Part shown: positions 1 through 64,000 of the stretch, piece by piece
Layout of the letters: each line of letters begins with the position of its first letter
Numbering within the stretch: the first letter of the stretch is position 1
From: Methylobacter tundripaludum SV96
GTDB taxonomy: Bacteria; Pseudomonadota; Gammaproteobacteria; Methylococcales; Methylomonadaceae
Length of the DNA stretch: 64,000 nt
Reading direction: 5' to 3'
Assembly (NCBI RefSeq): GCF_000190755.2
Contig: NZ_JH109153.1
Span: forward strand, 1,239,872 to 1,303,871
Translations under genes and position numbers: made by a program
The notes under the pieces: generated by a model
The model's database searches: none
Told to the model about the DNA's origin: nothing
Seen by the model: the letters and a program-made list of their open reading frames with translations, nothing else

Positions 1-266
1 ATATCGGGATCCGGTGCCGGCAGTTCGTTTTCATTCCCCCATGAATCCAACCAATCCAGGGTAGCTTCTTGAGAGACAAAAATACCATTGTCCGCTTCTT
101 TCTTGGCTTCTTGTATGGACTTAAGCTTCCATTCAGTTTTTTTCACATATTCGGCTATTGCTTTAGCTGCAATTTGCGCTTGCGAACGATGAGAAATTTT
201 ACTGATTGTCTCAAGGCTTTTCTTTAGATCATCCGAAAGCCTGATTGAAAATTGCGTAGTAGTCAT
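1..266 (-). CDS. CopG/RHH-type antitoxin-like protein (C-terminus beyond window)
   Basis: Reading leftwards from ATG at 266 the frame stays open to the window edge, giving at least 88 residues. The N-terminus (TTTQFSIRLSDDLKKSLETI) is a typical ribbon-helix-helix strand and helix, followed by a conserved SQAQIAAKAIAEYV helix and a segment ending in WLDSWGNE, as in antitoxins that sit upstream of RelE/ParE toxins. Family knowledge predicts DNA binding, autoregulation of its own promoter and neutralisation of a toxin. Any toxin partner would lie left of base 1 and cannot be seen. The stop codon is not in the window. Confidence 0.7.
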   Translation of the reverse strand, partial: MTTTQFSIRLSDDLKKSLETISKISHRSQAQIAAKAIAEYVKKTEWKLKSIQEAKKEADNGIFVSQEATLDWLDSWGNENELPAPDPD

Positions 267-507
267 AGCGTTTATACCGAATGTGGTTAAATTGTAAGAC
301 ACTCGCCTACACTGTCCGTTTTTTTTATCGTAGTCAACTGTATTTTTCTAAATGAGTGTTTTCAGGCAAAGCTCAGGAAATCGAAAATTCATACAGACGC
401 CTTAAGCAATGGGAGCTTGATTATTGCGCGCATACTACACTGGCAAAAGATACCCACGCTTTATACAGTCTGACGATCCGGCTCATAAGTTATTATAAAC
501 ATAATAT

Positions 508-729
508 TCAGCCGTCTTTTTTAGTGAGATACAGTTCTTCAACCTGTTTTCTAGCCCACTCGGTCTTTCTCAAAAACTTCAAACTCGATTTGATGCTTGG
601 GTCGTTATTAAAACATCGGATGTCGATCAACCTGCCCAGTTCGGCCCAACCGTAATCCGCTACCAACTCGGTAAGCATCCTTTCCAAAGTAACGCCATGC
701 AATGGATTTCCCGGTTGTTTGTCACTCAT
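508..729 (-). CDS. VF530-family (DUF2132) small DNA-binding protein
   Basis: A 73-residue protein containing the near-invariant family blocks [31 protein letters not shown] and [20 protein letters not shown]. The family is named after Vibrio fischeri VF530, whose structure is an alpha-helical DNA-binding fold; its cellular role is not known. Length equals the family norm, so the gene looks intact. It starts three bases after the stop of the RIO-like kinase gene on the same strand, so the two are probably co-transcribed with the kinase first. Confidence 0.85.
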
Positions 730-732
730 AGC

Positions 733-1575
733 CTAATCTTCATGCTCATAACGTCGCTGTATCGCTTCATCTCGCGCATCATTGATTTCCCGCATGATAC
801 TGCGAACATCGGCTATTTTATTACTAGCCTTAAATCGACCGGTCAATTCAACTTGCGGCGTTAAATCGCCGCTTTCATAGAGCTTCCAGATCTCTTTACC
901 GTATTCGGTTTTGAGCAGCTCAGGCGCAAAACGGCCAAAATAATCGGCCAGATTGTCGACATCGCGCTCCAGCATTCTGGCGGCATTATTGTTCGCCGCC
1001 GCATCAACCGCCTGAGGCAGATCGATGATGACCGGGCCATTGGCGTCAACCAGTATGTTGTATTCGGAAAGATCGCCATGCACCAGTCCGGCGCAAAGCA
1101 TCCTGACCACTTCCTTAATCAGCAAGCCGTGGTACTCAAGCGCTTGCTCCCGGCTCAATTCAAGATCGTTCAATCTGGGCGCGGCGTTGCCATGTTCATC
1201 CGTAACCAATTCCATCAACAACACGCCTTCGACGAAATTGTAGGGCTGCGGAACGCGCACACCGGCGGCGGCGAGACGGTATAACGCATCCACTTCGGCG
1301 TTTTGCCACACCTCTTCCTGCTGCTGCCGCCCAAACCGGCTGTTTTTCTCCATCGCGCGCGCCTGACGGCTGTTTCTCACCTTGCGCCCTTCCTGGTACT
1401 GGGCCTGCTTGTGGAAACCGCGTTGATTAACATCTTTATAGACTTTAGCGCAACGTATCTCGCCTTCGGAGAGTACCACGTAGACAGCTGCCTCTTTACC
1501 GCTCTTTAACGGACGAAGTACCTCATCAACGAGGCCGTCCCGCACCAGCGGTTCAATACTTTTTGGAGTTTTCAT
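733..1575 (-). CDS. RIO1-like serine/threonine protein kinase (PA4780 family)
   Basis: A 280-residue RIO-type kinase. Visible motifs are the flexible glycine-poor nucleotide region LKSGKEAAVYVV, the ATP-anchoring lysine in IRCAKVYKD, the catalytic loop LVHGDLSEYNILV with the HGD variant of HRD, and the metal-binding block VIIDLPQAVD. The basic stretch after the ATP lysine (KVRNSRQARAMEKNSRFGR) is typical of the bacterial PA4780-like group. RIO kinases act in ribosome maturation in eukaryotes and archaea; the bacterial role is poorly known. It lies directly upstream of the VF530-type gene. Confidence 0.87.
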   Translation of the reverse strand: MKTPKSIEPLVRDGLVDEVLRPLKSGKEAAVYVVLSEGEIRCAKVYKDVNQRGFHKQAQYQEGRKVRNSRQARAMEKNSRFGRQQQEEVWQNAEVDALYRLAAAGVRVPQPYNFVEGVLLMELVTDEHGNAAPRLNDLELSREQALEYHGLLIKEVVRMLCAGLVHGDLSEYNILVDANGPVIIDLPQAVDAAANNNAARMLERDVDNLADYFGRFAPELLKTEYGKEIWKLYESGDLTPQVELTGRFKASNKIADVRSIMREINDARDEAIQRRYEHED

Positions 1576-1680
1576 AGCCGCCCTTGTACGCTACCCTGGT
1601 AAAAGTTAAAAACACTTGCGACCTTTTTCTTCGACATAGACTTTGATCCGGTAATTCTTTTGTTAGTATTTTAGTTTATT

Positions 1681-2958
1681 TTATGATGCTGACAGCGATT
1701 TGCCTTCGCTCTGCAACCAAGCCAACACGCCCTCCCCTGCAACACGCCCGCCGGCAAAACAGGCAGTTAACAAATACCCGCCGGTCGGCGCTTCCCAGTC
1801 CAGCATTTCACCGGCGCAGAATACACCCGGCGCGGAACGTACCATTAAACGCTCGTCGAGCGCCTCAAAGGTAACGCCGCCCGCACTACTGATCGCCTCA
1901 TCAATCGGCCTTGCGGCAAGCAGTTTAACCGGCAGCGCCTTGATAGCTTCGCAAAGACGAACCGGATCATCGAAATCCTCCTTCGATAAAGCTTCCCTCA
2001 GCAAGCCGGCCTTTAAGCTATCGATGCCGATTCGCTTACGAAGGTGATTTGCCATGCTGTGCTTGCCGCGCGGCTGCGAAATCCTGTCGATAAGAAACTG
2101 TTTATCCCTGCCGGGAGCGAGATCAAGATAAATCAACGCCGTTCCCGATACCGCAATCTGTTCACGCAGCAGTGCAGACATCTTGTAAATCAAACTCCCC
2201 TCAACACCATCCGCAGTGACGACCAACTCGCCCAACTGACAAAATTCAGCGCCGGTCGAATTGGAAAAAGACGCTTGCACTGACTTCAAAGGCTGTCCGG
2301 CAAAACGACTGCGAAAAAACTCGCTCCAAACCACGTCAAACCCGCAATTCGAGGGCTGCAGCGGCTCAACCGAAATTCCTCGCCGTGCCAGCAGCGGCAC
2401 CCACGCGCCTGTAGAACCCAGTCGCGCCCAGCTACCGCCGCCCAAAGCCAGAACCACGGCATCGTCGCTGACTTTCTTCTCACCCTCCGGCGTTAAAAAA
2501 CGCAGCATCCCATCATCATCCCAGCCTAACCATTGATGGCGCATATAAAAATTGACACCGTTTGCACGCAATCGATGCAACCATGCACGTAACAAAGGCG
2601 CGGCTTTCATATCGACAGGAAACACCTTTCCTGACGAACCGATGAAAGTCGCAATGCCCAAACCCTGTACCCATGCTCTTAAAGCCTCGGGTCCAAACCT
2701 ATCAAGCATCGGTTTAATATAGGATTGACGGGAGCCGTAGCGGGACAAAAACTTATCGAACGGCTCGGAGTGGGTAATATTCATTCCGCCCTTCCCTGCC
2801 ATCAAAAACTTCCGTCCCACGGAAGGCATGGCATCGTAAAGATCAACCTTCACACCCGCTTGGCTTAAAACTTCCGCTGCCATCAATCCGGCCGGGCCGC
2901 CGCCGATAATCGCAACGGTCCCGTGGTTACCCTGGTTCCCTACCGTTAGGCTTATCAA
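1681..2958 (-). CDS. TIGR03862/HI0933-like FAD-dependent oxidoreductase
   Basis: A 425-residue flavoprotein of the BaiN/HI0933 type. The N-terminal Rossmann motif is AIIGGGPAGLMAAEVL, followed by the family block VGRKFLMAGKGGMNITHSE and a C-terminal FAD block PGVFCAGEMLDWEAPTGGYL. The physiological substrate is not established for this family. The only start codon between an upstream in-frame TGA and the Rossmann motif is a TTG at 2958-2956, with a poor ribosome site, so the start is the uncertain part. It is on the same strand as the RIO kinase but separated by about 105 bp. Confidence 0.85.
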   Translation of the reverse strand: MISLTVGNQGNHGTVAIIGGGPAGLMAAEVLSQAGVKVDLYDAMPSVGRKFLMAGKGGMNITHSEPFDKFLSRYGSRQSYIKPMLDRFGPEALRAWVQGLGIATFIGSSGKVFPVDMKAAPLLRAWLHRLRANGVNFYMRHQWLGWDDDGMLRFLTPEGEKKVSDDAVVLALGGGSWARLGSTGAWVPLLARRGISVEPLQPSNCGFDVVWSEFFRSRFAGQPLKSVQASFSNSTGAEFCQLGELVVTADGVEGSLIYKMSALLREQIAVSGTALIYLDLAPGRDKQFLIDRISQPRGKHSMANHLRKRIGIDSLKAGLLREALSKEDFDDPVRLCEAIKALPVKLLAARPIDEAISSAGGVTFEALDERLMVRSAPGVFCAGEMLDWEAPTGGYLLTACFAGGRVAGEGVLAWLQSEGKSLSAS

Positions 2959-3106
2959 TGTATTACTGATTGCCTTGCTCTCTACAATTAAATTGATTCA
3001 TAGCTCGAAGTTTCCATTACTTACAGAGTATCTAAAACAACTATTATACAATACCATTTTGTCATTGAATTCATAAAATAAACCCCACTATCGCCCCAAA
3101 AAGCAG

Positions 3107-3436
3107 ATGAATCCTGTTAACGCCAACATTTTTAAAAACATACCGGATCAATTACCGGAAGAGCTCATTGAATGCATTTTCAAGCGGGATAACATTCAAA
3201 TTGAACGCATTATATCCCAGGGCCATATTACCCCGGCAGGACAATGGTACGATCAGGATTGGGATGAATGGATAATGCTGCTTCAAGGAGAGGCAACACT
3301 CCTTTACGAAAAAGACCGTCAAACCTTTCATTTAATTGCCGGTGATTATCTGTTGATTCCTGCACATACCCGACATCGGGTTGAATGGACTCCGCCCGGC
3401 CTTCACACCATCTGGCTGGCAGCTCATCTGCGCTGA
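3107..3436 (+). CDS. Small cupin-domain protein
   Basis: A 109-residue single-domain cupin. The second half contains cupin motif 1 (EWIMLLQGEATLLYEKD) and motif 2 (AGDYLLIPAHTRHRVEWT), with histidines in AHTRHRV. Related small cupins carry annotations such as phosphoribosylaminoimidazole-like or generic cupin; the substrate cannot be deduced here. It lies between divergent neighbours with its own start, and is not obviously in an operon. Confidence 0.82.
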   Translation: MNPVNANIFKNIPDQLPEELIECIFKRDNIQIERIISQGHITPAGQWYDQDWDEWIMLLQGEATLLYEKDRQTFHLIAGDYLLIPAHTRHRVEWTPPGLHTIWLAAHLR

Positions 3437-3531
3437 GGTAACATTAGCAGCCTCATTCGAACTTTCGGCACACCGCGCAACACTGATCCGGCATTGTCTC
3501 AACCAAGATTCATTTAACAAAATACAATCAT

Positions 3532-3562
3532 AAAAACAGTATAAACGGTATATACTGTTTTT
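3532..3562. promoter_or_regulatory. Perfect 11-bp-arm inverted repeat before the RHH-like gene
   Basis: Arms AAAAACAGTAT (3532-3542) and ATACTGTTTTT (3552-3562) are perfect reverse complements around a 9-nt centre. The stem is AT-rich, with two G/C per arm, so it is a weak terminator candidate although a T run follows. Its place about 25 nt before the start codon of a likely DNA-binding protein suits an autoregulatory operator. That role is inference. Confidence 0.45.
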
Positions 3563-3585
3563 TTATTTAAGTATGATTGAGAACA

Positions 3586-4023
3586 ATGATGACCCCAAGA
3601 CAACCTAAATCCCAAAAAACCGCAACTGAACAGCCGGAAAATCAACCGATTACCGAATCATTAACAGAGCATAAAGTAACCCAAAAACCCTTAAGAAAGC
3701 CATCAACAGTAAAAACCGGCAATACTGCTGAAGTCAAAGAAGCCGTTGAGATACCTGAAAAAGAAGCGGAAACGTCGGTTAAAAAAAGAAAATCCATTAA
3801 AGAAAAAGTGATCAGGGATAGTTTTTCTTTTCCGGAACATGATTACCTGAAAATTTCAGAACTCAAGCAAACCTGCCTGGCAGAGGGAATCCATGTTAAA
3901 AAAGGCGAACTTCTTCGTGCGGGACTCCAGTTACTTACCCAATTGAGCCTTGCCGAACTCAAACAAGCCGTCGAACAGGTTGAAAAAGTTAAAACAGGCC
4001 GTCCGAATTCTTCAAAAAAATAA
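3586..4023 (+). CDS. Conserved protein with low-complexity N-terminus and RHH-like C-terminal domain
   Basis: About 145 residues. The first 85 are low complexity and rich in Lys, Glu, Thr and Pro. The last 60 (from RDSFSFPEHDYLKISELKQ through KKGELLRAGLQLL to VKTGRP) resemble a conserved module seen in many beta- and gammaproteobacterial hypothetical proteins, with a strand-helix-helix order like ribbon-helix-helix repressors. I infer nucleic-acid binding; no function is established. ATG at 3586 was chosen; a TTG at 3577 and a second ATG at 3589 are alternatives. A perfect palindrome lies directly upstream. Confidence 0.65.
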   Translation: MMTPRQPKSQKTATEQPENQPITESLTEHKVTQKPLRKPSTVKTGNTAEVKEAVEIPEKEAETSVKKRKSIKEKVIRDSFSFPEHDYLKISELKQTCLAEGIHVKKGELLRAGLQLLTQLSLAELKQAVEQVEKVKTGRPNSSKK

Positions 4024-4078
4024 TGGATTAATCACATTGTAATAAAGCCGTCAAAAAGCAAAGTTATACTTTTTGACT

Positions 4079-5608
4079 ATGAAAAAAGACAAGATCAAAA
4101 AACATAAGCTTTTACTTCGGCATCTGACCCTTGACGATTACGATAATATTGCGGTTTTAATGGAGCATGTCTACGGTAATTTGGGCGGAGCCTGGAAGAA
4201 AGACCAGTATACGTCCCAAATTACCCGTTTCCCTCAAGGGCAGATTGTCATTGAAGATAATGGCCTGTTAGTGGCCGCGGCATTAAGCATGGTCGTTGAT
4301 TATGCCCGCTTTGGCGATGTCCACACCTACGCTCAAATTACCAGCAATGGTTACCTGACCCATCACGACCCGCACGGCGACACCTTGTACGGCGTCGATA
4401 TTTTTGTCCATCCAAAATATCGCGGCCTGCGCTTGGGCCGACGGTTGTACGATGCGCGCAAAGAGTTATGCCGCAACCTGAATTTACGTCGATTTATTGC
4501 CGGTGGACGAATTCCCGGCTATGCCAAATACGCCGATACGCTAACGCCGGTGCGTTATATCGAAGAGGTCAAGAATCGGGAAATTTATGACCCGGTACTT
4601 TCGTTTCAGCTGTTTAACGGTTTCCATGTACGCAAGCTGTTAACCGGCTATCTTCCTGTGGATCTCGATTCGAAGGGCTATGCTACCCTGCTTGAATGGG
4701 TCAATCTTGATTATGTCGATAAAACGCCATCGCTAGGCAGCTCCAAAAATGTCATCCGCTTAGGCGTTGTACAATGGCAGATGCGGACCTTGACCAGCGT
4801 CGAAGAATTGCTCAAGCATGCCGAATTTTTCATTGATGCGGTAGCGGGTTACCACGCCGACTTTGTACTCTTTCCCGAGTATATGAGCGCACCGCTGATG
4901 GGCTTGTTTAATGATAAAAGCCCTCCCGATGCCATTCGCGCCTTGGCGGGTTTTACCAGTGAAATCCGCAATGGCTTATTGGAAATGGCCATGTCTTACA
5001 ATATCAATATTATTGCCGGCTCCATGCCGGAGTATAGCGCCCACGAACTCTATAACGTGTCGTGGCTGCTCAGACGCGACGGCACTTTTGAAGCCCAATA
5101 CAAAATCCATGTCACGATTGACGAAGTCAGTTGTTGGGGCGTTAAAGGCGGCGATGCGTTAAAGGTGTTCGATACCGATTGCGGCAAAATCGCGGTATTA
5201 ATCTGTTACGATTCCGAATTCCCCGAACTTGCCCGCTTGGCAACCATTCAGGGCGCGCAAATCATTTTTGTCCCCTTCTGGACCGACACCAAGAATGCCT
5301 ACCAACGGGTACGCTATTGCTCTCATGCCCGCGCCATTGAAAATGAATGTTTTGTAGCGATTACCGGTAGTGTCGGCAATTTACCGTATGCGGAGAATAT
5401 GGACATCCAATACGCGCAAGCGGCCATTTTCAGTCCCAGCGATTTTTCATTTCCGCATGATGCGATCTTAGCGGAAGCGACGCCAAACACCGAAATGACC
5501 TTGATTGCCGATGTTAACCTGGATTTATTAAAACAAGTCCGTACGCGCGGCGCCGCTCGTAATCTTGCCAATCGGCGTCCTGATTTGTATCGCCTGGAGT
5601 GGTTTTAA
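4079..5608 (+). CDS. GNAT N-acetyltransferase / carbon-nitrogen hydrolase fusion
   Basis: A 509-residue two-domain enzyme. Residues about 10-170 form a GNAT fold with the acetyl-CoA segment VHPKYRGLRLGRRLYDAR. Residues about 225-500 form a nitrilase-superfamily amidohydrolase with the full triad Glu267 (FPEYMSAPL), Lys342 (AQYKIHV) and Cys376 (VLICYDSEFPE). This fusion is a recognised family in proteobacteria, but the substrate is unknown. ATG at 4079 is preferred over a TTG six bases upstream. It converges on hypF with a 24-bp gap. Confidence 0.9.
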   Translation: MKKDKIKKHKLLLRHLTLDDYDNIAVLMEHVYGNLGGAWKKDQYTSQITRFPQGQIVIEDNGLLVAAALSMVVDYARFGDVHTYAQITSNGYLTHHDPHGDTLYGVDIFVHPKYRGLRLGRRLYDARKELCRNLNLRRFIAGGRIPGYAKYADTLTPVRYIEEVKNREIYDPVLSFQLFNGFHVRKLLTGYLPVDLDSKGYATLLEWVNLDYVDKTPSLGSSKNVIRLGVVQWQMRTLTSVEELLKHAEFFIDAVAGYHADFVLFPEYMSAPLMGLFNDKSPPDAIRALAGFTSEIRNGLLEMAMSYNINIIAGSMPEYSAHELYNVSWLLRRDGTFEAQYKIHVTIDEVSCWGVKGGDALKVFDTDCGKIAVLICYDSEFPELARLATIQGAQIIFVPFWTDTKNAYQRVRYCSHARAIENECFVAITGSVGNLPYAENMDIQYAQAAIFSPSDFSFPHDAILAEATPNTEMTLIADVNLDLLKQVRTRGAARNLANRRPDLYRLEWF

Positions 5609-5632
5609 ACCGCAACTAACAGCGGTCCTTCC

Positions 5633-7945
5633 TCAAATACTACGCGCAGCGGCAATCACCGCCTGCCCTAATGCCAATCCACCGTCGTTCATCGGATAGC
5701 GTTGCGGCGACAGCACCGTTTTACCGTACCGCCGTAACTCCCCCGACACCCCTTCCAGCAACAAGCGGTTTTGAAAGACGCCGCCGCTAAGCACTATCCT
5801 GTCGATACCGGTTTGGCGGCTAAGCTCGCTCAGAAGCTCGACTGTCGCGGCAATCAAGCTATGATGAATGCGGGCGGCAATGCGGGCTTTATCGGCACCG
5901 CGCTTAAGATCGGCCAGTACGGCCAGCCATAATCCTTGCCAACTTAATACCGACAACTCGCCGCTACGGTCGATTGCCCAGGCTTGCGGATACGCTTGCT
6001 CATCCGCAAACAACGGCGTAGCCAGAATTTCCAGCGCAATCGCAGCCTGGCCCTCGTAATGAACCTGTTCGCTGTGCAAGCCGAGCGTAGCGGCGAAGGC
6101 ATCGAACCAGCGACCGCAACTGGTACTGGGCGGGGAATTGAGGTTTTTGGAGATCATCGTCGTCAGCATCGCAAGCGGCTTGCTTGCCAGAAATTTGATG
6201 ATGTCCAGATCGGCAAAGTCCCGTTGCAGCGTTTCCCAATCGAAATAATACGAGAATTGCGCATACGTATTGCGCCAAGGTTCGCGCATGGCCTGTGTGC
6301 CGCCGGGCAAGGCGATGGGCTGAAAATGGCCGAGCCGGGTGTAGCCTCTATAATCGCCCAACAGAAATTCGCCGCCCCATAATGCGCCGTCGTCGCCCAG
6401 TCCTAAACCGTCGAAGATGGCAGCCAACACCGGCGGTGCATTCAAAGCGACGCCGTGCTCGGCCAGACAAGCCGCCAGATGCGCATGATGATGCTGCACC
6501 GGTGCTAAAACCGCCGCGTCGGTTTCGGCCAGAGTTTGGCCGTATTGCGTCGATAAATAGCCCGGATGATTATCGACGGCGGTGCACTGGGGTTTGAAGC
6601 CGTAAAGATTCTTGTACAGGTCGATAGCATTGCGGTAATCGCGCTGAACAGCGGCATTTTCCAGATCGCCGATATGCTGGGAAACGACAGCCTGGCCGTT
6701 TTTCAGCAAACAAAAACTGTTCTTAAGCTCCGCGCCCATCGCCAGGATGCTGTCGGTTTGCTCGAAACCGGGCGGCAATAACAGTGCCTCAGGGCTGTAA
6801 CCTCGCGCCCGGCGCAGCACACGTATTTTTCCGTCCATCAACCGCGCCACCGAATCATCCAGCCGGTTGACGATGGCCCGGTCATGCAGCAGCAGGTAAT
6901 CGGCAATGCCTGTTAGCTTTTCCCGCGCCTCATCGTTGTCCGTGCATTGCGGTTCGTCGCTGATATTGCCGGAGGTCAGCACGATCGGCTCATCCAACTC
7001 TTGCAGCAACAGTGTGTGCAACGGTGTGTAGGGCAGCATGAAGCCGAGCTTGTCATCATCCGGCGCGACGCCGGGTGCAAGCGTTTCACCCTGCGCTGTC
7101 AGCAGCACAATCGGTGCAGCTTTGTCGTGTAGGGCGCGCGTTTCCTCTTCGTCCATCAGCGCGTAACGGGTGATCGTGATTGCGTCGGCCATTAACGCCA
7201 ACGGTTTGGCATAACGACGTTTACGCTCACGTAGCCGATTGACAGCGTCGGCATCGGTCGCATTGCAGGCCAGATGAAAACCGCCCAAGCCTTTGATAGC
7301 GATGATGTAGCCTTGCCGGATCAGCTCGGCGGCATGTTTTAGCGGATCGGCGCAATCCAGTTGCACTCGGTGCCGATCTTCCAGCCACAGCTTAGGCCCG
7401 CAGTCCGGGCAACAATTAGCCTGGGCGTGGAAGCGGCGGTCGGCGGGATTGTCGTATTCTCGTTGGCACTGCGAGCACATCGCAAATTCCGCCATGCTGG
7501 TATGGCAGCGATCGTAAGGCACTTTACGGATGATCGACAATCGCGGCCCGCAGTGCGTACAGTTGGTGAACGGATAGCGGTAACGGCGGTTGCCGGGGGC
7601 GGCGATGTCGGCAAGACAATCGGCGCAAGTGGCGGCATCGGCGGCGACAGGCGTCTCTACGCCATTATGGCGGCTGGCGACGATGCGAAATTCGTCGCTC
7701 CGTAACTGCTCGTCCAGCGATTGCGCCTCCAGACTGTCGAGCCGAGCCAGCGGCGGCAGTTGCAGAGGTATTTGCTCAATAAACGCCTCAAGGTCTTCGT
7801 CGCTACCGAAGGCATGAATCATCACGCCCAGTCCGTCGTTCCAGACCTCCCCGGTCAGCCGGTGTTGCCTAGCGAGGCGCCAGATCGTCGGCCTGAAGCC
7901 TACGCCTTGGACAATGCCGCGAACCCGAATCGCCCTGCCGGGCAT
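5633..7945 (-). CDS. hypF: Carbamoyltransferase HypF ([NiFe]-hydrogenase maturation)
   Basis: HypF makes S-carbamoyl-AMP from carbamoyl phosphate and transfers the carbamoyl to the C-terminal Cys of HypE, the source of the two cyanide ligands on the hydrogenase iron. The 770 residues show the domains in order: acylphosphatase (RVRGIVQGVGFRPTIWRLA), two zinc fingers with CxxC pairs (CADC, CTHC, CSQC, CPDC), a YrdC-like domain and a Kae1-like C-terminus with the metal motif VQHHHAHLAACLAEHG. Length is normal. Its ATG shares one base with the hypE stop (TGATG), so the two are translationally coupled. It is the last gene of the hydrogenase operon. Confidence 0.97.
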   Translation of the reverse strand: MPGRAIRVRGIVQGVGFRPTIWRLARQHRLTGEVWNDGLGVMIHAFGSDEDLEAFIEQIPLQLPPLARLDSLEAQSLDEQLRSDEFRIVASRHNGVETPVAADAATCADCLADIAAPGNRRYRYPFTNCTHCGPRLSIIRKVPYDRCHTSMAEFAMCSQCQREYDNPADRRFHAQANCCPDCGPKLWLEDRHRVQLDCADPLKHAAELIRQGYIIAIKGLGGFHLACNATDADAVNRLRERKRRYAKPLALMADAITITRYALMDEEETRALHDKAAPIVLLTAQGETLAPGVAPDDDKLGFMLPYTPLHTLLLQELDEPIVLTSGNISDEPQCTDNDEAREKLTGIADYLLLHDRAIVNRLDDSVARLMDGKIRVLRRARGYSPEALLLPPGFEQTDSILAMGAELKNSFCLLKNGQAVVSQHIGDLENAAVQRDYRNAIDLYKNLYGFKPQCTAVDNHPGYLSTQYGQTLAETDAAVLAPVQHHHAHLAACLAEHGVALNAPPVLAAIFDGLGLGDDGALWGGEFLLGDYRGYTRLGHFQPIALPGGTQAMREPWRNTYAQFSYYFDWETLQRDFADLDIIKFLASKPLAMLTTMISKNLNSPPSTSCGRWFDAFAATLGLHSEQVHYEGQAAIALEILATPLFADEQAYPQAWAIDRSGELSVLSWQGLWLAVLADLKRGADKARIAARIHHSLIAATVELLSELSRQTGIDRIVLSGGVFQNRLLLEGVSGELRRYGKTVLSPQRYPMNDGGLALGQAVIAAARSI

Positions 7946-8988
7946 CAGCAGATACGAGGCAACTGCTCGCCGACCGGCCAGTCGACGATACGGCGACCGC
8001 CGAATGCCGTGGTCATTTGCACAAATCCATGCTCATCGCTAATCACTTCGCCGATAATCGCGGCATCGCGACCCAACGGATGTTGCCGCATCACCGCCAG
8101 CAGGGATTCGGCGGCATCAGCAGTGCAAATGCACACCAGCTTGCCTTCGTTGGCGACATACAGCGGGTCTAATCCCAGAATTTCGCAGGCGGCTTTGACT
8201 TCCGATTTGATCGGAATTTGCGTCTCGTCGATGATCATGCCGACGCCGGATTGCTGAGCCAGCTCGTTCAACGCCGTCGCCAAGCCGCCTCGGGTCGGGT
8301 CGCGCAAACAATGGATGTCGGCCGGTGCAGCGGCGACCATATCGGCGACCAGCGAATTCAGCGCGGCGGAATCGGAAACAATCGTCGTGTCGAATTGCAG
8401 GTTTTCCCGCCCGGCCATGATCGCGACGCCGTGATCGCCGATCGAGCCGCTGAGCAAAATCGCACAGCCCGGTTGCGCGCGGTCGCCGGAGATATTGACG
8501 CCCTCCGGCACGATACCGACGCCGGTAGTGGTAATGAACACCCCGTCGCCCTTGCCGCGCTCCACGACCTTGGTATCGCCGGTGACGACAGGCGTACCGC
8601 TACGTTTGGCGGCCGCTGCCATGCTGATGACGATTTTTTCCAGATCGGCCAGCGGAAAGCCTTCTTCCAGAATGAAGCCCGCCGCCAGATAAAGCGGCTT
8701 TGCGCCGGACATCGCGACATCATTGACGGTGCCATGTACCGCCAGCGAGCCGATGTCGCCGCCCGGAAAAAACAGCGGCGAAATGACATGGCCGTCGGTG
8801 CTGATCACCAGCCGTCCGGCGGGCACGGTAAACAGCGCTTGGTCGTTACGCTGCCGCAGCAAATCGTTGTCGAAATGCTTGATAAACAATTCGTCGATCA
8901 GCTGAGCCATCGCGCGACCGCCGCCACCGTGGCTTAGGTCGACTTTGCCGGTAGCTGTATTTAATTTGGTTGTATAAGAGTTGGGCAT
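7945..8988 (-). CDS. hypE: Hydrogenase maturation factor HypE
   Basis: HypE accepts the carbamoyl group from HypF on its C-terminal cysteine and dehydrates it, using ATP, to a thiocyanate. The 347 residues begin after a short leader with DLSHGGGGRAMAQLIDELF, a hallmark of this AIR-synthase-like family, and end exactly in LPRIC, the conserved C-terminal Cys. It overlaps hypF by one base and lies downstream of a Uma2-type gene that separates it from hypD by 0.9 kb. Confidence 0.97.
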   Translation of the reverse strand: MPNSYTTKLNTATGKVDLSHGGGGRAMAQLIDELFIKHFDNDLLRQRNDQALFTVPAGRLVISTDGHVISPLFFPGGDIGSLAVHGTVNDVAMSGAKPLYLAAGFILEEGFPLADLEKIVISMAAAAKRSGTPVVTGDTKVVERGKGDGVFITTTGVGIVPEGVNISGDRAQPGCAILLSGSIGDHGVAIMAGRENLQFDTTIVSDSAALNSLVADMVAAAPADIHCLRDPTRGGLATALNELAQQSGVGMIIDETQIPIKSEVKAACEILGLDPLYVANEGKLVCICTADAAESLLAVMRQHPLGRDAAIIGEVISDEHGFVQMTTAFGGRRIVDWPVGEQLPRIC

Positions 8989-9052
8989 AGGAATGATTTT
9001 TGGTAACTGCTCAGCAAATGCTGACTGTCAATATTTGATACACGATGATTTA

Positions 9053-9664
9053 CTACTTTTGCCAAGTTTCAAACACCTCAGTCAAGTCAACAGCCAACTC
9101 AGGGAATAAGTGCGGTGTGGCGATGTCATCGTCCGTGTACATGTGCTTAAGTTGATAATGCCCGTTGTCATCCAGGACAAATTGATGAATCGCTTGGTCA
9201 TTGGGATAAACAATCCAGTATTCCTGTACGCCGCTTTCTCGATAGAGTTCATATTTGATTTGCATCTCCCGCTTGGAATTGCCTTTGGATAAAATCTCAA
9301 TAATCCAATCGGGCGCACCATTGCAGCCTTGCTCGTCCAAAATGTCAGGGCTGCAAATAACTGACAAATCAGGCTGGACAACGGTATGGATGTCTTGACT
9401 GGCTAAAATGGATTTTTTACGGTCGTATAGGCGCACATCAAACGGTGCAGGAAAAAATTGGCATTTTTTATGACGGAAGGAGTTATAAAATATGCCGTAT
9501 AAATTACCTGCAATGCGTTGATGCCTTACAGTCGGCGCAGGCGACATCAGCATGATTTTGCCTTTAATTAACTCAATGGCTTCATCCAGTTGCCAGGTCA
9601 AGTAATCGGCATAACTGTAGGTTTGGGTTAAATCTAATTGCGATAATCGGGTGATTTTAGGCAT
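9053..9664 (-). CDS. Uma2 family (DUF820) putative restriction-like endonuclease
   Basis: A 203-residue protein of the PD-(D/E)XK-like Uma2 family, common in cyanobacteria and methanotrophs. Family landmarks are the start (YSYADYLTWQ), LIKGKIMLMSPAPTVRHQRI, VQPDLSVICSPD and the catalytic-core-like GAPDWIIEILSKGNSKRE with the following VQEYWIVYP. The biological role is unknown. It lies between hypD and hypE on the same strand; nothing links it to hydrogenase maturation and I infer later insertion. The 220 bp between it and hypD hold a palindromic repeat. Confidence 0.88.
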   Translation of the reverse strand: MPKITRLSQLDLTQTYSYADYLTWQLDEAIELIKGKIMLMSPAPTVRHQRIAGNLYGIFYNSFRHKKCQFFPAPFDVRLYDRKKSILASQDIHTVVQPDLSVICSPDILDEQGCNGAPDWIIEILSKGNSKREMQIKYELYRESGVQEYWIVYPNDQAIHQFVLDDNGHYQLKHMYTDDDIATPHLFPELAVDLTEVFETWQK

Positions 9665-9704
9665 TTTGTTTAATCCTCTGTTTATTCAAAGCTACCAACT
9701 TGGC

Positions 9705-9775
9705 GAGGCCGTTTAAGGTAAAACCGTTCGTGGTGAGCTCACGAACCATGAACGGCTTAACCGTCCCCCTCGACA
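9705..9775. repeat. Palindromic intergenic repeat (CCGTTCGTGG family)
   Basis: CCGTTCGTGGTGAGCTCACG followed by AACCATGAACGG forms a long imperfect hairpin bounded by GGTAAAACC-like and GGCTTAACC ends. Repeats of this type (CCGTTC...GAACGG) are widespread between proteobacterial genes. It occupies the gap between hypD and the Uma2-type gene. Confidence 0.6.
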
Positions 9776-9885
9776 AGATACTGTTATGGTATTGTCGCTT
9801 CTAATTCGATAGCTTGCATGAGTTAAACGCTATTCAATCAAATAAAGTCTGAACCTTAAAAAGGCGTCGCGGCAGCGACTCAAAA

Positions 9886-10992
9886 TCAACCCCGCACCCG
9901 TCCATAAGACCAATATGCAGCACAAGCCCCCTCCGAAGACACCATACAAGATCCCATCGGATTTTCCGGCGTGCAAACCGTGCCGAGCAACTTGCAATCC
10001 TGCGGCTTTTTCGCGCCGCGCAGGATGGCCGGGCATTCGCAGCCTTTGACATCGGATGCCTGGATGGCAGGCATATTAAAGCGTTGTTCGGCGTCAAAGT
10101 CGGCATAACCGGCTTTCAGTTTTAATGCGCTGTCGGCAATTAGCCCTAAGCCGCGCCATTCGAATTGCGGCCGCAATTCGAACACTTCATTCACCAGAGC
10201 TTGCGCTTTCTGGTTGCCTTGCCGGGTGACGGCGCGGCTGTATTCGTTTTCGACTTCGTGGCGGCCTTCGTTGAGTTGGCGGATCAGCATCAAGGCCGAC
10301 TGCATCACGTCCAGCGGTTCGAAACCGGCGATGACTATCGGTTTGGCATAACGCTCGGCAAATATTTCATAAGGCCAGCTGCCGATTACCGTGCTGACAT
10401 GGGAGGGCCCGAGAAAAGCATCAATCGCGACCGGTTGCGGCGCATCCAGTATCGCCTGCATCGCAGCGGGCGTCAGCACATGGTTGCAGAACACCGAAAA
10501 ATTAGCCAATCCTTCGGCCTGTGCCTGCTTGATGGCGACGGCGGTCGGCGGCGTGGTCGTTTCAAAGCCGATAGCGAAAAACACCACCTGTTTATCGGGA
10601 TTTTCCCTGGCGATTTTCAACGCGTCTTGCGTTGAATAAATCATCCGAATATCGCTGCCGCCTGCCTTGGCTTTCAACAAGCTGTTGCGACCGGTGGCTG
10701 GAACCCGCATTAAGTCGGCATAGGTGCAAAGAATTACATCCGGGCGTTCGGCCAGTTGTATCGCATTGTCGATGCGGCCGGTCGGTAATACGCAGACCGG
10801 GCAGCCTGGGCCGTGAATGAATTCGACATTGTCCGGCATTAAATCCTGAACGCCGTAGCGAAAAATGGCATGGGTATGGCCGCCGCAAAACTCCATCAGC
10901 CGATAATGGCGGTCGGGATCGACGGTTTGCACAATCGCCCTGGATAACTGCTGGGCAAGGTCTTGCTGCCTGAATTCACTGATGTATTTCAT
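9886..10992 (-). CDS. hypD: Hydrogenase maturation iron-sulfur protein HypD
   Basis: HypD is the scaffold, with HypC, on which the Fe(CN)2CO unit is assembled. The 368 residues carry the expected cysteine sites: EFCGGHTHAIFRYG, GPGCPVCVLPTGRID and the C-terminal [4Fe-4S] region with CECPAILRG, CKLLGTVCTPENPMGSCMVS and GACAAYW. Length matches the family. Its ATG overlaps the hypC stop by 4 nt (ATGA), fitting the direct HypC-HypD partnership. Confidence 0.97.
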   Translation of the reverse strand: MKYISEFRQQDLAQQLSRAIVQTVDPDRHYRLMEFCGGHTHAIFRYGVQDLMPDNVEFIHGPGCPVCVLPTGRIDNAIQLAERPDVILCTYADLMRVPATGRNSLLKAKAGGSDIRMIYSTQDALKIARENPDKQVVFFAIGFETTTPPTAVAIKQAQAEGLANFSVFCNHVLTPAAMQAILDAPQPVAIDAFLGPSHVSTVIGSWPYEIFAERYAKPIVIAGFEPLDVMQSALMLIRQLNEGRHEVENEYSRAVTRQGNQKAQALVNEVFELRPQFEWRGLGLIADSALKLKAGYADFDAEQRFNMPAIQASDVKGCECPAILRGAKKPQDCKLLGTVCTPENPMGSCMVSSEGACAAYWSYGRVRG

Positions 10993-11219
10993 GCGTTTGA
11001 CATTAATCCGGCTTCGGCAAACAAGGCCAGGGTTTTTAAGGCTTCGTCCTCGTCGATTTTATTCAGCGCGTAACCGACATGCACCAGAACGTAATCGCCG
11101 AGCGCAACATCATCGACCAGGGCCAGCGACACTTCGACTTTGACATTGCCGACCGATGCGGTTGCCATGTTGGTGGCGGGATCGAGGGCGACGATTTTGG
11201 CGGGAAGAGCTAGGCACAT
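10989..11219 (-). CDS. hypC: Hydrogenase assembly chaperone HypC
   Basis: A 76-residue chaperone with the family start MCLALPAKIV; Cys2 binds the iron precursor and the large-subunit precursor. It overlaps hypD by 4 nt. A second HypC-type gene (hupF, 16681-16977) is present, as usual in organisms with a hup-type uptake hydrogenase. Between hypC and hypB lies about 0.5 kb with repeats and a small addiction-module gene. Confidence 0.95.
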   Translation of the reverse strand: MCLALPAKIVALDPATNMATASVGNVKVEVSLALVDDVALGDYVLVHVGYALNKIDEDEALKTLALFAEAGLMSNA

Positions 11220-11233
11220 AAACTTTAATTCTC

Positions 11234-11395
11234 GGTTGTGTTGTAGGGTGCTCTGTGCGCACCTTATTTTCGTTTATAAGGGCGGACTATGCGGGGCGGG
11301 GGTTTGCAACCCCGCTCCTAACGTTTCCGCTATATACCAAAGCAAAGTGGTTACGCTAAACGTTTCGGACGGGGCAACATGCCCAGTCCGGCTCT
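11234..11395. repeat. Cluster of small palindromes between hypC and the addiction-module gene
   Basis: Three hairpin-forming units lie together: TAGGGTGCTCTGTGCGCACC near 11243, GCGGGGGTTTGCAACCCCGC near 11293, and CGGACGGGGCAACATGCCC near 11366. The first recurs as TAGGGTGCGCTGTGCGCACC at about 11697. No gene is visible in this gap. Confidence 0.55.
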
Positions 11396-11396
11396 G

Positions 11397-11477
11397 TTAA
11401 AATAGCTTTCCTTGCCGCAAATCGAAAGCCACTTGCTCTAAGACATGCTCTAAGACAACCCGCTCTTTAGCTGTCAT
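11397..11477 (-). CDS. Possible 26-residue ORF overlapping the addiction-module gene stop
   Basis: ATG overlaps the stop of the upstream addiction-module gene (ATGA) and leads to a 26-codon frame, MTAKERVVLEHVLEQVAFDL and six more residues. The position is where a toxin would be expected but it is far too short. It may be the remnant of one, or chance. Its only support is the overlap geometry. Confidence 0.25.
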   Translation of the reverse strand: MTAKERVVLEHVLEQVAFDLRQGKLF

Positions 11478-11677
11478 CGGTTAGTGTTTTTTAGTTCTTG
11501 CAAAGAAATCAAGGTTGCTTGCTTTGAATTGATCAGTTCCAATCTGTCATTCAGTATATCCTGCTGCCACAGTGGTGATTTTACCGGCTCATGTTCATGA
11601 CAAAGACTATCCCAAATTTCTTCCATCAACATGATCCGTTCGGAAACCGGCAGGGATTTTATTTCTGTAATCGTCAT
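11474..11677 (-). CDS. Addiction module protein (TIGR02574-type antitoxin component)
   Basis: A 67-residue protein with the pattern of the addiction-module component family: helix IKSLPVSERIMLMEEIWDSL followed by a conserved Trp (PLWQQDIL) and RLELINS. Such proteins normally precede a RelE/ParE-like toxin. No complete toxin follows; only a 26-codon overlapping frame is seen. It is placed inside the hyp operon, between hypB and hypC, so it would be co-transcribed with hydrogenase genes. Confidence 0.75.
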   Translation of the reverse strand: MTITEIKSLPVSERIMLMEEIWDSLCHEHEPVKSPLWQQDILNDRLELINSKQATLISLQELKNTNR

Positions 11678-11731
11678 TGGCTTACCTTTTGGTTGTAGGG
11701 TGCGCTGTGCGCACCGTTTTACAGCACGTCG

Positions 11732-12394
11732 CTACGCATAATCAATGCGCTGCAACTCCAATTCGGCCTTCAGCCAGCGCAGCCAGCTGTCCATCCCTTC
11801 GCCGGTTTTGGCCGACAACGACAAGATCTTGATGCGCGGATTAACCTGTTTTGCGTACTGTATGCATTGCTCGCTGTCGAAATCCAGGTACGGCAACAGG
11901 TCGGTCTTGTTCAAAATCATCAAGTCGGCGGCATGGAACATGTCGGGGTATTTAATCGGTTTGTCCTCGCCTTCGGTGACCGACAAAATCACCACTTTAT
12001 GCGCTTCGCCGAGATCGAACGCCGAAGGGCAAACCAGGTTGCCGACGTTTTCGATGAACAACAGGCTGTGATTTTTCGGTTGCAGGGTTTCCAGCGCGTG
12101 ACCGACCCGGTGCGCATCAAGATGACAACCTTTGCCGGTATTGATCTGCAATGCCGGTACGCCGGTGGCGCGGATGCGCTCGGCGTCGCGGGCGGTTTGC
12201 TGGTCGCCTTCGATGACCGCGATGTCGAAGTCGTCTTTCAACCGGGCGATGGTTTCGGTCAGCAGCGTGGTCTTGCCGGAACCGGGACTGGACACCAGAT
12301 TTAACGCCAGCATGCCGCGCTCGCCGAAATAGCGGCGGTTTTCGGCGGCATAACGGTTATTCTTGGCCAGAATATCCTGTTCGATTTGCACCAT
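11732..12394 (-). CDS. hypB: HypB GTPase domain (nickel insertion), out of frame with its own N-terminus
   Basis: HypB is the GTPase that, with HypA, inserts nickel into the hydrogenase large subunit. The 220 residues from ATG 12394 contain the full G domain: P-loop [13 protein letters not shown], the Cys-His metal motif [31 protein letters not shown] and the specificity motif [10 protein letters not shown]. The frame is also open for a few codons upstream, coding [11 protein letters not shown], which is normal HypB sequence, but the genuine start of the gene at 12627 is in another frame (see the next entry). Translation may restart at 12394, 11 nt after the upstream stop, or the gene may be off. 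Confidence 0.93.
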
Positions 12395-12405
12395 CCGCTT
12401 TTGGC

Positions 12406-12626
<221 letters not shown>

Positions 12627-12627
<1 letters not shown>

Positions 12628-12968
12628 TATTCTACCTCCAGTTCTTTGATTCGCATTTGATCTCCGCTGTTGACCTGTAATTGATGGCTGCCGCAGTGCG
12701 GGCATAGATCGTATAACTGCTGCACAACCACATTGCGGCTGCACGGCATGCACCAGGCTTGGCCCGGTACTTCGATGATTTCAAGCTGGGCATGATCGGC
12801 CAGCGAGCCTTGCATCACGACATCGAAACTGAACCGTAGCGCCTCAGTCTCGACGCTGGCCAACGCGCCGATTTCCAGCCAAACCGTTTTGACTTTGCTG
12901 TATTGCTGGGCTTCGGCTTGCTGTTCCAATACCTGCAAAATGCTTTCGCAGAGCGACATTTCATGCAT
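12627..12968 (-). CDS. hypA: Hydrogenase nickel incorporation protein HypA
   Basis: HypA is the nickel metallochaperone partner of HypB. ATG 12968 is chosen because the protein then begins MHEMSLCESI, the invariant HypA N-terminus whose His2 binds nickel; an earlier in-frame ATG would add five residues derived from the upstream repeat. Residues near 70-95 hold the zinc site with CMPC and CPHC. The stop overlaps the hypB start by one base. Upstream sit three tandem copies of a 64-bp repeat, the first of which overlaps the start codon. Confidence 0.96.
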
Positions 12969-13152
12969 GGCTGTCCCTGCCATGCACCCTTCGGGCTAGT
13001 GCAAATCCGCTCCAGGCAGATTTGTCATGCATGGCTATCCCTGCCATGCACCCTTCGGGCCAGTGCAAATCTGCTCCAGGCGGATTTGTCATGCTGACTA
13101 TCCCTGCCACGCACCCTTCGGACCAGTGCAAATTTGTTCCAAACCAATTTGT
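12962..13152. repeat. Three tandem copies of a 64-bp two-hairpin repeat upstream of hypA
   Basis: Copies are 12962-13025, 13026-13089 and 13090-13152 (64, 64 and 63 bp), followed by the first bases of a fourth. On the minus strand each starts ACAAAT, contains an imperfect hairpin (CAAATC...GATTTG) and a second hairpin (GCATGGC...GCCATGC in copies 1 and 2; decayed in copy 3). A fourth, diverged copy in opposite orientation lies inside hupC at 18628-18690. The array fills the whole gap between hupK and hypA; the hupK stop codon and hypA start both lie in repeat sequence. Confidence 0.92.
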
Positions 13153-14357
13153 CATGCATGGGCTTCTATCTCGTTTCGACTGTCCGTCAAGTTTAACGCG
13201 TATTGTACGCAAGGGTCTACCGCGTTGATATAAAGTTCCGCCTGCCGTTGCAGATCGTTTAGGCTTTGGGCTGTCAATTGTTTCAAGCCTTGGGCAACGA
13301 CGCCTTCGGGATGAAAATTCCATTCGGTGGGCGCGATGATGCGGTAATCATGGACCCGTCCTTGCCGTAACGCCAGACGATGAATCAATAGGCCTCGCGC
13401 CGCTTGGACCTGGGCAAGACCGATGCCGTTGCTCGCGGTGTTATTTATCGGTAAAGCCGCGTCGTTTTTTATCTGCGCTAAAAGCTGTCTTAGTTGGAAC
13501 GGTATTAAGGCTACTTCCAGCAAGCGGGCCAGCATTCGGACGATCAGGCCGTTGCCGTAATGGCGGCGCATCTCGGAGATTAAAGGTTGCGACCATTGGC
13601 GGTTCAACAGCGTTACTTCAAAGCAGCGGCCTTGCCAGCGTGGTATTCGGGTGAACGTTGTTAAGTCTTCCCGCAGTATCTGTCGGTTCAATGCTTCGGC
13701 ATCCAGTTTGGGCAGGCAGGCAATATCGTTTTGCCCGGTCATCCCCCAATCTTGACTATATAAGTAGTTCAGCAACTTGGCTGGTAATGCATCGTTTCGC
13801 CATAACCAATCAAGCAACTGTGCTTCACAGGTTAACGCCTGAAAATCGGCAAGCCGACCGTTAAAAATCGAGACGTCGATCAGGGCTTCCAATGCGTCGA
13901 TCAGCTTTGTTAGCTGCGCGGCGTCGACGTCAAGACGGCTGTCGAGCTTGAACGCCTCGCCGTGCCGGAATAAATGTCGTTTGAACAACGCATCGAATTT
14001 AAGCAGCGTCGCCAGGGCTGTTTTATCCTGGGCAAGTCCTATAAAAAGCGGCCAGTCCAGCAGAATACGCCACGCATGCTCGCGCAAAGTTTCCAGTTGC
14101 ACCAGCAGCTCGCGGGCCGAATCAATGTCAGGCTCGGTTGCCATGCCCAGCGCCGCTCGGCAGGCCAGCAACGCGGCATAGGCTTGGGCATTGCCGCACA
14201 GCGTAAACAATAGCGGAACGGTGTCGAGTGCCTGTTCCGGCGTTTTGCCGATTAATACTTGTGCAACTGTATCAGGTCGGCTGGATGCGATTTGCACCCC
14301 GGTTGCGTTGCCGAAGCGGTGATGCAGATCGATGAGGATAGAACCGGCCGGTGTCAT
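13152..14357 (-). CDS. hupK: HupK, [NiFe]-hydrogenase large-subunit-like maturation protein
   Basis: A 401-residue protein related to HupK/HoxV of uptake-hydrogenase operons, thought to act as a scaffold during cofactor assembly in aerobic organisms. It keeps only parts of the large-subunit signature: LFTLCGNAQAYAALLACR in the N-terminal half and VDPCVQYALNL at the C-terminus, without the catalytic L1 CxxC. The C-terminus (EIEAHA) and its TGA come from the edge of the 64-bp repeat array, so the original end may have been changed by the repeat. It starts immediately after the hupJ stop. Confidence 0.87.
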   Translation of the reverse strand: MTPAGSILIDLHHRFGNATGVQIASSRPDTVAQVLIGKTPEQALDTVPLLFTLCGNAQAYAALLACRAALGMATEPDIDSARELLVQLETLREHAWRILLDWPLFIGLAQDKTALATLLKFDALFKRHLFRHGEAFKLDSRLDVDAAQLTKLIDALEALIDVSIFNGRLADFQALTCEAQLLDWLWRNDALPAKLLNYLYSQDWGMTGQNDIACLPKLDAEALNRQILREDLTTFTRIPRWQGRCFEVTLLNRQWSQPLISEMRRHYGNGLIVRMLARLLEVALIPFQLRQLLAQIKNDAALPINNTASNGIGLAQVQAARGLLIHRLALRQGRVHDYRIIAPTEWNFHPEGVVAQGLKQLTAQSLNDLQRQAELYINAVDPCVQYALNLTDSRNEIEAHA

Positions 14358-14825
14358 TCAACGGTTTCCTTTGCCTATAGCGCCGCGCAGCAAGTCCCGG
14401 CGGCTGACATTACGCGGCGCTGCTTCGGCCAGCAAACCTTGTAACGCGGATTGAGCCGCGGCAAGCGCGGCAGCTTGATTCTCGAACTGGAACATCGGCG
14501 AGAACAGCGAACAAAGCGCGTAGGTGCCTAGCTGAGGTTCGTTACCCAGCGTGAATTCGAATGCGCCATACGGGAAATGCTTTTCTATTTTTGTGCCGGG
14601 TTGTTGCGTGCGCCAATGGCTATTCGGCCTCGGTAACAGCATCAGATTCATGAACCAGGGCGTAATTAATACGCCCAGCCAATCTTCGCCAAAACGATTG
14701 AAGCCGACGGCCTGCACCGAAAGCGAGGCGTTGACTACCGGCAAATCGCGCATACGTTTGTCCAGTATTTCATTGAATGTCGCTTCCAGCGTATATTTGA
14801 TCTGTTTGTTATCCAGCCACATCAT
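14358..14825 (-). CDS. hupJ: HupJ/HybE-family hydrogenase assembly chaperone
   Basis: A 155-residue protein of the HybE family. Recognisable blocks are MRDLPVVNASLSVQAVGF, WLGVLITPWFMNLMLLP, FPYGAFEFTLGNEPQLGTYA and LCSLFSPMFQFENQ, with a C-terminal SRRDLLRG. HybE-type proteins bind hydrogenase precursors before export. Two adjacent ATG codons exist at the start. The stop is directly followed by the hupK ATG. A 270-bp repeat-filled gap separates it from hupI. Confidence 0.9.
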   Translation of the reverse strand: MMWLDNKQIKYTLEATFNEILDKRMRDLPVVNASLSVQAVGFNRFGEDWLGVLITPWFMNLMLLPRPNSHWRTQQPGTKIEKHFPYGAFEFTLGNEPQLGTYALCSLFSPMFQFENQAAALAAAQSALQGLLAEAAPRNVSRRDLLRGAIGKGNR

Positions 14826-14833
14826 GATTTAGC

Positions 14834-15075
14834 GTAGGGCGCGCCATGCGCGCCAACAGGTCGAAGGCGGCCCAGGCGTTTGCTGATAGCTGGAGTGCAG
14901 GCTTCGCCTGCAAGAGCAAGCAAAGCTTGCACTCCCGTTGCAATAAAGCCGTTTTCATGAACATAGCTCTCGGAATTCCTCAGATACTTGAGCATAACGA
15001 TGGGCATGCTGCGTAGGAACGAGAATGCACCGATTTAATCTCAAATTGCGAAAAAGGCGCGCACGGCGCGCCCTA
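14834..15075. repeat. Inverted-repeat-bounded element filling the hupI-hupJ gap
   Basis: The left terminus TAGGGCGCGCCATGCGCGCC (14834-14853) is matched in 19 of 20 positions by the reverse complement of the right terminus (15056-15075). Inside lies a separate palindrome, GGAGTGCAGGCTTCGCCTGC with CAAAGCTTGCACTCC (14892-14935), whose relatives occur at 33410-33505. No ORF of note is contained. The same termini bound a 74-bp element at 16185-16258. Confidence 0.75.
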
Positions 15076-15094
15076 CTCGATAGCTGGAACATAA

Positions 15095-15316
15095 TCAGTC
15101 ATCCAGCACCAAAAAATCCTGTTTTTTGCTGTCGCACTCCGGGCAGCTCCAGTGCTCCGGCAACTGCGAAAAAGCCGTGCCGGGCGGCATTTGCCAGACT
15201 TCATCGCCAACGGCCGGATCGTATACATACCAACAAATCTTGCACTCCAGCCGGGTTTGCGGCGGCAACTTCGAAGCATCGCCGCCGAAGGCTCCGGCAA
15301 AAAAGGAGTCATTCAT
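15095..15316 (-). CDS. hupI: Rubredoxin HupI
   Basis: A 73-residue rubredoxin with the two iron-binding knuckles CKICWYVYDP and CPECDSKKQDF, and the conserved GDEVWQMPPGTAF between them. HupI-type rubredoxins are specific to hydrogenase operons of aerobes and are thought to protect or reduce the enzyme during maturation. An N-terminal extension of about 24 residues before the first CxxC is usual for HupI. Its ATG overlaps the hupH stop by 4 nt. Confidence 0.93.
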   Translation of the reverse strand: MNDSFFAGAFGGDASKLPPQTRLECKICWYVYDPAVGDEVWQMPPGTAFSQLPEHWSCPECDSKKQDFLVLDD

Positions 15317-16161
15317 AAATACACCTTAAGTATCTCCTGCAAACGCTCGCAACTGTCGATAATGTCTTCCGGCGAGGCGCAGGCCACGCTGGGCACGTCG
15401 CTGACTTCCAGCGTATTAAGGATCAAGGTATCTTCCGAATTGAAATACTGCACCCACCAAACAAAGGTGGTGCCGGTAGCGGTGATCCGACAGTTGCCGT
15501 AGCCACGGGACAATATCGTCACCGAGCCGCCGCCCAGGCGTTTCGCCAAAAACGCCAGATCCTGTTCGGTCTGCGGCAACAGGCTCAAATTGATGGTATG
15601 CGCCTCGCCGCCCGGCCGGTATCCGGCGATTTTGGCGTTGAGTTCGGTTAGCAGCGGCGGTGCATTCATCACGCCCGGCGGCACAACAGTCCAATGGGTA
15701 TCGATTTGCCCGGCCGCGCCGTTAAAAGCCGATTGCGAGAGCTGTTGCGGGATAATGCCGACTTCCAGTGTATCGTTGATTATCTGCCGCCGGGCATTGA
15801 GTTTTTGCAAACGCCAAACGCCGGCCAGCACCGATTCCTGAATACGGATGTTTTGTTCGCCGGAACAAATCACGCTGACTTCGCCTTCGCCGAGCAGCTC
15901 GTCGATAAAGCGCCGGTTACCTGCGTCCAATTGCGTCAATTCGATGGGCGCTGAAATCGACGGAAACGCGGCCAGATTCTGCTGTAATTGCTGCAAGATA
16001 CTGTTAGCCTGCGCCAAATCCTGCGCGTTTAAATCGGTCGAAATCTGTGGCATCGCATAGGTGGTCATTTCCTGCGGCATTTGCAGGTATTCCAACGCGA
16101 CGCCGTCTTGTTCCGCCGGTTGGCTGCCTTGTCCGAAAATCGGGAGTGATATAGAGGTCAT
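15313..16161 (-). CDS. hupH: HupH, hydrogenase expression/formation protein
   Basis: A 282-residue HupH/HyaF-family protein. Landmarks include QLDAGNRRFIDELLGEGEVS, QNIRIQESVLAGVWRL and SLLPQTEQDLAFLAKRLGGG followed by ILSRGYGNCRI. The family is needed for active uptake hydrogenase, probably at small-subunit Fe-S maturation. The 4-nt overlap with hupI shows coupling. The 103-bp gap to hupG holds a short inverted-repeat element. Confidence 0.92.
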   Translation of the reverse strand: MTSISLPIFGQGSQPAEQDGVALEYLQMPQEMTTYAMPQISTDLNAQDLAQANSILQQLQQNLAAFPSISAPIELTQLDAGNRRFIDELLGEGEVSVICSGEQNIRIQESVLAGVWRLQKLNARRQIINDTLEVGIIPQQLSQSAFNGAAGQIDTHWTVVPPGVMNAPPLLTELNAKIAGYRPGGEAHTINLSLLPQTEQDLAFLAKRLGGGSVTILSRGYGNCRITATGTTFVWWVQYFNSEDTLILNTLEVSDVPSVACASPEDIIDSCERLQEILKVYL

Positions 16162-16184
16162 AATGGTCGTGGGTTATATTTTAG

Positions 16185-16258
16185 TAGGGCGTGCCATGCG
16201 CGCCTTTTGCAAGGTTTGAAGGTTTTTTGTGCATCTCTGGCGCGCGCGGCGCGCCCTA
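16185..16258. repeat. Short inverted-repeat element in the hupG-hupH gap
   Basis: Left arm TAGGGCGTGCCATGCGCGCC (16185-16204) pairs with right arm GGCGCGCGCGGCGCGCCCTA (16239-16258) apart from a few mismatches. The termini are the same as those of the 242-bp element at 14834-15075, but the interior is only 34 bp and unrelated. Confidence 0.75.
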
Positions 16259-16264
16259 CATTAT

Positions 16265-16684
16265 TCAATGCGCACCGCCGCATACTTTATCCAAATCGAA
16301 ACCGGGCGGTTGTCTGGGCGCGGCGGCCAAAATTTCGGCGGTTTCCTGTATGTATTCATACCAGTTACGGATGCCGGTGATGACGCCCAAATACTCGCCG
16401 TTACGCAGAAACACCAGCGACGGCCAGCCGGTAAAGCGAAACCGGGCCTGCAATTCGCGTTCGATAGGTTTGGCGATGACTGCCGCTTGCAACCGACCGC
16501 TAAACGCTTTGCTCAATTCCGGTAAAATCACTGCCACATCGTTGCTTTCAGGAAACTGGACGGGATCGTTACAGAAGAACAGCACGACAGTTTCATTGCC
16601 GTAAACAAAATGATCGTAACTGTCCGTATCCAACAACGGATAACCGTGGCGGGTTTGCAATTGCTCGAGCAGCGGTGATGTCAT
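16265..16684 (-). CDS. hupG: HupG/HyaE thioredoxin-like hydrogenase chaperone
   Basis: A 139-residue HyaE/HupG protein. It has the thioredoxin-like arrangement (VVLFFCNDPVQFPESNDVAV, FTGWPSLVFLRNGEYLGVI) without a CxxC redox pair. HyaE binds the Tat signal of the hydrogenase small subunit in Escherichia coli, so a proofreading role for HupS export is likely. The ATG overlaps the hupF stop by 4 nt. Confidence 0.9.
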   Translation of the reverse strand: MTSPLLEQLQTRHGYPLLDTDSYDHFVYGNETVVLFFCNDPVQFPESNDVAVILPELSKAFSGRLQAAVIAKPIERELQARFRFTGWPSLVFLRNGEYLGVITGIRNWYEYIQETAEILAAAPRQPPGFDLDKVCGGAH

Positions 16685-16977
16685 GATTTTAAAAACTCCG
16701 GTAGTGTCGGTTCCCTGCCGACCAAGTCGGCAAACAAATGGTCTATTCGATTATCTCCGTGCATCGCCAGCCGCATGGCTTCCAGCGCATCGACGATTTG
16801 CCGGGCTTTTTGTTCGCTGAGCACTTCTCGGGCAGTGTCCAGAAAAACCAGCAGCCAAGTGCCGACCGGTTGCGGGCCGACCAGCATCGTGTCGACCAGG
16901 CTTTCCTGACCGCGATAAAGACAGCGCGCCGATTCATCGTGCTGCTCGACAATTTGCATAGGGATGCCGATGCACAT
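16681..16977 (-). CDS. hupF: HupF, HypC-family hydrogenase chaperone
   Basis: A 98-residue HypC-type chaperone beginning MCIGIPMQIVEQ, with the functional Cys2. Compared with HypC it has an extended C-terminus. HupF is described as a chaperone of the large subunit that protects it under oxygen. Overlaps: ATG shares one base with the hupD stop, and its own stop overlaps the hupG start by 4 nt. Confidence 0.93.
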   Translation of the reverse strand: MCIGIPMQIVEQHDESARCLYRGQESLVDTMLVGPQPVGTWLLVFLDTAREVLSEQKARQIVDALEAMRLAMHGDNRIDHLFADLVGREPTLPEFLKS

Positions 16978-17648
16978 CAGTATTTGCCCCGGTAATCGAC
17001 ATCGACTTGCACGGTGCGCTCGTCAGAAGATTGCGGTGGGCGCAACTCAAAGCCCTCAACCTGCAAAACCCGGTCGTCTCCGATACGGCAGGCCGCGTCG
17101 GCAGTGGGCCGTTCCTGTTCGTAACGCTGTATGTTCAGCACCGGGTCGGCCAAGTCGCCATCCCTATTGATTGCTTCCGCTTTAATGCCGAAAACTTGCA
17201 GATAATCGATTGCCATATCTATAGCCGGTTGAATTTGCGCCTTAACGATTGGCCGCAAGCTGCCGCCGTAATCGTCCAACTCCTCGGGCTGTACGCCGAT
17301 CAACAGCAAATGTTGCGGATAACTGCCCAGCATTTGCGCCATTGCCAGCACTTCCTGAAACCCGGTTTGATGCAGACTCATTTTTTTTGCGCCGAGGAAA
17401 TTCGGCACGTCATCGTTTTCGATCCGTTTTAATGTTCCGGGCGGCAGACCGTAATCGATTGCATCGAACACGATCAACACCTCAGCCGCCTGAACATGCT
17501 CGACCAGATAAACGCCTTGAGTACCGCCGTCCATGACTTTGACCTGATCGGGGAAACGGTAGCTTTTTTGCAGGCGTTCGATCACGCGAACGCCGAAGCC
17601 TTCGTCAGCCCAAAGTACGTTGCCTATGCCTAACAGTAAAATATTCAT
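16977..17648 (-). CDS. hupD: HupD, hydrogenase maturation endopeptidase
   Basis: The protease that removes the C-terminal tail of HupL after nickel insertion. The 223 residues show GIGNVLWADEGFGVRVIERL with the nickel-binding Glu, VLIVFDAIDYGLPPG with the Asp and SLHQTGFQEVLAMAQMLG with the His, the three family metal ligands. The C-terminus is somewhat longer than in Escherichia coli HyaD. Downstream hupF overlaps by one base. Confidence 0.95.
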   Translation of the reverse strand: MNILLLGIGNVLWADEGFGVRVIERLQKSYRFPDQVKVMDGGTQGVYLVEHVQAAEVLIVFDAIDYGLPPGTLKRIENDDVPNFLGAKKMSLHQTGFQEVLAMAQMLGSYPQHLLLIGVQPEELDDYGGSLRPIVKAQIQPAIDMAIDYLQVFGIKAEAINRDGDLADPVLNIQRYEQERPTADAACRIGDDRVLQVEGFELRPPQSSDERTVQVDVDYRGKY

Positions 17649-17667
17649 GGTTGATCCTGGATAGTTA

Positions 17668-17926
17668 TTTGTCCACGAAAGGCACGAAAATCACGAAACA
17701 TAAATGGAACACTGGTCACGCTGGTTCCCAAGCTCCCGCTTGGGAACCCAGTCAACGAAGCTCCAGCTTCGCGAGACGGGAAGCTGGAGCTTCCCGCACT
17801 GAGTTCCCAAGCTGGAGCTTGGGAACTAGCGGAAACTTCTTGCACTTTTCCGCGCAAAATCATTACGCTTTTTTTCGTGTCGCCTAGAGGCGCCTACTTT
17901 TGGCTTTCGTGCTTTTCGTGGACAAA
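17668..17926. repeat. MITE-like composite element between hupC and hupD
   Basis: Terminal inverted repeats TTTGTCCACGAAAGGCACGA (from 17668) and TCGTGCTTTTCGTGGACAAA (to 17926) match in 21 of 22 positions. They enclose two hairpins of the GTTCCCAAGCT...AGCTTGGGAAC family. The right end lies two bases from the hupC stop codon. No ORF is contained. Confidence 0.78.
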
Positions 17927-17927
17927 A

Positions 17928-18812
17928 TCAATGCACGTCGTCTACCGGTTTATCATCCTTGAAAGTGCGCCAACCGGTCACTATCGACGACAAAATACTT
18001 TGCCTGGACAATTTATCCTCGCGCACCGCGACATAAATGTGAGCCAGCACAAAACAAACGATCAGCCACATAATCAAGTGATGCCAGCTGTGCAGGTTTT
18101 GGCTGTCGCCGAAAATAGGCAGCACCCAACTGCTGAACAGTGCATGTTGCCAGCTGCCCTGCCCTGTGCCTTCTCCGTACAACGCAAAGCCGGTGACGAT
18201 CATGAACACCATGCCCCAAACGAACACAAAATGCATAAACAGCACCGCCAAAGGATTATGGCCGATGTATTTTTTGGGCTCTTTGACCAGAAAGGCATAC
18301 CACAGTATTTCATGGCCGACGCCTTGCCAAAAATCCCGCGATAATAACGGCGGCAGGAAGATTTGCCGGGCATGCTCGTTACCGGCATACGCCCAGTAGG
18401 CCCGAAACAGCAGGCCTATCGCCAATAGGTATCCGGCGGCGAAATGCAGGAATCTGACGTAGCCCATTACGAAATGATCGGACGCTTCACCGCCCACCGT
18501 GGCCAATGGCGAGGCGATTAAATAGCCGGTTACGGTCAAGGCGACGATGACCAAGGCATTCAGGCTGTGCCAGAGCCGTACCGGTTTTTCGTAGACGTAA
18601 ACGGCATGTGCTCCTTCTCCCTCAGGGACAAATTCGCCGGGAGCGGATTTGCACTCGCCCGCAGGGTGCCGGACAGGAGAGTCCGGCATGATTAGGTCAG
18701 GATAAGGGGGAGTAAATAAATTCTTATTTCCCCTCACCCAACCCTCTCCCTCTGGAGAGGGCTTTGTACTGCTTGCGTCCACGGCATTGGATATTAAAGT
18801 TGGCTCAGTCAT
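17928..18812 (-). CDS. hupC: HupC, Ni/Fe-hydrogenase b-type cytochrome, with translated repeat insertion
   Basis: The membrane cytochrome b that passes electrons from HupSL to the quinone pool. From residue 68 it reads HAVYVYEKPVRLWHSLNALV, the conserved HupC start with a heme His, followed by four transmembrane helices with further His ligands (SWHHLIMWLIVCFVLAHIYV). The total of 294 residues exceeds the usual 230-250 because residues about 17-67, running from KPSPEGEG to VPEGEG, are encoded by palindromic repeat DNA (18611-18766, 156 bp, a multiple of three). The cytoplasmic N-terminus may tolerate this. The insertion could be read as a start artefact only if the true ATG lay downstream, but no ATG follows it before HAVYVYE. 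Confidence 0.93.
   Translation of the reverse strand: MTEPTLISNAVDASSTKPSPEGEGWVRGNKNLFTPPYPDLIMPDSPVRHPAGECKSAPGEFVPEGEGAHAVYVYEKPVRLWHSLNALVIVALTVTGYLIASPLATVGGEASDHFVMGYVRFLHFAAGYLLAIGLLFRAYWAYAGNEHARQIFLPPLLSRDFWQGVGHEILWYAFLVKEPKKYIGHNPLAVLFMHFVFVWGMVFMIVTGFALYGEGTGQGSWQHALFSSWVLPIFGDSQNLHSWHHLIMWLIVCFVLAHIYVAVREDKLSRQSILSSIVTGWRTFKDDKPVDDVH
18611..18766. repeat. Palindromic repeat inserted in frame within hupC
   Basis: The segment is bounded by CTCCTTCTCCCTCAGGG and CCCTCTCCCTCTGGAGAGGG. It contains at 18628-18690 a copy of the 64-bp repeat found three times at 12962-13152, in opposite orientation. The second hairpin reads GCCGGAC...GTCCGGC instead of GCATGGC...GCCATGC, both perfect stems. 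Confidence 0.85.
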
Positions 18813-18821
18813 GTCGGCTCC

Positions 18822-19514
18822 TTATGCGGCGAACAGCAACCAAGCGCCGATTACGCCGGTCAGGGTTCCGTAAACGCGGAGCAAACCAGCTGCATTGATG
18901 CGCCGTGCGATCAGGCCCAAAGCCAAACCGGAACAATGCAAAACCGCAGTGCCCGATATAATCCCTGCAGTGTAAGCGTATGCCGAAGCATCAAGCGGCA
19001 TTTCGCTGCCGTGCGCCAGTCCGTGCATTGCAGCAAAAGCTGCAATAGACGTTAAGATAATTATCGTTCCCACGCTCCGGCGTACCCTCTGGGGCATAAA
19101 TGGGAATGCAGTGTCAGACGCTCCAGCGTCCCACCGCAACGCTGGAGCGTTGCAAACTGAATTTCCACGCCGGAGCGTGGGAACTATTGAAGTCATACCG
19201 AAGCTAAGCGCCATGCCGACGAACAACAATGAGACCAGAATTGCCGTTTCGACATAAGCGAAACCAATCCCGGCTAAGCCGAGCAGAGCCCCAGCCGTCA
19301 TGAATAACAAAAATACGCCAATCGCCTGCTGGGCAAGCAAACGGCTTTGGCTGCTCGCCCATAAGCCCAAACCCAGCATCACCAAAAAATGATCCAGACC
19401 TAAAAACGGATGCTGAAAACCGTGGCCGAAGCCATCGGTAGGCAACAAGCCGGTATGGGCCAATGCGGCCTGGGAAAACGCGATAAGACCGGCAACCACT
19501 ATAATTTTTTTCAT
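18822..19514 (-). CDS. hupE: HupE/UreJ family nickel-permease-like membrane protein, with translated repeat insertion
   Basis: HupE-type proteins facilitate nickel entry into the cell. ATG 19514 is chosen because it follows AGGAG and gives a signal-like start, MKKIIVVAGLIAFSQAALAH. The family motif HPFLGLDHFLVMLGLGLWA and the second motif AMHGLAHGSEMP are present, with about six hydrophobic segments. Between them, about 40 residues (VPTLRRGNSV to RRSVGT) have no counterpart in the family and are encoded by a 119-bp palindromic repeat at 19066-19184. They fall in the loop before the HGLAHG helix. Without them the length would be the usual 190. Confidence 0.92.
   Translation of the reverse strand: MKKIIVVAGLIAFSQAALAHTGLLPTDGFGHGFQHPFLGLDHFLVMLGLGLWASSQSRLLAQQAIGVFLLFMTAGALLGLAGIGFAYVETAILVSLLFVGMALSFGMTSIVPTLRRGNSVCNAPALRWDAGASDTAFPFMPQRVRRSVGTIIILTSIAAFAAMHGLAHGSEMPLDASAYAYTAGIISGTAVLHCSGLALGLIARRINAAGLLRVYGTLTGVIGAWLLFAA
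19066..19184. repeat. 119-bp palindromic repeat inserted in hupE
   Basis: Perfect 18-bp terminal inverted repeats, GTTCCCACGCTCCGGCGT at 19066-19083 and its reverse complement at 19167-19184, enclose an inner inverted repeat ACGCTCCAGCGT/ACGCTGGAGCGT (19118-19129 and 19139-19150). Relatives with GTTCCCACGC ends occur at 37263-37390 and 49988-50097. Confidence 0.9.
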
Positions 19515-19525
19515 AAACCTGCTCC

Positions 19526-21322
19526 TCAGCGAACTTTGACTTGGGTTAATTCGGTGCCGTCCGGGCTGATGATATGCGTCGAACACGCCAGACAAGGGTC
19601 GAAGCTGTGCAGGGTGCGCAAAATTTCCACCGGCTCTTCTGGGCGTTCGACCTTGGTATTCATCAATGCGGCTTCGAACGCGCCGATATTGCCTTGCTCG
19701 TCACGTGGCGAACCGTTCCAGGTTGTCGGCACCACGCATTGATAATTGGCGATTTTGGTATTTTCGATTTTCAGCCAATGCCCCAGCGCGCCGCGCGGCG
19801 CTTCGGTAAAACCGACGCCTTTGACGCTGTTCGGCCAGGTTTCCGGATCCCATTTGGCGACATTCGCCGTCGCCAAGTCGCCTGACTTGATATTGGCAAC
19901 CATCTTGTCCATGAAATAGCGCATCTTGCCTGCCGCCCATTGCGCTTCCAAGCCTCTGGCAGCCGTCCTGCCCAAGGTCGAGAACAACGCGGTGACCGGA
20001 ACGTCCAGCGTCTTCAACACGAAATTGATTTGCTCGGTAATTTCCTTGTTGCCTTGCGCATAGCCGATCACATAGCGAGCCAACGGGCCCACTTCCATTG
20101 CATGGCCGCGCCAACGCGGGGCTTTGATCCATGAATATTTGGCCGCTTCGTCCAGTTCTTTGATGTGGGTGCGGTCGCCTTTGGTGTTCGGCCCCAGCTT
20201 GTAGTTCGGTTCGGTAACACCGTCCCAAGGATGCAAGCCCAACGATTCGTCCGGGTATTTGTACCAGGAGTGCGGGATGAATTCCTTGATTTGCTCAGGG
20301 TCGGTCAAGTCGACTTCATGCACTTTAGTCAAATCGCCGTTGATAATCGCGCCGCGCGGCATCAGCAAATTCGACGGCGAATAATCGTTGGCTTTATCCG
20401 GTATGTCGCCGTAAGACAACAGGCTTTGCCCGGAAATGCCGCCGCCGTACATCCAGCCTTTGTAGAATCCGGCGATAGCCAGCAAATCGGGGATGTAGAC
20501 TTGGTCGATAAAATCGATGGTGCGGTCGATAATCGACGATACCAGGTTCAGCCGCTCCATGTTAATCGCACCGTTAGCGCCGACGCCGTCGATATTGATC
20601 GCGCATGGCACGCCGCCGACCAGCCAGTTCGGATGCGGGTCTTTGCCGCCGAAAACAGTACGTATTTTCATGATGTCTTTTTGAAAATCCAGCGCTTCCA
20701 GGTAATGGGTCACCGCCATCAGATCGGCTTCCGGCGGTAATAAATAAGCCGGGTTGGTCCAATAGCCGTTCTTGAACGGGCCTAATTGGCCGGACTCGAC
20801 AAATTTCTTTAAACGGTTTTGGGTATCGCGAAAATAGCCGGGCGACGACTTGGGATTATGCGGCGAAATCGATTGTTGCAACGCCGAAGTCGCGACCGGA
20901 TCGGCTTTCAGCGCATTGACCGGATTAACCCAGTCCAGCGCATGCAAATGATAAAAATGCACCAGGTGATCCTGCACCTGCAAGCTTAACTGCATCAGGT
21001 TGCGGATCGAATTGGCGTTTTCAGGAATCTTGATTTTTAGCGCATCCTCGACCGCGCGCACCGAAGTCAACGCATGAGTGCCGGTGCAGACGCCGCAGAT
21101 GCGTTGCACGAAAGCCCACGCATCGCGCGGGTCGCGGCCTTTTAAGATGACTTCAAGGCCACGCCACATGGTGCCGCTGGAGATAGCGTTACGGATGATG
21201 TTGTCTTCGTCGATATTGACTTCGCAACGCATGTGGCCTTCGATACGGGTGACCGGGTCGACGATGACGCGGCGGCCTGCGTCATTCAGGTTAAAGCCGT
21301 TGGGGGTGTGGGTGACTGTCAT
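19526..21322 (-). CDS. hupL: Uptake [NiFe]-hydrogenase large subunit HupL
   Basis: The catalytic subunit, oxidising H2 at a Ni-Fe site. The 598 residues contain [12 protein letters not shown], the first ligand pair [19 protein letters not shown] (Cys76, Cys79) and the second pair [10 protein letters not shown] (Cys577, Cys580, His583). The 15-residue tail after His583 is the piece HupD is expected to remove. The ATG overlaps the hupS stop by 4 nt, and hupE starts 11 nt downstream. Sequence is typical of membrane-bound uptake enzymes (group 1). Confidence 0.98.
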
Positions 21323-22398
21323 TGTTGTTCTGCTCCTGGTTGTTTGGCGCGCTTCAGCGCAGTCAATCCGGCATGCGCGGCAATGCCGACGCCGACTACG
21401 GTTGCTGCGGTACCGCCGACCGCATCGGCGTTGGCTTCGATACCGAAATCGTTAATATCGGTCAGGCGTTCGTAAAAGCCGCCTTTATCCCAGAAACCGT
21501 CCTCGGAACAGCCGATACAACCGTGACCAGATTGGATCGGGAACGATACGCCTTCATTCCAGCGCACCGTCGAGCAGGCGTTATAAGTGGTCGGGCCTTT
21601 GCAGCCCATTTTGTACAGACAATGTCCTTGCCGCGCGGCTTCGTCGTCCCAATGCTCGACGAATTGCCCCGCATCGAAATGCGGACGACGGTAACATTTA
21701 TCGTGGATGCGCTGGCTGTAAAACATCTGCGGACGGCCCTGGCGGTCCAGCGTCGGCAGTTTTTCGAAAGTCAGCAGATAAGCCACCACAGCGGTCATCA
21801 CTTCGGCAATCGGCGGGCAACCGGGCACTTTGATAATCGGTTTGTCGGCCAGACCGGGTATTTTATGCACCGGCGTCGCACGGGTCGGATTGGGTTTAGC
21901 GGCCTGAACGCAACCCCAGGATGCGCAGGAGCCCCAGGAAATAATCGCCTTACAGCTTTCGGCGGCGTATTTGAGTTGTTCCACGAACGGTTTGCCGCCG
22001 ATGATGCAATACATGCCGTCTTCGGCCAACGGCGCGTTGCCTTCCACGGCCAGAATATAGTTGCCTTTGTATTTTTCGACGATTTCGTCAACGATGGCTT
22101 CGGCATTGTGGCCTGCCGCCGCCATGATGGTGTCGTCGTAATCCAGAGACAGCATCGACAAAATCACATCCTTGGCTAAAGGATGGCCTGAGCGGATAAA
22201 GGATTCAGAGCAGCAGGTGCATTCCAGGCCATGCAGCCACAGCACCGGAATGCGCGGCTTGGTCTCCATCGCATGGGCGATTTTGGGAGCGAAAGCGGGG
22301 GAAAGCCCTAACGAGGCAGCGGTCAGGCTGCAAAACTTGAGAAAACTGCGGCGCGTGATGCCCTGCCTGCGCATGACATCGTAAAAGGTTTCAATCAT
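21319..22398 (-). CDS. hupS: Uptake [NiFe]-hydrogenase small subunit HupS (six-Cys proximal cluster)
   Basis: The electron-transfer subunit, 359 residues. A Tat signal ([19 protein letters not shown]) directs folded export with HupL; a hydrophobic C-terminal anchor follows near residue 330. The proximal cluster region is ECTCCSES (Cys60, Cys62, Cys63) and [11 protein letters not shown] (Cys158, Cys163), with Cys194. The extra Cys62 and Cys163 match Cys19 and Cys120 of Escherichia coli Hyd-1, diagnostic of the [4Fe-3S] cluster of oxygen-tolerant group 1d enzymes. An AGGAG ribosome site precedes ATG 22398. It is the first gene of the operon. Confidence 0.98.
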
Positions 22399-22838
22399 TC
22401 AGGAACTCCTGGCGTTATGGTGACTTGAAGAATGCACGGCCTACAGGCAATCTTCAGTACCGCGTTTCCAAAACGCACAGTCTTGCCAACGACCGCTTTA
22501 TCAGCTTGGAAGCGCTTATTGTTATTATGCTTAAATCTAACGCAGTGATCGGTAGTTCTCTAACCGACGCTGCTCCGCATAGCTGGAGCAACATCTATGC
22601 CGGATTAGCGTCGATCAAGAAACCTTTGTAATTGTAAGAGAAATAATTACAAAAAGAGCCAAGGAAAAAACCAGCTAATGTGCGCTATGCAACAAATGCG
22701 ACAAAATGAACGGACGGTTGCAAGAAAACTTACATTAGGGCTTTAACTGCCCGCATTCCCACGCAGCGCATGGGAATGCGATAAAAATGAACGGACTGTT
22801 ACAAGAAAGCTTACATTAGCGATTTAACTTGATACTTA
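22399..22838. other. Upstream region of the hup operon
   Basis: 440 bp between hupS and the next minus-strand gene. It must hold the hup promoter but no convincing -24/-12 or -35/-10 box was found. The distal half carries a 46-bp direct duplication flanking a palindrome (separate entry). No gene is supported. Confidence 0.5.
22703..22829. repeat. Palindrome flanked by a 46-bp direct duplication
   Basis: Bases 22703-22748 and 22784-22829 match at 41 of 46 positions (both begin AAAATGAACGGAC and end TTTAACT). Between them lies only a hairpin, CGCATTCCCACGCAGCGCAT with GGGAATGCG. The same design occurs at 49888-50245. Confidence 0.85.
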
Positions 22839-23147
22839 TTATGAATCCGGCATTGCGGCCAAACGGTTCTCCAGCTCGGCGTTGACCAAGGCATCGTAAT
22901 GGCGCTGCAGGATAGAATCGGTAGGACGTGGAAAAAGAGCAGATTCGATTTCGCTTTGCAGATGGGTGAGAAAACTCTGCTTGGATGTCGAATCCACGGG
23001 AACTATCAATTCTGAATCCGAACAGGAATCACCGGCGGCGGATTGTTGATAAGATTTGGCGGAAGGCCGCACGCTGCAACCCACTGGTAAAAAAGCGCAT
23101 ACTGCAATTACAAGCATGACGAGAAACAACAGAGTGACTTCAAACAT
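22839..23147 (-). CDS. Small membrane-anchored hypothetical protein
   Basis: 102 residues. An N-terminal hydrophobic helix (VTLLFLVMLVIAVCAFLPVG) is followed by a Ser-rich stretch and a charged C-terminal helix. The Cys in PVGCSVRPS is near a lipobox position but the context (PVGC) is not a classic lipobox. It is not recognised; it reads as an envelope protein. It is upstream of hupS on the same strand, 440 bp away, so co-regulation is unproven. Confidence 0.5.
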   Translation of the reverse strand: MFEVTLLFLVMLVIAVCAFLPVGCSVRPSAKSYQQSAAGDSCSDSELIVPVDSTSKQSFLTHLQSEIESALFPRPTDSILQRHYDALVNAELENRLAAMPDS

Positions 23148-23851
23148 ATTAATACCTCACTATTATTGAAAAACGCCAAGTACACACATCAGATGGATGT
23201 AGGTATCCCGGCTGCTCTAAATCTAGCAATTAAAATGCCAGCCCGCCATCATAGCTAACAGACTGATTATTAATGCTAATTATTTTTTCAAAATGCACAG
23301 CCTGATGTTTTTTGAACAATTTGTCAGCAATCCAGCAACAATGTGGCGCAGTTTCATAGAAACTCCTGCTCGCTTGTAACGGCTGCGTAGAAAATTTCAG
23401 CGATATGTTTTGGCTTGCCGAAACCGTCGTTATGGGTCTGTTGCCGTCAGGAAAGACCGTTGGTGGCAATGGCCATGCAGAGGAATACGTTCATCTGCGT
23501 CCTTGAATACCGTTTACCGATCTATTCTGGCGATAAGCGCTTCCAACAACACAATACCCGCTCCGCCAGCTTGGTCGTCTTTTCGCCCAGCTCCAACTTC
23601 ACTGCCATTAAGTTAAGGATTTGATCTATTGTGGGCGCGAATAAATTCGCGCCCACGACACTATTTTCGGTTTCACTTAAGGGCCGTGAAGCCCCAGCTT
23701 GACAATCCCACACTTACATTCAACCCAATCACATAAATAGCCTGTCATCAAAACTTAACCGTTCTGTCATTTGATGTTCATGAGTTCGACACGAAACTGA
23801 CACCTTCATTCATTAAGGTATCCGCATCTCTATTTAGCCAAGTGGATACCC
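23148..23851. other. Gene-poor 0.7-kb gap before olsB
   Basis: Several short frames occur but none has family-like composition or a ribosome site. A half-repeat TGCCATTAAGTTAAG sits near 23603, the same sequence that bounds an element at 56381-56492. The region may hold decayed coding DNA. No functional feature is supported. Confidence 0.4.
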
Positions 23852-24694
23852 ATGAAAAAAACAGACGCAGCAATACAGCTCAAACCTTCCAAACGATTGG
23901 AATGTTTTGTTATCGCCGGGGATGGTGTGCATGCCGCAGGCCAGCCGGGAGCGGGCGCGGCGGCAGACTCGGAAGCGCTGATCAAGGAAGCCCAGGCATT
24001 GCGTTTCCGGGTGTTTGCCAAAGAAATGGGCGCCAAGCTCAAGACCGAATCGGAAGGTCTGGATTACGATGAGGTGGATAGTTATTGCGACCATTTGATT
24101 GTCTATGACAACGTCAATAAAAAAATAGTCGGCTACACACGTTTGCTTAACCAAGACCAGGCGGAGCGCCTTGGCCGTTTTTATTCTCAAAGCGAATTCA
24201 ATCTGGATCAGGTATTAACATTACCCGGCCGTTTTCTGGAAATAGGCCGAACTTGCGTCGACCCTGATTATCGCGGCAGCGCGGTATTAACAACGCTTTG
24301 GTCGGCATTGGTTCAATACGCGCTTGAAGGACCGTTTAATTATTTGCTCGGCTGTGCCAGCATTACTCCGGGGCCCAGCGGTTTTGCCATTGATGCGGTT
24401 TACCGGAATATCGACGCCAAAAATATTGCGCCCTCCTCTCTTCAAGTCACACCCAGCATCCCGGTGCCCAGCGGATTAAGATGCGAACGGGATGAATCGG
24501 GCATTCCTCCTTTGCTCAAGGCTTATTTTCGTTTCGGTGCGGTGGTCTGCGGCGAGCCTTGCTGGGATGAGGATTTTAACTGCATGGATTTATTCATGCT
24601 ATTACCGCTCGACCAACTGCAAGAGCGCTACAGCAAACACTATATGAGAGGATACCAAGCGGGCAATGAAATCGAAAATACGGCTGTACTATAA
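23852..24694 (+). CDS. olsB: OlsB-like GNAT N-acyltransferase (ornithine lipid synthesis)
   Basis: A 280-residue Acetyltransf_5-type protein. Core blocks are ALRFRVFAKEMGAKL, DHLIVYDN, GYTRLLN, FLEIGRTCVDPDYRGSAVL and LLGCASI, as in OlsB, which moves a 3-hydroxyacyl chain from ACP to ornithine. The downstream acyltransferase overlaps it by 29 nt, the expected olsBA order. The family also includes PEP-CTERM-associated acyltransferases, so the ornithine substrate is inferred from the pairing. Confidence 0.72.
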   Translation: MKKTDAAIQLKPSKRLECFVIAGDGVHAAGQPGAGAAADSEALIKEAQALRFRVFAKEMGAKLKTESEGLDYDEVDSYCDHLIVYDNVNKKIVGYTRLLNQDQAERLGRFYSQSEFNLDQVLTLPGRFLEIGRTCVDPDYRGSAVLTTLWSALVQYALEGPFNYLLGCASITPGPSGFAIDAVYRNIDAKNIAPSSLQVTPSIPVPSGLRCERDESGIPPLLKAYFRFGAVVCGEPCWDEDFNCMDLFMLLPLDQLQERYSKHYMRGYQAGNEIENTAVL

Positions 24695-25466
24695 ACTTTT
24701 CCTGATCATTATCCTGTTCGTCAACGGGCTCATTATCGCCGCAGGCATTTTTCCCGCACTGAGTTTTTTATATTCGGCAGGTCATGCCAAAACCAAACGG
24801 GATGCGCTCAAGACCCTGTGGCTGCAATGGTTCAGCGTTATTGTTAACCTGCATATAACCAAGGACGGCGAACTGCCGGAACAAGGCGCTATCTTAATCA
24901 GCAATCACATTTCCTGGCTGGACATCATCGTTATCGGCCAATATTTACCGGCCTATTTTGTTGCCAAGAGCGATATTTCAAACTGGCCGGTGATCGGTTA
25001 TCTGGCCAGACAGGGCGGCACCATTTTTATCCGTCGCGGCGATAAACAGCATATAAAAACTACTGCCGAGAAAATGGTCTGGCTGTTAAAACAAAACAGC
25101 AACATTATTGCTTTTCCCGAAGGCACCACGACCAGGGGCGATGAGGTCTTGCACTTTCATTCGTCCTTATTTCAGCCTGCGCTGTTAACCAAGTCGGCTA
25201 TTCAACCGGTAGCCCTTCAATATCAAGGTACAGCCAAAGAACACGCGCCGTTTGTCGGCGACGACGACTTTGTTCCGCATTTAATCAAAATGCTGACTCT
25301 GGATAAAATCGAGGTGCGGCTTAGTTTTCTTCCTGTTATTACCAGCTCGGGGAAAGACCGTCATACCGTCAGCCTTGAGACAAGAGAGAGGATATGGGAA
25401 AAAATTTCAGAAGGTGTACCGGCGGATAATTCGGATCAACAGCGTTTAAAATCATCTCAAGGTTAA
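24666..25466 (+). CDS. olsA: OlsA-like 1-acyl-glycerol-phosphate acyltransferase
   Basis: A 266-residue PlsC-family enzyme with an N-terminal transmembrane helix (LIIILFVNGLIIAAGIF). It has the catalytic ISNHISWLDIIVI (HX4D), the RQGGTIFIRRGD block and the substrate block FPEGTTTRGDEV. OlsA adds the second acyl chain to lyso-ornithine lipid; a PlsC role in phosphatidic acid synthesis cannot be excluded. The 29-nt overlap with olsB implies translational coupling. Confidence 0.78.
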   Translation: MKSKIRLYYKLFLIIILFVNGLIIAAGIFPALSFLYSAGHAKTKRDALKTLWLQWFSVIVNLHITKDGELPEQGAILISNHISWLDIIVIGQYLPAYFVAKSDISNWPVIGYLARQGGTIFIRRGDKQHIKTTAEKMVWLLKQNSNIIAFPEGTTTRGDEVLHFHSSLFQPALLTKSAIQPVALQYQGTAKEHAPFVGDDDFVPHLIKMLTLDKIEVRLSFLPVITSSGKDRHTVSLETRERIWEKISEGVPADNSDQQRLKSSQG

Positions 25467-25533
25467 ATTCATCACCCTGTCATGAGCCTGCTATAAGCTT
25501 GCAACCGTTATAACGTTAACCACAGGATGCGCT

Positions 25534-26046
25534 ATGAAAATTTTAAGTTTAATGAAAATTGCTGATATTTTTACCGTTGGAAATCTGTGCTGCGGCGTCC
25601 TTTCGATTTTGTTCGCCATCGACGGTTCTTTTTACTTAAGCGCATTGCTGCTGTTTTTGGCGGTGGTGTTTGACGTGCTTGATGGAAAAATAGCCAGCCT
25701 ACTGCATCAAAAGAATCTTTTCGGCAAACAAATCGATTCCATGTCTGACCTGGTATCCTTTGGCGTTGCTCCCGCCTTGTTATTTTACTCACTGAGCTCC
25801 CCCGGTATTTTAGGCATCGCAGTGGCTTTGTTTTTTGTCGCCTGCGGCATGCTTCGGCTCGCTCGCTATAATATTTCAGAAGGAACGGGCTTCGAAGGCG
25901 TGCCTATTACCGTGAACGGTGTCCTGTTTCCGGTCCTTTTCCTGCTTTTTGGCAGCTTCCCTCAAAGCCTGAATTATTGGCCGATAGTCTTTTTAATTCA
26001 GGGCTTCCTGATGATTTCTACTTTTAAAATAGCGCGGATATTCTGA
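25534..26046 (+). CDS. CDP-alcohol phosphatidyltransferase (PssA-like)
   Basis: A 170-residue integral membrane enzyme. The catalytic motif is readable as VFDVLDGKIASLLHQ...GKQIDSMSDLVSFG, i.e. DG(x2)A...G(x3)D(x3)D, with Lys where the canonical DGxxAR motif is looser. N-terminal residues ADIFTVGNLCCGVLSI resemble the CDP-diacylglycerol-serine group. It probably makes phosphatidylserine from CDP-DAG or a related lipid. It follows olsBA by 67 bp on the same strand, so a membrane-lipid cassette is likely. Confidence 0.8.
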   Translation: MKILSLMKIADIFTVGNLCCGVLSILFAIDGSFYLSALLLFLAVVFDVLDGKIASLLHQKNLFGKQIDSMSDLVSFGVAPALLFYSLSSPGILGIAVALFFVACGMLRLARYNISEGTGFEGVPITVNGVLFPVLFLLFGSFPQSLNYWPIVFLIQGFLMISTFKIARIF

Positions 26047-26147
26047 TCACCTCCATTGCACGAATCCAGTATGAAAAAAGAATTATTGTCGCAACCGATT
26101 TTTTGGGAAATAGTGCTGTATTTGACTATAAATACTGATTCGGTTTT

Positions 26148-27164
26148 ATGACTGCCATTAAATTCCCTGAACTCGAACAACTTGAACGCATTATTGAGCA
26201 ATTAGGAGACCGAGCCCAAACCGAGGTCGTAGAAAAGATCCAATACCAGGATCATGAATTCCCCATTCATTGCATTACCCTGGGATCGACTCAGCCCGAT
26301 GTACCTGTATTGGCCTTTTTCGGCGGCGTGCATGGACTGGAGAAGATCGGTTCCGAAGTGATCCTGTCCTATATGCAGACCATCAGTCAGCTATTGGACT
26401 GGGATCAGGAATTCCTGGCCCGTCTGGAAAGATCCCGACTGGTTTTTGTCCCCCTCGTCAATCCGGTGGGCGTTTATCTTGGCACGCGTTGCAATGGCAA
26501 CGGCGTCGACCTGATGCGCAACTCGCCTGTGGAAGGCATAGGCGCAACCCGTATTTTCAGCGGCCACCGCATCACGCCGCGCCTGCCGTGGTATCGCGGC
26601 GATGAATCCAAAATGGAAAAAGAAGCTCAAGCCTTATGCCGCGTTGTGCAACAACACATGTTCAATTCTCCGTTGTCGATCGCCCTGGATTTGCACTCGG
26701 GATTCGGCATTCAGGATCGATTATGGTTCCCCTACGCATCGCGCAAGACCCCGTTTGCCTTTATTGCCGAAACCTTGGCCTTAAAAGAACTGTTCGATCG
26801 TTGCTATCAACACCATATCTACAGGATTGAACCGACCTGTCAGGAATATATGATTAACGGCGACCTGTGGGATTACCTGTTCGATGATTTTGTACAACGC
26901 TTTGAGGCCGAACGCTTGTTCCTGCCGCTGACACTGGAAATGGGCTCATGGCTTTGGCTGCGCAAAAGCCCGATGCATCTGTTCTCGCGGCACGGCTTGT
27001 TCCATCCGCTGCTGCCGCATCGCCAGCAACGGATTTTTCGGCGGCATTTCATGCTGTTTGATTTCTTATTCCGCAGCCTTTTGTATCCGGAACAATGGAC
27101 ACAGCTGAAGCCGCGACAAAAGGCAGCCTATGAAAAAAAGGCCTCAGGTCTTTGGTATGAATAA
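26148..27164 (+). CDS. M14-like zinc carboxypeptidase / AstE-type deacylase family protein
   Basis: 338 residues. The zinc site is visible: GGVHGLEKIGSE gives His62 and Glu65, and ALDLHSGFG gives His183. The GNGVDLMRN block follows the family pattern, and LTLEMGSW may carry the catalytic Glu. Related proteins are annotated as succinylglutamate desuccinylase/aspartoacylase or DUF2817. The substrate is unknown. The following hydrolase gene starts inside its 3' end. Confidence 0.78.
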   Translation: MTAIKFPELEQLERIIEQLGDRAQTEVVEKIQYQDHEFPIHCITLGSTQPDVPVLAFFGGVHGLEKIGSEVILSYMQTISQLLDWDQEFLARLERSRLVFVPLVNPVGVYLGTRCNGNGVDLMRNSPVEGIGATRIFSGHRITPRLPWYRGDESKMEKEAQALCRVVQQHMFNSPLSIALDLHSGFGIQDRLWFPYASRKTPFAFIAETLALKELFDRCYQHHIYRIEPTCQEYMINGDLWDYLFDDFVQRFEAERLFLPLTLEMGSWLWLRKSPMHLFSRHGLFHPLLPHRQQRIFRRHFMLFDFLFRSLLYPEQWTQLKPRQKAAYEKKASGLWYE

Positions 27165-27960
27165 AGCGCCAGGAAAAAACTGGATACTGCTGAGAGGTCT
27201 GGCGCGCGAGTCGGGGCATTGGGGCGATTTTGTTCCGCTTTTTCAGTCGGCATTTCCGGATGCTCAAATAACGCTGCTGGATTTGCCCGGCACCGGTTGT
27301 TTTCATCGGGAAACCAGTCCATGCACAATCAAAGCGATAACCGACAGCGTACGTCGCGATGCACTCAACAAGGGCGTCATACAACAACCGGCAACGATTC
27401 TGGCGCTTTCGCTGGGAGCGATGGTTGCCTGGGAGTGGATGCGCCGCTATCCCGAAGACATCTGCGGCGCAGCCCTGATGAACACCAGCTTTGCCGATGT
27501 AAGTCCCTTTTATCAACGACTACGCCGGCAAAGTTATAGCGACTTTGTCGCATTGGCGATAATGCGTGACGTGCATAACCGGGAATCGGGCATTTTGCGG
27601 TTGACCAGCAACCGCCGAAATCAGGATGAACAGATAATTCAAGCCTGGGAAAAGATACAAAATAAACGCCCGATAAGCCTTAAAAACAGCTTCCGCCAGA
27701 TTATAGCGGCGGCAAGCTATCGGCCCGGCGACATAAAACCGAAGCAGCCGGTTTTATTATTAAACGGACTAGGCGATCGTTTGGTGTCGCCGACCTGCTC
27801 AGAGGAAATACACAAAAAATGGGATCTTGAACTTCGCCGCCATCTCTGGGCAGGCCACGACCTGACTCTGGATGACGGCGCGTGGGTGGTGTTGCAACTG
27901 AAAGAGTGGCTGACTCCAATCAATCGCGGGCATGGCCAGCTCCTACGAGGCTTAACTTAA
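27130..27960 (+). CDS. Alpha/beta hydrolase
   Basis: 276 residues with the oxyanion-loop region LLRGLARESGHWGDF, nucleophile motif LALSLGAMVAWEW, acid in NGLGDRLVSPTCSEE and catalytic His in AGHDLTLDDGAW. This is a complete Ser-Asp-His triad. ATG 27130 overlaps the previous gene by 35 nt; ATG 27157 is an alternative start. Probably co-transcribed with the M14-like gene; substrate unknown. Confidence 0.82.
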   Translation: MKKRPQVFGMNKAPGKNWILLRGLARESGHWGDFVPLFQSAFPDAQITLLDLPGTGCFHRETSPCTIKAITDSVRRDALNKGVIQQPATILALSLGAMVAWEWMRRYPEDICGAALMNTSFADVSPFYQRLRRQSYSDFVALAIMRDVHNRESGILRLTSNRRNQDEQIIQAWEKIQNKRPISLKNSFRQIIAAASYRPGDIKPKQPVLLLNGLGDRLVSPTCSEEIHKKWDLELRRHLWAGHDLTLDDGAWVVLQLKEWLTPINRGHGQLLRGLT

Positions 27961-27980
27961 CTGCACTGGCAGGAAGTTTT

Positions 27981-28025
27981 AATGGGGCTATGACTCGATT
28001 GAAAATCAATCTAATCAGCCCCATT
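27981..28025. terminator. Hairpin after the alpha/beta hydrolase gene
   Basis: Arms AATGGGGCT (27981-27989) and AGCCCCATT (28017-28025) pair perfectly, with an inner stem GATTG/CAATC in the loop. There is no T run, so this is a candidate terminator for the upstream hydrolase cassette without the usual intrinsic signature. Confidence 0.45.
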
Positions 28026-28183
28026 GATTCTGATTTACTCCCATCTGATTGAGAAAGCGTCTACTTTTTAGCCACAAGAAAGCTTTTATACTCAATGTGT
28101 TGCGTCAAATTTAACAACTTTGAAACTTAGACGTTTTTTGAGTGCAAAGGGAGTAATGATGTTTTAATAAGTTATATAGTTTT

Positions 28184-28945
28184 TTAACCTAAATTATTTT
28201 TAGCTAAATAAGTAACAAAACCTTCTAAATGGTCTGTTACTTCATTGGTATATAAGTTCGTTGTTTGGAATTCTTTGTAAGCAATACAGGAAGCCGCCCC
28301 TTCGTCTACGTTTATAAAAATGGATCCTATTAAAATCAGGTATTTTCCTACGAATTCATCTTTTGATTTCGTTATCAAAAGATGAATTCTTTCTTGTATA
28401 GCTTCAAACATGACCTCTGTTGCTTCTTGTATTGGATATGGTTCATCTTCGATTCGTATTTTGTTTTTTTGAAACAACTGCACAATAGTATCTTCTTGGT
28501 AATCGAGTAAACTGAGCTCTTGTGGTTGGTCATTTATTTTAGCTAATGCCGCTTGTGCGGCTCCACAGCAATTTGATTCATGATCTTGGCCATCGCGAAC
28601 CACTTTCCCGATTTCCCCCTCTTCAGTTATGCCGATATGCGGACCGTAATAAATGAGCAATGCTCCCTCCTCCGGCATGTGATGTGCAAATGCCTGTACA
28701 CCGGTTAGTCCGGTAAATGGAAATCCATCCAACCCTCCCAAATAGAATGGGCCTAGTAAACCACTATCTGATATTGGAAATTGCATGGCGTTTATATCAT
28801 CGCTACAAATACTGTTGGCAGTCATTACTTTATCTGGATTGAAACCTATATGTTCTAGATATGCGATAACTTCTTTTTCAAGTATTTCAGAATAATTTGC
28901 GTTGGGGTAATATTCTCGGATTGTTTCAAGGTATGAGTTTTTCAT
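28184..28945 (-). CDS. LCIB-like (theta-type) carbonic anhydrase family protein
   Basis: 253 residues. The sequence matches the LCIB/C family (limiting-CO2-inducible, beta-CA-like fold): NSICSDDIN supplies Cys47 and Asp49, GFPFTGLTGVQAFAHHMPEEG supplies His88/89, YYGPHIGI follows, and ESNCCGAAQAAL supplies Cys126/127, so a Cys-His-Cys zinc site is likely. The family Arg of the Asp-Arg dyad is not evident. Role: interconversion of CO2 and bicarbonate, by inference from the family. The gene is AT-rich compared with its neighbours and lies next to an IS3 element, suggesting transfer. Bounded on both sides by apparently non-coding DNA. Confidence 0.7.
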   Translation of the reverse strand: MKNSYLETIREYYPNANYSEILEKEVIAYLEHIGFNPDKVMTANSICSDDINAMQFPISDSGLLGPFYLGGLDGFPFTGLTGVQAFAHHMPEEGALLIYYGPHIGITEEGEIGKVVRDGQDHESNCCGAAQAALAKINDQPQELSLLDYQEDTIVQLFQKNKIRIEDEPYPIQEATEVMFEAIQERIHLLITKSKDEFVGKYLILIGSIFINVDEGAASCIAYKEFQTTNLYTNEVTDHLEGFVTYLAKNNLG

Positions 28946-29147
28946 AATTATTATTTCCTTACTTACTCATTAGGCTTTTCGGTTTCCGCCCCGTTTATTT
29001 AAGTGGGTTCTGGTCTCCACTTTTTTAAACCTTATTTTTCTATAAAAGTCATGATCGGTCCGTAGTTTAACCATCGTTTCTTTTTTCTAAACTTATTTGT
29101 GTTTACGAAATAGATACTGATGTGTCAACACTTTTCCGGACACAAAG

Positions 29148-30011
29148 TTAAGCAGATTTTAGCTGCATTTCGTAGTCCACTGGCGACACATAGTGATTTG
29201 CGGAATGAAGTCGCTCACGGTTGTAAAACACCTCGATATATTCAAATATATCCTGCTTAGCCTCAGCTCTGGTTTGATAACGCTGATGATGAACCAGTTC
29301 TGTTTTCAAGGTATGAAAGAAGCTTTCTGAGACGGCATTATCCCAGCAGTTGCCTTTGCGACTCATGCTTTGGATAATGCCATGCTCCTGCAATAGCGTT
29401 CGATGACTGTCAGAGGCGTACTGACTGCCTCTATCGGTATGCCATATCAAGCCTTTACCGGGTTTACGCTGCCAAACGGCCATCAATAACGCATCGTTCA
29501 CCCGTTTGGCTCGCATGTGCTCAGCCATTGACCAGCCGACCACTTGCCGCGAGTACAGGTCAATCACGACAGCCAAATACAGCCAACCTTCCAGTGTATG
29601 AATATAGGTGATGTCGCCGACATAGGTTTGATTCGGTTGCGCCACCGTGAATTGCCGATCCAAGTGATTGGGGGCAATGGGCAAATTATGCTTGGAATTC
29701 GTGGTCGCTTTGAATTTGCGCTTGGTTTTACAGGCTAAACCCGCAGCAGCCATTAACCGGCCGATACGACGTCGACTGACCTGCCGATCCCGGTTGATTA
29801 AGGCCTCCTTGAGGCGACGCGTACCGTAGTTTTTCCGACTCTTCTGGAACAGGGTCTTTATGACCTCAACCAGCTCGGCATCGTCTTTTTCAATGGCTGT
29901 CTGAGGGCGCTCCTGCCAAGCATAGTAAGCGCTACGAGAAACGCTCATGAACCGGCACATCGATTTAACCGAAAATTCGCTCTCATGTTGTTTGACCCAG
30001 GCGTACTTCAC
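29148..30011 (-). CDS. IS3-family transposase orfB (integrase domain)
   Basis: 287 residues with HTH_21 region ([20 protein letters not shown]), and the rve catalytic core: [20 protein letters not shown] and [13 protein letters not shown] (first Asp), [13 protein letters not shown] (second Asp) and [16 protein letters not shown] (Glu). All DDE residues are present, so it looks active. It overlaps orfA by 4 nt; IS3 elements usually make an OrfAB fusion by -1 frameshifting. Confidence 0.92.
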
Positions 30012-30319
30012 CGTTGCTCCTTGGCAAAGTACGCCGCTGCTTTTTTTAACAGGTCACGTTCCTCTATTAATCGGGCGTTTTCCTTCTTCAGCCGCTTCAA
30101 TTCTTCGTATAGATGCTCATCGGTTCGCACGGTTTTGCTGTACTCCTTCGGCTGGCTATATTTGTTGATCCAGGTATGGAGCGTATTGGCATTGACTCCT
30201 AAATCCCTGGCTGTTTGGGTAATCGGCTTATCAGAACCTATCGCCAGCTTCACCGAGGATTCTCTAAATTCGGCGCTATATATTTTTACTTTTTGTTTTT
30301 CTTGATCCATTTTCGACAC
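30008..30319 (-). CDS. IS3-family transposase orfA (HTH)
   Basis: 103 residues: N-terminal helix-turn-helix ([33 protein letters not shown]) then a leucine-zipper-like helix ending in the usual [15 protein letters not shown]. It provides end recognition for the element. It overlaps orfB by 4 nt. Confidence 0.92.
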
Positions 30320-30370
30320 ACTCTCTATTTTCAGATTATTTTAGATTGTGTGTCCGGTTTAGTGTAGCCA

Positions 30371-30735
30371 CTTCAATACAATCAATTACAAACCTTAAAA
30401 GGGGTAAATAAATATTGAAATAAAAAGCTGCGCTCATGTGTATCCTGTTCAGCCGCTGTGCGGGCTTTATTGATAATAAACGCATTGATGTTCTGGCGGA
30501 CATGATACTTTCGCCGCTAGGTTTTGTCCTAACTTTTATCCTCCGCCACACTGGAATCTGCGGCACTCTGGCGCGCGGCACGCCCTACCACCTCCCCGCT
30601 GTCACGAAATCTTAAACAAACGTTCATGTCTTTGTCACAGAAGAGTTTTATTCTTCGTCCTGAAGGTTAATGCTTTTCATCCCTGCAAAAGATCGTCACC
30701 GATTTTTGCAGAGTTTTCCTCTGGAGGATAAAGAT
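30371..30735. other. Intergenic gap between IS3 and the PAP2 gene
   Basis: 365 bp without a credible gene. A half palindrome of the TAGGGCG family (GGCGCGCGGCACGCCCTA) lies at about 30570-30587. A ribosome site GGAGGATAAAG immediately precedes the next gene at 30736. Confidence 0.5.
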
Positions 30736-31260
30736 ATGAAACTGCTCTATTCCATTCATAAATACGACGTTTTCATGTTCACCTGGCTGATCAATGCCAG
30801 AATGCATTCCACCTTGACCAAGGCTAGCCGTTATATCTCGAAAACCGGCGACGGCCAGCTGTATCTGGTCATCATAGGCCTGTTATATTGGAGCGAAGGC
30901 TTTGAAAGCCCCTTTCTACACGCTGTCCTGTTGGCTTTTTTAATCGAAAGACCGATCTATTTTGTACTGAAAAACGGCCTGAAGCGCAATCGGCCGCAAG
31001 CCGCTTTACAAAACTTCCGCAGCACTATTACACCCTCGGATAAATTCAGTTTTCCATCCGGTCATACGTCTGCCGCTTTCATGATGGCGACGCTGCTCGG
31101 CTATTACTTACCCCCCTTAATGATCCTTCTTTATTGTTGGGCGGCATTGGTCGGCTTCTCCCGTGTGGTATTGGGCGTGCATTTCCCGACCGATACGTTG
31201 GTAGGCGTCATTTTGGGTATCGGCACAGCACTCTTTAGTTTGGGACAAATCGTAATATGA
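30736..31260 (+). CDS. PAP2-family membrane phosphatase
   Basis: 174 residues from ATG 30736, chosen for its strong GGAGG upstream over an ATG at 30670. The three phosphatase motifs are complete: KNGLKRNRP, FSFPSGHTSAAF and SRVVLGVHFPTD. Several transmembrane helices place the active site at the membrane. Likely substrate is a lipid phosphate or undecaprenyl-pyrophosphate-like compound. Its stop overlaps the next gene (ATGA), a glycosyltransferase. Confidence 0.88.
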   Translation: MKLLYSIHKYDVFMFTWLINARMHSTLTKASRYISKTGDGQLYLVIIGLLYWSEGFESPFLHAVLLAFLIERPIYFVLKNGLKRNRPQAALQNFRSTITPSDKFSFPSGHTSAAFMMATLLGYYLPPLMILLYCWAALVGFSRVVLGVHFPTDTLVGVILGIGTALFSLGQIVI

Positions 31261-32297
31261 GAATTTTTTATGGCGTACAGGGCACCGGTAACGGCCACAT
31301 CACTCGCGCACGGGTTATGGCGAAAGAACTTCATGCTGCAGGCATTGATGTTCATTTTCAATTTACCGGTCGCCCTGCGGATAAATATTTCGATATGGAA
31401 ATCTTTAACGGCTACCAGTCGTGCCCTGGCCTGACCTTTCACACCGAGAAAGGGCAAGTCAGTTATTTGAAAACAGCGCTTGACGCCAAACCCATTACCT
31501 TCATCAAAGACATGAAGTCGCTGGATTTAAGCGGCTATGACTTGGTAATCAGCGATTTTGAACCGGTCACCGCCTGGGCGGCCAAAAGCCAGAAAAAGCC
31601 GGTTTTAGGCATCGGACATCAATACGCGTTTAATCATAAAATCCCCAGAGAGGGATCGGACCCTATCGCCGATCAGGTCATGAAGTATTTTGCCCCTGCC
31701 GATGTCGGTGTCGGTTTGCATTGGCATCATTTCGGCCAACCCATTTTACCGCCCATCATCGATACGCCTGAAACGCCAAAAAGCATTATCAAAAACAAGA
31801 TCGTTGTCTACCTTCCTTTCGAAGACCAGAATGAAGTCATCCGGCTTTTATCGCCTTTCGAGAATTTCGACTTTCATCTTTATTCGCCGGAACCGGTGCC
31901 ATCCAAATTCGGCCACATCACCTGCAATCCGCTGTCGCGCGACGGCTTCCAGAAAGATTTATACAATTGTTCCGGTATTATCAGCAATGCCGGATTTGAA
32001 CTGGCCAGCGAATCGTTACAGATGGGCAAAAAAATTCTGGCTAAACCATTGCATGCGCAAATGGAACAGATTTCCAATGCCGCCGCCTTACAGCAATTGG
32101 GCTACGGACATGTTATGCATGATATGGACAGTTCAGTGATCGAACACTGGCTGCATGACAACCATGCCGTCCATATTACCTATCCCAATATCGCTAAAGT
32201 GCTGGTGCAATGGATACAGGACGGTATGCCTGAAATGGATGCTGATTTTATTGAAGCGGTCTGGAGTACGGTGGAAGTTTTACAGATTAAACAATAA
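31257..32297 (+). CDS. MJ1255/VC2487-family glycosyltransferase
   Basis: 346 residues of the TIGR00661 type. It starts MRIFYGVQGTGNGHITRARV with the donor-fold glycine loop and contains ISNAGFELASESLQMGKKIL, the nucleotide-sugar binding block of GT-B enzymes, and PLHAQMEQISNAAALQQLGY. Substrate unknown. The 4-nt overlap with the PAP2 gene suggests a shared lipid- or glycan-related process. Confidence 0.88.
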   Translation: MRIFYGVQGTGNGHITRARVMAKELHAAGIDVHFQFTGRPADKYFDMEIFNGYQSCPGLTFHTEKGQVSYLKTALDAKPITFIKDMKSLDLSGYDLVISDFEPVTAWAAKSQKKPVLGIGHQYAFNHKIPREGSDPIADQVMKYFAPADVGVGLHWHHFGQPILPPIIDTPETPKSIIKNKIVVYLPFEDQNEVIRLLSPFENFDFHLYSPEPVPSKFGHITCNPLSRDGFQKDLYNCSGIISNAGFELASESLQMGKKILAKPLHAQMEQISNAAALQQLGYGHVMHDMDSSVIEHWLHDNHAVHITYPNIAKVLVQWIQDGMPEMDADFIEAVWSTVEVLQIKQ

Positions 32298-32350
32298 CAT
32301 CCCCCTTTACATTAGTTACTAACCATAAAAAAGGCTATATCATTAATTGT

Positions 32351-33401
32351 GGCTATGTCATCGTTAATTATGGAATTTTTTATTTCTTCTTCATAAAATG
32401 GTTTTTGTGGATTTTCAATTGGAGATCATCATGAAAAGCGTCGAATTTATGCAATTAATTACTGCAGTCCATGAATTAGATCATCATCAGCGCAAATTGT
32501 TGAGCGCTGCATTAAACGAACTATCCGACGAATCCAAAGTCCTCGAATTGATTGAGGTCTGCTTTGATGCTAGAAGTGCGTGCCCGCATTGTGCCAGTGT
32601 CGAGTTATACCGTCACGGATTGGTCAGCGGGTTGCAACGTTATTATTGTAAAAGCTGCCACAAAACTTTCAATGCCCTCACCGGCACGCCGCTGGCTCGT
32701 CTCCGAGAGAAGCCAAAATGGCTGAATTACCTCGCTGCGATGACACAATCGCTGACCGTACGTCAGTCCGCTTCCGATAGCGGTGTTCATCGCAATACCA
32801 GTTTCCGCTGGCGACATCGTTTCTTGAGCTGGATTACCCAAGATCGCCCCTCAACTCTTCACGGTATTACCGAAGCCGATGAAACGTATTTGTTGGAATC
32901 GGACAAAGGCAAGCGGAACCTTGAACGCAAGGCTCGCAAGCGTGGCGGTAACGCCACCAAACGAGGAATCTCTGACGAACAGGTCTGTGTGCTGGTTGCT
33001 CGTGACCGTTCCGGGCAAACGCTGGATTTCGTTACCGGCAAAGGACCGTTAACCAAGCCCCTTCTTACCACCTCCCTAAAGCCAGTACTGGATGTGGCTG
33101 CCCTTTTGGTTAGCGATGCCAATCCCACCTATATGGCATTCTGTCATGCAGAAGGCATCAGTCATGAAGTCGTTAACCTCAGTCAAGGCCAGCGGGTCAA
33201 TGGCGCTTATCATGTGCAAAATGTCAACGCATATCACAGTCGGTTTAAACAGTGGCTGGAGCATTTTCACGGTGTGGCGACTAAATACTTACCAAACTAC
33301 CTGGGCTGGAGACGGTCCTTTGAACAACACCGCCAGCTCGCACCAGAAACGCTACTCAATGCTGCTCTGGGGAATTTTCAATATTTAACGGTGACATAGC
33401 C
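32351..33401 (+). mobile_element. IS1595-family insertion sequence, complete, with 8-bp target duplication
   Basis: 17-bp terminal inverted repeats differ at one position: GGCTATGTCATCGTTAA (32351-32367) against the reverse complement of 33385-33401. Both flanks are TTAATTGT (32343-32350 and 33402-33409), an exact 8-bp target duplication typical of the family. The transposase stop lies within the right repeat. The copy looks recent and intact. Confidence 0.95.
32431..33399 (+). CDS. IS1595-family (ISXO2-like) transposase
   Basis: 322 residues from ATG 32431. An N-terminal zinc ribbon has CPHC (ACPHCASVELYRHG) and CKSC (YYCKSCHKTF). The DDE-type core follows: GITEADETYLLES (first Asp), LLVSDANPTYMAFC (second Asp) and NVNAYHSRFKQWLEHFHGVA (IS1595 His/Asn block), ending PNYLGWRRSFEQH. 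No disruption seen. Confidence 0.93.
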   Translation: MKSVEFMQLITAVHELDHHQRKLLSAALNELSDESKVLELIEVCFDARSACPHCASVELYRHGLVSGLQRYYCKSCHKTFNALTGTPLARLREKPKWLNYLAAMTQSLTVRQSASDSGVHRNTSFRWRHRFLSWITQDRPSTLHGITEADETYLLESDKGKRNLERKARKRGGNATKRGISDEQVCVLVARDRSGQTLDFVTGKGPLTKPLLTTSLKPVLDVAALLVSDANPTYMAFCHAEGISHEVVNLSQGQRVNGAYHVQNVNAYHSRFKQWLEHFHGVATKYLPNYLGWRRSFEQHRQLAPETLLNAALGNFQYLTVT

Positions 33402-33409
33402 TTAATTGT

Positions 33410-33505
33410 CGCTGGAGTGCAGGCTTTACCTACATGGATGTAGGTAAGGGGCGTGAGCAGGAGCGGAAGCTTCGCCTGCGCCGGCAAGCAAAGCTTGCAC
33501 TCCCG
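33410..33505. repeat. Palindromic repeat (GGAGTGCAGG family)
   Basis: GGAGTGCAGGCTTTACCTAC starts the unit and CAAAGCTTGCACTCC closes it, with internal AAGCTTCGCCTGC. The ends match the palindrome at 14892-14935 between hupI and hupJ. It follows the IS1595 target duplication directly. Confidence 0.6.
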
Positions 33506-33632
33506 TTACGTCCTGATGGCTCTTTTAGTCATTGAAAGCACTGTAAGCCGCAAGCGCATGTAAATACCGCTTGAATCCTTTGTCTTTTTCTAACAAGGTC
33601 CCGCGCTACGCCGACATTCCCGGACGAGAACA

Positions 33633-34316
33633 CTAACACTTCGTCCGTGGTGTCCCGCTTTCATCCAGCACAACAATCGCTTCCTCGCAGCTGATTATAT
33701 TTTCCTTATTGCTGAGAATATAATCGGCCAGGCGGCCAATAGCCTGCCAGTGAGTCGCTGAGCTTATGAACTGAAAGGCCTTGTTAAACAGCTCAACCAG
33801 CTTTTCTTCGTGCCGACTTCTGGCCGCGATAAAAATATCCAGATACTCATAAACCTTTTCAAGATCCGATGTGCCGCCGTAATAATGCAAGGCATCGATG
33901 TTAACCAATCGGGCATTAAACTGCTCATCATCACGAAGCGCCACATGTTTTGCTTCCGCCAGAGGCCCTGCCAGTAAATTGATCATATCCGCTTCAAAAG
34001 CAGTCTGATAGGCATCTTGCTCAGCAGCTGAGAAATAATGGGTGCTTTCAATCAGCGCAACCGGCAGGCTTTGAATCAGGCGGCCTCCTTCCACGACTGC
34101 GGCAAAATGATCATAAGCCAAGCGGCTATCCAAAGAACTGTCTTTTTGACAATCCAATGCCTTAATAGTGATTTGAAAATACACCGGCGGCAGTTGCTTT
34201 TGTTTATTGTAAAGATAAATGGCGGCAGCGTGGCCTGCCTCATGGAAGGCTATTTGTCTGATCAGATCGTGATCGTTAATGGTATAGGATGTATCAGTTT
34301 GGTAATTCCGTTTCAT
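33633..34316 (-). CDS. M41-like (FtsH-type) HEAGH-motif protein
   Basis: 227 residues without recognisable AAA domain. Residues near 25-30 read IAFHEAGHAAAIYLYN, the HEXXH zinc site of peptidase family M41, and NLLAGPLAEAKHVA resembles the downstream FtsH block with a third acidic ligand. Stand-alone HEXXH proteins of this kind occur in several proteobacteria; function is unknown. It is flanked by repeats on both sides and is not in an obvious operon. Confidence 0.65.
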   Translation of the reverse strand: MKRNYQTDTSYTINDHDLIRQIAFHEAGHAAAIYLYNKQKQLPPVYFQITIKALDCQKDSSLDSRLAYDHFAAVVEGGRLIQSLPVALIESTHYFSAAEQDAYQTAFEADMINLLAGPLAEAKHVALRDDEQFNARLVNIDALHYYGGTSDLEKVYEYLDIFIAARSRHEEKLVELFNKAFQFISSATHWQAIGRLADYILSNKENIISCEEAIVVLDESGTPRTKC

Positions 34317-34994
34317 GATTTCACCCGTAAGCTAAAAAGATGCGGCCAGGGCTGCCGACCGCATTTAAAGGGGAAGGATAACTAACTGATGTTACGCACG
34401 GATGGTATTTCTCCCGTTTGCCGCGCCGAGCACCGGAGCTTTTATCGAGAACAGCCCGTTAGGGGCGCGGCAGGGATGCCGCGCGTCAGCAGAGGGGCAG
34501 GAGCCCCTTCTGCTGACGCTCGATAAAAGCGAGGAGCGCAGGAAGTAAGCGGTAACCGGGTCGCCTTTTCTTTGGTTACTTTCTTTTGGCGAAGCAAAAG
34601 AAAGTAACTCGCCTTCGGGTGCGACAACCCGATTCAATCAAGTGTCGCGCTGGCGACTCCTTAATGTTAAAGCGGTCGAAATTCGACTAACTGCGTAACA
34701 TCAGTAACTAATAAACTCTAATTCCTTGAATAAGGAAGTAATCACAAGAGTTGCAAATATTCTAATGACTAAACCCCGCCTTGAAAATGTGACCGATTGA
34801 CGCGCGACAATAAGCCGCGCAAATTGGCACGATACATGCTTAATATTTAAGTTTGCGTTATGAAAATGCTTCAAAGCCGCATAAATACTGGACTTAAACA
34901 AATCACTACCCGAGTTCCCAAGGCATTTAACACAGAAAAATAGGCCATATGCCATACAACCTTCTCTGACTTTCAACTCAACACAGGATCTAAC
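34317..34994. other. Intergenic gap between the HEAGH gene and the IHF-like gene
   Basis: 678 bp, mostly occupied by the MITE-like element listed separately. The remaining 290 bp before 34995 are AT-rich and contain no supported gene; they should include the promoter of the IHF-like gene. Confidence 0.5.
34383..34707. repeat. MITE-like element with TGATGTTACGCA termini
   Basis: Ends TAACTGATGTTACGCA (34383-34398) and TGCGTAACATCAGTAA (34692-34707) are inverted repeats in 15 of 16 positions. The 325-bp interior holds palindromes (GTTACTTTCTTTTGGCGAAG with CAAAAGAAAGTAAC; ATCGAGAACAG-type units) and no convincing ORF. A shorter relative is at 44223-44330. Confidence 0.72.
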
Positions 34995-35306
34995 ATGACT
35001 AAATCAAAACTTATTGACCTATTGGCTAAAAAATGGCCGCATTTAGAGCGAAAAGAAGTGGAATTGGCCGTTGGCTGCATGATAGAGCAGATGAGTAAGG
35101 CATTGATGGCTAACGATAGAATAGAAATCCGTGGCTTTGGCAGTTTTTCTTTGCATTACCACCCGCCTTTTACAGGCCGAAATCCCAGAACCGGAGCGGA
35201 ATTAAAATTGCAGGCCCGGTATTCACCCTATTTCAAACCGGGCAGAGAGCTACGGCAGCGAGTGGATTTGTTAAAAACAAGCTGCGAGATTAAACAGAAA
35301 GCCTAG
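34995..35306 (+). CDS. HU/IHF family DNA-bending protein (IHF-beta-like)
   Basis: 103 residues with the family core: [12 protein letters not shown] at the N-terminus, [20 protein letters not shown] and [12 protein letters not shown] in the DNA-binding arm, and [14 protein letters not shown] at the end. The sequence is closest to the IHF beta subunit, but divergent ([12 protein letters not shown] in helix 1) and may be a second copy besides a standard ihfB elsewhere. It acts as a nucleoid bending protein by family. Confidence 0.88.
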
Positions 35307-35422
35307 TTTTTACTAAAACGGCTTGAACGAATTCCAATAATTCGATCTTTATATCAGGGACGATTACAACACCAAGCGGTGGTCAAGAAAGCTCTCAACC
35401 ACCGTTCATCTTACCGGCTTTT

Positions 35423-35767
35423 TTATTGGCCGATGGATTGACGCATATGAGTCATTGCTTCTTCGGTATGCTGGGTACCGACATCGGCATGTCCTTTTTT
35501 AGCGTGCTCTATGGCTTCTTTTAAATGCTTAACCGCTTCCGTCATATGCACATGCGCCTCAGCATGTTCTTTTTCAGCCGCTTCGGCATGTTTTAAACCT
35601 TCTTCAGCATGCTTGAGCAACTGGTCGGCATGACCGTCTTGTCCATGAGCCGTAGCCATAGCCGAATGCTCCAGCGCTTGCGCTGTATGATGCTCGGTAG
35701 CGTTAGCCTGTGAGCTTAAGCCAAGAACGACGGCCCCCATTAATACAGCAATAGATTTTAATTTCAT
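35423..35767 (-). CDS. SmbP-like small periplasmic metal-binding protein
   Basis: 114 residues from ATG 35767, selected because it yields a clean signal peptide (MKLKSIAVLMGAVVLGLSSQ, then ANATE). The mature part is a helical His/Glu/Ala-rich repeat (HAEEGLKHAEAAEKEHAEAH, EAVKHLKEAIEHAKKGHAD) like SmbP of Nitrosomonas, which binds several Cu, Ni or Zn ions. Probable role is metal buffering in the periplasm. Its upstream neighbours include an amidohydrolase and a TonB receptor on the same strand. Confidence 0.8.
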   Translation of the reverse strand: MKLKSIAVLMGAVVLGLSSQANATEHHTAQALEHSAMATAHGQDGHADQLLKHAEEGLKHAEAAEKEHAEAHVHMTEAVKHLKEAIEHAKKGHADVGTQHTEEAMTHMRQSIGQ

Positions 35768-35882
35768 GAGAATTTTCCTTAAATGATTAGTCAATGTTGC
35801 ATCGTCATAGCGCCTATCGTCGTAGAAGACGTGTTGGCATCATGGCTGGCGTTAGTATAGCGCATTCCGGCTGTTGCGTAAG

Positions 35883-37106
35883 TTAAGGCATATCCACACT
35901 CCTTTCGAAATTGTTTATAACGACTTTGCCGCCCGACATCACAAGATCGGGATATTCCAGTATTTTGAAAGAATGAACAGGGTCGCCTTGCACCGCAATC
36001 ATATCGGCCGGTGCGCCGGGTTGCAGGGTACCCAGCAGCGGACTATTTAAATACCGGCCTGATTTCGATGTCGCGCTACGCAAAGCCTCAATCGGCTGCA
36101 TGTTCGCCAGGTGCATCATAGCCATAAGCTCCTGCGCATCAATGCCCCAGGGAATGTCGGGGTGCGCAATTTCAGCACCGTATAACAACTCCCCGCCCAA
36201 TGCCGCAAAAGCGCGGGCATTGCGAGCGGCCCCGGTACACTTGGATAAGGTATCCAGCGTGGTGATTGTTTTTACCTGTTGCGATACCGCTTTTTTCAGC
36301 AACGCCTCGGGAATCATGTCGCAAGGCACATGCGCCCATTCATCAATGCCTGCATCAATGGCGATCTTTGCGCCTTTTGCCTCGCCGATATGCGCCGTCA
36401 CTTTGCGTCCCTGTTGATGGGCTTCATCGACTATCGCCTTGACGATATGTTCGGACAATAGCGGCCATGGCTTTTTTGAGTGGGAAGTCTTGCGATGGGG
36501 ACCGCTATCAGCATGATGATGACTCGACCACGGCGCGCCCGCTTCGCCGCCCGGCTCCAACGCGACCTTAATCACGACCGCGCCGCCGTTAATAAGCGTG
36601 CGGACAGCCTTCCGCGCTTGCTGTTCGGTGGCAACGGCTATGGCGATATTTTCAGCCCCTAATTCCGGAATCGGGTAACCGCCGGGCGCGGTAATAATCG
36701 GCCCGGAGGTCAGTACACGCAAGCTGCCGTCGCCGCCATAAGGCGGGTGCAATGGCCCGCCTACATCCCGAATCGTAGTGATGCCGTGCTTTAGAACGGT
36801 ATCGGCCGGAATATGTTGAAAGGCCAGATGGGCATGTAATTCGATGAAACCCGGCAGCAAGGTTGCATCGCCCAAATCAATGACTTTTGCCGCACCGGAC
36901 TTGAATGCTTCGCGGGCGTCGATTTGGGCAATAAGCCCGCCGATCACCAATACCGACGTATTGGTCCTCATATTATTGCCGTCGAAAACGCGCGCGGCAT
37001 GAATAAGGACAGGTGTTTGCCCGGTTTCCTGGGCGATAATCGGGAATGAGGCAAAGGCTGTTAAGGTTAAAAACAATAAAAGTTTGATGAGGGAGTGTGT
37101 TTTCAT
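35883..37106 (-). CDS. Secreted amidohydrolase-family protein
   Basis: 407 residues from ATG 37106 with a signal peptide (LIKLLLFLTLTAFASFPIIA). The TIM-barrel metal-hydrolase pattern is present: LPGFIELHAHLAF (HxH), VVIKVALEPGG (Lys), VTAHIGEAKG (His) and DEWAHVPCD (His). At the place where a GTD Asp is usual the sequence reads YGAEIAHPDIPWG, so the fifth ligand may be altered. Substrate unknown. It lies downstream of a TonB receptor on the same strand, separated by a repeat. Confidence 0.82.
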   Translation of the reverse strand: MKTHSLIKLLLFLTLTAFASFPIIAQETGQTPVLIHAARVFDGNNMRTNTSVLVIGGLIAQIDAREAFKSGAAKVIDLGDATLLPGFIELHAHLAFQHIPADTVLKHGITTIRDVGGPLHPPYGGDGSLRVLTSGPIITAPGGYPIPELGAENIAIAVATEQQARKAVRTLINGGAVVIKVALEPGGEAGAPWSSHHHADSGPHRKTSHSKKPWPLLSEHIVKAIVDEAHQQGRKVTAHIGEAKGAKIAIDAGIDEWAHVPCDMIPEALLKKAVSQQVKTITTLDTLSKCTGAARNARAFAALGGELLYGAEIAHPDIPWGIDAQELMAMMHLANMQPIEALRSATSKSGRYLNSPLLGTLQPGAPADMIAVQGDPVHSFKILEYPDLVMSGGKVVINNFERSVDMP

Positions 37107-37262
37107 TATCACGCGGTTTTGCATTTCATGTCCTTTTAAACGGAGCCTGCGTTATTCAATCAAGTGTTAGTAATATTCGGCTTTGGATGAATAAAGTTTG
37201 TTTTGCTTTATTCCCGTTTGCGGCGCAGCGCGCTCATCTTTATACACAAATGCTCAAGTACA

Positions 37263-37390
37263 CCTCGTTCCCACGTGCTACGTGGGAACGCAGTGCTGGA
37301 CGCGCTACGTCCCGTATACGCAGACGTTGCCCATGACTCGCGGCGCAGCGCGCCTTGACTGCATTCCCACGCGGCGCGTGGGAACGAGAA
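37263..37390. repeat. GTTCCCACG-type palindrome cluster before the amidohydrolase gene
   Basis: CGTTCCCACGTGCTACGTGG at the start and CATTCCCACGCGGCGCGTGG near the end, separated by about 90 bp with ACGCGCTACGTCCCG. The same GTTCCCAC ends bound the element inserted in hupE. Confidence 0.7.
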
Positions 37391-37402
37391 ACAACGACCA
37401 AG

Positions 37403-39601
37403 TTAATACGTGATTTCTATGCCGCCATAGAAAGACAGCGGTGCGCCTGCGTTTAACATCGCATCGGTTGCTGTTGCGGCGTTCATAATATTGGTATTGG
37501 CAACGTATTTGGTGTCGAGCAGGTTCCGGCCTTCGAGAAACACCTTGTAATGATCATTGGACCAGCCGGTACGCATACCCAGCAGGCCGTAAGCATCAAT
37601 CTTATAGGTATTCGCGTAGTCTCCCCAACGCTTACCGACCACATCGAAAGTAGGCCCCATAAAAAAGCCGCTCGCATGGTGATAGATCGCCTCGCCTTTT
37701 AAGAAATACTTGGGCGCTGCCGGTAACGCATTGTTAGCGTAATTGCGGTCATTATCAAAATTGAAATGATTGATGGTGTAGGTCAGCATGGGTTTGATGG
37801 TATGCGTACCCTTGCCATCCAGGGCAAAACTGCCGCCGATTAAACCCTCAATGCCTGCGTGAATGGTATTGTCAAAATTCGCCGCCTTGGCAGAACCGCC
37901 GGGAGGCGTAGTAGATAGAATCTCGTTATTAAGCCATGAATAATACAGCGACAAATCCCAGTTCACCGTGTTTAAGTTGCCGAGTTTTTGAGTGCCGCGC
38001 GTGCCTATTTCGACAGAGGTGCCTTCCATCGCCTTCAGATTAGTGGTGTTTAAACCGGCGGTGATGTTATCCGATATGTTGTAGTTAGTCGGCGGCGCGT
38101 ACAAACGGCTGACATTGCCGTACAGGCTGGAGCTCTTGGTCAGGTTATACATCAAGCCTAAACTGGGATTAATGCCGCTATAGTCATTGCTGGGGTTGCC
38201 GCCTTGAGAATACACATTGAAGTTGGCGTCCTGAGGAATCGGCAACCTTGCATTATTGACTTCACGGTGTGCAAACACGCCTTGCAACGCGGGTGTCAGC
38301 GTCCATTTATCGGTAATATGCCAGTGATCCTGGGCAAAAATTTCGACATTATCGGCTTCCTTGGTGATTTGATTGGTCATAGGCCCACGCATGCCGCCGA
38401 CATTCGTGTAGTTGCCGCCTTTATCCGAGTTGGTGCCGTAATTCACGCCCAGCAATAATTCATGGCTGTCCAAGCGCAGGTTGTAGCGGGCGGAGGTGCC
38501 CCAGTCCTGTTGGACCGAATCGACCAGCAGACTAAACCTGTCTGCCGTATCGCCGGGAAAAAAATGTACCGTATCTACGATCGGATGATAAAGATGCTGG
38601 TTTTCGAAAGAAAAACCGACATCGAACGAACTTTTGTCGTCAATCGTCCAGGTTGTTTTGTTGGCAACGCGCTCGGTCTCGGTATTCAGCTGATAATTGC
38701 CGCCGATAGCCTGAGTGCTGGCCTGATAGGGGTTGGCGTCGAATTGCGCCCGAGTCAACTGCCCCGGCAACTGTTGGTTATTTTTAATGTAGCTGACAAA
38801 GGTACGGTTAACGACGGAATCGGAGATTTGCCAGCCGAAGTTGCTGTAAAGACCAAAGCGATCCTGCTTGTTGTGGTCGCGATAGCCGTCCCATTCTTTG
38901 CCTTCGAGAGTCAATAAGCCGTCGAAGCTGTCATTGAAAACCTTGCTGACCGTTCCGCGACCGAGAAATTGGCCGAAACTGCCGCCGCTGAGTGAGAGCC
39001 GCGCGGTAGGACTGTCATGGGCGGTGGGCGAGGTAAAATCGATGGCGCCGCCCAAGGCGCTGGCGCCGTACTTGAACGCATTGCCGCCGCGGGCAACCGT
39101 TGCGAAACTGGAGGCCAGCGGATCGATCATGCGGTTGTGGTTGTTGCCGTCAGCGGCTGTGACCGGCATGCCGTCTTGCAGAAACTTAACGCCGCTCCCG
39201 GCAAAATTATTGGCGTCCAGATTCGAACCTCGACCGGTAATAAACACTTCATCGTTGCCGCTTTGGCTGGTCGCCCAAACGCCGGGCACGTAGCGGAAAA
39301 AATCCGCTACGCTGGATACGTTACGGTCATGCAACTCATTGATATTAACCAAGCTGACGCCGCCCGGCGAAAGAGCGACTTCTGCGCTTGCCGTTTCAAG
39401 TTTCCGGTCGCTTTTTTCCGTCACTTCCATTGTTTTAAGTTCGACGGGGGATACCGCTTCGGTCGTTTTTTTCCCTGCTTTAACCGTTTTCGGCTGCTCT
39501 TGCGCCATCGCTGCACTGCCGGCATTAACCAGTAAAAAGGAAATAAACAGGGGGCTGCTGAGCTGTAAAAGCGTAACAGGCCGATTGGAGCGTATGAATT
39601 T
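37403..39601 (-). CDS. TonB-dependent outer-membrane receptor (FecA-like)
   Basis: 732 residues from ATG 39601. A signal peptide (ISFLLVNAGSAAMA) is followed by a Lys/Thr-rich stretch, a plug domain (VNINELHDRNVSSVADFFRY, VFITGRGSNLDANNFAGSGV) and a 22-stranded barrel. The C-terminus ends in an aromatic residue (GGIEITY) as needed for assembly. No extended FecA signalling domain is visible. Likely substrate is a ferric siderophore or other metal complex; the divergent AraC/PchR-like regulator supports a siderophore-type role, by inference. Confidence 0.9.
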   Translation of the reverse strand, partial: KFIRSNRPVTLLQLSSPLFISFLLVNAGSAAMAQEQPKTVKAGKKTTEAVSPVELKTMEVTEKSDRKLETASAEVALSPGGVSLVNINELHDRNVSSVADFFRYVPGVWATSQSGNDEVFITGRGSNLDANNFAGSGVKFLQDGMPVTAADGNNHNRMIDPLASSFATVARGGNAFKYGASALGGAIDFTSPTAHDSPTARLSLSGGSFGQFLGRGTVSKVFNDSFDGLLTLEGKEWDGYRDHNKQDRFGLYSNFGWQISDSVVNRTFVSYIKNNQQLPGQLTRAQFDANPYQASTQAIGGNYQLNTETERVANKTTWTIDDKSSFDVGFSFENQHLYHPIVDTVHFFPGDTADRFSLLVDSVQQDWGTSARYNLRLDSHELLLGVNYGTNSDKGGNYTNVGGMRGPMTNQITKEADNVEIFAQDHWHITDKWTLTPALQGVFAHREVNNARLPIPQDANFNVYSQGGNPSNDYSGINPSLGLMYNLTKSSSLYGNVSRLYAPPTNYNISDNITAGLNTTNLKAMEGTSVEIGTRGTQKLGNLNTVNWDLSLYYSWLNNEILSTTPPGGSAKAANFDNTIHAGIEGLIGGSFALDGKGTHTIKPMLTYTINHFNFDNDRNYANNALPAAPKYFLKGEAIYHHASGFFMGPTFDVVGKRWGDYANTYKIDAYGLLGMRTGWSNDHYKVFLEGRNLLDTKYVANTNIMNAATATDAMLNAGAPLSFYGGIEITY

Positions 39602-39962
39602 CATGATAATTCCAACGTAGTAAGGAAACACGCCTCAGTATTGGCTGAGATTTTTTTATTCGACAGTCAAAGCAACACTTGGCTTTGACTCGAATACGGT
39701 GCGGAGATACTACCCAATACCGACAGCGATTTCCTCGCGCATTCGTATGGCAAAAGGAGTATTTCTTATGCCAAAAGTAGGATTGCGCGATATGACCCGG
39801 TTTCTTCAATTGAGTGTGTGATATGCCGCACTTTTACGCCGGAATGTTTTTCATCACCTCCGATAATAGCCGTTAACGCCATGAAAATAATGCGCTAACG
39901 AGTCAAGGCGCGGTTTGTGCTTAATAATCTGGATATCTTATAGTCACAAAACCAAACGAGTC

Positions 39963-40925
39963 ATGATGGAAACCAAGCAAGCAACGGCAAGACGGTGGCG
40001 CATCAGCAGCGACGAACTGCAATTTCACCAGCAAAAAAACTGCCTGCATCAATCCTTACCGGAAGATTTAGGCGTGGGGCGTTCAGCCATATTTCAGCTT
40101 GATCAAGACTTAAGCTATATAGAAACCCGCTACACGCCGTCAAAAGACCTGGCCGTTTTGAGCCGGATAGACTATCAGGAGCCGAGGCTGGTGGTTACGC
40201 TAGGCTTAAAAGGGCAATCCCGATTTGCGGAAAAAAACGGCGATGAACTTGTTTTTAACGAGGGCTACACGTCTATAACAACCACCCGGTCAAGCATGGG
40301 CGAACGACAATACCAAGCCCATAAGCCGACGATGCAGCTTCGTTTCGCACTGAACAAAAATTGGCTGAACAGATATTTTGGCGAACATAAGACCAACCCG
40401 TTGTTTAACAAAAGCGGCATTCAATTATTAAGTTATCGGCCTATCTCTCCACAGGCGATATGCGCTGCGCAACAGTTATTGAACTGCAACGAATCCAGGG
40501 AAACCAACCGGATATTCATGCATGGGCAAGTCATGTCGCTGCTCGCTTTCGAATTAAGCCACCTGTGCGAAGACAAGCGTCGAAATTCAGCGGAATTCAA
40601 TCAAAAAGATGCCGCTATCGCAAAGTCGGCGCGGGATATTTTATTCCGTGAATTCAAGAACCCTCCGTCAGTAGAAGAACTGTCAAAACGGGCGGGAACC
40701 AATCAGTTCAAATTAAAAAAGTTATTTCATTACTTTTTTAACAACACGCCTTACGGTTTGCTGTTGGAAATCAGGATGAATAATGCCTATCAATTGCTGG
40801 AATCGGGACAGTGTCAGGTGGGTATTGCCGCAGATCGGGTTGGCTACAGTCATGCCAGCAATTTCAGCACTGCGTTTATTAAACATTTTGGGGTTTCACC
40901 CAAGGCCATTTCAAAAAAGCACTAA
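39963..40925 (+). CDS. AraC-family (PchR-like) transcriptional regulator
   Basis: About 321 residues from ATG 39963. The C-terminal double HTH reads KNPPSVEELSKRAGTNQFKL, then LFHYFFNNTPYGLLLEIRMN, VGIAADRVGYSHASNFSTAF and FGVSPKAISKKH. The N-terminal ligand-binding half (RLVVTLGLKGQSRF, GYTSITTTRSSMGERQYQ) is of the PchR type that senses siderophores. It is divergent from the TonB receptor, with a 360-bp gap for shared regulation. The start could be ATG 39966. Confidence 0.88.
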   Translation: MMETKQATARRWRISSDELQFHQQKNCLHQSLPEDLGVGRSAIFQLDQDLSYIETRYTPSKDLAVLSRIDYQEPRLVVTLGLKGQSRFAEKNGDELVFNEGYTSITTTRSSMGERQYQAHKPTMQLRFALNKNWLNRYFGEHKTNPLFNKSGIQLLSYRPISPQAICAAQQLLNCNESRETNRIFMHGQVMSLLAFELSHLCEDKRRNSAEFNQKDAAIAKSARDILFREFKNPPSVEELSKRAGTNQFKLKKLFHYFFNNTPYGLLLEIRMNNAYQLLESGQCQVGIAADRVGYSHASNFSTAFIKHFGVSPKAISKKH

Positions 40926-41381
40926 GATAGCCCGCAGCAAACAGCATTATTCACCACGAAGGCACGAACGACTGCATGGATGCAGGAGGTAGAGCAACGC
41001 AGGAGCAGTTGCCGAGAACACGGAGTTTTATGTTTTTTCTCCGTGGTAAATCAGGAACAAATGTTTTTTTCATTTTGTTAAAAACTTTCCTGATTGGCAA
41101 GACGCTTCAGTCAGAGACAAAATATTCGATATACCAACAGCTAGTTCCAAAAAATGCGACCTGTAGAGACGCGATTTATCGCGTCTGCTCTCCAGTTTGA
41201 CCCAAAATCCGGAAAAGGCGCAACGATTGGAGACGCGATAAATCGCGTCTCTACGGTTGGTTGGCTGAAGCATCTTGCTAATCAGGTCAACTTCGTTATC
41301 TATCCTTCCCGCGACACACCGATGCAGCGTAATTAAAGTTACAATGGCCTAACCCAACACAACAGATGTACCTGAGAAAGC
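40926..41381. other. Gap between AraC regulator and sensor kinase
   Basis: 456 bp without a supported gene. At 41163-41254 a 23-bp perfect inverted repeat pair with termini GTAGAGACGCGATTTATCGC and GCGATAAATCGCGTCTCTAC lies 44 bp apart; each arm is itself palindromic. A fragment CCACGAAGGCACGAA near 40954 resembles the ends of the element at 17668-17926. Confidence 0.5.
41163..41254. repeat. Pair of self-palindromic arms in inverted orientation
   Basis: Arm 1 runs from 41163 to 41186 and arm 2 from 41231 to 41254. Each contains AGACGCGAT-TT/AA-ATCGCGTCT, and together they form a perfect long hairpin. The spacer has no ORF. Confidence 0.85.
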
Positions 41382-43598
41382 ATGAAATTCCTGATTATCG
41401 ACAATGATGCCGCTGAGCGCTCCCTAACCCTAGAAACATTGCGCAGTGCATTTTCCGAGGCGAATATCGTTGAGGCTAGCAGTCGCGAGGCGTTTGATGA
41501 AAAAATTACCGAAGCCGGTTTTGATCTGGCGATTACCGAATATCAGCTCGATTGGACAGACGGATTGACTTTATTTAAGGACATCCAATCTCGCTATGCC
41601 TGCCTGCCCGTCATCATGTTGACCGACTCCGGAAACGAGGACATAGCAGCCACTGCGATCAAGATCGGCATGGCCGATTATGTCGTCAAGCGCAATCGTC
41701 ATTCTTTACCCGACGCAATAAAACAAAGCCTGTTTAAAACAAAAAAAGAGTATTGCAAAAACGACAACAAATTCCAGTTACATGAAAGAAGGGACCCTTT
41801 CATTTCCCGATTCACACGGGATTTCGCTTATTTCATACGCATTTCCCCGGAGGGAAAACCGGTATTCGAATGGGTCACGGAACCTTTAAAACGGCTTATC
41901 GGTGATGCCGCATTTCAGGGCGAGTCAAACCCGGCTCGCGATTGGGTATTACCGATCCATCCTGACGATATACCGATTATTAAGGATCGATTTAACAAAC
42001 TACTGACGGGGCGCGAAGATACCAGCGAGTACCGGGGCATTATTAATGGCAGTGAAGTTCGCTATTTTAGCGATCATTCATTGCCGGTTCGTGATCTCAT
42101 CAATGACAAAGTCACACAAATATACGGCGTCATGCAAGACATCACCGCCCGCCGCAAAGTTGAAGAAAAATTGTATTTGATGCAGCACGCCATTGATTCC
42201 AGCAGCAACGGCATTGTCATTACCGATCTGGGGGACGCGGACTATGCCATTATTTATGCCAATAAAGCCTTCTTGCGCATGACGGGATATTCGCTGCAGG
42301 AACTGTTAGGCCATAATTGCCGCATTATGCAAAATAACGATAGCGATCAAGAAGATATTCATGAATTACGCGCCGCATTGCAAAGTAAGCGCGATGCCCA
42401 TGCCATTTTACGTAACTATCGCAAAGACGGCAGTCTGTTCTGGAACGAGATCTATATTTCGCCTATACAGGATCAACAAGGCCGGATTACCCACTACGTC
42501 GGCGTGCTGAACGACGTGACTCATCGTGTCGAAATGGAAGACGCGCTAGGTAAAAGCGAGGCAAGGATACGCTCTGTTTTCAATAATGTATCCGACGGCA
42601 TTATCATTATTGATGAACATGGAATCATCGAGAAACTTAACCCGTCTGCCGAAAAGCTGTTCGGTTATGCTGCCGAGGAATTGATAGATCATAATATTAA
42701 CAAGCTGATGCCTGAGCCTGACCGGAGTCGGCACGATTCCTATTTAAACAACTATCTGGGTAGCGGCAAAGCTAAAATACTCGACACCCGCCGCGAGGTG
42801 AGCGGACTCAGAAAAGACGGCTCCATTTTTCCGATGGAATTGGGTGTTAGTCGGTTCTACGTTGATCAGCATCATTTTTTTATCGGCACGGTGCATGACA
42901 TAACCGAACGCAAGAAGGCCGAAGCAGCGCTACGGGATTTATCCGGTCACCTGGAGGCGGCCAGGGAAGATGAGAGAACCCGGATCGCACGGGAAATTCA
43001 TGATGAATTGGGCAGTCTCCTAACCGCGCAGAAAATGGATTTAAGCTGGTTGCAGAAACAGATACCGGCAGACTTGTCCTTATGCCATGAAAAAATTGCG
43101 GTGATGAATCTGCATTTAAACGATGGCATTGGTTCGGTCAGAAAAATCATTGCCGACCTTAGACCGAGTATTCTGGATCATCTCGGCTTGTTAGCGGCCA
43201 TCGACTGGAAGCTTGACGAGTTTAGACGGCAAAACGGCATTCAATGCGCTTTGACGGTGCAGGAAAATGATGTCGTCATGGACGAAGGCCGGGACATCGC
43301 AGTGTTCCGAATTATGCAGGAAGCATTAACCAATATTGCTCAACATTCCGGAGCAAGCCACGTAACGCTTGATGTTGAAACAGGTGCAAACACCCTGATG
43401 ATGAAAATAACCGACAACGGCCGCGGCATGACTAAAGCGCAGATGCACAAATCCGGTAAATACGGCATTCTGGGCATGCATGAGCGCGCCCGTCATTTCG
43501 GCGGCGAAGTCATCATCGTCAGTAATCCGGACAAAGGCACCTCACTGGTATTGAACATGCATTTAAAGTCATCCGAAAGCGACGGTTGCCATGATTAA
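41382..43598 (+). CDS. Hybrid sensor histidine kinase: pseudo-receiver, PAS, LOV-like PAS, PAS, HisKA_3
   Basis: 738 residues. Residues 1-120 form a receiver fold in which the phospho-acceptor position is Glu53 (AITEYQLD) while Asp7/Asp9, Thr81 and Lys103 are kept. A PAS follows at about 135-260. Residues about 270-380 match LOV flavin domains: IYANKAFLRMTGYSLQELLG, then GHNCRIMQ with Cys313, RNYRKDGSLFWNEIYISP with Asn345 and Asn355. The usual signal Gln is Leu376 (YVGVLNDVT). A third PAS spans 395-510. The dimerisation helix RTRIAREIHDELGSLL carries His540, followed by a NarL-type ATPase with NGRGM. It overlaps the response regulator by 8 nt. Confidence 0.9.
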   Translation: MKFLIIDNDAAERSLTLETLRSAFSEANIVEASSREAFDEKITEAGFDLAITEYQLDWTDGLTLFKDIQSRYACLPVIMLTDSGNEDIAATAIKIGMADYVVKRNRHSLPDAIKQSLFKTKKEYCKNDNKFQLHERRDPFISRFTRDFAYFIRISPEGKPVFEWVTEPLKRLIGDAAFQGESNPARDWVLPIHPDDIPIIKDRFNKLLTGREDTSEYRGIINGSEVRYFSDHSLPVRDLINDKVTQIYGVMQDITARRKVEEKLYLMQHAIDSSSNGIVITDLGDADYAIIYANKAFLRMTGYSLQELLGHNCRIMQNNDSDQEDIHELRAALQSKRDAHAILRNYRKDGSLFWNEIYISPIQDQQGRITHYVGVLNDVTHRVEMEDALGKSEARIRSVFNNVSDGIIIIDEHGIIEKLNPSAEKLFGYAAEELIDHNINKLMPEPDRSRHDSYLNNYLGSGKAKILDTRREVSGLRKDGSIFPMELGVSRFYVDQHHFFIGTVHDITERKKAEAALRDLSGHLEAAREDERTRIAREIHDELGSLLTAQKMDLSWLQKQIPADLSLCHEKIAVMNLHLNDGIGSVRKIIADLRPSILDHLGLLAAIDWKLDEFRRQNGIQCALTVQENDVVMDEGRDIAVFRIMQEALTNIAQHSGASHVTLDVETGANTLMMKITDNGRGMTKAQMHKSGKYGILGMHERARHFGGEVIIVSNPDKGTSLVLNMHLKSSESDGCHD

Positions 43599-44223
43599 AG
43601 TATTAATTGTTGACGATCATGCCATCGTCAGACGGGGACTGAAGCAAATCCTCGCCGACATTCCCGATATGGAGGTGTTCGGTGAAGCCGCTTCGGGCGA
43701 TGAAGCTTTAAGGTTTATCCGCGACCAGGGCTGGAATATCATGCTGCTCGACATCGCCATGCCGGGTAAAAATGTGATGGAATTGATTAAGCTGGCGAAG
43801 CATCAATCTCCGCACCTCCCTATCCTGATCCTGAGCATGTATCCGGAAGATCAGTATGCGATCAGGATGCTGCGCGCCGGTGCTGACGGCTATCTCACCA
43901 AAGAAAGTGCGCCCGAGCAATTGGTGGAGGCGATTCGGAAAGTCGCCAAGGGAGGAAAATACATCAGCCCGGCGATGACCGAAAAACTGATCGCGGAATT
44001 GAATCCGAACCAGGAAATACCGTTGCATAACACGCTGACCGATCGCGAGTTCCAGGTTTTTTGCGGCATTTGCGCCGGTAAAAGCATTACCGACCTTGCC
44101 CAACAGATGACGCTCAGCATCAAGACCATCAGTACCTACCGAACCCGCCTCATGAAAAAAATGAACATGTCCAAAAACGCCGAAATTATCCATTACGCAT
44201 TTAAGAATGATTTACTTAAATAA
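43591..44223 (+). CDS. NarL/LuxR-type response regulator
   Basis: 210 residues. The receiver has VDDHAIVRRGLKQIL and the acceptor Asp in IMLLDIAMPGKN, with Lys in GYLTKESAP. The C-terminal LuxR HTH is LTDREFQVFCGICAGKSITD then MTLSIKTISTYRTRLMKKM. It starts inside the end of the kinase gene, so the two form a coupled pair. The target genes cannot be read from the sequence. Confidence 0.95.
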   Translation: MIKVLIVDDHAIVRRGLKQILADIPDMEVFGEAASGDEALRFIRDQGWNIMLLDIAMPGKNVMELIKLAKHQSPHLPILILSMYPEDQYAIRMLRAGADGYLTKESAPEQLVEAIRKVAKGGKYISPAMTEKLIAELNPNQEIPLHNTLTDREFQVFCGICAGKSITDLAQQMTLSIKTISTYRTRLMKKMNMSKNAEIIHYAFKNDLLK

Positions 44224-44330
44224 TTGATGTTACACACATCCAACGAAAATCAGCCGTAGAGCATGGCATCCGCGTTCTATTATCAAACCAGCTTTTTGTG
44301 GCTTTCATGGACAATTCGTAACATCAGTAT
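44223..44330. repeat. Short MITE-like element with TGATGTTAC ends
   Basis: TTGATGTTACACAC (from 44224) and TTCGTAACATCAGTA (to 44329) are imperfect inverted repeats sharing TGATGTTAC with the 325-bp element at 34383-34707. It begins at the stop codon of the response regulator. A CTTTCATGGACAA segment inside resembles the ends of the element at 17668-17926. Confidence 0.6.
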
Positions 44331-44936
44331 TTAAGTTCCATCTATTGAATTGCGACAAATTTAATCGGCCAGATACGTAGGAATAATCCTACACAATAGC
44401 TCTTGTAAGTCTTATGAATTTGGAAGCGGTTGGCTGATTCCTAACGGCCTCTATTTAGCCCATAATGCCCATTTTTAATATGAGACGAGTAATTTATAGC
44501 TTACACTGTTGAAACTTGACTAAGTTAGCAGGCAGTGTTATCAGATGATTACATCGTGAATAAACGCTTTTCAGCACTGCTTTTTTAACAAGACGAGCAA
44601 AATGGGGTATATATGACCTGCTTTAAATGTGTCGTATCCCCCAGTGACATCAAATCCCACCCTGTTCTAATTTACGGGCATATTCAAAACCAGCTTTACC
44701 CCTGATAATGATTAACCTTAATACATTGATTATAAATGATAAATTAATTAATAACGCCAGTCTTATAATTTTCGGTTCGGGACATACTTTTTATTAGAGG
44801 CACCGCGCATGCGCATTAATCGACTGTCTCCCCGGAATCGCCTGCTTTCAAGAATCAGCGGTAGCAATTATTTCGGCCAGTTACTTAATAAGTCGCTAAA
44901 TCCGGAAATTAATAATCGACAACCAATAAAATCATT
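44331..44936. other. Gap upstream of the Bfd-like gene
   Basis: About 600 bp, AT-rich. A 54-codon frame begins at 44809 (AGAGG upstream) and overlaps the Bfd start in another frame; I do not regard it as proven. A Fur-box-like sequence is listed separately. Confidence 0.4.
44704..44722. promoter_or_regulatory. Possible Fur box upstream of bfd-like gene
   Basis: GATAATGATTAACCTTAAT matches 14 of 19 positions of the consensus Fur palindrome, with the left half perfect. It lies 215 bp before the Bfd-like ATG. Bfd genes are commonly Fur-regulated; this assignment is inference. Confidence 0.35.
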
Positions 44937-45128
44937 ATGTGTATTTGTCTGTGTTTTGATGTTTCCAAGTCAGAATTAAAAAAGGCCATTAGAGAAGGTC
45001 ACGATTCAATAGAAAAGCTGTCTGAGCATATACAGGTTGGCAGTCATTGCGGGGGCTGTATTGGGCATGTCGAGGAAATTTTAGAGAAGAAAAACCGTAG
45101 TTTCTTGTGGCCATTACAAACAATGTAA
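44937..45128 (+). CDS. bfd: Bacterioferritin-associated ferredoxin (Bfd-like)
   Basis: 63 residues with the [2Fe-2S] pattern: MCICLCFDVS provides Cys4 and Cys6, and GSHCGGCIGHVEE provides Cys38 and Cys41. Bfd reduces iron stored in bacterioferritin for release. The sequence agrees in length and spacing with the family. No bacterioferritin gene lies next to it in this window. Confidence 0.88.
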   Translation: MCICLCFDVSKSELKKAIREGHDSIEKLSEHIQVGSHCGGCIGHVEEILEKKNRSFLWPLQTM

Positions 45129-45348
45129 TCGGCGCCAGGCAACGTTGAAAAATCTCCAACTAATGTTTTACAGGCTGTTGCGCCCGTAAAAATATTGTCA
45201 TATCGGTTACTTGCCGCGATGTCTGTTAATTCAGGTACAGCGATGCCGATCGATAGCGACAAATCGCTTAAAATCAGAAGATTTGGATCAAAATGAGAGA
45301 TAACAATAATAATATAACGAACGTATCAGTTCGTGAGGTGACGTTTAA

Positions 45349-47679
45349 ATGAAAGTAAATATGCCGGTAACTAATCAAGAAATCCCAATGAAAAAAGGGG
45401 GGTTGTTGGTTACACGAACCGATTTAAAGGGCGTTATTACTTACGTCAATGACGAGTTTGTCAATATCAGCGGTTATAGCCGCGATGAATTGTTAGGTGC
45501 GGAACATAATATTGTCCGCCATCCCGACATGCCTCCAGCCGCTTTTGAAGACTTATGGATGACATTAAAATCACTCAGGCCCTGGAACGGCGTGGTAAAA
45601 AACAGAACCAAATCCGGCGATCATTACTGGGTGGATGCGAATGCAATGCCGGTCTTTAAAAACGGCAAGGTTCATGAGTATCTTTCTGTCCGTCGCGCGC
45701 CAAGCCGGGAAAAGATTGAAAAGGCAGAACAGTTATACCAGCAGCTTAATGCCAAGACGGCCACAATCAGACCGACCGGTTTGGCGGCAATGGTTAAATC
45801 AATCAAGGAAATGGATGTCTGGAAAAAAATGGCAGTGGCGCTGGCCGTGCTGTTGGCACCCGTTTTCTACTTGATGTACCAGTTGTTTCTATCGCAGGAT
45901 TATCTGTTGCTGGCCGGTGTTGCGGCGTCAGTGATGATTGCGTCGCTGATAGGTTTCAACGTCATCAAGAGTTTCACCACGCTTTTAAATAAAACCATCG
46001 GCACTTTTTATCGTCTGGCCGAGAAAAGGTTCGGCAATGTACAGGATTTAACCCGGAATGACCTGATCGGTGATTTCCAGCGCGCCTTGTACTCGATGGA
46101 AGTCAATTTGAGCCTGGATTTGTCGCAAGCCAGGGAAGATGCTGCAAAAGCCATGCGGATTAATCAGGCGCTGGATAATGTCCAGTCCGGTGTCATGGTG
46201 GCCAATACTAATCTTGAAATTATCTATACCAACGATAGCCTTGAACGCATGTTCAAGGCTGCGGAAAATGATTTTCGTCAACACTTACCGAATTTCGACG
46301 TCAATAAATTGATGGGCGCAAATATCGACAGTTATCACAAAGATCCCGCGCATCAACGTCGCTTGTTGGAAAACTTAAAGGAGGCTTATAGTTCAGAGCT
46401 GGTTATTGGAGGCCAACATGTTAATGTTATTGCCAGCCCTGTTATTAATGATGAAGGCGAGCGCATCGGTTTTGTTGCGGAATGGAGAAATCGAACCCAG
46501 GACATTTTAATTGAACAAGAGATTGGGCAATTAGTGCAGGATGTTAAAGCGGGAGATCTGGGCAGCCGCATTAACATGGGCGACAAACAAGGATTTGCCA
46601 AGATGTTGTCGTCCGGCATCAATGAATTAACCGATGTCATAGAAAGCGCCTTTAATGATATTAACAGGGTTATGGAAAACATGTCCCAAGGCGATTTAAC
46701 CAGCACCATTACTAATGACTATCAAGGCGTCTACGCCGAGTGCAAGAACAATATCAACGGCACCATGGCGAAGTTGAGCGAATTTATTATTCAAATCCGG
46801 GATGCGGCTGATTTTATAGACAGTTCATCGCAGGAAATGGCCAGCGGCAACAACAACCTTTCCAGTCGTGCCGAACAGCAAGCGGCCAGCCTGGAAGAAA
46901 CCGCGGCGAGTATGGAACAGCTTGCCAGCACCGTAAGAAATAATGCAGAGCATACCCAACAAGCCAATCAAGTTGTTAATTCGGCAAGTCGCTTAGCGCA
47001 AAAAGGCGGCGATGTCGTGAAATCGGCCATCACTGCAATGCAGGAAATTAATGACAGCAGTAATAAAATTGCCGAGATTATTGGCGTGATTGATGAAATT
47101 GCCTTCCAAACCAATCTGCTGGCGTTGAATGCGTCCGTAGAAGCGGCCAGGGCGGGAGACCAAGGTCGCGGCTTCTCTGTTGTTGCAACCGAAGTACGTA
47201 ACCTGGCTCAGCGAAGCGCCAATGCCGCTAAACAAAGTAATGACCTGATTCAGAACAGCGTACAAAAAGTGCGTGCGGGAACAGCGTTTGTCAATGAAAC
47301 AGGCGCGGCGCTAACTGAAATTGTGAATAGTGTCGCCCAAGTAGGAGAAATTGTTTCCCAAATTGCAAGCGCCAGCGCCGAGCAAACGGCGGGCATTGAC
47401 CAGGTCAATCAGGCGGTTTCTCAAATGGATGATATTACTCAACAAAATGCAGCCTTGGCGGAACAGGCGGCAGCGGGCAGCATTGCTATGAGTGAGCAGT
47501 CTACAAGTATGTCCAAGCTACTCAATTTCTTTAAAGTGAGTTCGAAGGGTAATTCCGCCCCCGTTAAAACAAGCGTGCGAAGTAAAGCGCCTGCAACGCC
47601 CAAAGTCGCGCCAAAGCCTATGAAAACCGCTTCGTATAGCAAGCCCAAAAACGATGATACCGAGTGGGAAGAGTTTTGA
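45349..47679 (+). CDS. Aer-like PAS chemoreceptor (methyl-accepting chemotaxis protein)
   Basis: 776 residues. An N-terminal Aer-type PAS (LVTRTDLKGVITYVNDEFVN, EHNIVRHPDMPPAAFEDLW) senses redox or oxygen via FAD in the family. Two hydrophobic segments near 155-210 anchor it. A second PAS lies near 275-390, then HAMP-like sequence and the signalling domain with IDEIAFQTNLLALNASVEAA and ARAGDQGRGFSVVATEVRNL. The C-terminal tail ends in EWEEF, an xWxxF pentapeptide suited to CheR/CheB docking. No large periplasmic domain. Confidence 0.92.
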   Translation: MKVNMPVTNQEIPMKKGGLLVTRTDLKGVITYVNDEFVNISGYSRDELLGAEHNIVRHPDMPPAAFEDLWMTLKSLRPWNGVVKNRTKSGDHYWVDANAMPVFKNGKVHEYLSVRRAPSREKIEKAEQLYQQLNAKTATIRPTGLAAMVKSIKEMDVWKKMAVALAVLLAPVFYLMYQLFLSQDYLLLAGVAASVMIASLIGFNVIKSFTTLLNKTIGTFYRLAEKRFGNVQDLTRNDLIGDFQRALYSMEVNLSLDLSQAREDAAKAMRINQALDNVQSGVMVANTNLEIIYTNDSLERMFKAAENDFRQHLPNFDVNKLMGANIDSYHKDPAHQRRLLENLKEAYSSELVIGGQHVNVIASPVINDEGERIGFVAEWRNRTQDILIEQEIGQLVQDVKAGDLGSRINMGDKQGFAKMLSSGINELTDVIESAFNDINRVMENMSQGDLTSTITNDYQGVYAECKNNINGTMAKLSEFIIQIRDAADFIDSSSQEMASGNNNLSSRAEQQAASLEETAASMEQLASTVRNNAEHTQQANQVVNSASRLAQKGGDVVKSAITAMQEINDSSNKIAEIIGVIDEIAFQTNLLALNASVEAARAGDQGRGFSVVATEVRNLAQRSANAAKQSNDLIQNSVQKVRAGTAFVNETGAALTEIVNSVAQVGEIVSQIASASAEQTAGIDQVNQAVSQMDDITQQNAALAEQAAAGSIAMSEQSTSMSKLLNFFKVSSKGNSAPVKTSVRSKAPATPKVAPKPMKTASYSKPKNDDTEWEEF

Positions 47680-48096
47680 TCTGAGGCATAAGCCCCTTAT
47701 CAAATGAGTTCCGGCGCTGTCCATTGGCATTGGATGGCGCCGATGATTGTTTCAGCGCCGTAAGTCCTCCGCCACAGCTCCCCTGCCCCAACAGCACTCG
47801 CCAAAAGGCTGAGGCCATTCTCCAGATATATCGACGCCCTGACTTGCAACATTCTCCCTCCCCGGCGATATAAATATCAAAGGATAACCGGCCGCTATAG
47901 CCTATTCAACCAACGTGTATTGTTAATTCCAAGTCGCTGCCGAAAATATATTTTTCATATATTTATCAATAAAGTGTGAAGCACTTCTCTTTTTTTAATC
48001 ATGAGCGGAAATATTCATGTCATCATGAAGAAATATCCTCGTAACAAAAGCCCTTTATTCTGCTGTTAACCTTAACATGCATAGGGGCTCTATCAG
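47680..48096. other. Gap between chemoreceptor and EAL-GGDEF genes
   Basis: 417 bp. No gene was supported. An ATTGGATGGCGCC-type hairpin (GGCGCTGTCC with GGATGGCGCC) follows the chemoreceptor near 47713-47739 and could end that transcript. Confidence 0.45.
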
Positions 48097-49908
48097 ATGC
48101 CGGATCTACGCAAAGAAATAATTAATATCCTTGACGGCAAACTATTAACGCCGCATTTCCAACCTATCGTTTCCTTGGCTCAAAAGAAGATCATGGGCTA
48201 CGAAGCGCTAATTCGCGGCCCATCCGATAGTCCGCTGCATAGTCCGTTTAATTTATTCACTACCGCCGAACGATTTGATTTAAGCACGAGACTGGAATTC
48301 CTTTGCCGGGAGATAACCATACAACGCTACGCCGATCTGGACATCAAAGAAAAACTGTTTATTAACGCCAGCCCTTTGGTGCTGCTGCAACCGGAATTTA
48401 AAAAGGGCGAAACCCTCAGGCTACTCGACCACTACGGCGTTAATCCCCGTTCTGTCATCATTGAATTAACCGAGCACAAGCCGGGCGATAACTACGAGAT
48501 TATGCGCGCCTCGGCCAAACACTACCGCGGCATGGGTTTTGAGATTGCCCTCGACGATTTGGGAGCCGGTTATTCAGGGTTAAGACTTTGGGCGGAATTG
48601 CTGCCGGAATACGTAAAAGTTGACAAACACTTTATCCACGGCCTCCATAACGACCCGGTCAATCTTAATTTTGTTCGCTCAATTCAAAGCATGGCGGCCT
48701 CTCTCAATTGCAACGTCATCGCGGAAGGCATCGAAACGGAAGAAGAATTCAAGGCCATAGAAAAACTCGGCATTACGCATGCCCAAGGCTATTTTTTTGC
48801 CAGGCCGACGACTATTCCCGCAGAGAAAATCGACAATTCAATATTTACTACCGAGCACACTAAGGATTACAAAACGGTTCCATTTAATAACGCCACAACG
48901 GCGATTGATATTATCAGGGACATCACGCCTATTTCGGCAAAAACCCTCATCAGCGACGTGATGAATCTGTTTCATCACAACGGCGAACTCACCATGCTGC
49001 CGTTGGTTGACGACAATATAGCGTCCGGCATTATTTTTCGCGACAAGTTCCTGACCAAACTGTTCTCCAGCCGATACGGCATCGACCTGCATGGAAAAAA
49101 CCCGATAAAAACCTTTATCGAAAATACACCGTTATGTATCGATGAAAACATGCCGATCGATTTAGTCAGTAAGCAACTGACCTCGTTAATGACCAATGAC
49201 CCGGCTTTTATCATTACTCATAACGAGGCGTATCTGGGCGTAGGCACCTTGCTGGATTTACTCGCCGAATTTACCCGCCAGCAAATCGATAACGCCAAAC
49301 ACGCCAACCCCCTGACGCTATTGCCGGGCAGCGTTCCGATCAATACCCGGATCAATCAATTACTGGCCAACAAAATACCGTTCAGTTTCGGCTACTTCGA
49401 TCTTGACAACTTCAAGCCCTTTAATGATGTTTACAGCTACGATGCCGGCGATGACATTATCAAAGTCGTTGCCAACACGCTGACCAAGTATATTCCGGCA
49501 GAGAGCGGTGTGGTCGGACATATAGGCGGCGATGATTTTATTGTGATTTTTACCTGCAATGACTGGTTAGTGCGCTGCGAAAACATACTGGAGGCCTTTA
49601 AAAACACCGTCCCGGCTTATTACAGCGACAACGATATAAAGTCCGGCGGCATTCATACTGAAAACAGGGCCGGAGAGAAATGCTTTTTCCCCTTGGTCAG
49701 CCTGTCCATCGGACTGGTAGACCCCGTATCAACCGGTCGGTGCCAGTCTCATGTCGATATAGCCGACTTGGCATCCGAGGCGAAAAAAATGGCCAAAAAA
49801 ACCACCGGCAACAGTTTATTCATTAACCAGCGAATGAGTGCAAAAAGCCCAGAAAAATCTCAATCCGTAGTACATAAATCAACAGCCAAACTGCATGCCG
49901 TTAATTAA
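48097..49908 (+). CDS. EAL-(linker/CBS-like)-GGDEF c-di-GMP protein
   Basis: 603 residues. The EAL domain comes first, with catalytic elements intact: GYEALIRGPSD, FINASPLVLL, IELTEH, ALDDLGAGYSG, YVKVDKHFI and VIAEGIETEEEF, so phosphodiesterase activity is expected. A middle region of about 110 residues resembles a CBS pair. The C-terminal GGDEF domain has GHIGGDDFIVIF, a variant of the active GGDEF loop, so cyclase activity is possible. The EAL-first order is uncommon. The end of this gene is duplicated downstream (see repeat entry). Confidence 0.88.
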   Translation: MPDLRKEIINILDGKLLTPHFQPIVSLAQKKIMGYEALIRGPSDSPLHSPFNLFTTAERFDLSTRLEFLCREITIQRYADLDIKEKLFINASPLVLLQPEFKKGETLRLLDHYGVNPRSVIIELTEHKPGDNYEIMRASAKHYRGMGFEIALDDLGAGYSGLRLWAELLPEYVKVDKHFIHGLHNDPVNLNFVRSIQSMAASLNCNVIAEGIETEEEFKAIEKLGITHAQGYFFARPTTIPAEKIDNSIFTTEHTKDYKTVPFNNATTAIDIIRDITPISAKTLISDVMNLFHHNGELTMLPLVDDNIASGIIFRDKFLTKLFSSRYGIDLHGKNPIKTFIENTPLCIDENMPIDLVSKQLTSLMTNDPAFIITHNEAYLGVGTLLDLLAEFTRQQIDNAKHANPLTLLPGSVPINTRINQLLANKIPFSFGYFDLDNFKPFNDVYSYDAGDDIIKVVANTLTKYIPAESGVVGHIGGDDFIVIFTCNDWLVRCENILEAFKNTVPAYYSDNDIKSGGIHTENRAGEKCFFPLVSLSIGLVDPVSTGRCQSHVDIADLASEAKKMAKKTTGNSLFINQRMSAKSPEKSQSVVHKSTAKLHAVN

Positions 49909-50245
49909 GCCTGGCTTTAAATTAACCCACTCTACAGAGGTTCAAAATGCTAGCTTCAAAGCCCTCATACTGCTTAGGTGCGCTCTCGTTCCCACGCGCT
50001 GCGTGGGAATGCATCAGGGACGCGCTGCGTCCTGTAACACCACAGCCGACCGGTGCGGCTGTTCTTGCCCACACGCGGCGCAGCGCGTGGGAACGAGGAA
50101 AATTTACGCTAGTTCCCAAGCTCCAGCTTGGGAACTAGCGCTCAAACTGCATGCCGTTAATTAAGCATCACGTTAACTAAACCGCACCCTAAAGAGGTTC
50201 AAAATGCTTAAATATATCAGCTTCAAAGCCCGCATACTGCTCGGT
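49888..50245. repeat. Duplicated junction between EAL-GGDEF and chemoreceptor genes around palindromes
   Basis: The junction region appears twice: 49888-49979 and 50144-50245 both run from AAACTGCATGCCGTTAATTA through AGAGGTTCAAAATGCT to TCAAAGCC and ATACTGCT. The first copy therefore has a false ribosome site and ATG (49947). Between them, 49988-50097 is a GTTCCCACGC-bounded palindrome and 50111-50139 a GTTCCCAAGCT palindrome. Confidence 0.85.
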
Positions 50246-52627
50246 TTTCTTGCCATCATCAGTTTGATGACAGTTATTTCTGCATCGAGTTTAATTAATT
50301 TATCCAACACAGAACGCGACCTGACCGAAATAAACAACAACCTGCTGCCCAATGCCCTGCTGATGGGACAGATGGCGCGAGACATCGTGCTGGTGCATCA
50401 ATTCTTATCCGACGTTTCGGCCTCCCATTCTCCTGCGGGCTATGGCGATGCGGAAAAATCCGCCCAGGATTTTAAACAGGGATTGCTGCAGTTCCGCGAG
50501 CATATCATGGGCAATTTCGGGAAACTAAAGGAAGTGGATATACTTGAGGCGAACTTCGACCTGTTTTATCAGGACGGCAAACGCATGGCCTTGGCTTATA
50601 CCAACGAAGGCCCGGAAGCCGGCAGTGCAGTCATGCAAGACTTCGATCACGAGTCGTACAAGTTGTCCTCGCAAATGATCAAGCTCAGGAATACCGAGGT
50701 CAACGCCGCCAAGTATCATGTCAATAACATTACCGAAACCACGCATCAGGTATCGACGGTGTTGTGGACCATGTCTCTGGCAATCATCACCCTGGCGCTG
50801 GGCATTGCTTTGTTTTTAACCCGCCATCTCAGCAAGCAAATCGGCATCGATCCCTTGTATGCCAAAGGAATCGCCAAAGAAATTGCCAAAGGTGATTTGT
50901 CCCGATCCATCCAACTGGAAGCGGACGACAAGGACAGCCTGTTACATGCCATCAAAAACATGCAACAAAAATTGCTCGCCAGCAGAACGGCGGAACATAA
51001 AGCGGCTGAAGAAATCCTGCGCATCAAAATAGCGCTGGACAACACCAGCATCGGCATAATGATCGCGGACAATGAACGTAACATCATTTACGCCAACAAA
51101 TCGGTGGTTAACGCGCTCGGTAAAATAGAGGCGGAGATCCGCAAGCAGATACCCGCCTTCTCAGCCGATGCCCTGATCGGAACCAGCATGGACAGTTTTT
51201 ACCAAAATCCGTCGCAGCAAGCGACAGTGCTCGCCGCCTTAAGCGGCACCCACAGCGAAGACATCCAGCTGGGCGACCGCACCATCATGGTCGTTGCCAA
51301 TCCGGTCATCAGCCATCAAGACCAGCGCATCGGCACCGTTACCGAATGGCATGACCGCACCGCCGAGGTCGCCGTGGAAAAAGAAGTGTCCGCCATCGTG
51401 GTTGCCGCGGGCATGGGCGATTTTTCCAAGCGTTTTGACTTGCATGACAAGGTAGGCTTTCTGCGCGAACTGGGCGAAGGCCTCAACCAGATGCTGTACA
51501 CCAGCGAGACCGGCCTCAAGGAAGTGGTGCGCGTACTCGGCGCCCTATCCTGTGGCGACCTGACGGAAACTATCACCAATGACCATCAAGGTACTTTCGG
51601 ACAACTTAAGGACAACACCAATGCCACGGTAGAAAAACTCAAAAGCATTATTCATCAAATAAAAGAGGCTACCGATTGCATCAACACCGGAGCAAAAGAC
51701 ATTGCTTCCGGCAACAGTGACCTGTCGCACCGCACCGAAGAGCAAGCAGCCAGTCTGGAACAAACCGCCGCCAGCATGGAAGAACTCACCTCCAGCGTGC
51801 AACATAACACCGAAAACGCCAAACAAACCAACCTGCTTGCCATCGGCGCGGCCGAAATAGCCGATCAAGGCGGTGCGGTGGTCGGTCAGGTCGTCGCCAC
51901 CATGAACGATATAAAGGAATCTTCGCTGAAGATTGAAGAGATCATCTCGGTAATAGACGACATCGCCTTCCAGACCAACATTCTCGCTATCAACGCCGCC
52001 ATAGAAGCCGCCCGCGCCGGCACGCACGGCCAAGGTTTTTCCGTCGTAGCCGGTGAAGTGCGTAACCTTGCGCAACGCGCCGCCGCATCCGCCGGGGAAA
52101 TCAAAATCCTGATTGAAGACGCGGTAAAAAAGATCGATGACGGCAGCGGACTGGCCGCCCAGGCCGGTAAGACCATGAAAGAGGTTCTCAACTCCATCCG
52201 TGGCGTCACCGGCATGATGTCGGAAATAACCGCCGCCTCAGTTGAACAAAGCGCCGGTATCGAACAAGTGAATCTAGCCATCAACCAAATGGATTATGTG
52301 ACCCAACAGAATGCCGCCTTGGTGGAGCAAGCCGCCGCCGCGGCTGAATCGCTGGAAGAGCAAGCGCAAAATCTGGCCATCACGATAAGCGGTTTTAAAA
52401 TCGATAATAATCCGGCCGACCGCAACGCTTTTTATGCTGTTGACGCCCCCGTTATAACATCGGAAATTCATCCGTCGCACCCTCATCGGGAACATAAAGA
52501 ACATGTTATCTGGAACACCATAAGATCTACCGGTAGTAATGCCCTACACAATCTTGAAAACGCAGCAGCGGCCAAATCGAAGCCTCAACAGCTGGCTTTT
52601 GCTAATGTCGATTGGGAGGAATTTTAA
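50204..52627 (+). CDS. Methyl-accepting chemotaxis protein with 4-helix sensor and PAS
   Basis: 807 residues. TM1 at about 10-30 and TM2 near 190 (TMSLAIITLALGIALFLT) bracket a helical periplasmic domain; a HAMP and a PAS-like domain (near 280-400) follow. The signalling region has IDDIAFQTNILAINAAIEAA and ARAGTHGQGFSVVAGEVRNL. The tail ends DWEEF, as in the other receptor of this cluster. The true start is ATG 50204; a truncated duplicate start lies at 49947. The EAL gene begins 2 nt after its stop. Confidence 0.93.
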   Translation: MLKYISFKARILLGFLAIISLMTVISASSLINLSNTERDLTEINNNLLPNALLMGQMARDIVLVHQFLSDVSASHSPAGYGDAEKSAQDFKQGLLQFREHIMGNFGKLKEVDILEANFDLFYQDGKRMALAYTNEGPEAGSAVMQDFDHESYKLSSQMIKLRNTEVNAAKYHVNNITETTHQVSTVLWTMSLAIITLALGIALFLTRHLSKQIGIDPLYAKGIAKEIAKGDLSRSIQLEADDKDSLLHAIKNMQQKLLASRTAEHKAAEEILRIKIALDNTSIGIMIADNERNIIYANKSVVNALGKIEAEIRKQIPAFSADALIGTSMDSFYQNPSQQATVLAALSGTHSEDIQLGDRTIMVVANPVISHQDQRIGTVTEWHDRTAEVAVEKEVSAIVVAAGMGDFSKRFDLHDKVGFLRELGEGLNQMLYTSETGLKEVVRVLGALSCGDLTETITNDHQGTFGQLKDNTNATVEKLKSIIHQIKEATDCINTGAKDIASGNSDLSHRTEEQAASLEQTAASMEELTSSVQHNTENAKQTNLLAIGAAEIADQGGAVVGQVVATMNDIKESSLKIEEIISVIDDIAFQTNILAINAAIEAARAGTHGQGFSVVAGEVRNLAQRAAASAGEIKILIEDAVKKIDDGSGLAAQAGKTMKEVLNSIRGVTGMMSEITAASVEQSAGIEQVNLAINQMDYVTQQNAALVEQAAAAAESLEEQAQNLAITISGFKIDNNPADRNAFYAVDAPVITSEIHPSHPHREHKEHVIWNTIRSTGSNALHNLENAAAAKSKPQQLAFANVDWEEF

Positions 52628-52629
52628 TC

Positions 52630-53751
52630 ATGAAAACGGCTTATGCTGCCCTGACTACCGATGACAACCCGAGTCCTCGCGAGAAAATTATGACCAAAAA
52701 ACTGAAAAAGAAACTATCAAGCGCAAGGCAGGATCAATATGCCTTAATTAAAAAACAAATCAACGCAATGGGAGCCTTGCATAAGAACGAGGGCAAGCAA
52801 CATATTTTTAGTACCCAACTGACTCAACTGATCAATACGATTCCTGATGCTATCCTGTTCAAGAATAGAGAAGGACGTAAATTGATCACTCATCAGCTGA
52901 CCCAAAGTCTCTTTAAACAACTCGACCTTGATTGGTACGGCAAGGCGGATATAACGCCTTCCTTGGCACCCAAAAAGATACGAACCGATTCCAGGATGTC
53001 GCTGAAAGCCGAGCTACGCCTTGCGTTAGAAAAACGCCAGCTCATGCTTTACTACCAAACGCAGGTAAACAGCACGCGCCAAGTGCTCGGTGTAGAAGCC
53101 CTGCTGCGCTGGGAGCACCCGCAATACGGGCTGATTGCCTCGGATCAATTCATCCCCATCGCGGAACAATCGGACCTGATCCTGCTCATCGATACCTGGG
53201 TGCTGCAAACCGCCTGCGCACAACTCAAACAGTGGCAGAGCGACCCGCTTAAACGGGATTTACTGCTTTCCGTCAACATCAGCCCACGTCAATTTTGCCA
53301 GCCCAAATTCGTTGAACAATTGCGCCGGATACTGGAGGAAACCGGTATCGACGCGACACGGCTTAGACTGGAACTGACCGAAAGCCTGATGTTGCACGAC
53401 ATCGCCAACACCATCAAAAAAATAAAGGCGCTGAACCTGCTGGGCGTCCGGTTTTCAATGGATAACTTCGGTACCGGTTATTCGTCATTAAGTCATCTTA
53501 AGAAATTGCCTCTCGACCAGTTAAAGATCGATCAATTTCTGATGCGCGACATCGCCATCGACGGTTGCGATGCGATCATCGTAAAAACCATCATAGACAT
53601 GACCCGTAAACTGGGGATCGACGTGATTGCCGAAGGCGTGGAATCCGAACAACAATTTGCTTGCCTAAAACAGCTGGGTTGCTCCGCCTATCAAGGCTAC
53701 CTGTTTGGCAAGCCGATGCCGTTAAATGAGTTTGAAAAAATGATTAGCTAA
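52630..53751 (+). CDS. EAL-domain c-di-GMP phosphodiesterase
   Basis: 373 residues from ATG 52630, just after the chemoreceptor stop. Residues about 1-110 are an unassigned Lys-rich region. The EAL domain contains GVEALLRWEHPQYGL, LLSVNISPRQF, LELTESL, SMDNFGTGYSSLSHL, LKIDQFLMRDI and VIAEGVESEQQF; the usual Asp pair is DN (MDNFGTG), a variant also found in many active or partly active enzymes. Coupling to the chemoreceptor suggests a shared signalling context. Confidence 0.9.
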   Translation: MKTAYAALTTDDNPSPREKIMTKKLKKKLSSARQDQYALIKKQINAMGALHKNEGKQHIFSTQLTQLINTIPDAILFKNREGRKLITHQLTQSLFKQLDLDWYGKADITPSLAPKKIRTDSRMSLKAELRLALEKRQLMLYYQTQVNSTRQVLGVEALLRWEHPQYGLIASDQFIPIAEQSDLILLIDTWVLQTACAQLKQWQSDPLKRDLLLSVNISPRQFCQPKFVEQLRRILEETGIDATRLRLELTESLMLHDIANTIKKIKALNLLGVRFSMDNFGTGYSSLSHLKKLPLDQLKIDQFLMRDIAIDGCDAIIVKTIIDMTRKLGIDVIAEGVESEQQFACLKQLGCSAYQGYLFGKPMPLNEFEKMIS

Positions 53752-53826
53752 CCCGACCTACAGAACTTCCCACACCGAATTCCCAAGCTGGAGCTTGGGA
53801 ACCCGCATAAATTTCAGGACCCAATA

Positions 53827-56336
53827 ATGCCCACCAACAAATTTGTAATCAGCAAACCCAAGCCATCAATCACCAAGCTCCCCGAACAGGGTCGAAAAAA
53901 AACGGATTTCATTGACGACTTCAAACAATATTATGTCCATTTACTGGGCCGGGACGAAAACTGCCGGTCGCCCTATTATGCCGGGGAGGCCTTATCACAG
54001 GCGATTCGCGACCGTTTGATGGAGCGCTGGAAGGCCACCCATCAAACCTATAAAAGCAATGACTGCCGGCGCGGGTATTATCTGTCGATGGAATTTCTGA
54101 TGGGTCGGACATTGAGCAATGCCCTGCTTAATCTGGGCGTCACCGAACCCGTTACCCAAGCCATGTACGATCTCGGCATTGCCATCGAAGAGTTGATCAG
54201 CAGCGAGCAGGATGCAGGGCTAGGCAATGGCGGTCTCGGCCGCCTCGCCGCTTGCTTTATAGACAGTTGCGCGACCTTGCAACTGCCGGTCATAGGTTAC
54301 GGTTTACGTTACGAGTACGGCATGTTTACCCAGACTATTGTCAATGGCGAACAGGTCGAAAAGCCCGATCATTGGCTGCGTCACGGCAACGTCTGGGAAA
54401 TCGAGCGGCTGGAATATTCGCATTCCATTAAATTCGGCGGCCATACCGAAATCCAAACCGATGAAAGCGGCAAGCAACGGCATTGCTGGATGTCCACCAG
54501 TAATGTATTGGCCGTACCTTTCGATACGCCGATACCCGGTTATCAAAATGGGACCGTGAACTCATTGCGACTCTGGAAGGCCGTAGCTACCGAAGAATTC
54601 AACCTGGACGAGTTTAATGCCGGCGATTATGCCGAAGCCGTCGCGGCAAAAAATACCGCTGAAAATATCACCATGGTGCTGTATCCCAATGATGCCAATG
54701 AAAACGGCAAAGAGTTGAGATTACGGCAACAATATTTCCTGGCTTCCGCCAGCTTGCAGGATGTTATTGCCCACTGGACCGGTATGCACGGCGATAATTT
54801 CGAACGTTTTGTTGAAAAAAGCTGCTTCCAGCTAAACGACACCCATCCGAGTATTGCGATTGCCGAATTGATGCGCCTGCTGATGGACATGCACGGCTTG
54901 AGCTGGGATCAAGCCTGGGCCATCACCAAAAACACCATGGCCTATACCAACCACACCTTGTTGCCCGAGGCGCTGGAAAAATGGCCGGTCAGCCTGATGC
55001 AACGGTTATTGCCGCGCCTGATGGAAATCATTTTTGAAATCAATGCCCGCTTTATGGCTGAAGTTGCGATGCATTGGCCCGCCGACGGCGAACGCTTAAG
55101 CAGAATGTCCATCATCGAAGAAGGCGATCAGCAGTGGGTAAGAATGGCCCATCTGGCTATCGTCGGCAGTTTTTCCGTGAACGGCGTTGCCCAGTTGCAT
55201 TCCCAGTTATTGCAACAAGACTTGTTCAAAGACTTTTACGCCTTGTGGCCGCATAAATTCAACAACAAAACCAATGGGGTGACGCCACGGCGCTGGTTAG
55301 CCGCCTGCAATCCCGAGTTGGCAAGCCTGATAACGGAAACCATAGGCGACCGCTGGATTACCGATTTATCGCAACTGAAAAGACTGGAACCCTATGCCGA
55401 GAATGCCCAATTCAGGCAACGCTGGCATGCCATCAAACAGGCCGCAAAAACAGCGTTTGATCGACTACAAAAAAAATCAAACACGGTACGGAACTGCGTT
55501 TTAGCGTCGATGCCTTATTCGATGTGCAGGTTAAGCGCATTCATGAATACAAGCGCCAACTGCTCAATGTATTGCATGTTATTCATCTTTATAACTGCAT
55601 TAAAAAAGGCGACGCTGACCGAGTGCCACGCTGCGTGTTAATCGGCGGCAAAGCGGCTCCCGGCTATCGCATGGCGAAAAAAACCATCAAACTGATCAAC
55701 AATGTCGCCCAGGTTATTAATTCGGATCCCGAGGTAGGCGATAAATTGACCTTGCTGTTTTTGCCGGATTACCGCGTTTCGGCAATGGAAAAAATCTGTC
55801 CCGGCGCCGATTTGTCCGAACAAATATCCACCGCTGGCAAGGAAGCGTCAGGTACCGGCAACATGAAGCTGATGATGAACGGCGCAATCACCATCGGCAC
55901 ACTGGATGGAGCGAACATTGAAATACGCGAAGAAGTGGGCGATGAAAACTTCTTCCTGTTCGGCTTGACCGAAGAGCAAATCGAAGCCAGACGAGCCCAC
56001 TACGACCCGCTCGAAATGATCGACCAGGATGAAGACTTGCAACGGGTCATGCATCTGCTGGAATCCGGCTATTTCAACCAGTTCGAGCCGGGCATATTCG
56101 ACGACCTGATCAACTCGATCAAAAGCCCGCACGACCCCTGGATGACGATTGCCGATTTTAGAAGTTTTGTCGATGCCCAAAAACGCGTTGAAGATGCCTA
56201 TCGGGATAAAGACCATTGGACCAAAATGAGCATCTTAAATTGCGCGAACAGCGGCAAGTTTTCTACCGACAGGACGATTGGCGAATATAACCGGGATATA
56301 TGGAAATTAGAACCGCAGCCGGTAAAGGGCGAATAA
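53827..56336 (+). pseudogene. glgP: Glycogen/starch phosphorylase, frameshifted at an A8 tract
   Basis: Glycogen phosphorylase releases glucose-1-phosphate. The first frame (53827-55641) gives about 550 residues of good phosphorylase (LGNGGLGRLAACFIDS, YGLRYEYGMF, LNDTHPSIAI, FNNKTNGVTPRRWL, HWPADGERLSRMSIIEE) and then 50 unrelated residues. The second frame resumes phosphorylase from KHGTELRFSVDALFDVQVKR and continues to the stop at 56336 (RIHEYKRQ, ISTAGKEASGTGNMKLMMNG, PLP Lys region EASGTGNMK). The break is at eight A residues, 55469-55476; a ninth A restores the frame (LQKKIKHGTELR). It may be a sequence error, transcriptional slippage or true inactivation. Confidence 0.88.
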
Positions 56337-56675
56337 TATTAACCATCGCAGCCGTCTCTCGTTCCCACCCGTTGCGTCACTGCCATTAAGTCAAGCAGCT
56401 TAATAAGCGCTAGTGCGCTAGTTCCCAAGCTCCAGCTTCCCGTCTCACGAAGCTGGAGCTTGGGAACCAGCGTATTTCTTAACTTAATGGCAATGACGCG
56501 TTGCGCCCCCTAAGACCACAACCGTCGTAAAACCAAGTTTTCCCCTAGCTCTATGCGGCGCAACGCGCCGACACAGCATTCCCTCGCAGCCAGTGTAAGC
56601 GAGACTATTTGACCGCCAATCTTAAAAGTAATTACAATGTAGCCATATAATTTAAACGGCGAAGAGGAGGCAACT
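56337..56675. other. Gap after glgP
   Basis: 339 bp with an inverted-repeat-bounded element at 56381-56492 and a short palindrome pair (GTTGCGCCCC/GGCGCAACGC region). No gene. Confidence 0.5.
56381..56492. repeat. Inverted-repeat element with TGCCATTAAG ends
   Basis: Left TGCCATTAAGTCAAG (56381-56395) and right CTTAACTTAATGGCA (56478-56492) pair at 14 of 15 positions. The interior contains the GTTCCCAAGCTCCAGCTTCC and GAAGCTGGAGCTTGGGAACC palindrome of the family also seen at 17740-17830, 50111-50139 and 53780-53801. A half copy TGCCATTAAGTTAAG is at about 23603. Confidence 0.75.
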
Positions 56676-56942
56676 ATGGCCCATTTAATCAAAATCGGAA
56701 ATTCACAAGGCATCAGAATTCCGCAACCGCTTATTAAACAAGCTAACCTTCAAGATCAGGAGTTTGAAATTCACGTTGTCGATGACGGCTTATTAATCAC
56801 CCCGATAAAGAAAACCAGACAAGGCTGGGAAGAGCAATTTAAAAGCATTTCAGCCGCTCAAATTAAGCAAGATTTTAATGAAACCCATAGTAATCTTGAT
56901 CATAGCGCAGAGCTTGCCACCGGCGAGGCGTGGGAATGGTAG
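56676..56942 (+). CDS. MazE-like AbrB-type antitoxin
   Basis: 88 residues. The AbrB/MazE fold is seen in IKIGNSQGIRIPQPLIKQA, followed by FEIHVVDDGLLITPI, and an acidic C-terminus ending in GEAWEW. It should bind its own promoter and the downstream toxin. The reading frame overlaps the toxin gene start. GAGGAGG lies before the ATG. Confidence 0.9.
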   Translation: MAHLIKIGNSQGIRIPQPLIKQANLQDQEFEIHVVDDGLLITPIKKTRQGWEEQFKSISAAQIKQDFNETHSNLDHSAELATGEAWEW

Positions 56943-57256
56943 TTAATCGATTTGATGTTTACCTAATCGAACTTGACCCAACTATTGGCAGTGAAATTAA
57001 AAAAACCAGACCCTGCGTCATAGTTTCACCCAATGAAATGAATTGCCTGAAAACCGTTTTAATCGCCCCCATGACTACCCAAGGGTTTCATGCGCCCTCA
57101 AGGGTTAAGCTTCAGTTTCAAGATAAGACCGGGCTGGTTTTGCTGGATCAATTGCGGTCGGTCGATAAGTCCAGGCTGGTTAAAAAGCTGGGGATTATAA
57201 ATGCCAAAACACAAAAAATGATTTCATCAACTTTAGTTGATATGTTTGAGTTTTAG
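56936..57256 (+). CDS. MazF/PemK-like endoribonuclease toxin
   Basis: 106 residues from ATG 56936 (a GTG at 56930 is alternative). Family pattern: VYLIELDPTIGSEIKKTRPC, VIVSPNEMN, VLIAPMTTQGFHAPSRVKL and VLLDQLRSVDKSRLVKKLG. The toxin cleaves RNA in known homologues. Overlap with the antitoxin gene gives the usual coupled order, antitoxin first. Confidence 0.9.
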   Translation: MVVNRFDVYLIELDPTIGSEIKKTRPCVIVSPNEMNCLKTVLIAPMTTQGFHAPSRVKLQFQDKTGLVLLDQLRSVDKSRLVKKLGIINAKTQKMISSTLVDMFEF

Positions 57257-57481
57257 ATTCAACTCGTCAGTGCAATTAACCTAAAAAAATCAGTTGGAAC
57301 GTGCGGAGTCTGTTCGTGCCGAGCTTGTCGAAGCATGAGCGGATTCCACACCTGGGAGCATTCCAAACCCCGCTCACCCCAGTCGACAAGGCTCTCCTGA
57401 GTACAGCCGAAGGACTCAGGACAGGCTTCGACTAGATTCAAGGCAAACGGAGTTTGGAGTGCTCAAGTGATTTTTCCAGGA

Positions 57482-58837
57482 TTAATAATGTCCGTCTCGA
57501 ACGGCTAACTTCGCCGGAATCCCACCCTTCGGCTTCAAAGTTACCGCCATTTCAATTTCGGCTTCATCCGTACCAAGCAACTGCCAATCAAAATGCTGAA
57601 TGATCATGCTTAACAAAAGCTGGCTTTCCAGTAACGCAAAATGATTGCCGATACAGATGCGCTCGCCCGTTCCAAATGGCATGAATGAAAACCTGCGATT
57701 TTCAGCGTTTAAAAAGCGGTCGGGATCGAACTGTTCAGGCTGTTGCCAGAAATCCGGGTGATGGTGAATATTGTAAATACTGAACATCGCCAGCCTGCCT
57801 TGTTTTAATAAATGGCCGTCAAGCTCGGTATCTCTGCTGATCCGGCGCATCATAATGCCGACCGGCGGACGCAGACGCATCGATTCATTCAGCACAGCTC
57901 TGGTATAGACAAGCTGCTGCAAGTCTTCTGCCGTTAGGATTTTGCCTTGCACTAAGGTATCGAGTTCTTGACGCAATTTAGCCAGTACCTCCGGATGCCG
58001 GGCCAGTAAATACAACGTCCAGGATAGCAAATTGGCAGTGGTTTCATGACCGGCGGTAAAAATGGTAATGACTTCATCTCGAATCTGTTTGTCGGACATA
58101 AGTTCGCCATTGTCATCGCTCGCGTTCAGCAACATATCCAATAAATCGTGGTGTGCTGCTGGTTGGGCGCGGCGTTGCTCGGTTATCCCGTAAATAACAT
58201 CATCTACTACCGCGCTTGCCGCATTAAATTCCCGATTGGCTGTAGTGGGTATAAATAACGGCATGCGTAAAGGATTCATGACCGATTTGGCCGCATACCG
58301 GAGCAGCGTGTCTAAAGCAGGCGCAATGTGTTCGATCTTATCGAGGACGCTGGTGCTGAACATGGTTTGAGTAATTACTTCAAGCGTTACCTGCATCATT
58401 TCATCAGCGAGATTAACTTGCGCCCCGTCGCCTAATAGCCGCCATCTGGCTAATAAGTTATTGCCGGCAGTGACAATTTTCGGGAGTAAAGATGCCAAAT
58501 TACTCCTCTGGAAAACCGGCTGCATTAACCGCCGCTGTCTTTGCCATAGCCCGCCCTGACTGGTCACTAACCCTTGCCCCAACACCAATGCGAGACCGGT
58601 TGGTTTTTTAGGATCATACATTTTGACAAAGGTATCGCTTTGTTTGATTAAAGCCTGTTCGATCAGCTTTGGGTGGCTGATTAAGTAAAAATGACGAGTT
58701 GCCAATCTAAAACTCACTAAATCGCCATAATCACGCTGCCAGTCACAAAGCGCTTGAAATGGATCAGCCTTCATCTGGCGTAGATTGCCTAATAGGAATT
58801 CGCCTTTGATTTTTGGGATTGTTTTGTTTTGAGACAT
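57482..58837 (-). CDS. Cytochrome P450
   Basis: 451 residues from ATG 58837. Complete signatures: I-helix FTAGHETTANLLSW, K-helix ESMRLRP (ExxR), and heme loop FMPFGTGERICIGNHFAL with the thiolate Cys. There is no fused reductase, so electrons must come from partners not visible here. Substrate unknown. It is isolated from other genes by repeats and the insertion-sequence region. Confidence 0.95.
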   Translation of the reverse strand: MSQNKTIPKIKGEFLLGNLRQMKADPFQALCDWQRDYGDLVSFRLATRHFYLISHPKLIEQALIKQSDTFVKMYDPKKPTGLALVLGQGLVTSQGGLWQRQRRLMQPVFQRSNLASLLPKIVTAGNNLLARWRLLGDGAQVNLADEMMQVTLEVITQTMFSTSVLDKIEHIAPALDTLLRYAAKSVMNPLRMPLFIPTTANREFNAASAVVDDVIYGITEQRRAQPAAHHDLLDMLLNASDDNGELMSDKQIRDEVITIFTAGHETTANLLSWTLYLLARHPEVLAKLRQELDTLVQGKILTAEDLQQLVYTRAVLNESMRLRPPVGIMMRRISRDTELDGHLLKQGRLAMFSIYNIHHHPDFWQQPEQFDPDRFLNAENRRFSFMPFGTGERICIGNHFALLESQLLLSMIIQHFDWQLLGTDEAEIEMAVTLKPKGGIPAKLAVRDGHY

Positions 58838-59029
58838 GATCAACGCGGTTAGTTTCGTAGATTGGCCCCCGCCCTATTCACCCATACCGTGGAGTATCTG
58901 AGGCTTAGAGCCTGCATACACAAGGAAGGTAGGTGCATGTGCAGGGTCGGGAACCGATAAATAGTCTACTTTCTTTAACTCATTCAGACAAACCCATATG
59001 ACAATCAGTAAAATTAAAAAAATGATCAT

Positions 59030-59217
59030 GAGTCAAAGCTATCGCTCCAAGCGGGCATTGATGTCGGTTCTGAAGAATTGGTTCTGGTTATCCGCAAGAA
59101 TAATAAGCCATTCGACCCACAAAAATTCACCAACAGCCTAGCTGACCGCGCCCGATTGGTTAAGAAGCTGGTCAAGTTGCCGGGCATCATCGTCTGCCTG
59201 GAAGCCACGGGGATCTA
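59030..59217 (+). pseudogene. IS110-family transposase, 5' fragment
   Basis: The frame reads LSLQAGIDVGSEELVLVIRK and ends LPGIIVCLEATGI, the N-terminal RuvC-like region of IS110 transposases with a catalytic Asp in GIDVG. It is cut after codon GI by an IS630 insertion at a TA; the sequence continues with YHFDLAVALHDAG at 60328. A frame problem also exists near 59045, since no start codon opens this frame after the TAA upstream. Confidence 0.8.
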
Positions 59218-59222
59218 AGTAG

Positions 59223-59822
59223 TTACGCAAAAGTTATTTGGAATTTTTTACCGATGTCACTCAGGATTTCCAACACCCACTTTTTCAAGTGTCCGTAACT
59301 TTGATAGGCATCAAGCGGCAACCATTCGTACTTAACTTTACGCCAGAGTATTTCGATCAGGTTCAGCTCCGGGCTGTAAGGCGGAAGAAAATGTAAGTAC
59401 ACACCACGTTGTTGCCAGCCCGCCAGCTTTTCTTTGAATACGCCGCTACGATGAATGGAAGCATTATCCAACACCACACAGCACGGCACTTTAGTTTCTT
59501 CGTACTTGCCTGCATACGTTTCGACAAACGCATCAAAGGCATTGACAACCGTATCCGTTGTCACCGATTGTTCGGAGCTGTGGAAAAACAGATCATTGCT
59601 GCGACTCAAAAAACCTAACACATTCATGCGCTTGCTACGATAGCAGGGTATTTGTCGGGTCTCGCCAATCCGTTGCCATCCATAGGGTACACAGGGTGTC
59701 GTGCTAAATCCGGATTCGTCAAAGTAGTAAAGCTTCAATTCCCCATCATCCTCTTGCTGTTTCAAGGCCTTCAGATATGCCTTATCACGTTGGAAATCTG
59801 CTTCATTACGCTTTCCCTTCAC
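59223..59822 (-). CDS. IS630-family transposase orfB (DDE domain)
   Basis: 199 residues with the DDE_3 core: YYFDESGFSTTPCVPYGWQR (Asp), CCVVLDNASIHRSG (Asp) and LHFLPPYSPELNLIEILWRK (Glu). The start codon is formal; the domain is probably made as an OrfAB fusion by -1 shift on an A7 run in the upstream ORF. Confidence 0.92.
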   Translation of the reverse strand: MKGKRNEADFQRDKAYLKALKQQEDDGELKLYYFDESGFSTTPCVPYGWQRIGETRQIPCYRSKRMNVLGFLSRSNDLFFHSSEQSVTTDTVVNAFDAFVETYAGKYEETKVPCCVVLDNASIHRSGVFKEKLAGWQQRGVYLHFLPPYSPELNLIEILWRKVKYEWLPLDAYQSYGHLKKWVLEILSDIGKKFQITFA

Positions 59823-60292
59823 TGATTGCCGACAACGTTTCCAGGCATAGGCACTTTTTTTAAAATTCGTTTAAAGGTGTCAAGGCTGGCTTCCTTGCCC
59901 GTCTCCTCCAGCAATCGTGCTGCGGCGGCCTTGGGCTGGTGTGGGTTTTTGTCAATATAGCCCAGAAAATCGGCTTGTTCCTCAACCGTGAAGCGCACAG
60001 GCCTACCGCTTCGTGGACAATCGTAAAGCCCTATTAATCCCTCTGTTTCCCATTTGTCTAACCATGAGCTGACAGTCTCATGCTGGGACTCAAACAATTC
60101 GCTCAGCCGTGCAATTACATACCTTCTATTATTCAATAAGATAGCATGTGCCCGTTGTCTAACCCGGAATAATGAGTGGTTACGATAGGCTTCGGTTAAC
60201 GTTACTTCCTCTTCCGGGGTCAGTTTGGCGATGAATTTCAGGTGGACTCCTAATTTTTGTCTGTTATTGCAATCGTTTCCAGTTTGACACAA
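59819..60292 (-). CDS. IS630-family transposase orfA (HTH)
   Basis: 157 residues; the HTH part reads AYRNHSLFRVRQRAHAILLN, LSELFESQHETVSSWLDKWE and GLIGLYDCPRSGRP. Near its end TTA AAA AAA G (T7 on the plus strand, 59855-59861) precedes the point where the -1 frame gives KKSAYAWKRCRQSVKGKRNE, normal IS630 sequence. So the product is probably a frameshifted single transposase. Confidence 0.9.
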   Translation of the reverse strand: MCQTGNDCNNRQKLGVHLKFIAKLTPEEEVTLTEAYRNHSLFRVRQRAHAILLNNRRYVIARLSELFESQHETVSSWLDKWETEGLIGLYDCPRSGRPVRFTVEEQADFLGYIDKNPHQPKAAAARLLEETGKEASLDTFKRILKKVPMPGNVVGNQ

Positions 60293-60327
60293 TAAATTTA
60301 CTTCCTAATAACTTTCGCATTACTACT

Positions 60328-61146
60328 TACCACTTTGATTTGGCAGTCGCTCTGCATGATGCAGGCGTGTTGCTGATGGTGGTTAACCCAAAAGCTTCTC
60401 ATAATTTTGCTAAGGTGTTGATGAGAAATAGCAAAACGGATGCTGTCGATGCCAACACCTTGGCCGAATACGCCGCGAGAATGGACTTCGTGGCTTGGAC
60501 TCGCCCAACCAATGAGACGATAGCTCTTCGCTGTTTCTCCCGCAGAATTAATTCGTTAACCGGCCAAAAAGCGGCAGCCAAGAATCATTTGCATGCCCTA
60601 ACAGCGACTCAGGAAACCCCAAAAGCCGTATTGCGCGACGCTAAACTGGCTATCATTCAATTGCAAAAACGAATCGACCGCTTAACGGCTGAGGCGCTGG
60701 TTTTGATCGGCAAATATCCCGAACTCGAACGGGTGCTGGAGTTACTGACCGGCATCACAGGCATTGCCAATACCAGCGCCATTGCGCTCATGGGCGAACT
60801 GTTATTGTTGCCGCCAGACCTTTCCCATCGGGAGTGGGTGAAGTTTGCAGGACTCGATCCCAAGGCTTTCGACTCCGGGAAAAGTGTCCACAAGAAGACG
60901 CGTGTATCCAAAGCCGGTAACCGTTATATTCGCGCAGCCCTTTATATGCCTGCCTTAAGTGCTAAACAGCATGATCCGCATGTCAGTGCTTATTTCCAGC
61001 ATCTGGTGGTGACTAACGGCAAAGAAAAAATGCAGGCTCTCTGCGCGGTCATGCGTAAATTACTCCATGCTATCCACGGTATGTTGAAGCATGATGTGCC
61101 TTTCGATAATACCCGTTTTTATGCAATTCCGGCATCTGTCGGATAG
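60328..61146 (+). pseudogene. IS110/IS116/IS902-family transposase, 3' fragment
   Basis: Continuation of the IS110 transposase: YHFDLAVALHDAG, VVNPKASHNFAKVLMRNSKT, DAVDANTLAEYAARM, and the C-terminal domain with LLTGITGIANTSAIALMGEL, EWVKFAGLDPKAFDSGKSVH, SKAGNRYIRAALYMPALSA and the Ser-containing catalytic block. It is separated from its 5' part by the IS630 element. A sense stretch of 268 residues from 60340 remains open. Confidence 0.92.
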
Positions 61147-61843
61147 CTAAAAACCAATGAAATCAGTTTGACTTTAAACAGAGTATCTACGGTACTAAAA
61201 AAACCATACCAATTATATGTGACAATATGTCGCATTATCATTTTTCCGGCGCGTTGATAGCATATCGACATGCGCTCATACTTACCTTCAAACTCGGTAA
61301 GGGGGAGCTTAATCGTCTATTAGGCTCCCTTTTTTTAGCCCTATAGGATAGGGTACGTTGTATCGCCCCTCTTTCATCCCGAACTTTATCTATCCGCTTT
61401 ACAGCAACCGGATAAGCGGTTTAAGCTGCTACACAAACACTTAGAGCCGAACCGGCTATGCTTCCCCGTTCGAAAGGTTTTGCGTTGATTAGCGTTGTCA
61501 TTAAGATCAGGCATTGTAAGACGTAAGTTTAGGCCTTGGCTTAATTGAATGAAATGTTAAGCGAGCAATTTATCGCAGTCTGCATGGTTGCCAATCCAAA
61601 CACTGTACACCTTGGTCAATAAGTGCCTGAGAGACACCGTCATTCCGGCAGGGATTGCCGGGCCCGTTAGAGCGCGAAGCGAATCCAGACTACATGGACG
61701 TACGCAACTCACCATCCATGGCACTGGATACCCGCTTCCCGGCGGCTATGACGAGTTATTTGTATACTTGCGTATAAAGATGAGAGCTAACGCAAGGAGA
61801 CCCGGTTTAGCAATCCACCCTTAGTAAAACAGCAAAGGTACAG
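61147..61843. other. Gap after IS110 and before the threonine dehydrogenase gene
   Basis: 697 bp. It holds a strong intrinsic terminator (separate entry) and a palindromic repeat of the GTCATTCCGGCAGGGATTGC type at about 61638-61760. No gene is supported. A small RNA upstream of the terminator is possible but no promoter was convincing. Confidence 0.5.
61303..61336 (+). terminator. Strong intrinsic terminator
   Basis: GGGAGCTTAAT (61303-61313), loop CGTCT, ATTAGGCTCCC (61319-61329) with one G-U pair, followed by seven T. It is 157 bp downstream of the IS110 stop, with no other plus-strand gene between. Confidence 0.85.
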
Positions 61844-62776
61844 ATGAAAAAGATACTGGTAACGGGTGCAACCGGGCAACTCGGCTCGGAGTTAACGATA
61901 ACCTTGCGCAATCGATACGGCGCCGAAAATGTGTTGGCCACCGATAAAAAACCGGCCTTGAGCGAACCGGGACCGTTTTACTGTCTGGATGTGCGCGATA
62001 TGTCGACACTCAATCAAGTCGTAGAATCCAATAACATTGATACGATCTTCCATCTCGCCGCATTGCTTTCCGCTGTTGCGGAACAAAAGCCGCAGCAGGC
62101 CTGGGACATCAATATGAACGGTCTAATCAATGTACTGGAAATTTCCAGAATGCACCACTGTGCGCTGTTCTTCCCCAGTTCCATAGCCGCCTTCGGCACA
62201 GAAACCCCGTCTATGGACACGCCGCAGGATACCATCCAACGACCGACGACCATTTACGGCATCACCAAAGTTTCAGGTGAGCTGCTGTGCGATTATTATC
62301 ATCGTCACTTTGGCGTCGATGCCCGCGGTTTAAGGTATCCGGGGCTGATTTCCAGCAAAACCAAGCCGGGCGGAGGCACGACCGATTATGCGGTGGATAT
62401 TTTTTATGCGGCGATTAAATCGCAACATTATGAGTGTTTCCTTCGGGCCGATACGCAACTGGATATGATGTATATGCCTGACGCTATTGATGCCGCTATT
62501 ACCTTGATGACCGCGGACAGTACGCAGCTAAAGCACAGAAACGCGTTTAATGTGACGGCCATGAGTTTTACCCCGCAGCAGTTAGCGGCGGAAATACAAG
62601 AACACATTCCTGAATTCACCATCACTTACCGCGTCGATCCATTACGACAGGCGATTGCCGATTCCTGGCCCAGACACATGAACGATAGCGCCGCCAAAGC
62701 CGAATGGGGTTGGCGGGCTCAATTCGGTTTACAGGCAATGGTCAAGAACATGCTGGAAAAAATTGCGCTCAACTAA
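61844..62776 (+). CDS. L-threonine 3-dehydrogenase, SDR/epimerase type
   Basis: 310 residues with an NAD-binding start KILVTGATGQLGSELTITLR, the Asp for NAD ribose, FHLAALLSAVAEQKP, FPSSIAAFG and the catalytic Tyr-Lys in IYGITKVSGELLC. The TDH subgroup (not UDP-glucose epimerase) is indicated by RYPGLISSKTKPGGGTTDYA. It oxidises threonine to 2-amino-3-ketobutyrate. The ligase gene follows 15 bp downstream, so the two form the threonine-degradation pathway to glycine and acetyl-CoA. Confidence 0.93.
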   Translation: MKKILVTGATGQLGSELTITLRNRYGAENVLATDKKPALSEPGPFYCLDVRDMSTLNQVVESNNIDTIFHLAALLSAVAEQKPQQAWDINMNGLINVLEISRMHHCALFFPSSIAAFGTETPSMDTPQDTIQRPTTIYGITKVSGELLCDYYHRHFGVDARGLRYPGLISSKTKPGGGTTDYAVDIFYAAIKSQHYECFLRADTQLDMMYMPDAIDAAITLMTADSTQLKHRNAFNVTAMSFTPQQLAAEIQEHIPEFTITYRVDPLRQAIADSWPRHMNDSAAKAEWGWRAQFGLQAMVKNMLEKIALN

Positions 62777-62791
62777 TAACCGGAGGCGTTT

Positions 62792-64000
62792 ATGTCACTG
62801 AAAAAACTGGAACCGCTGTTAACCGACAAATTAGCCGAATTACAGCAACAGGGTCTATGCAAGGGTAATGAAAAAGTCGTTACCGGCATGAAAGCCGCCG
62901 CTGATGGTTTCGGCCCCCGCTATTTTCTTGAAGGATTCGGGGACAAGGCTTTCTTGCGCATGAATTCCAATTCCTATCTCGGACTGGCGATGCATCCGCT
63001 GGTTATCAAAGCGGAAGCCGCAGCCGCTGAAAAATTCGGCACCGGCCCCGGAGCGGTTCGTTTTATCAGCGGCACTTACCGGCCGCATATTGAACTGGAA
63101 CAACAGCTGGCGGAATTTCATGGACGCGAATCGGCAATGCTGTTCAGTTCCGCTTATACGACGATGACGGGCGTCTTGCCTCAGTTTATTTCCGCCGACA
63201 CTTTAGTTGTCAGCGATGCGCTGAATCACAACTGCATTATCAATGCGATACGGTTATCCCATCCCGCAAGTAAAGAAATTTATGCTCATGCCGACATTGA
63301 TGCCCTGGACAAAATCCTTGAAGCCTACAAAGGCCGGGTCAAACGCGTTTGCTTGGTTACTGACGGGATTTTCAGTATGCGCGGCGATTACGCCCATCTC
63401 GGCAAAATAAGCGCCTGCTGTAAACGGCACGAAGATGCGTATGAACAAGGGATTATTAGCATTGTCGATGATTCTCACGGCGTTGGCGCCTTTGGCCAAA
63501 CCGGCCGCGGTACCGAAGAATATACCCAGGGCAAAGCGGATATTTTAATTGCTACGCTCGGTAAAACCTTTGGCGTAAATGGCGGCTATGTCGTTTCCAG
63601 TTCGACAGTGATAGCTTATTTACGGGAAACCTCGCCGTTTTATATTTATTCGAATCCGATTACGCCTGCCGAGGCGGCTGCGGCCGGCGCTGCTTTAGAC
63701 GTCGTGTCCAGTAATGATGGCTTGCGCTTGCTGGATAAACTGCGGGTATTTAGCCTCCGTCTTAGATCGGGACTTGAAGATCTGGGCTTTGAAACCTTAC
63801 CGGGCGAACATCCTATCATCCCCATCCTGATCAGGAATACCGAAAAAACAACCGCGTTGGTCGCGCATTTACTGGCGAATAATATCCTGGTTACCGGCCT
63901 GAATTACCCGGTTGTCCCTCAAGGCGAACAGGAAATCAGGTTACAGGTATCGGCCGAGCATACCGAAAAAGATTTAGACTGTTTATTGGCAAAACTGGCT
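62792..64000 (+). CDS. kbl: 2-amino-3-ketobutyrate CoA ligase / glycine C-acetyltransferase (3' end beyond window)
   Basis: Open to the window edge, 403 codons so far, close to the full length of about 400. GGAGG precedes ATG 62792. PLP fold type I landmarks: MNSNSYLGLAMHPLVIKAEA, GTGPGAVRFISGTYRPHIEL, VDDSHGVGAFGQTGRGTEE, and the PLP Lys in IATLGKTFGVNGGY. The last residues KDLDCLLAKLA are near the expected C-terminus. It completes the pathway begun by the upstream dehydrogenase. Confidence 0.93.
   Translation, partial: MSLKKLEPLLTDKLAELQQQGLCKGNEKVVTGMKAAADGFGPRYFLEGFGDKAFLRMNSNSYLGLAMHPLVIKAEAAAAEKFGTGPGAVRFISGTYRPHIELEQQLAEFHGRESAMLFSSAYTTMTGVLPQFISADTLVVSDALNHNCIINAIRLSHPASKEIYAHADIDALDKILEAYKGRVKRVCLVTDGIFSMRGDYAHLGKISACCKRHEDAYEQGIISIVDDSHGVGAFGQTGRGTEEYTQGKADILIATLGKTFGVNGGYVVSSSTVIAYLRETSPFYIYSNPITPAEAAAAGAALDVVSSNDGLRLLDKLRVFSLRLRSGLEDLGFETLPGEHPIIPILIRNTEKTTALVAHLLANNILVTGLNYPVVPQGEQEIRLQVSAEHTEKDLDCLLAKLA

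Follow-up and report, generated by a model that had tools for sequence, protein, structure and literature searches.

An in-frame insertion in the hydrogenase gene hupC of Methylobacter tundripaludum, probably a relic of an IS4-family miniature transposon

Introduction

Why does the cytochrome subunit of a hydrogenase carry, ahead of its conserved domain, a stretch of residues that looks like a mobile repeat? The question is raised by hupC (17928..18812, minus strand), which encodes a Ni-Fe hydrogenase b-type cytochrome subunit of 294 amino acids (PF01292 and TIGR02125 matches) and lies in a 64,000-nucleotide stretch of the Methylobacter tundripaludum SV96 genome, hereafter the window. A first-pass annotation had proposed that residues about 17-67 derive from a 156-bp palindromic repeat inserted in frame, with a core that is a copy of a 64-bp repeat beside hypA, and had likened it to the palindromic elements of Rickettsia. 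In the portions of the sources used here (PMC2229807; PMC3767692), such protein-coding elements are treated chiefly in connection with Rickettsia and Wolbachia; the hosts in the present case are free-living methanotrophs. Our preferred reading, to which we give a probability of about 0.84, is that the hupC segment is a relic of a miniature transposon of the IS4 family, here called B, whose frame-keeping insertions survive at tolerant loops. Comparisons were made with related genomes, many of them draft or metagenome assemblies; genomes and loci carry G and L numbers, G000 being the window's own genome (4.85 Mb).

Results

Extent and Build of the hupC Insertion

In G000 the 156-bp segment (18611-18766) matches 15 places, itself included, which fall into two families, and at no other place is it matched from end to end. 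Family A corresponds to positions 17-81 of the query (best other copy 89% identical, E 5e-18) and family B to positions ~84-156 (98% over 47 bp, E 2e-16). Since the matches split into two sets, the segment is composite: a 65-bp palindromic repeat, A, lies inside a larger element, B. The two families exclude a single simple repeat, and the E-values a chance match; a known RNA family was likewise rejected, with no Rfam match at the gathering score between window positions 12000 and 20000. The bounds of the insert were set against insert-free relatives (L011 and L036), in which MTEPTSTSVP is followed directly by HAVYVYEK. In alignments of DNA and protein with relatives' HupC, the whole in-frame insertion, B with nested A, occupies 18609..18788 on the minus strand. 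Thus, the proposal of an in-frame, stop-free repeat in hupC holds, whereas its size was underestimated, the insertion spanning 180 bp, 60 codons and residues 9-68 rather than 156 bp and about 51 residues.

Four parts can be told apart, all on the minus strand. The left terminal inverted repeat of B, from which the insert begins at 18788, is diverged (AATGCCGTGGACGCAAGC at 18771..18788, against the usual form AATRCTGTTGACTTAAGC in full-length copies). The left arm and middle of B follow (18692..18770, protein ...KPSPEGEGWVRGNKNLFTPPYPDL), 90% identical over 69 bp to a G000 copy at C2:456608 and read in the same peptide frame as the 31 copies in open reading frames described below. Next comes the nested repeat A (18627..18691; RNA fold z -3.2), which has A-type matches at 15 other G000 places. 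The right arm of B (18609..18626, PEGEGA) closes the insert, which, set beside complete copies (e.g. L106), lacks the right terminal inverted repeat. A profile of B is matched by the hupC copy, from its left end, over profile positions 1-108. The kinship of the core with the repeat beside hypA, suggested at first pass, is borne out: A is 80% identical to that 64-bp repeat over 65 bp (E 2e-9) and 84% complementary to it over 51 bp. Three tandem A-type repeats (12961..13151, no strand assigned; repeat family D3, ORF list) lie between hypA and the next upstream gene, whose stop is at 13152, and the first of them overlaps hypA's ORF at its 5' end. Nearby (12380-12760), a His-rich 12-bp tandem repeat ORF (12406-12753) and a HypB-like GTPase ORF (from 12394) run in different frames, with a 5-bp repeat (GACGC x3) between them, which may reflect a frameshift, a contingency repeat or an assembly error.

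Few relatives have an insert at this point. Of 25 HupC loci, the nearest named ones belonging to Methylobacter and related methanotrophs, 23 have no insert at all, a short N-terminus leading straight into the VYV(Y/W)E start of the cytochrome, and two have, at the position of the window's insert, one that is shorter or of another kind: in Methylobacter sp. STA_13 (L009) another repeat lies between the outer arms of B, and M. tundripaludum OWC-G53F (L010) has the outer arms only. The window form occurs at none of the 25; six further close orthologues from the genus search look identical to loci among them and were not counted again. A conserved HupC domain was therefore rejected as the identity of the segment, and neither of the outcomes named with the original proposal as counting against it, a segment shared by relatives as conserved sequence or a genome with no other copies, was observed, further copies being present, some of them in coding frames. 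The window, STA_13 and OWC-G53F have the left end of B and its right junction in common, around three different inner sequences; hence the simplest reading is one insertion in hupC followed by internal change.

Element B as a Miniature Transposon

Full-length B measures 156 bp, with inverted ends of ~19 bp and 9-bp target duplications. Fifteen unbroken copies align over ~152 bp between the inverted ends AATRCTGTTGACTTAAGC...GCTTAAGTCAACAGYATT, and 29 copies, nested forms counted, have both ends. For each copy, two bases outside either end were skipped and the following 9 bp of the two flanks were compared: they agree at no fewer than 7 positions in 18 of these 29 copies (two of the 18 being orthologous NRPS copies), against 10 of 812 controls in which flanks of different copies were paired (Fisher 7e-23), while 11 of the 29 lack a clear duplication. 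An empty site completes the picture. A partial second copy of selD in G000 has the 156-bp B between GTGCCGAGG and GTGCCGATG, with the target on both sides and one mismatch; the same site is single and empty in all 10 other readable genomes (e.g. GTGCCGATG in L275) and in the intact selD of G000. This B-bearing partial duplicate is perhaps a pseudogene. The locus itself (L106:1249-1941 and L285) shows a 786-aa open frame with the intact selD and, ~1.2 kb on, the partial second copy with its MITE. End-to-end copies of B thus have the terminal inverted repeats and, in most cases, the fixed 9-bp duplication of a MITE. The hupC copy keeps the left end only and has no visible target duplication, so its origin by transposition is argued from homology with these complete copies.

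Copies without inverted ends are common in G000. Its 24 matches to B fall at about 21 distinct places, 16 of which reach neither inverted end; by the profile, five reach an end, and four of the five lie in long ORFs, namely HupC, SMC, a nitrogenase-like gene and the selD duplicate. Across the family, a profile of the B peptide has matches in 58 of 201 genomes at E<=1e-6, representing 17 of 29 genera, and several of those outside the genus fall in long open frames.

Possible Hot Spots of Insertion

The window holds a second, different in-frame palindromic insertion, of 41 codons, in hupE, the gene adjoining hupC (19068..19190, minus strand; alignment with relatives' HupE). It has an RNA fold z of -7.9 and 39 matches in G000; HupE itself has no NCBIfam match. 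The same HupE loop carries an insert in 5 of 16 other loci and none in the remaining 11, with at least two repeat types present. The hinge loop of SMC, readable in 22 of the 23 genomes of the genus, varies as well: B is found in four (once with a nested C, another palindromic repeat), a C-type repeat in one, other palindromes in seven and a plain loop in ten, the assignment to repeat types being by eye for both SMC and HupE. In all 12 insert-bearing genomes the hinge insert is in frame (L294-L317), and the B copies among them lack the right end. CobN contains B in G004 and G022 and the hupE-type repeat in G000, at what looks like the same site.

Do such sites reflect single old insertions? Across species, silent divergence between same-site copies is lower in the element than in its host in 9 of 9 pairs (dS 0.03-0.34 vs 0.29-0.83). 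Moreover, in a comparison of 73 B copies, from which the gapped HupC copy dropped out, copies sharing a site in SMC (0.89-0.93), CobN (0.94) or RlmL (0.91) show no greater similarity to one another than to copies at other sites (reaching 0.96, 0.97 and 0.93, respectively). Neither pattern is what simple descent predicts; candidate causes are re-insertion, gene conversion and recent arrival. It is possible, if short of an even chance, that gene conversion or re-insertion among dispersed copies rewrites these sites, in place of one old insertion and its decay, and the mixture of repeats in the SMC loop would fit such rewriting. On the other hand, the HsdM copies group by site (0.98 to each other, at most 0.94 to copies at other genic sites), the outer hupC junctions are common to three relatives, and the similarities are weak evidence, coming from 108-bp alignments in which deletions obscure the NRPS and no-Pfam pairs (0.80, 0.59). 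Such rewriting would add turnover to the miniature-transposon reading more than oppose it.

A Candidate Mobilizer

The 19-bp end CAATRCTGTTGACTTAAGC is present, with at most one mismatch, in 12 of the 23 genomes of the genus, and in two sister genomes, G010 and G014, it stands beside transposase sequence. In G010, an ORF that begins 70 bp inward from the end codes for 425 aa of an IS4-family transposase (NF033592, 168 bits against a cut-off of 115; also PF01609), cut on its 3' side by a gene for a REP-associated tyrosine transposase, or RAYT (L250:959-1501), which matches NF047646 though the fragment has no PF01797 match. On two G014 contigs, the frame for the C-terminal part of a related transposase continues into the 19-bp end, where its stop codon lies; on a third contig the end precedes the N-terminal side of a transposase, 82% identical over 135 aa to the G010 protein and without a Pfam match over that length. 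No insertion sequence has both ends on one contig, the G010 copy being cut by the RAYT gene and the G014 contigs ending inside the element. The same ends also enclose other short cargo in five pairs, two of them with a clear duplication (L252 and L265). We infer from these common ends that an IS4-family enzyme moved B. In G000, the C-terminal 155 aa of the transposase has no match at E<=1e-20, an absence that counts against this reading and also fits old, decaying B copies such as that of hupC.

A different engine has to be weighed. REP-type movement by RAYT tyrosine transposases might have dispersed A and C together with the palindromic core of B, the ends of B being incidental. G000 does contain 11 matches to Y1 transposases (10 above the Pfam cut-off), a RAYT gene sits within the very IS4 copy of G010, most matches to B in G000 stop short of both inverted ends, and the right end is missing from the hupC and SMC copies. 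Yet the 9-bp duplications stand at a fixed distance from the ends of B in 18 of the 29 complete copies, and an IS4 element bears those same ends, which makes REP-type movement of B unlikely.

Host Genes, Reading Frame, and Translation

Canonical B is stop-free in only one of six frames, in which it reads approximately NTVDLSSTKPSPEGEGWVRGNQNKEESLFxSPHPNLLPEGEGAxxLKSTV. Among the matches listed, 31 copies lie in long ORFs, HupC included, in 22 host contexts and nine genomes, and 31 of 31 use this single open frame, a uniformity partly built in, as counting a copy as in an ORF requires a frame running through it. The sample is biased, 20 regions having been chosen for long open frames and 40 mainly for matches reaching the ends of B; it leaves out core-like matches in or beside ORFs (L206, L132 and L133), L121's second frame, and, in the HypF of L116, a B-like arm of 44 bp with a different reading frame. 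By Pfam, the hosts are RlmL-like, CN-hydrolase, nitrogenase-like, CobN/Mg-chelatase, MutL, HsdM, COX1, NRPS and PKS proteins; SMC (hinge), HypF, topoisomerase, RecD, RecC, GH94 and a cytochrome c/TPR protein; and a GspH-like protein, a SelD-like protein and one protein without a Pfam match. The names SMC, MutL, HypF, RlmL, KsgA, HrpA, NifE and SelD are putative assignments based on the Pfam matches. A genus search with the HupC protein matched residues ~10-72 also inside long open frames of other genes, and it is these that show the peptide given above. Nitrogenase-like genes seem to bear B near the C-terminus in several species (L189, L204, L100 and L121).

Element and duplication together amount to 165 bp (156+9), or 55 codons, so that an insertion leaves the host frame unshifted; the nested repeats of typical composites (lengths 215, 200 and 263) contribute 63 bp in the case of A and 48 bp in that of C, which keeps the frame too. 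Length is divisible by three in 12 of 12 end-to-end copies in ORFs and in 9 of 17 outside (p 0.009; with orthologues merged 9 of 9, p 0.02), a test that is partly circular, since frame-breaking copies would never count as lying in an ORF. Three of the 17 outside copies are at or between long open runs: in L189 and L204, open frames of 465 and 481 aa have B at their 3' ends and stop within it, and in L187 the element is flanked by open runs of 98 and 737 aa. Not all copies are harmless, therefore, and some terminate genes.

Repeat A behaves less uniformly. The window's copy is stop-free in five of six frames, and the first hypA-side repeat in three. In G000, A lies in frame in eight Pfam-supported ORFs (GDPD, an ABC transporter, HrcA, a HrpA-like helicase, a KsgA-like rRNA methylase, two YhdP stretches and hupC), in four frame and orientation combinations; a ninth case, at the start of a glucokinase, is uncertain. 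Since A is open in five frames and used in four combinations, no single peptide is favored, and its usage speaks for tolerance of any open frame. The two YhdP stretches (L008 and L095, at G000:C1:2670232 and 2667514) contain one A repeat each, 2.7 kb from one another and oppositely oriented, with both frames matching YhdP; they are probably one gene.

Could the extra peptide nevertheless be kept for a function, e.g. as a flexible linker, a docking tail or with a role in hydrogenase assembly? Conserved genes retain their insertions, the B peptides of different hosts are similar (79% mean column identity, 10 copies), genic copies resemble one another more (0.86, 28 copies) than others do (0.79, 45 copies), and dS is lower in the element than in its flanks. 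However, dN/dS between orthologues is far higher in the elements (0.41-0.87) than in the host flanks (0.05-0.18; nine pairs from six genes, non-independent, as four of the nine are SMC). The host proteins are also unrelated, A yields unrelated peptides from its four combinations, the inner sequence in hupC takes three forms in three relatives, and 23 of 25 HupC relatives do without an insert. We therefore regard a retained function as quite improbable.

Translation through the hupC insert is plausible, given that the ATG at 18812 has AAGGAG five bases 5' of it, that relatives have a comparable start context, and that the cytochrome domain begins at residue 72-73, after the insert (PF01292 over residues 73-280, E 9e-28; TIGR02125 over residues 72-285, 217 bits). 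In the predicted structure, a weak model (mean pLDDT 58, pTM 0.39), residues 1-74 are disordered (pLDDT ~30), and the first helix spans residues 75-100. That the insert is instead untranslated, the true start lying further downstream, is hardly credible and was rejected: an ATG (M43) does exist inside the insert, but M1 has a start context (TAAGGAGCCGACATG) similar in relatives, no comparable ribosome site is apparent by eye ahead of M43, initiation there would still leave part of the insert translated, and the next Met, 116, lies beyond the first predicted helix.

Discussion

In this study, we examined an insertion in the N-terminal tail of HupC, and the evidence favors a model in which B transposed into hupC in an ancestor common to the window species and its two insert-bearing relatives. 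The interior would have diverged later, with A nested here, another repeat in STA_13 and the outer arms only in OWC-G53F. Each insertion would add 156 bp plus a 9-bp duplication, and in one phase and orientation out of six would be read through without a stop; selection would remove the other outcomes, so that the copies left are those read through in tails, linkers and loops where extra residues do no harm. The peptide so added would be translated and tolerated, probably without a function of its own. The 55-codon total, the one strand stop-free in one frame, and the frame-keeping lengths of A (+63 bp) and C (+48 bp) invite a bolder and rather doubtful suggestion, that B has itself been shaped by selection to be harmless in genes, and that insertions gather in a few loops, each overwritten repeatedly by different palindromes. 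If so, methanotroph proteins would bear a continuously rewritten, transposon-derived layer, as in the SMC hinge, the HupE loop and CobN. For annotation there is a plainer warning: extra stretches in SMC, HupC, MutL or HypF of these methanotrophs can be transposon sequence.

How does B relate to known systems? With IS4-family insertion sequences, which have a DDE transposase (NF033592 and PF01609), it has the 19-bp ends in common, whereas B contains no transposase and its interior consists of REP-like palindromes. REP elements are short palindromes, as are A, C and the hupE type, and RAYT genes are present here; the present repeats, which may be called REP-like in form, are found within coding genes as well, and within the MITE. 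Bacterial MITEs with in-frame fusions (ERIC/RU, YPAL, Correia and the Coxiella QMITE) resemble B in being non-autonomous and short, with inverted ends, and in being sometimes read through (PMC2229807; PMC5896051). Their fusions, in the descriptions cited, involve mostly putative or hypothetical proteins or lie near gene ends; those of B include the interiors of SMC, CobN, RlmL, MutL and HypF, in one uniform frame. As described in the part of the source used, the MITE in hupL of Candidatus Thiomargarita nelsonii is likewise dispersed and sits in a hydrogenase gene, with 19-bp inverted repeats beside 10-bp direct repeats, but it disrupts an incomplete hupL, with no read-through and no parent insertion sequence found (PMC4853749). 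In the literature searched, mainly open-access, no title or abstract opening concerned coding MITEs in methanotrophs.

The closest parallel is with the palindromic elements of Rickettsia (RPE) and Wolbachia, which are, in the passages available to us, palindromes of ~100-150 bp with an open frame, fused in frame within exposed regions of unrelated conserved genes (PMC10969869; PMC2229807; PMC3767692; PMC4224334). B is alike in these respects, and the analogy drawn at first pass stands as one of behavior, with 31 copies in frame in 22 host contexts; membership does not follow, the host being no Rickettsia and the nearest HupC loci belonging to Methylobacter and related methanotrophs rather than to Rickettsiales. 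Set against RPE, compared by description, B differs in its free-living methanotroph hosts, ends in common with an IS4 transposase element, 9-bp duplications, 165-bp frame-neutral insertion and nested repeats. For RPE, the consulted part of a 2007 review lists target duplication and matching transposase as unknown ('?') in its Table 1 and describes the mobilizer as lacking experimental support (PMC2229807), and insertion hot spots were left open in the text consulted (PMC3767692). The candidate mobilizer and the target duplications described here are new relative to that review. Because B has an empty site, 9-bp duplications and ends common to an IS4 element, and because some species have inserts that others lack, the questions of mobilizer and of hot spots become directly testable.
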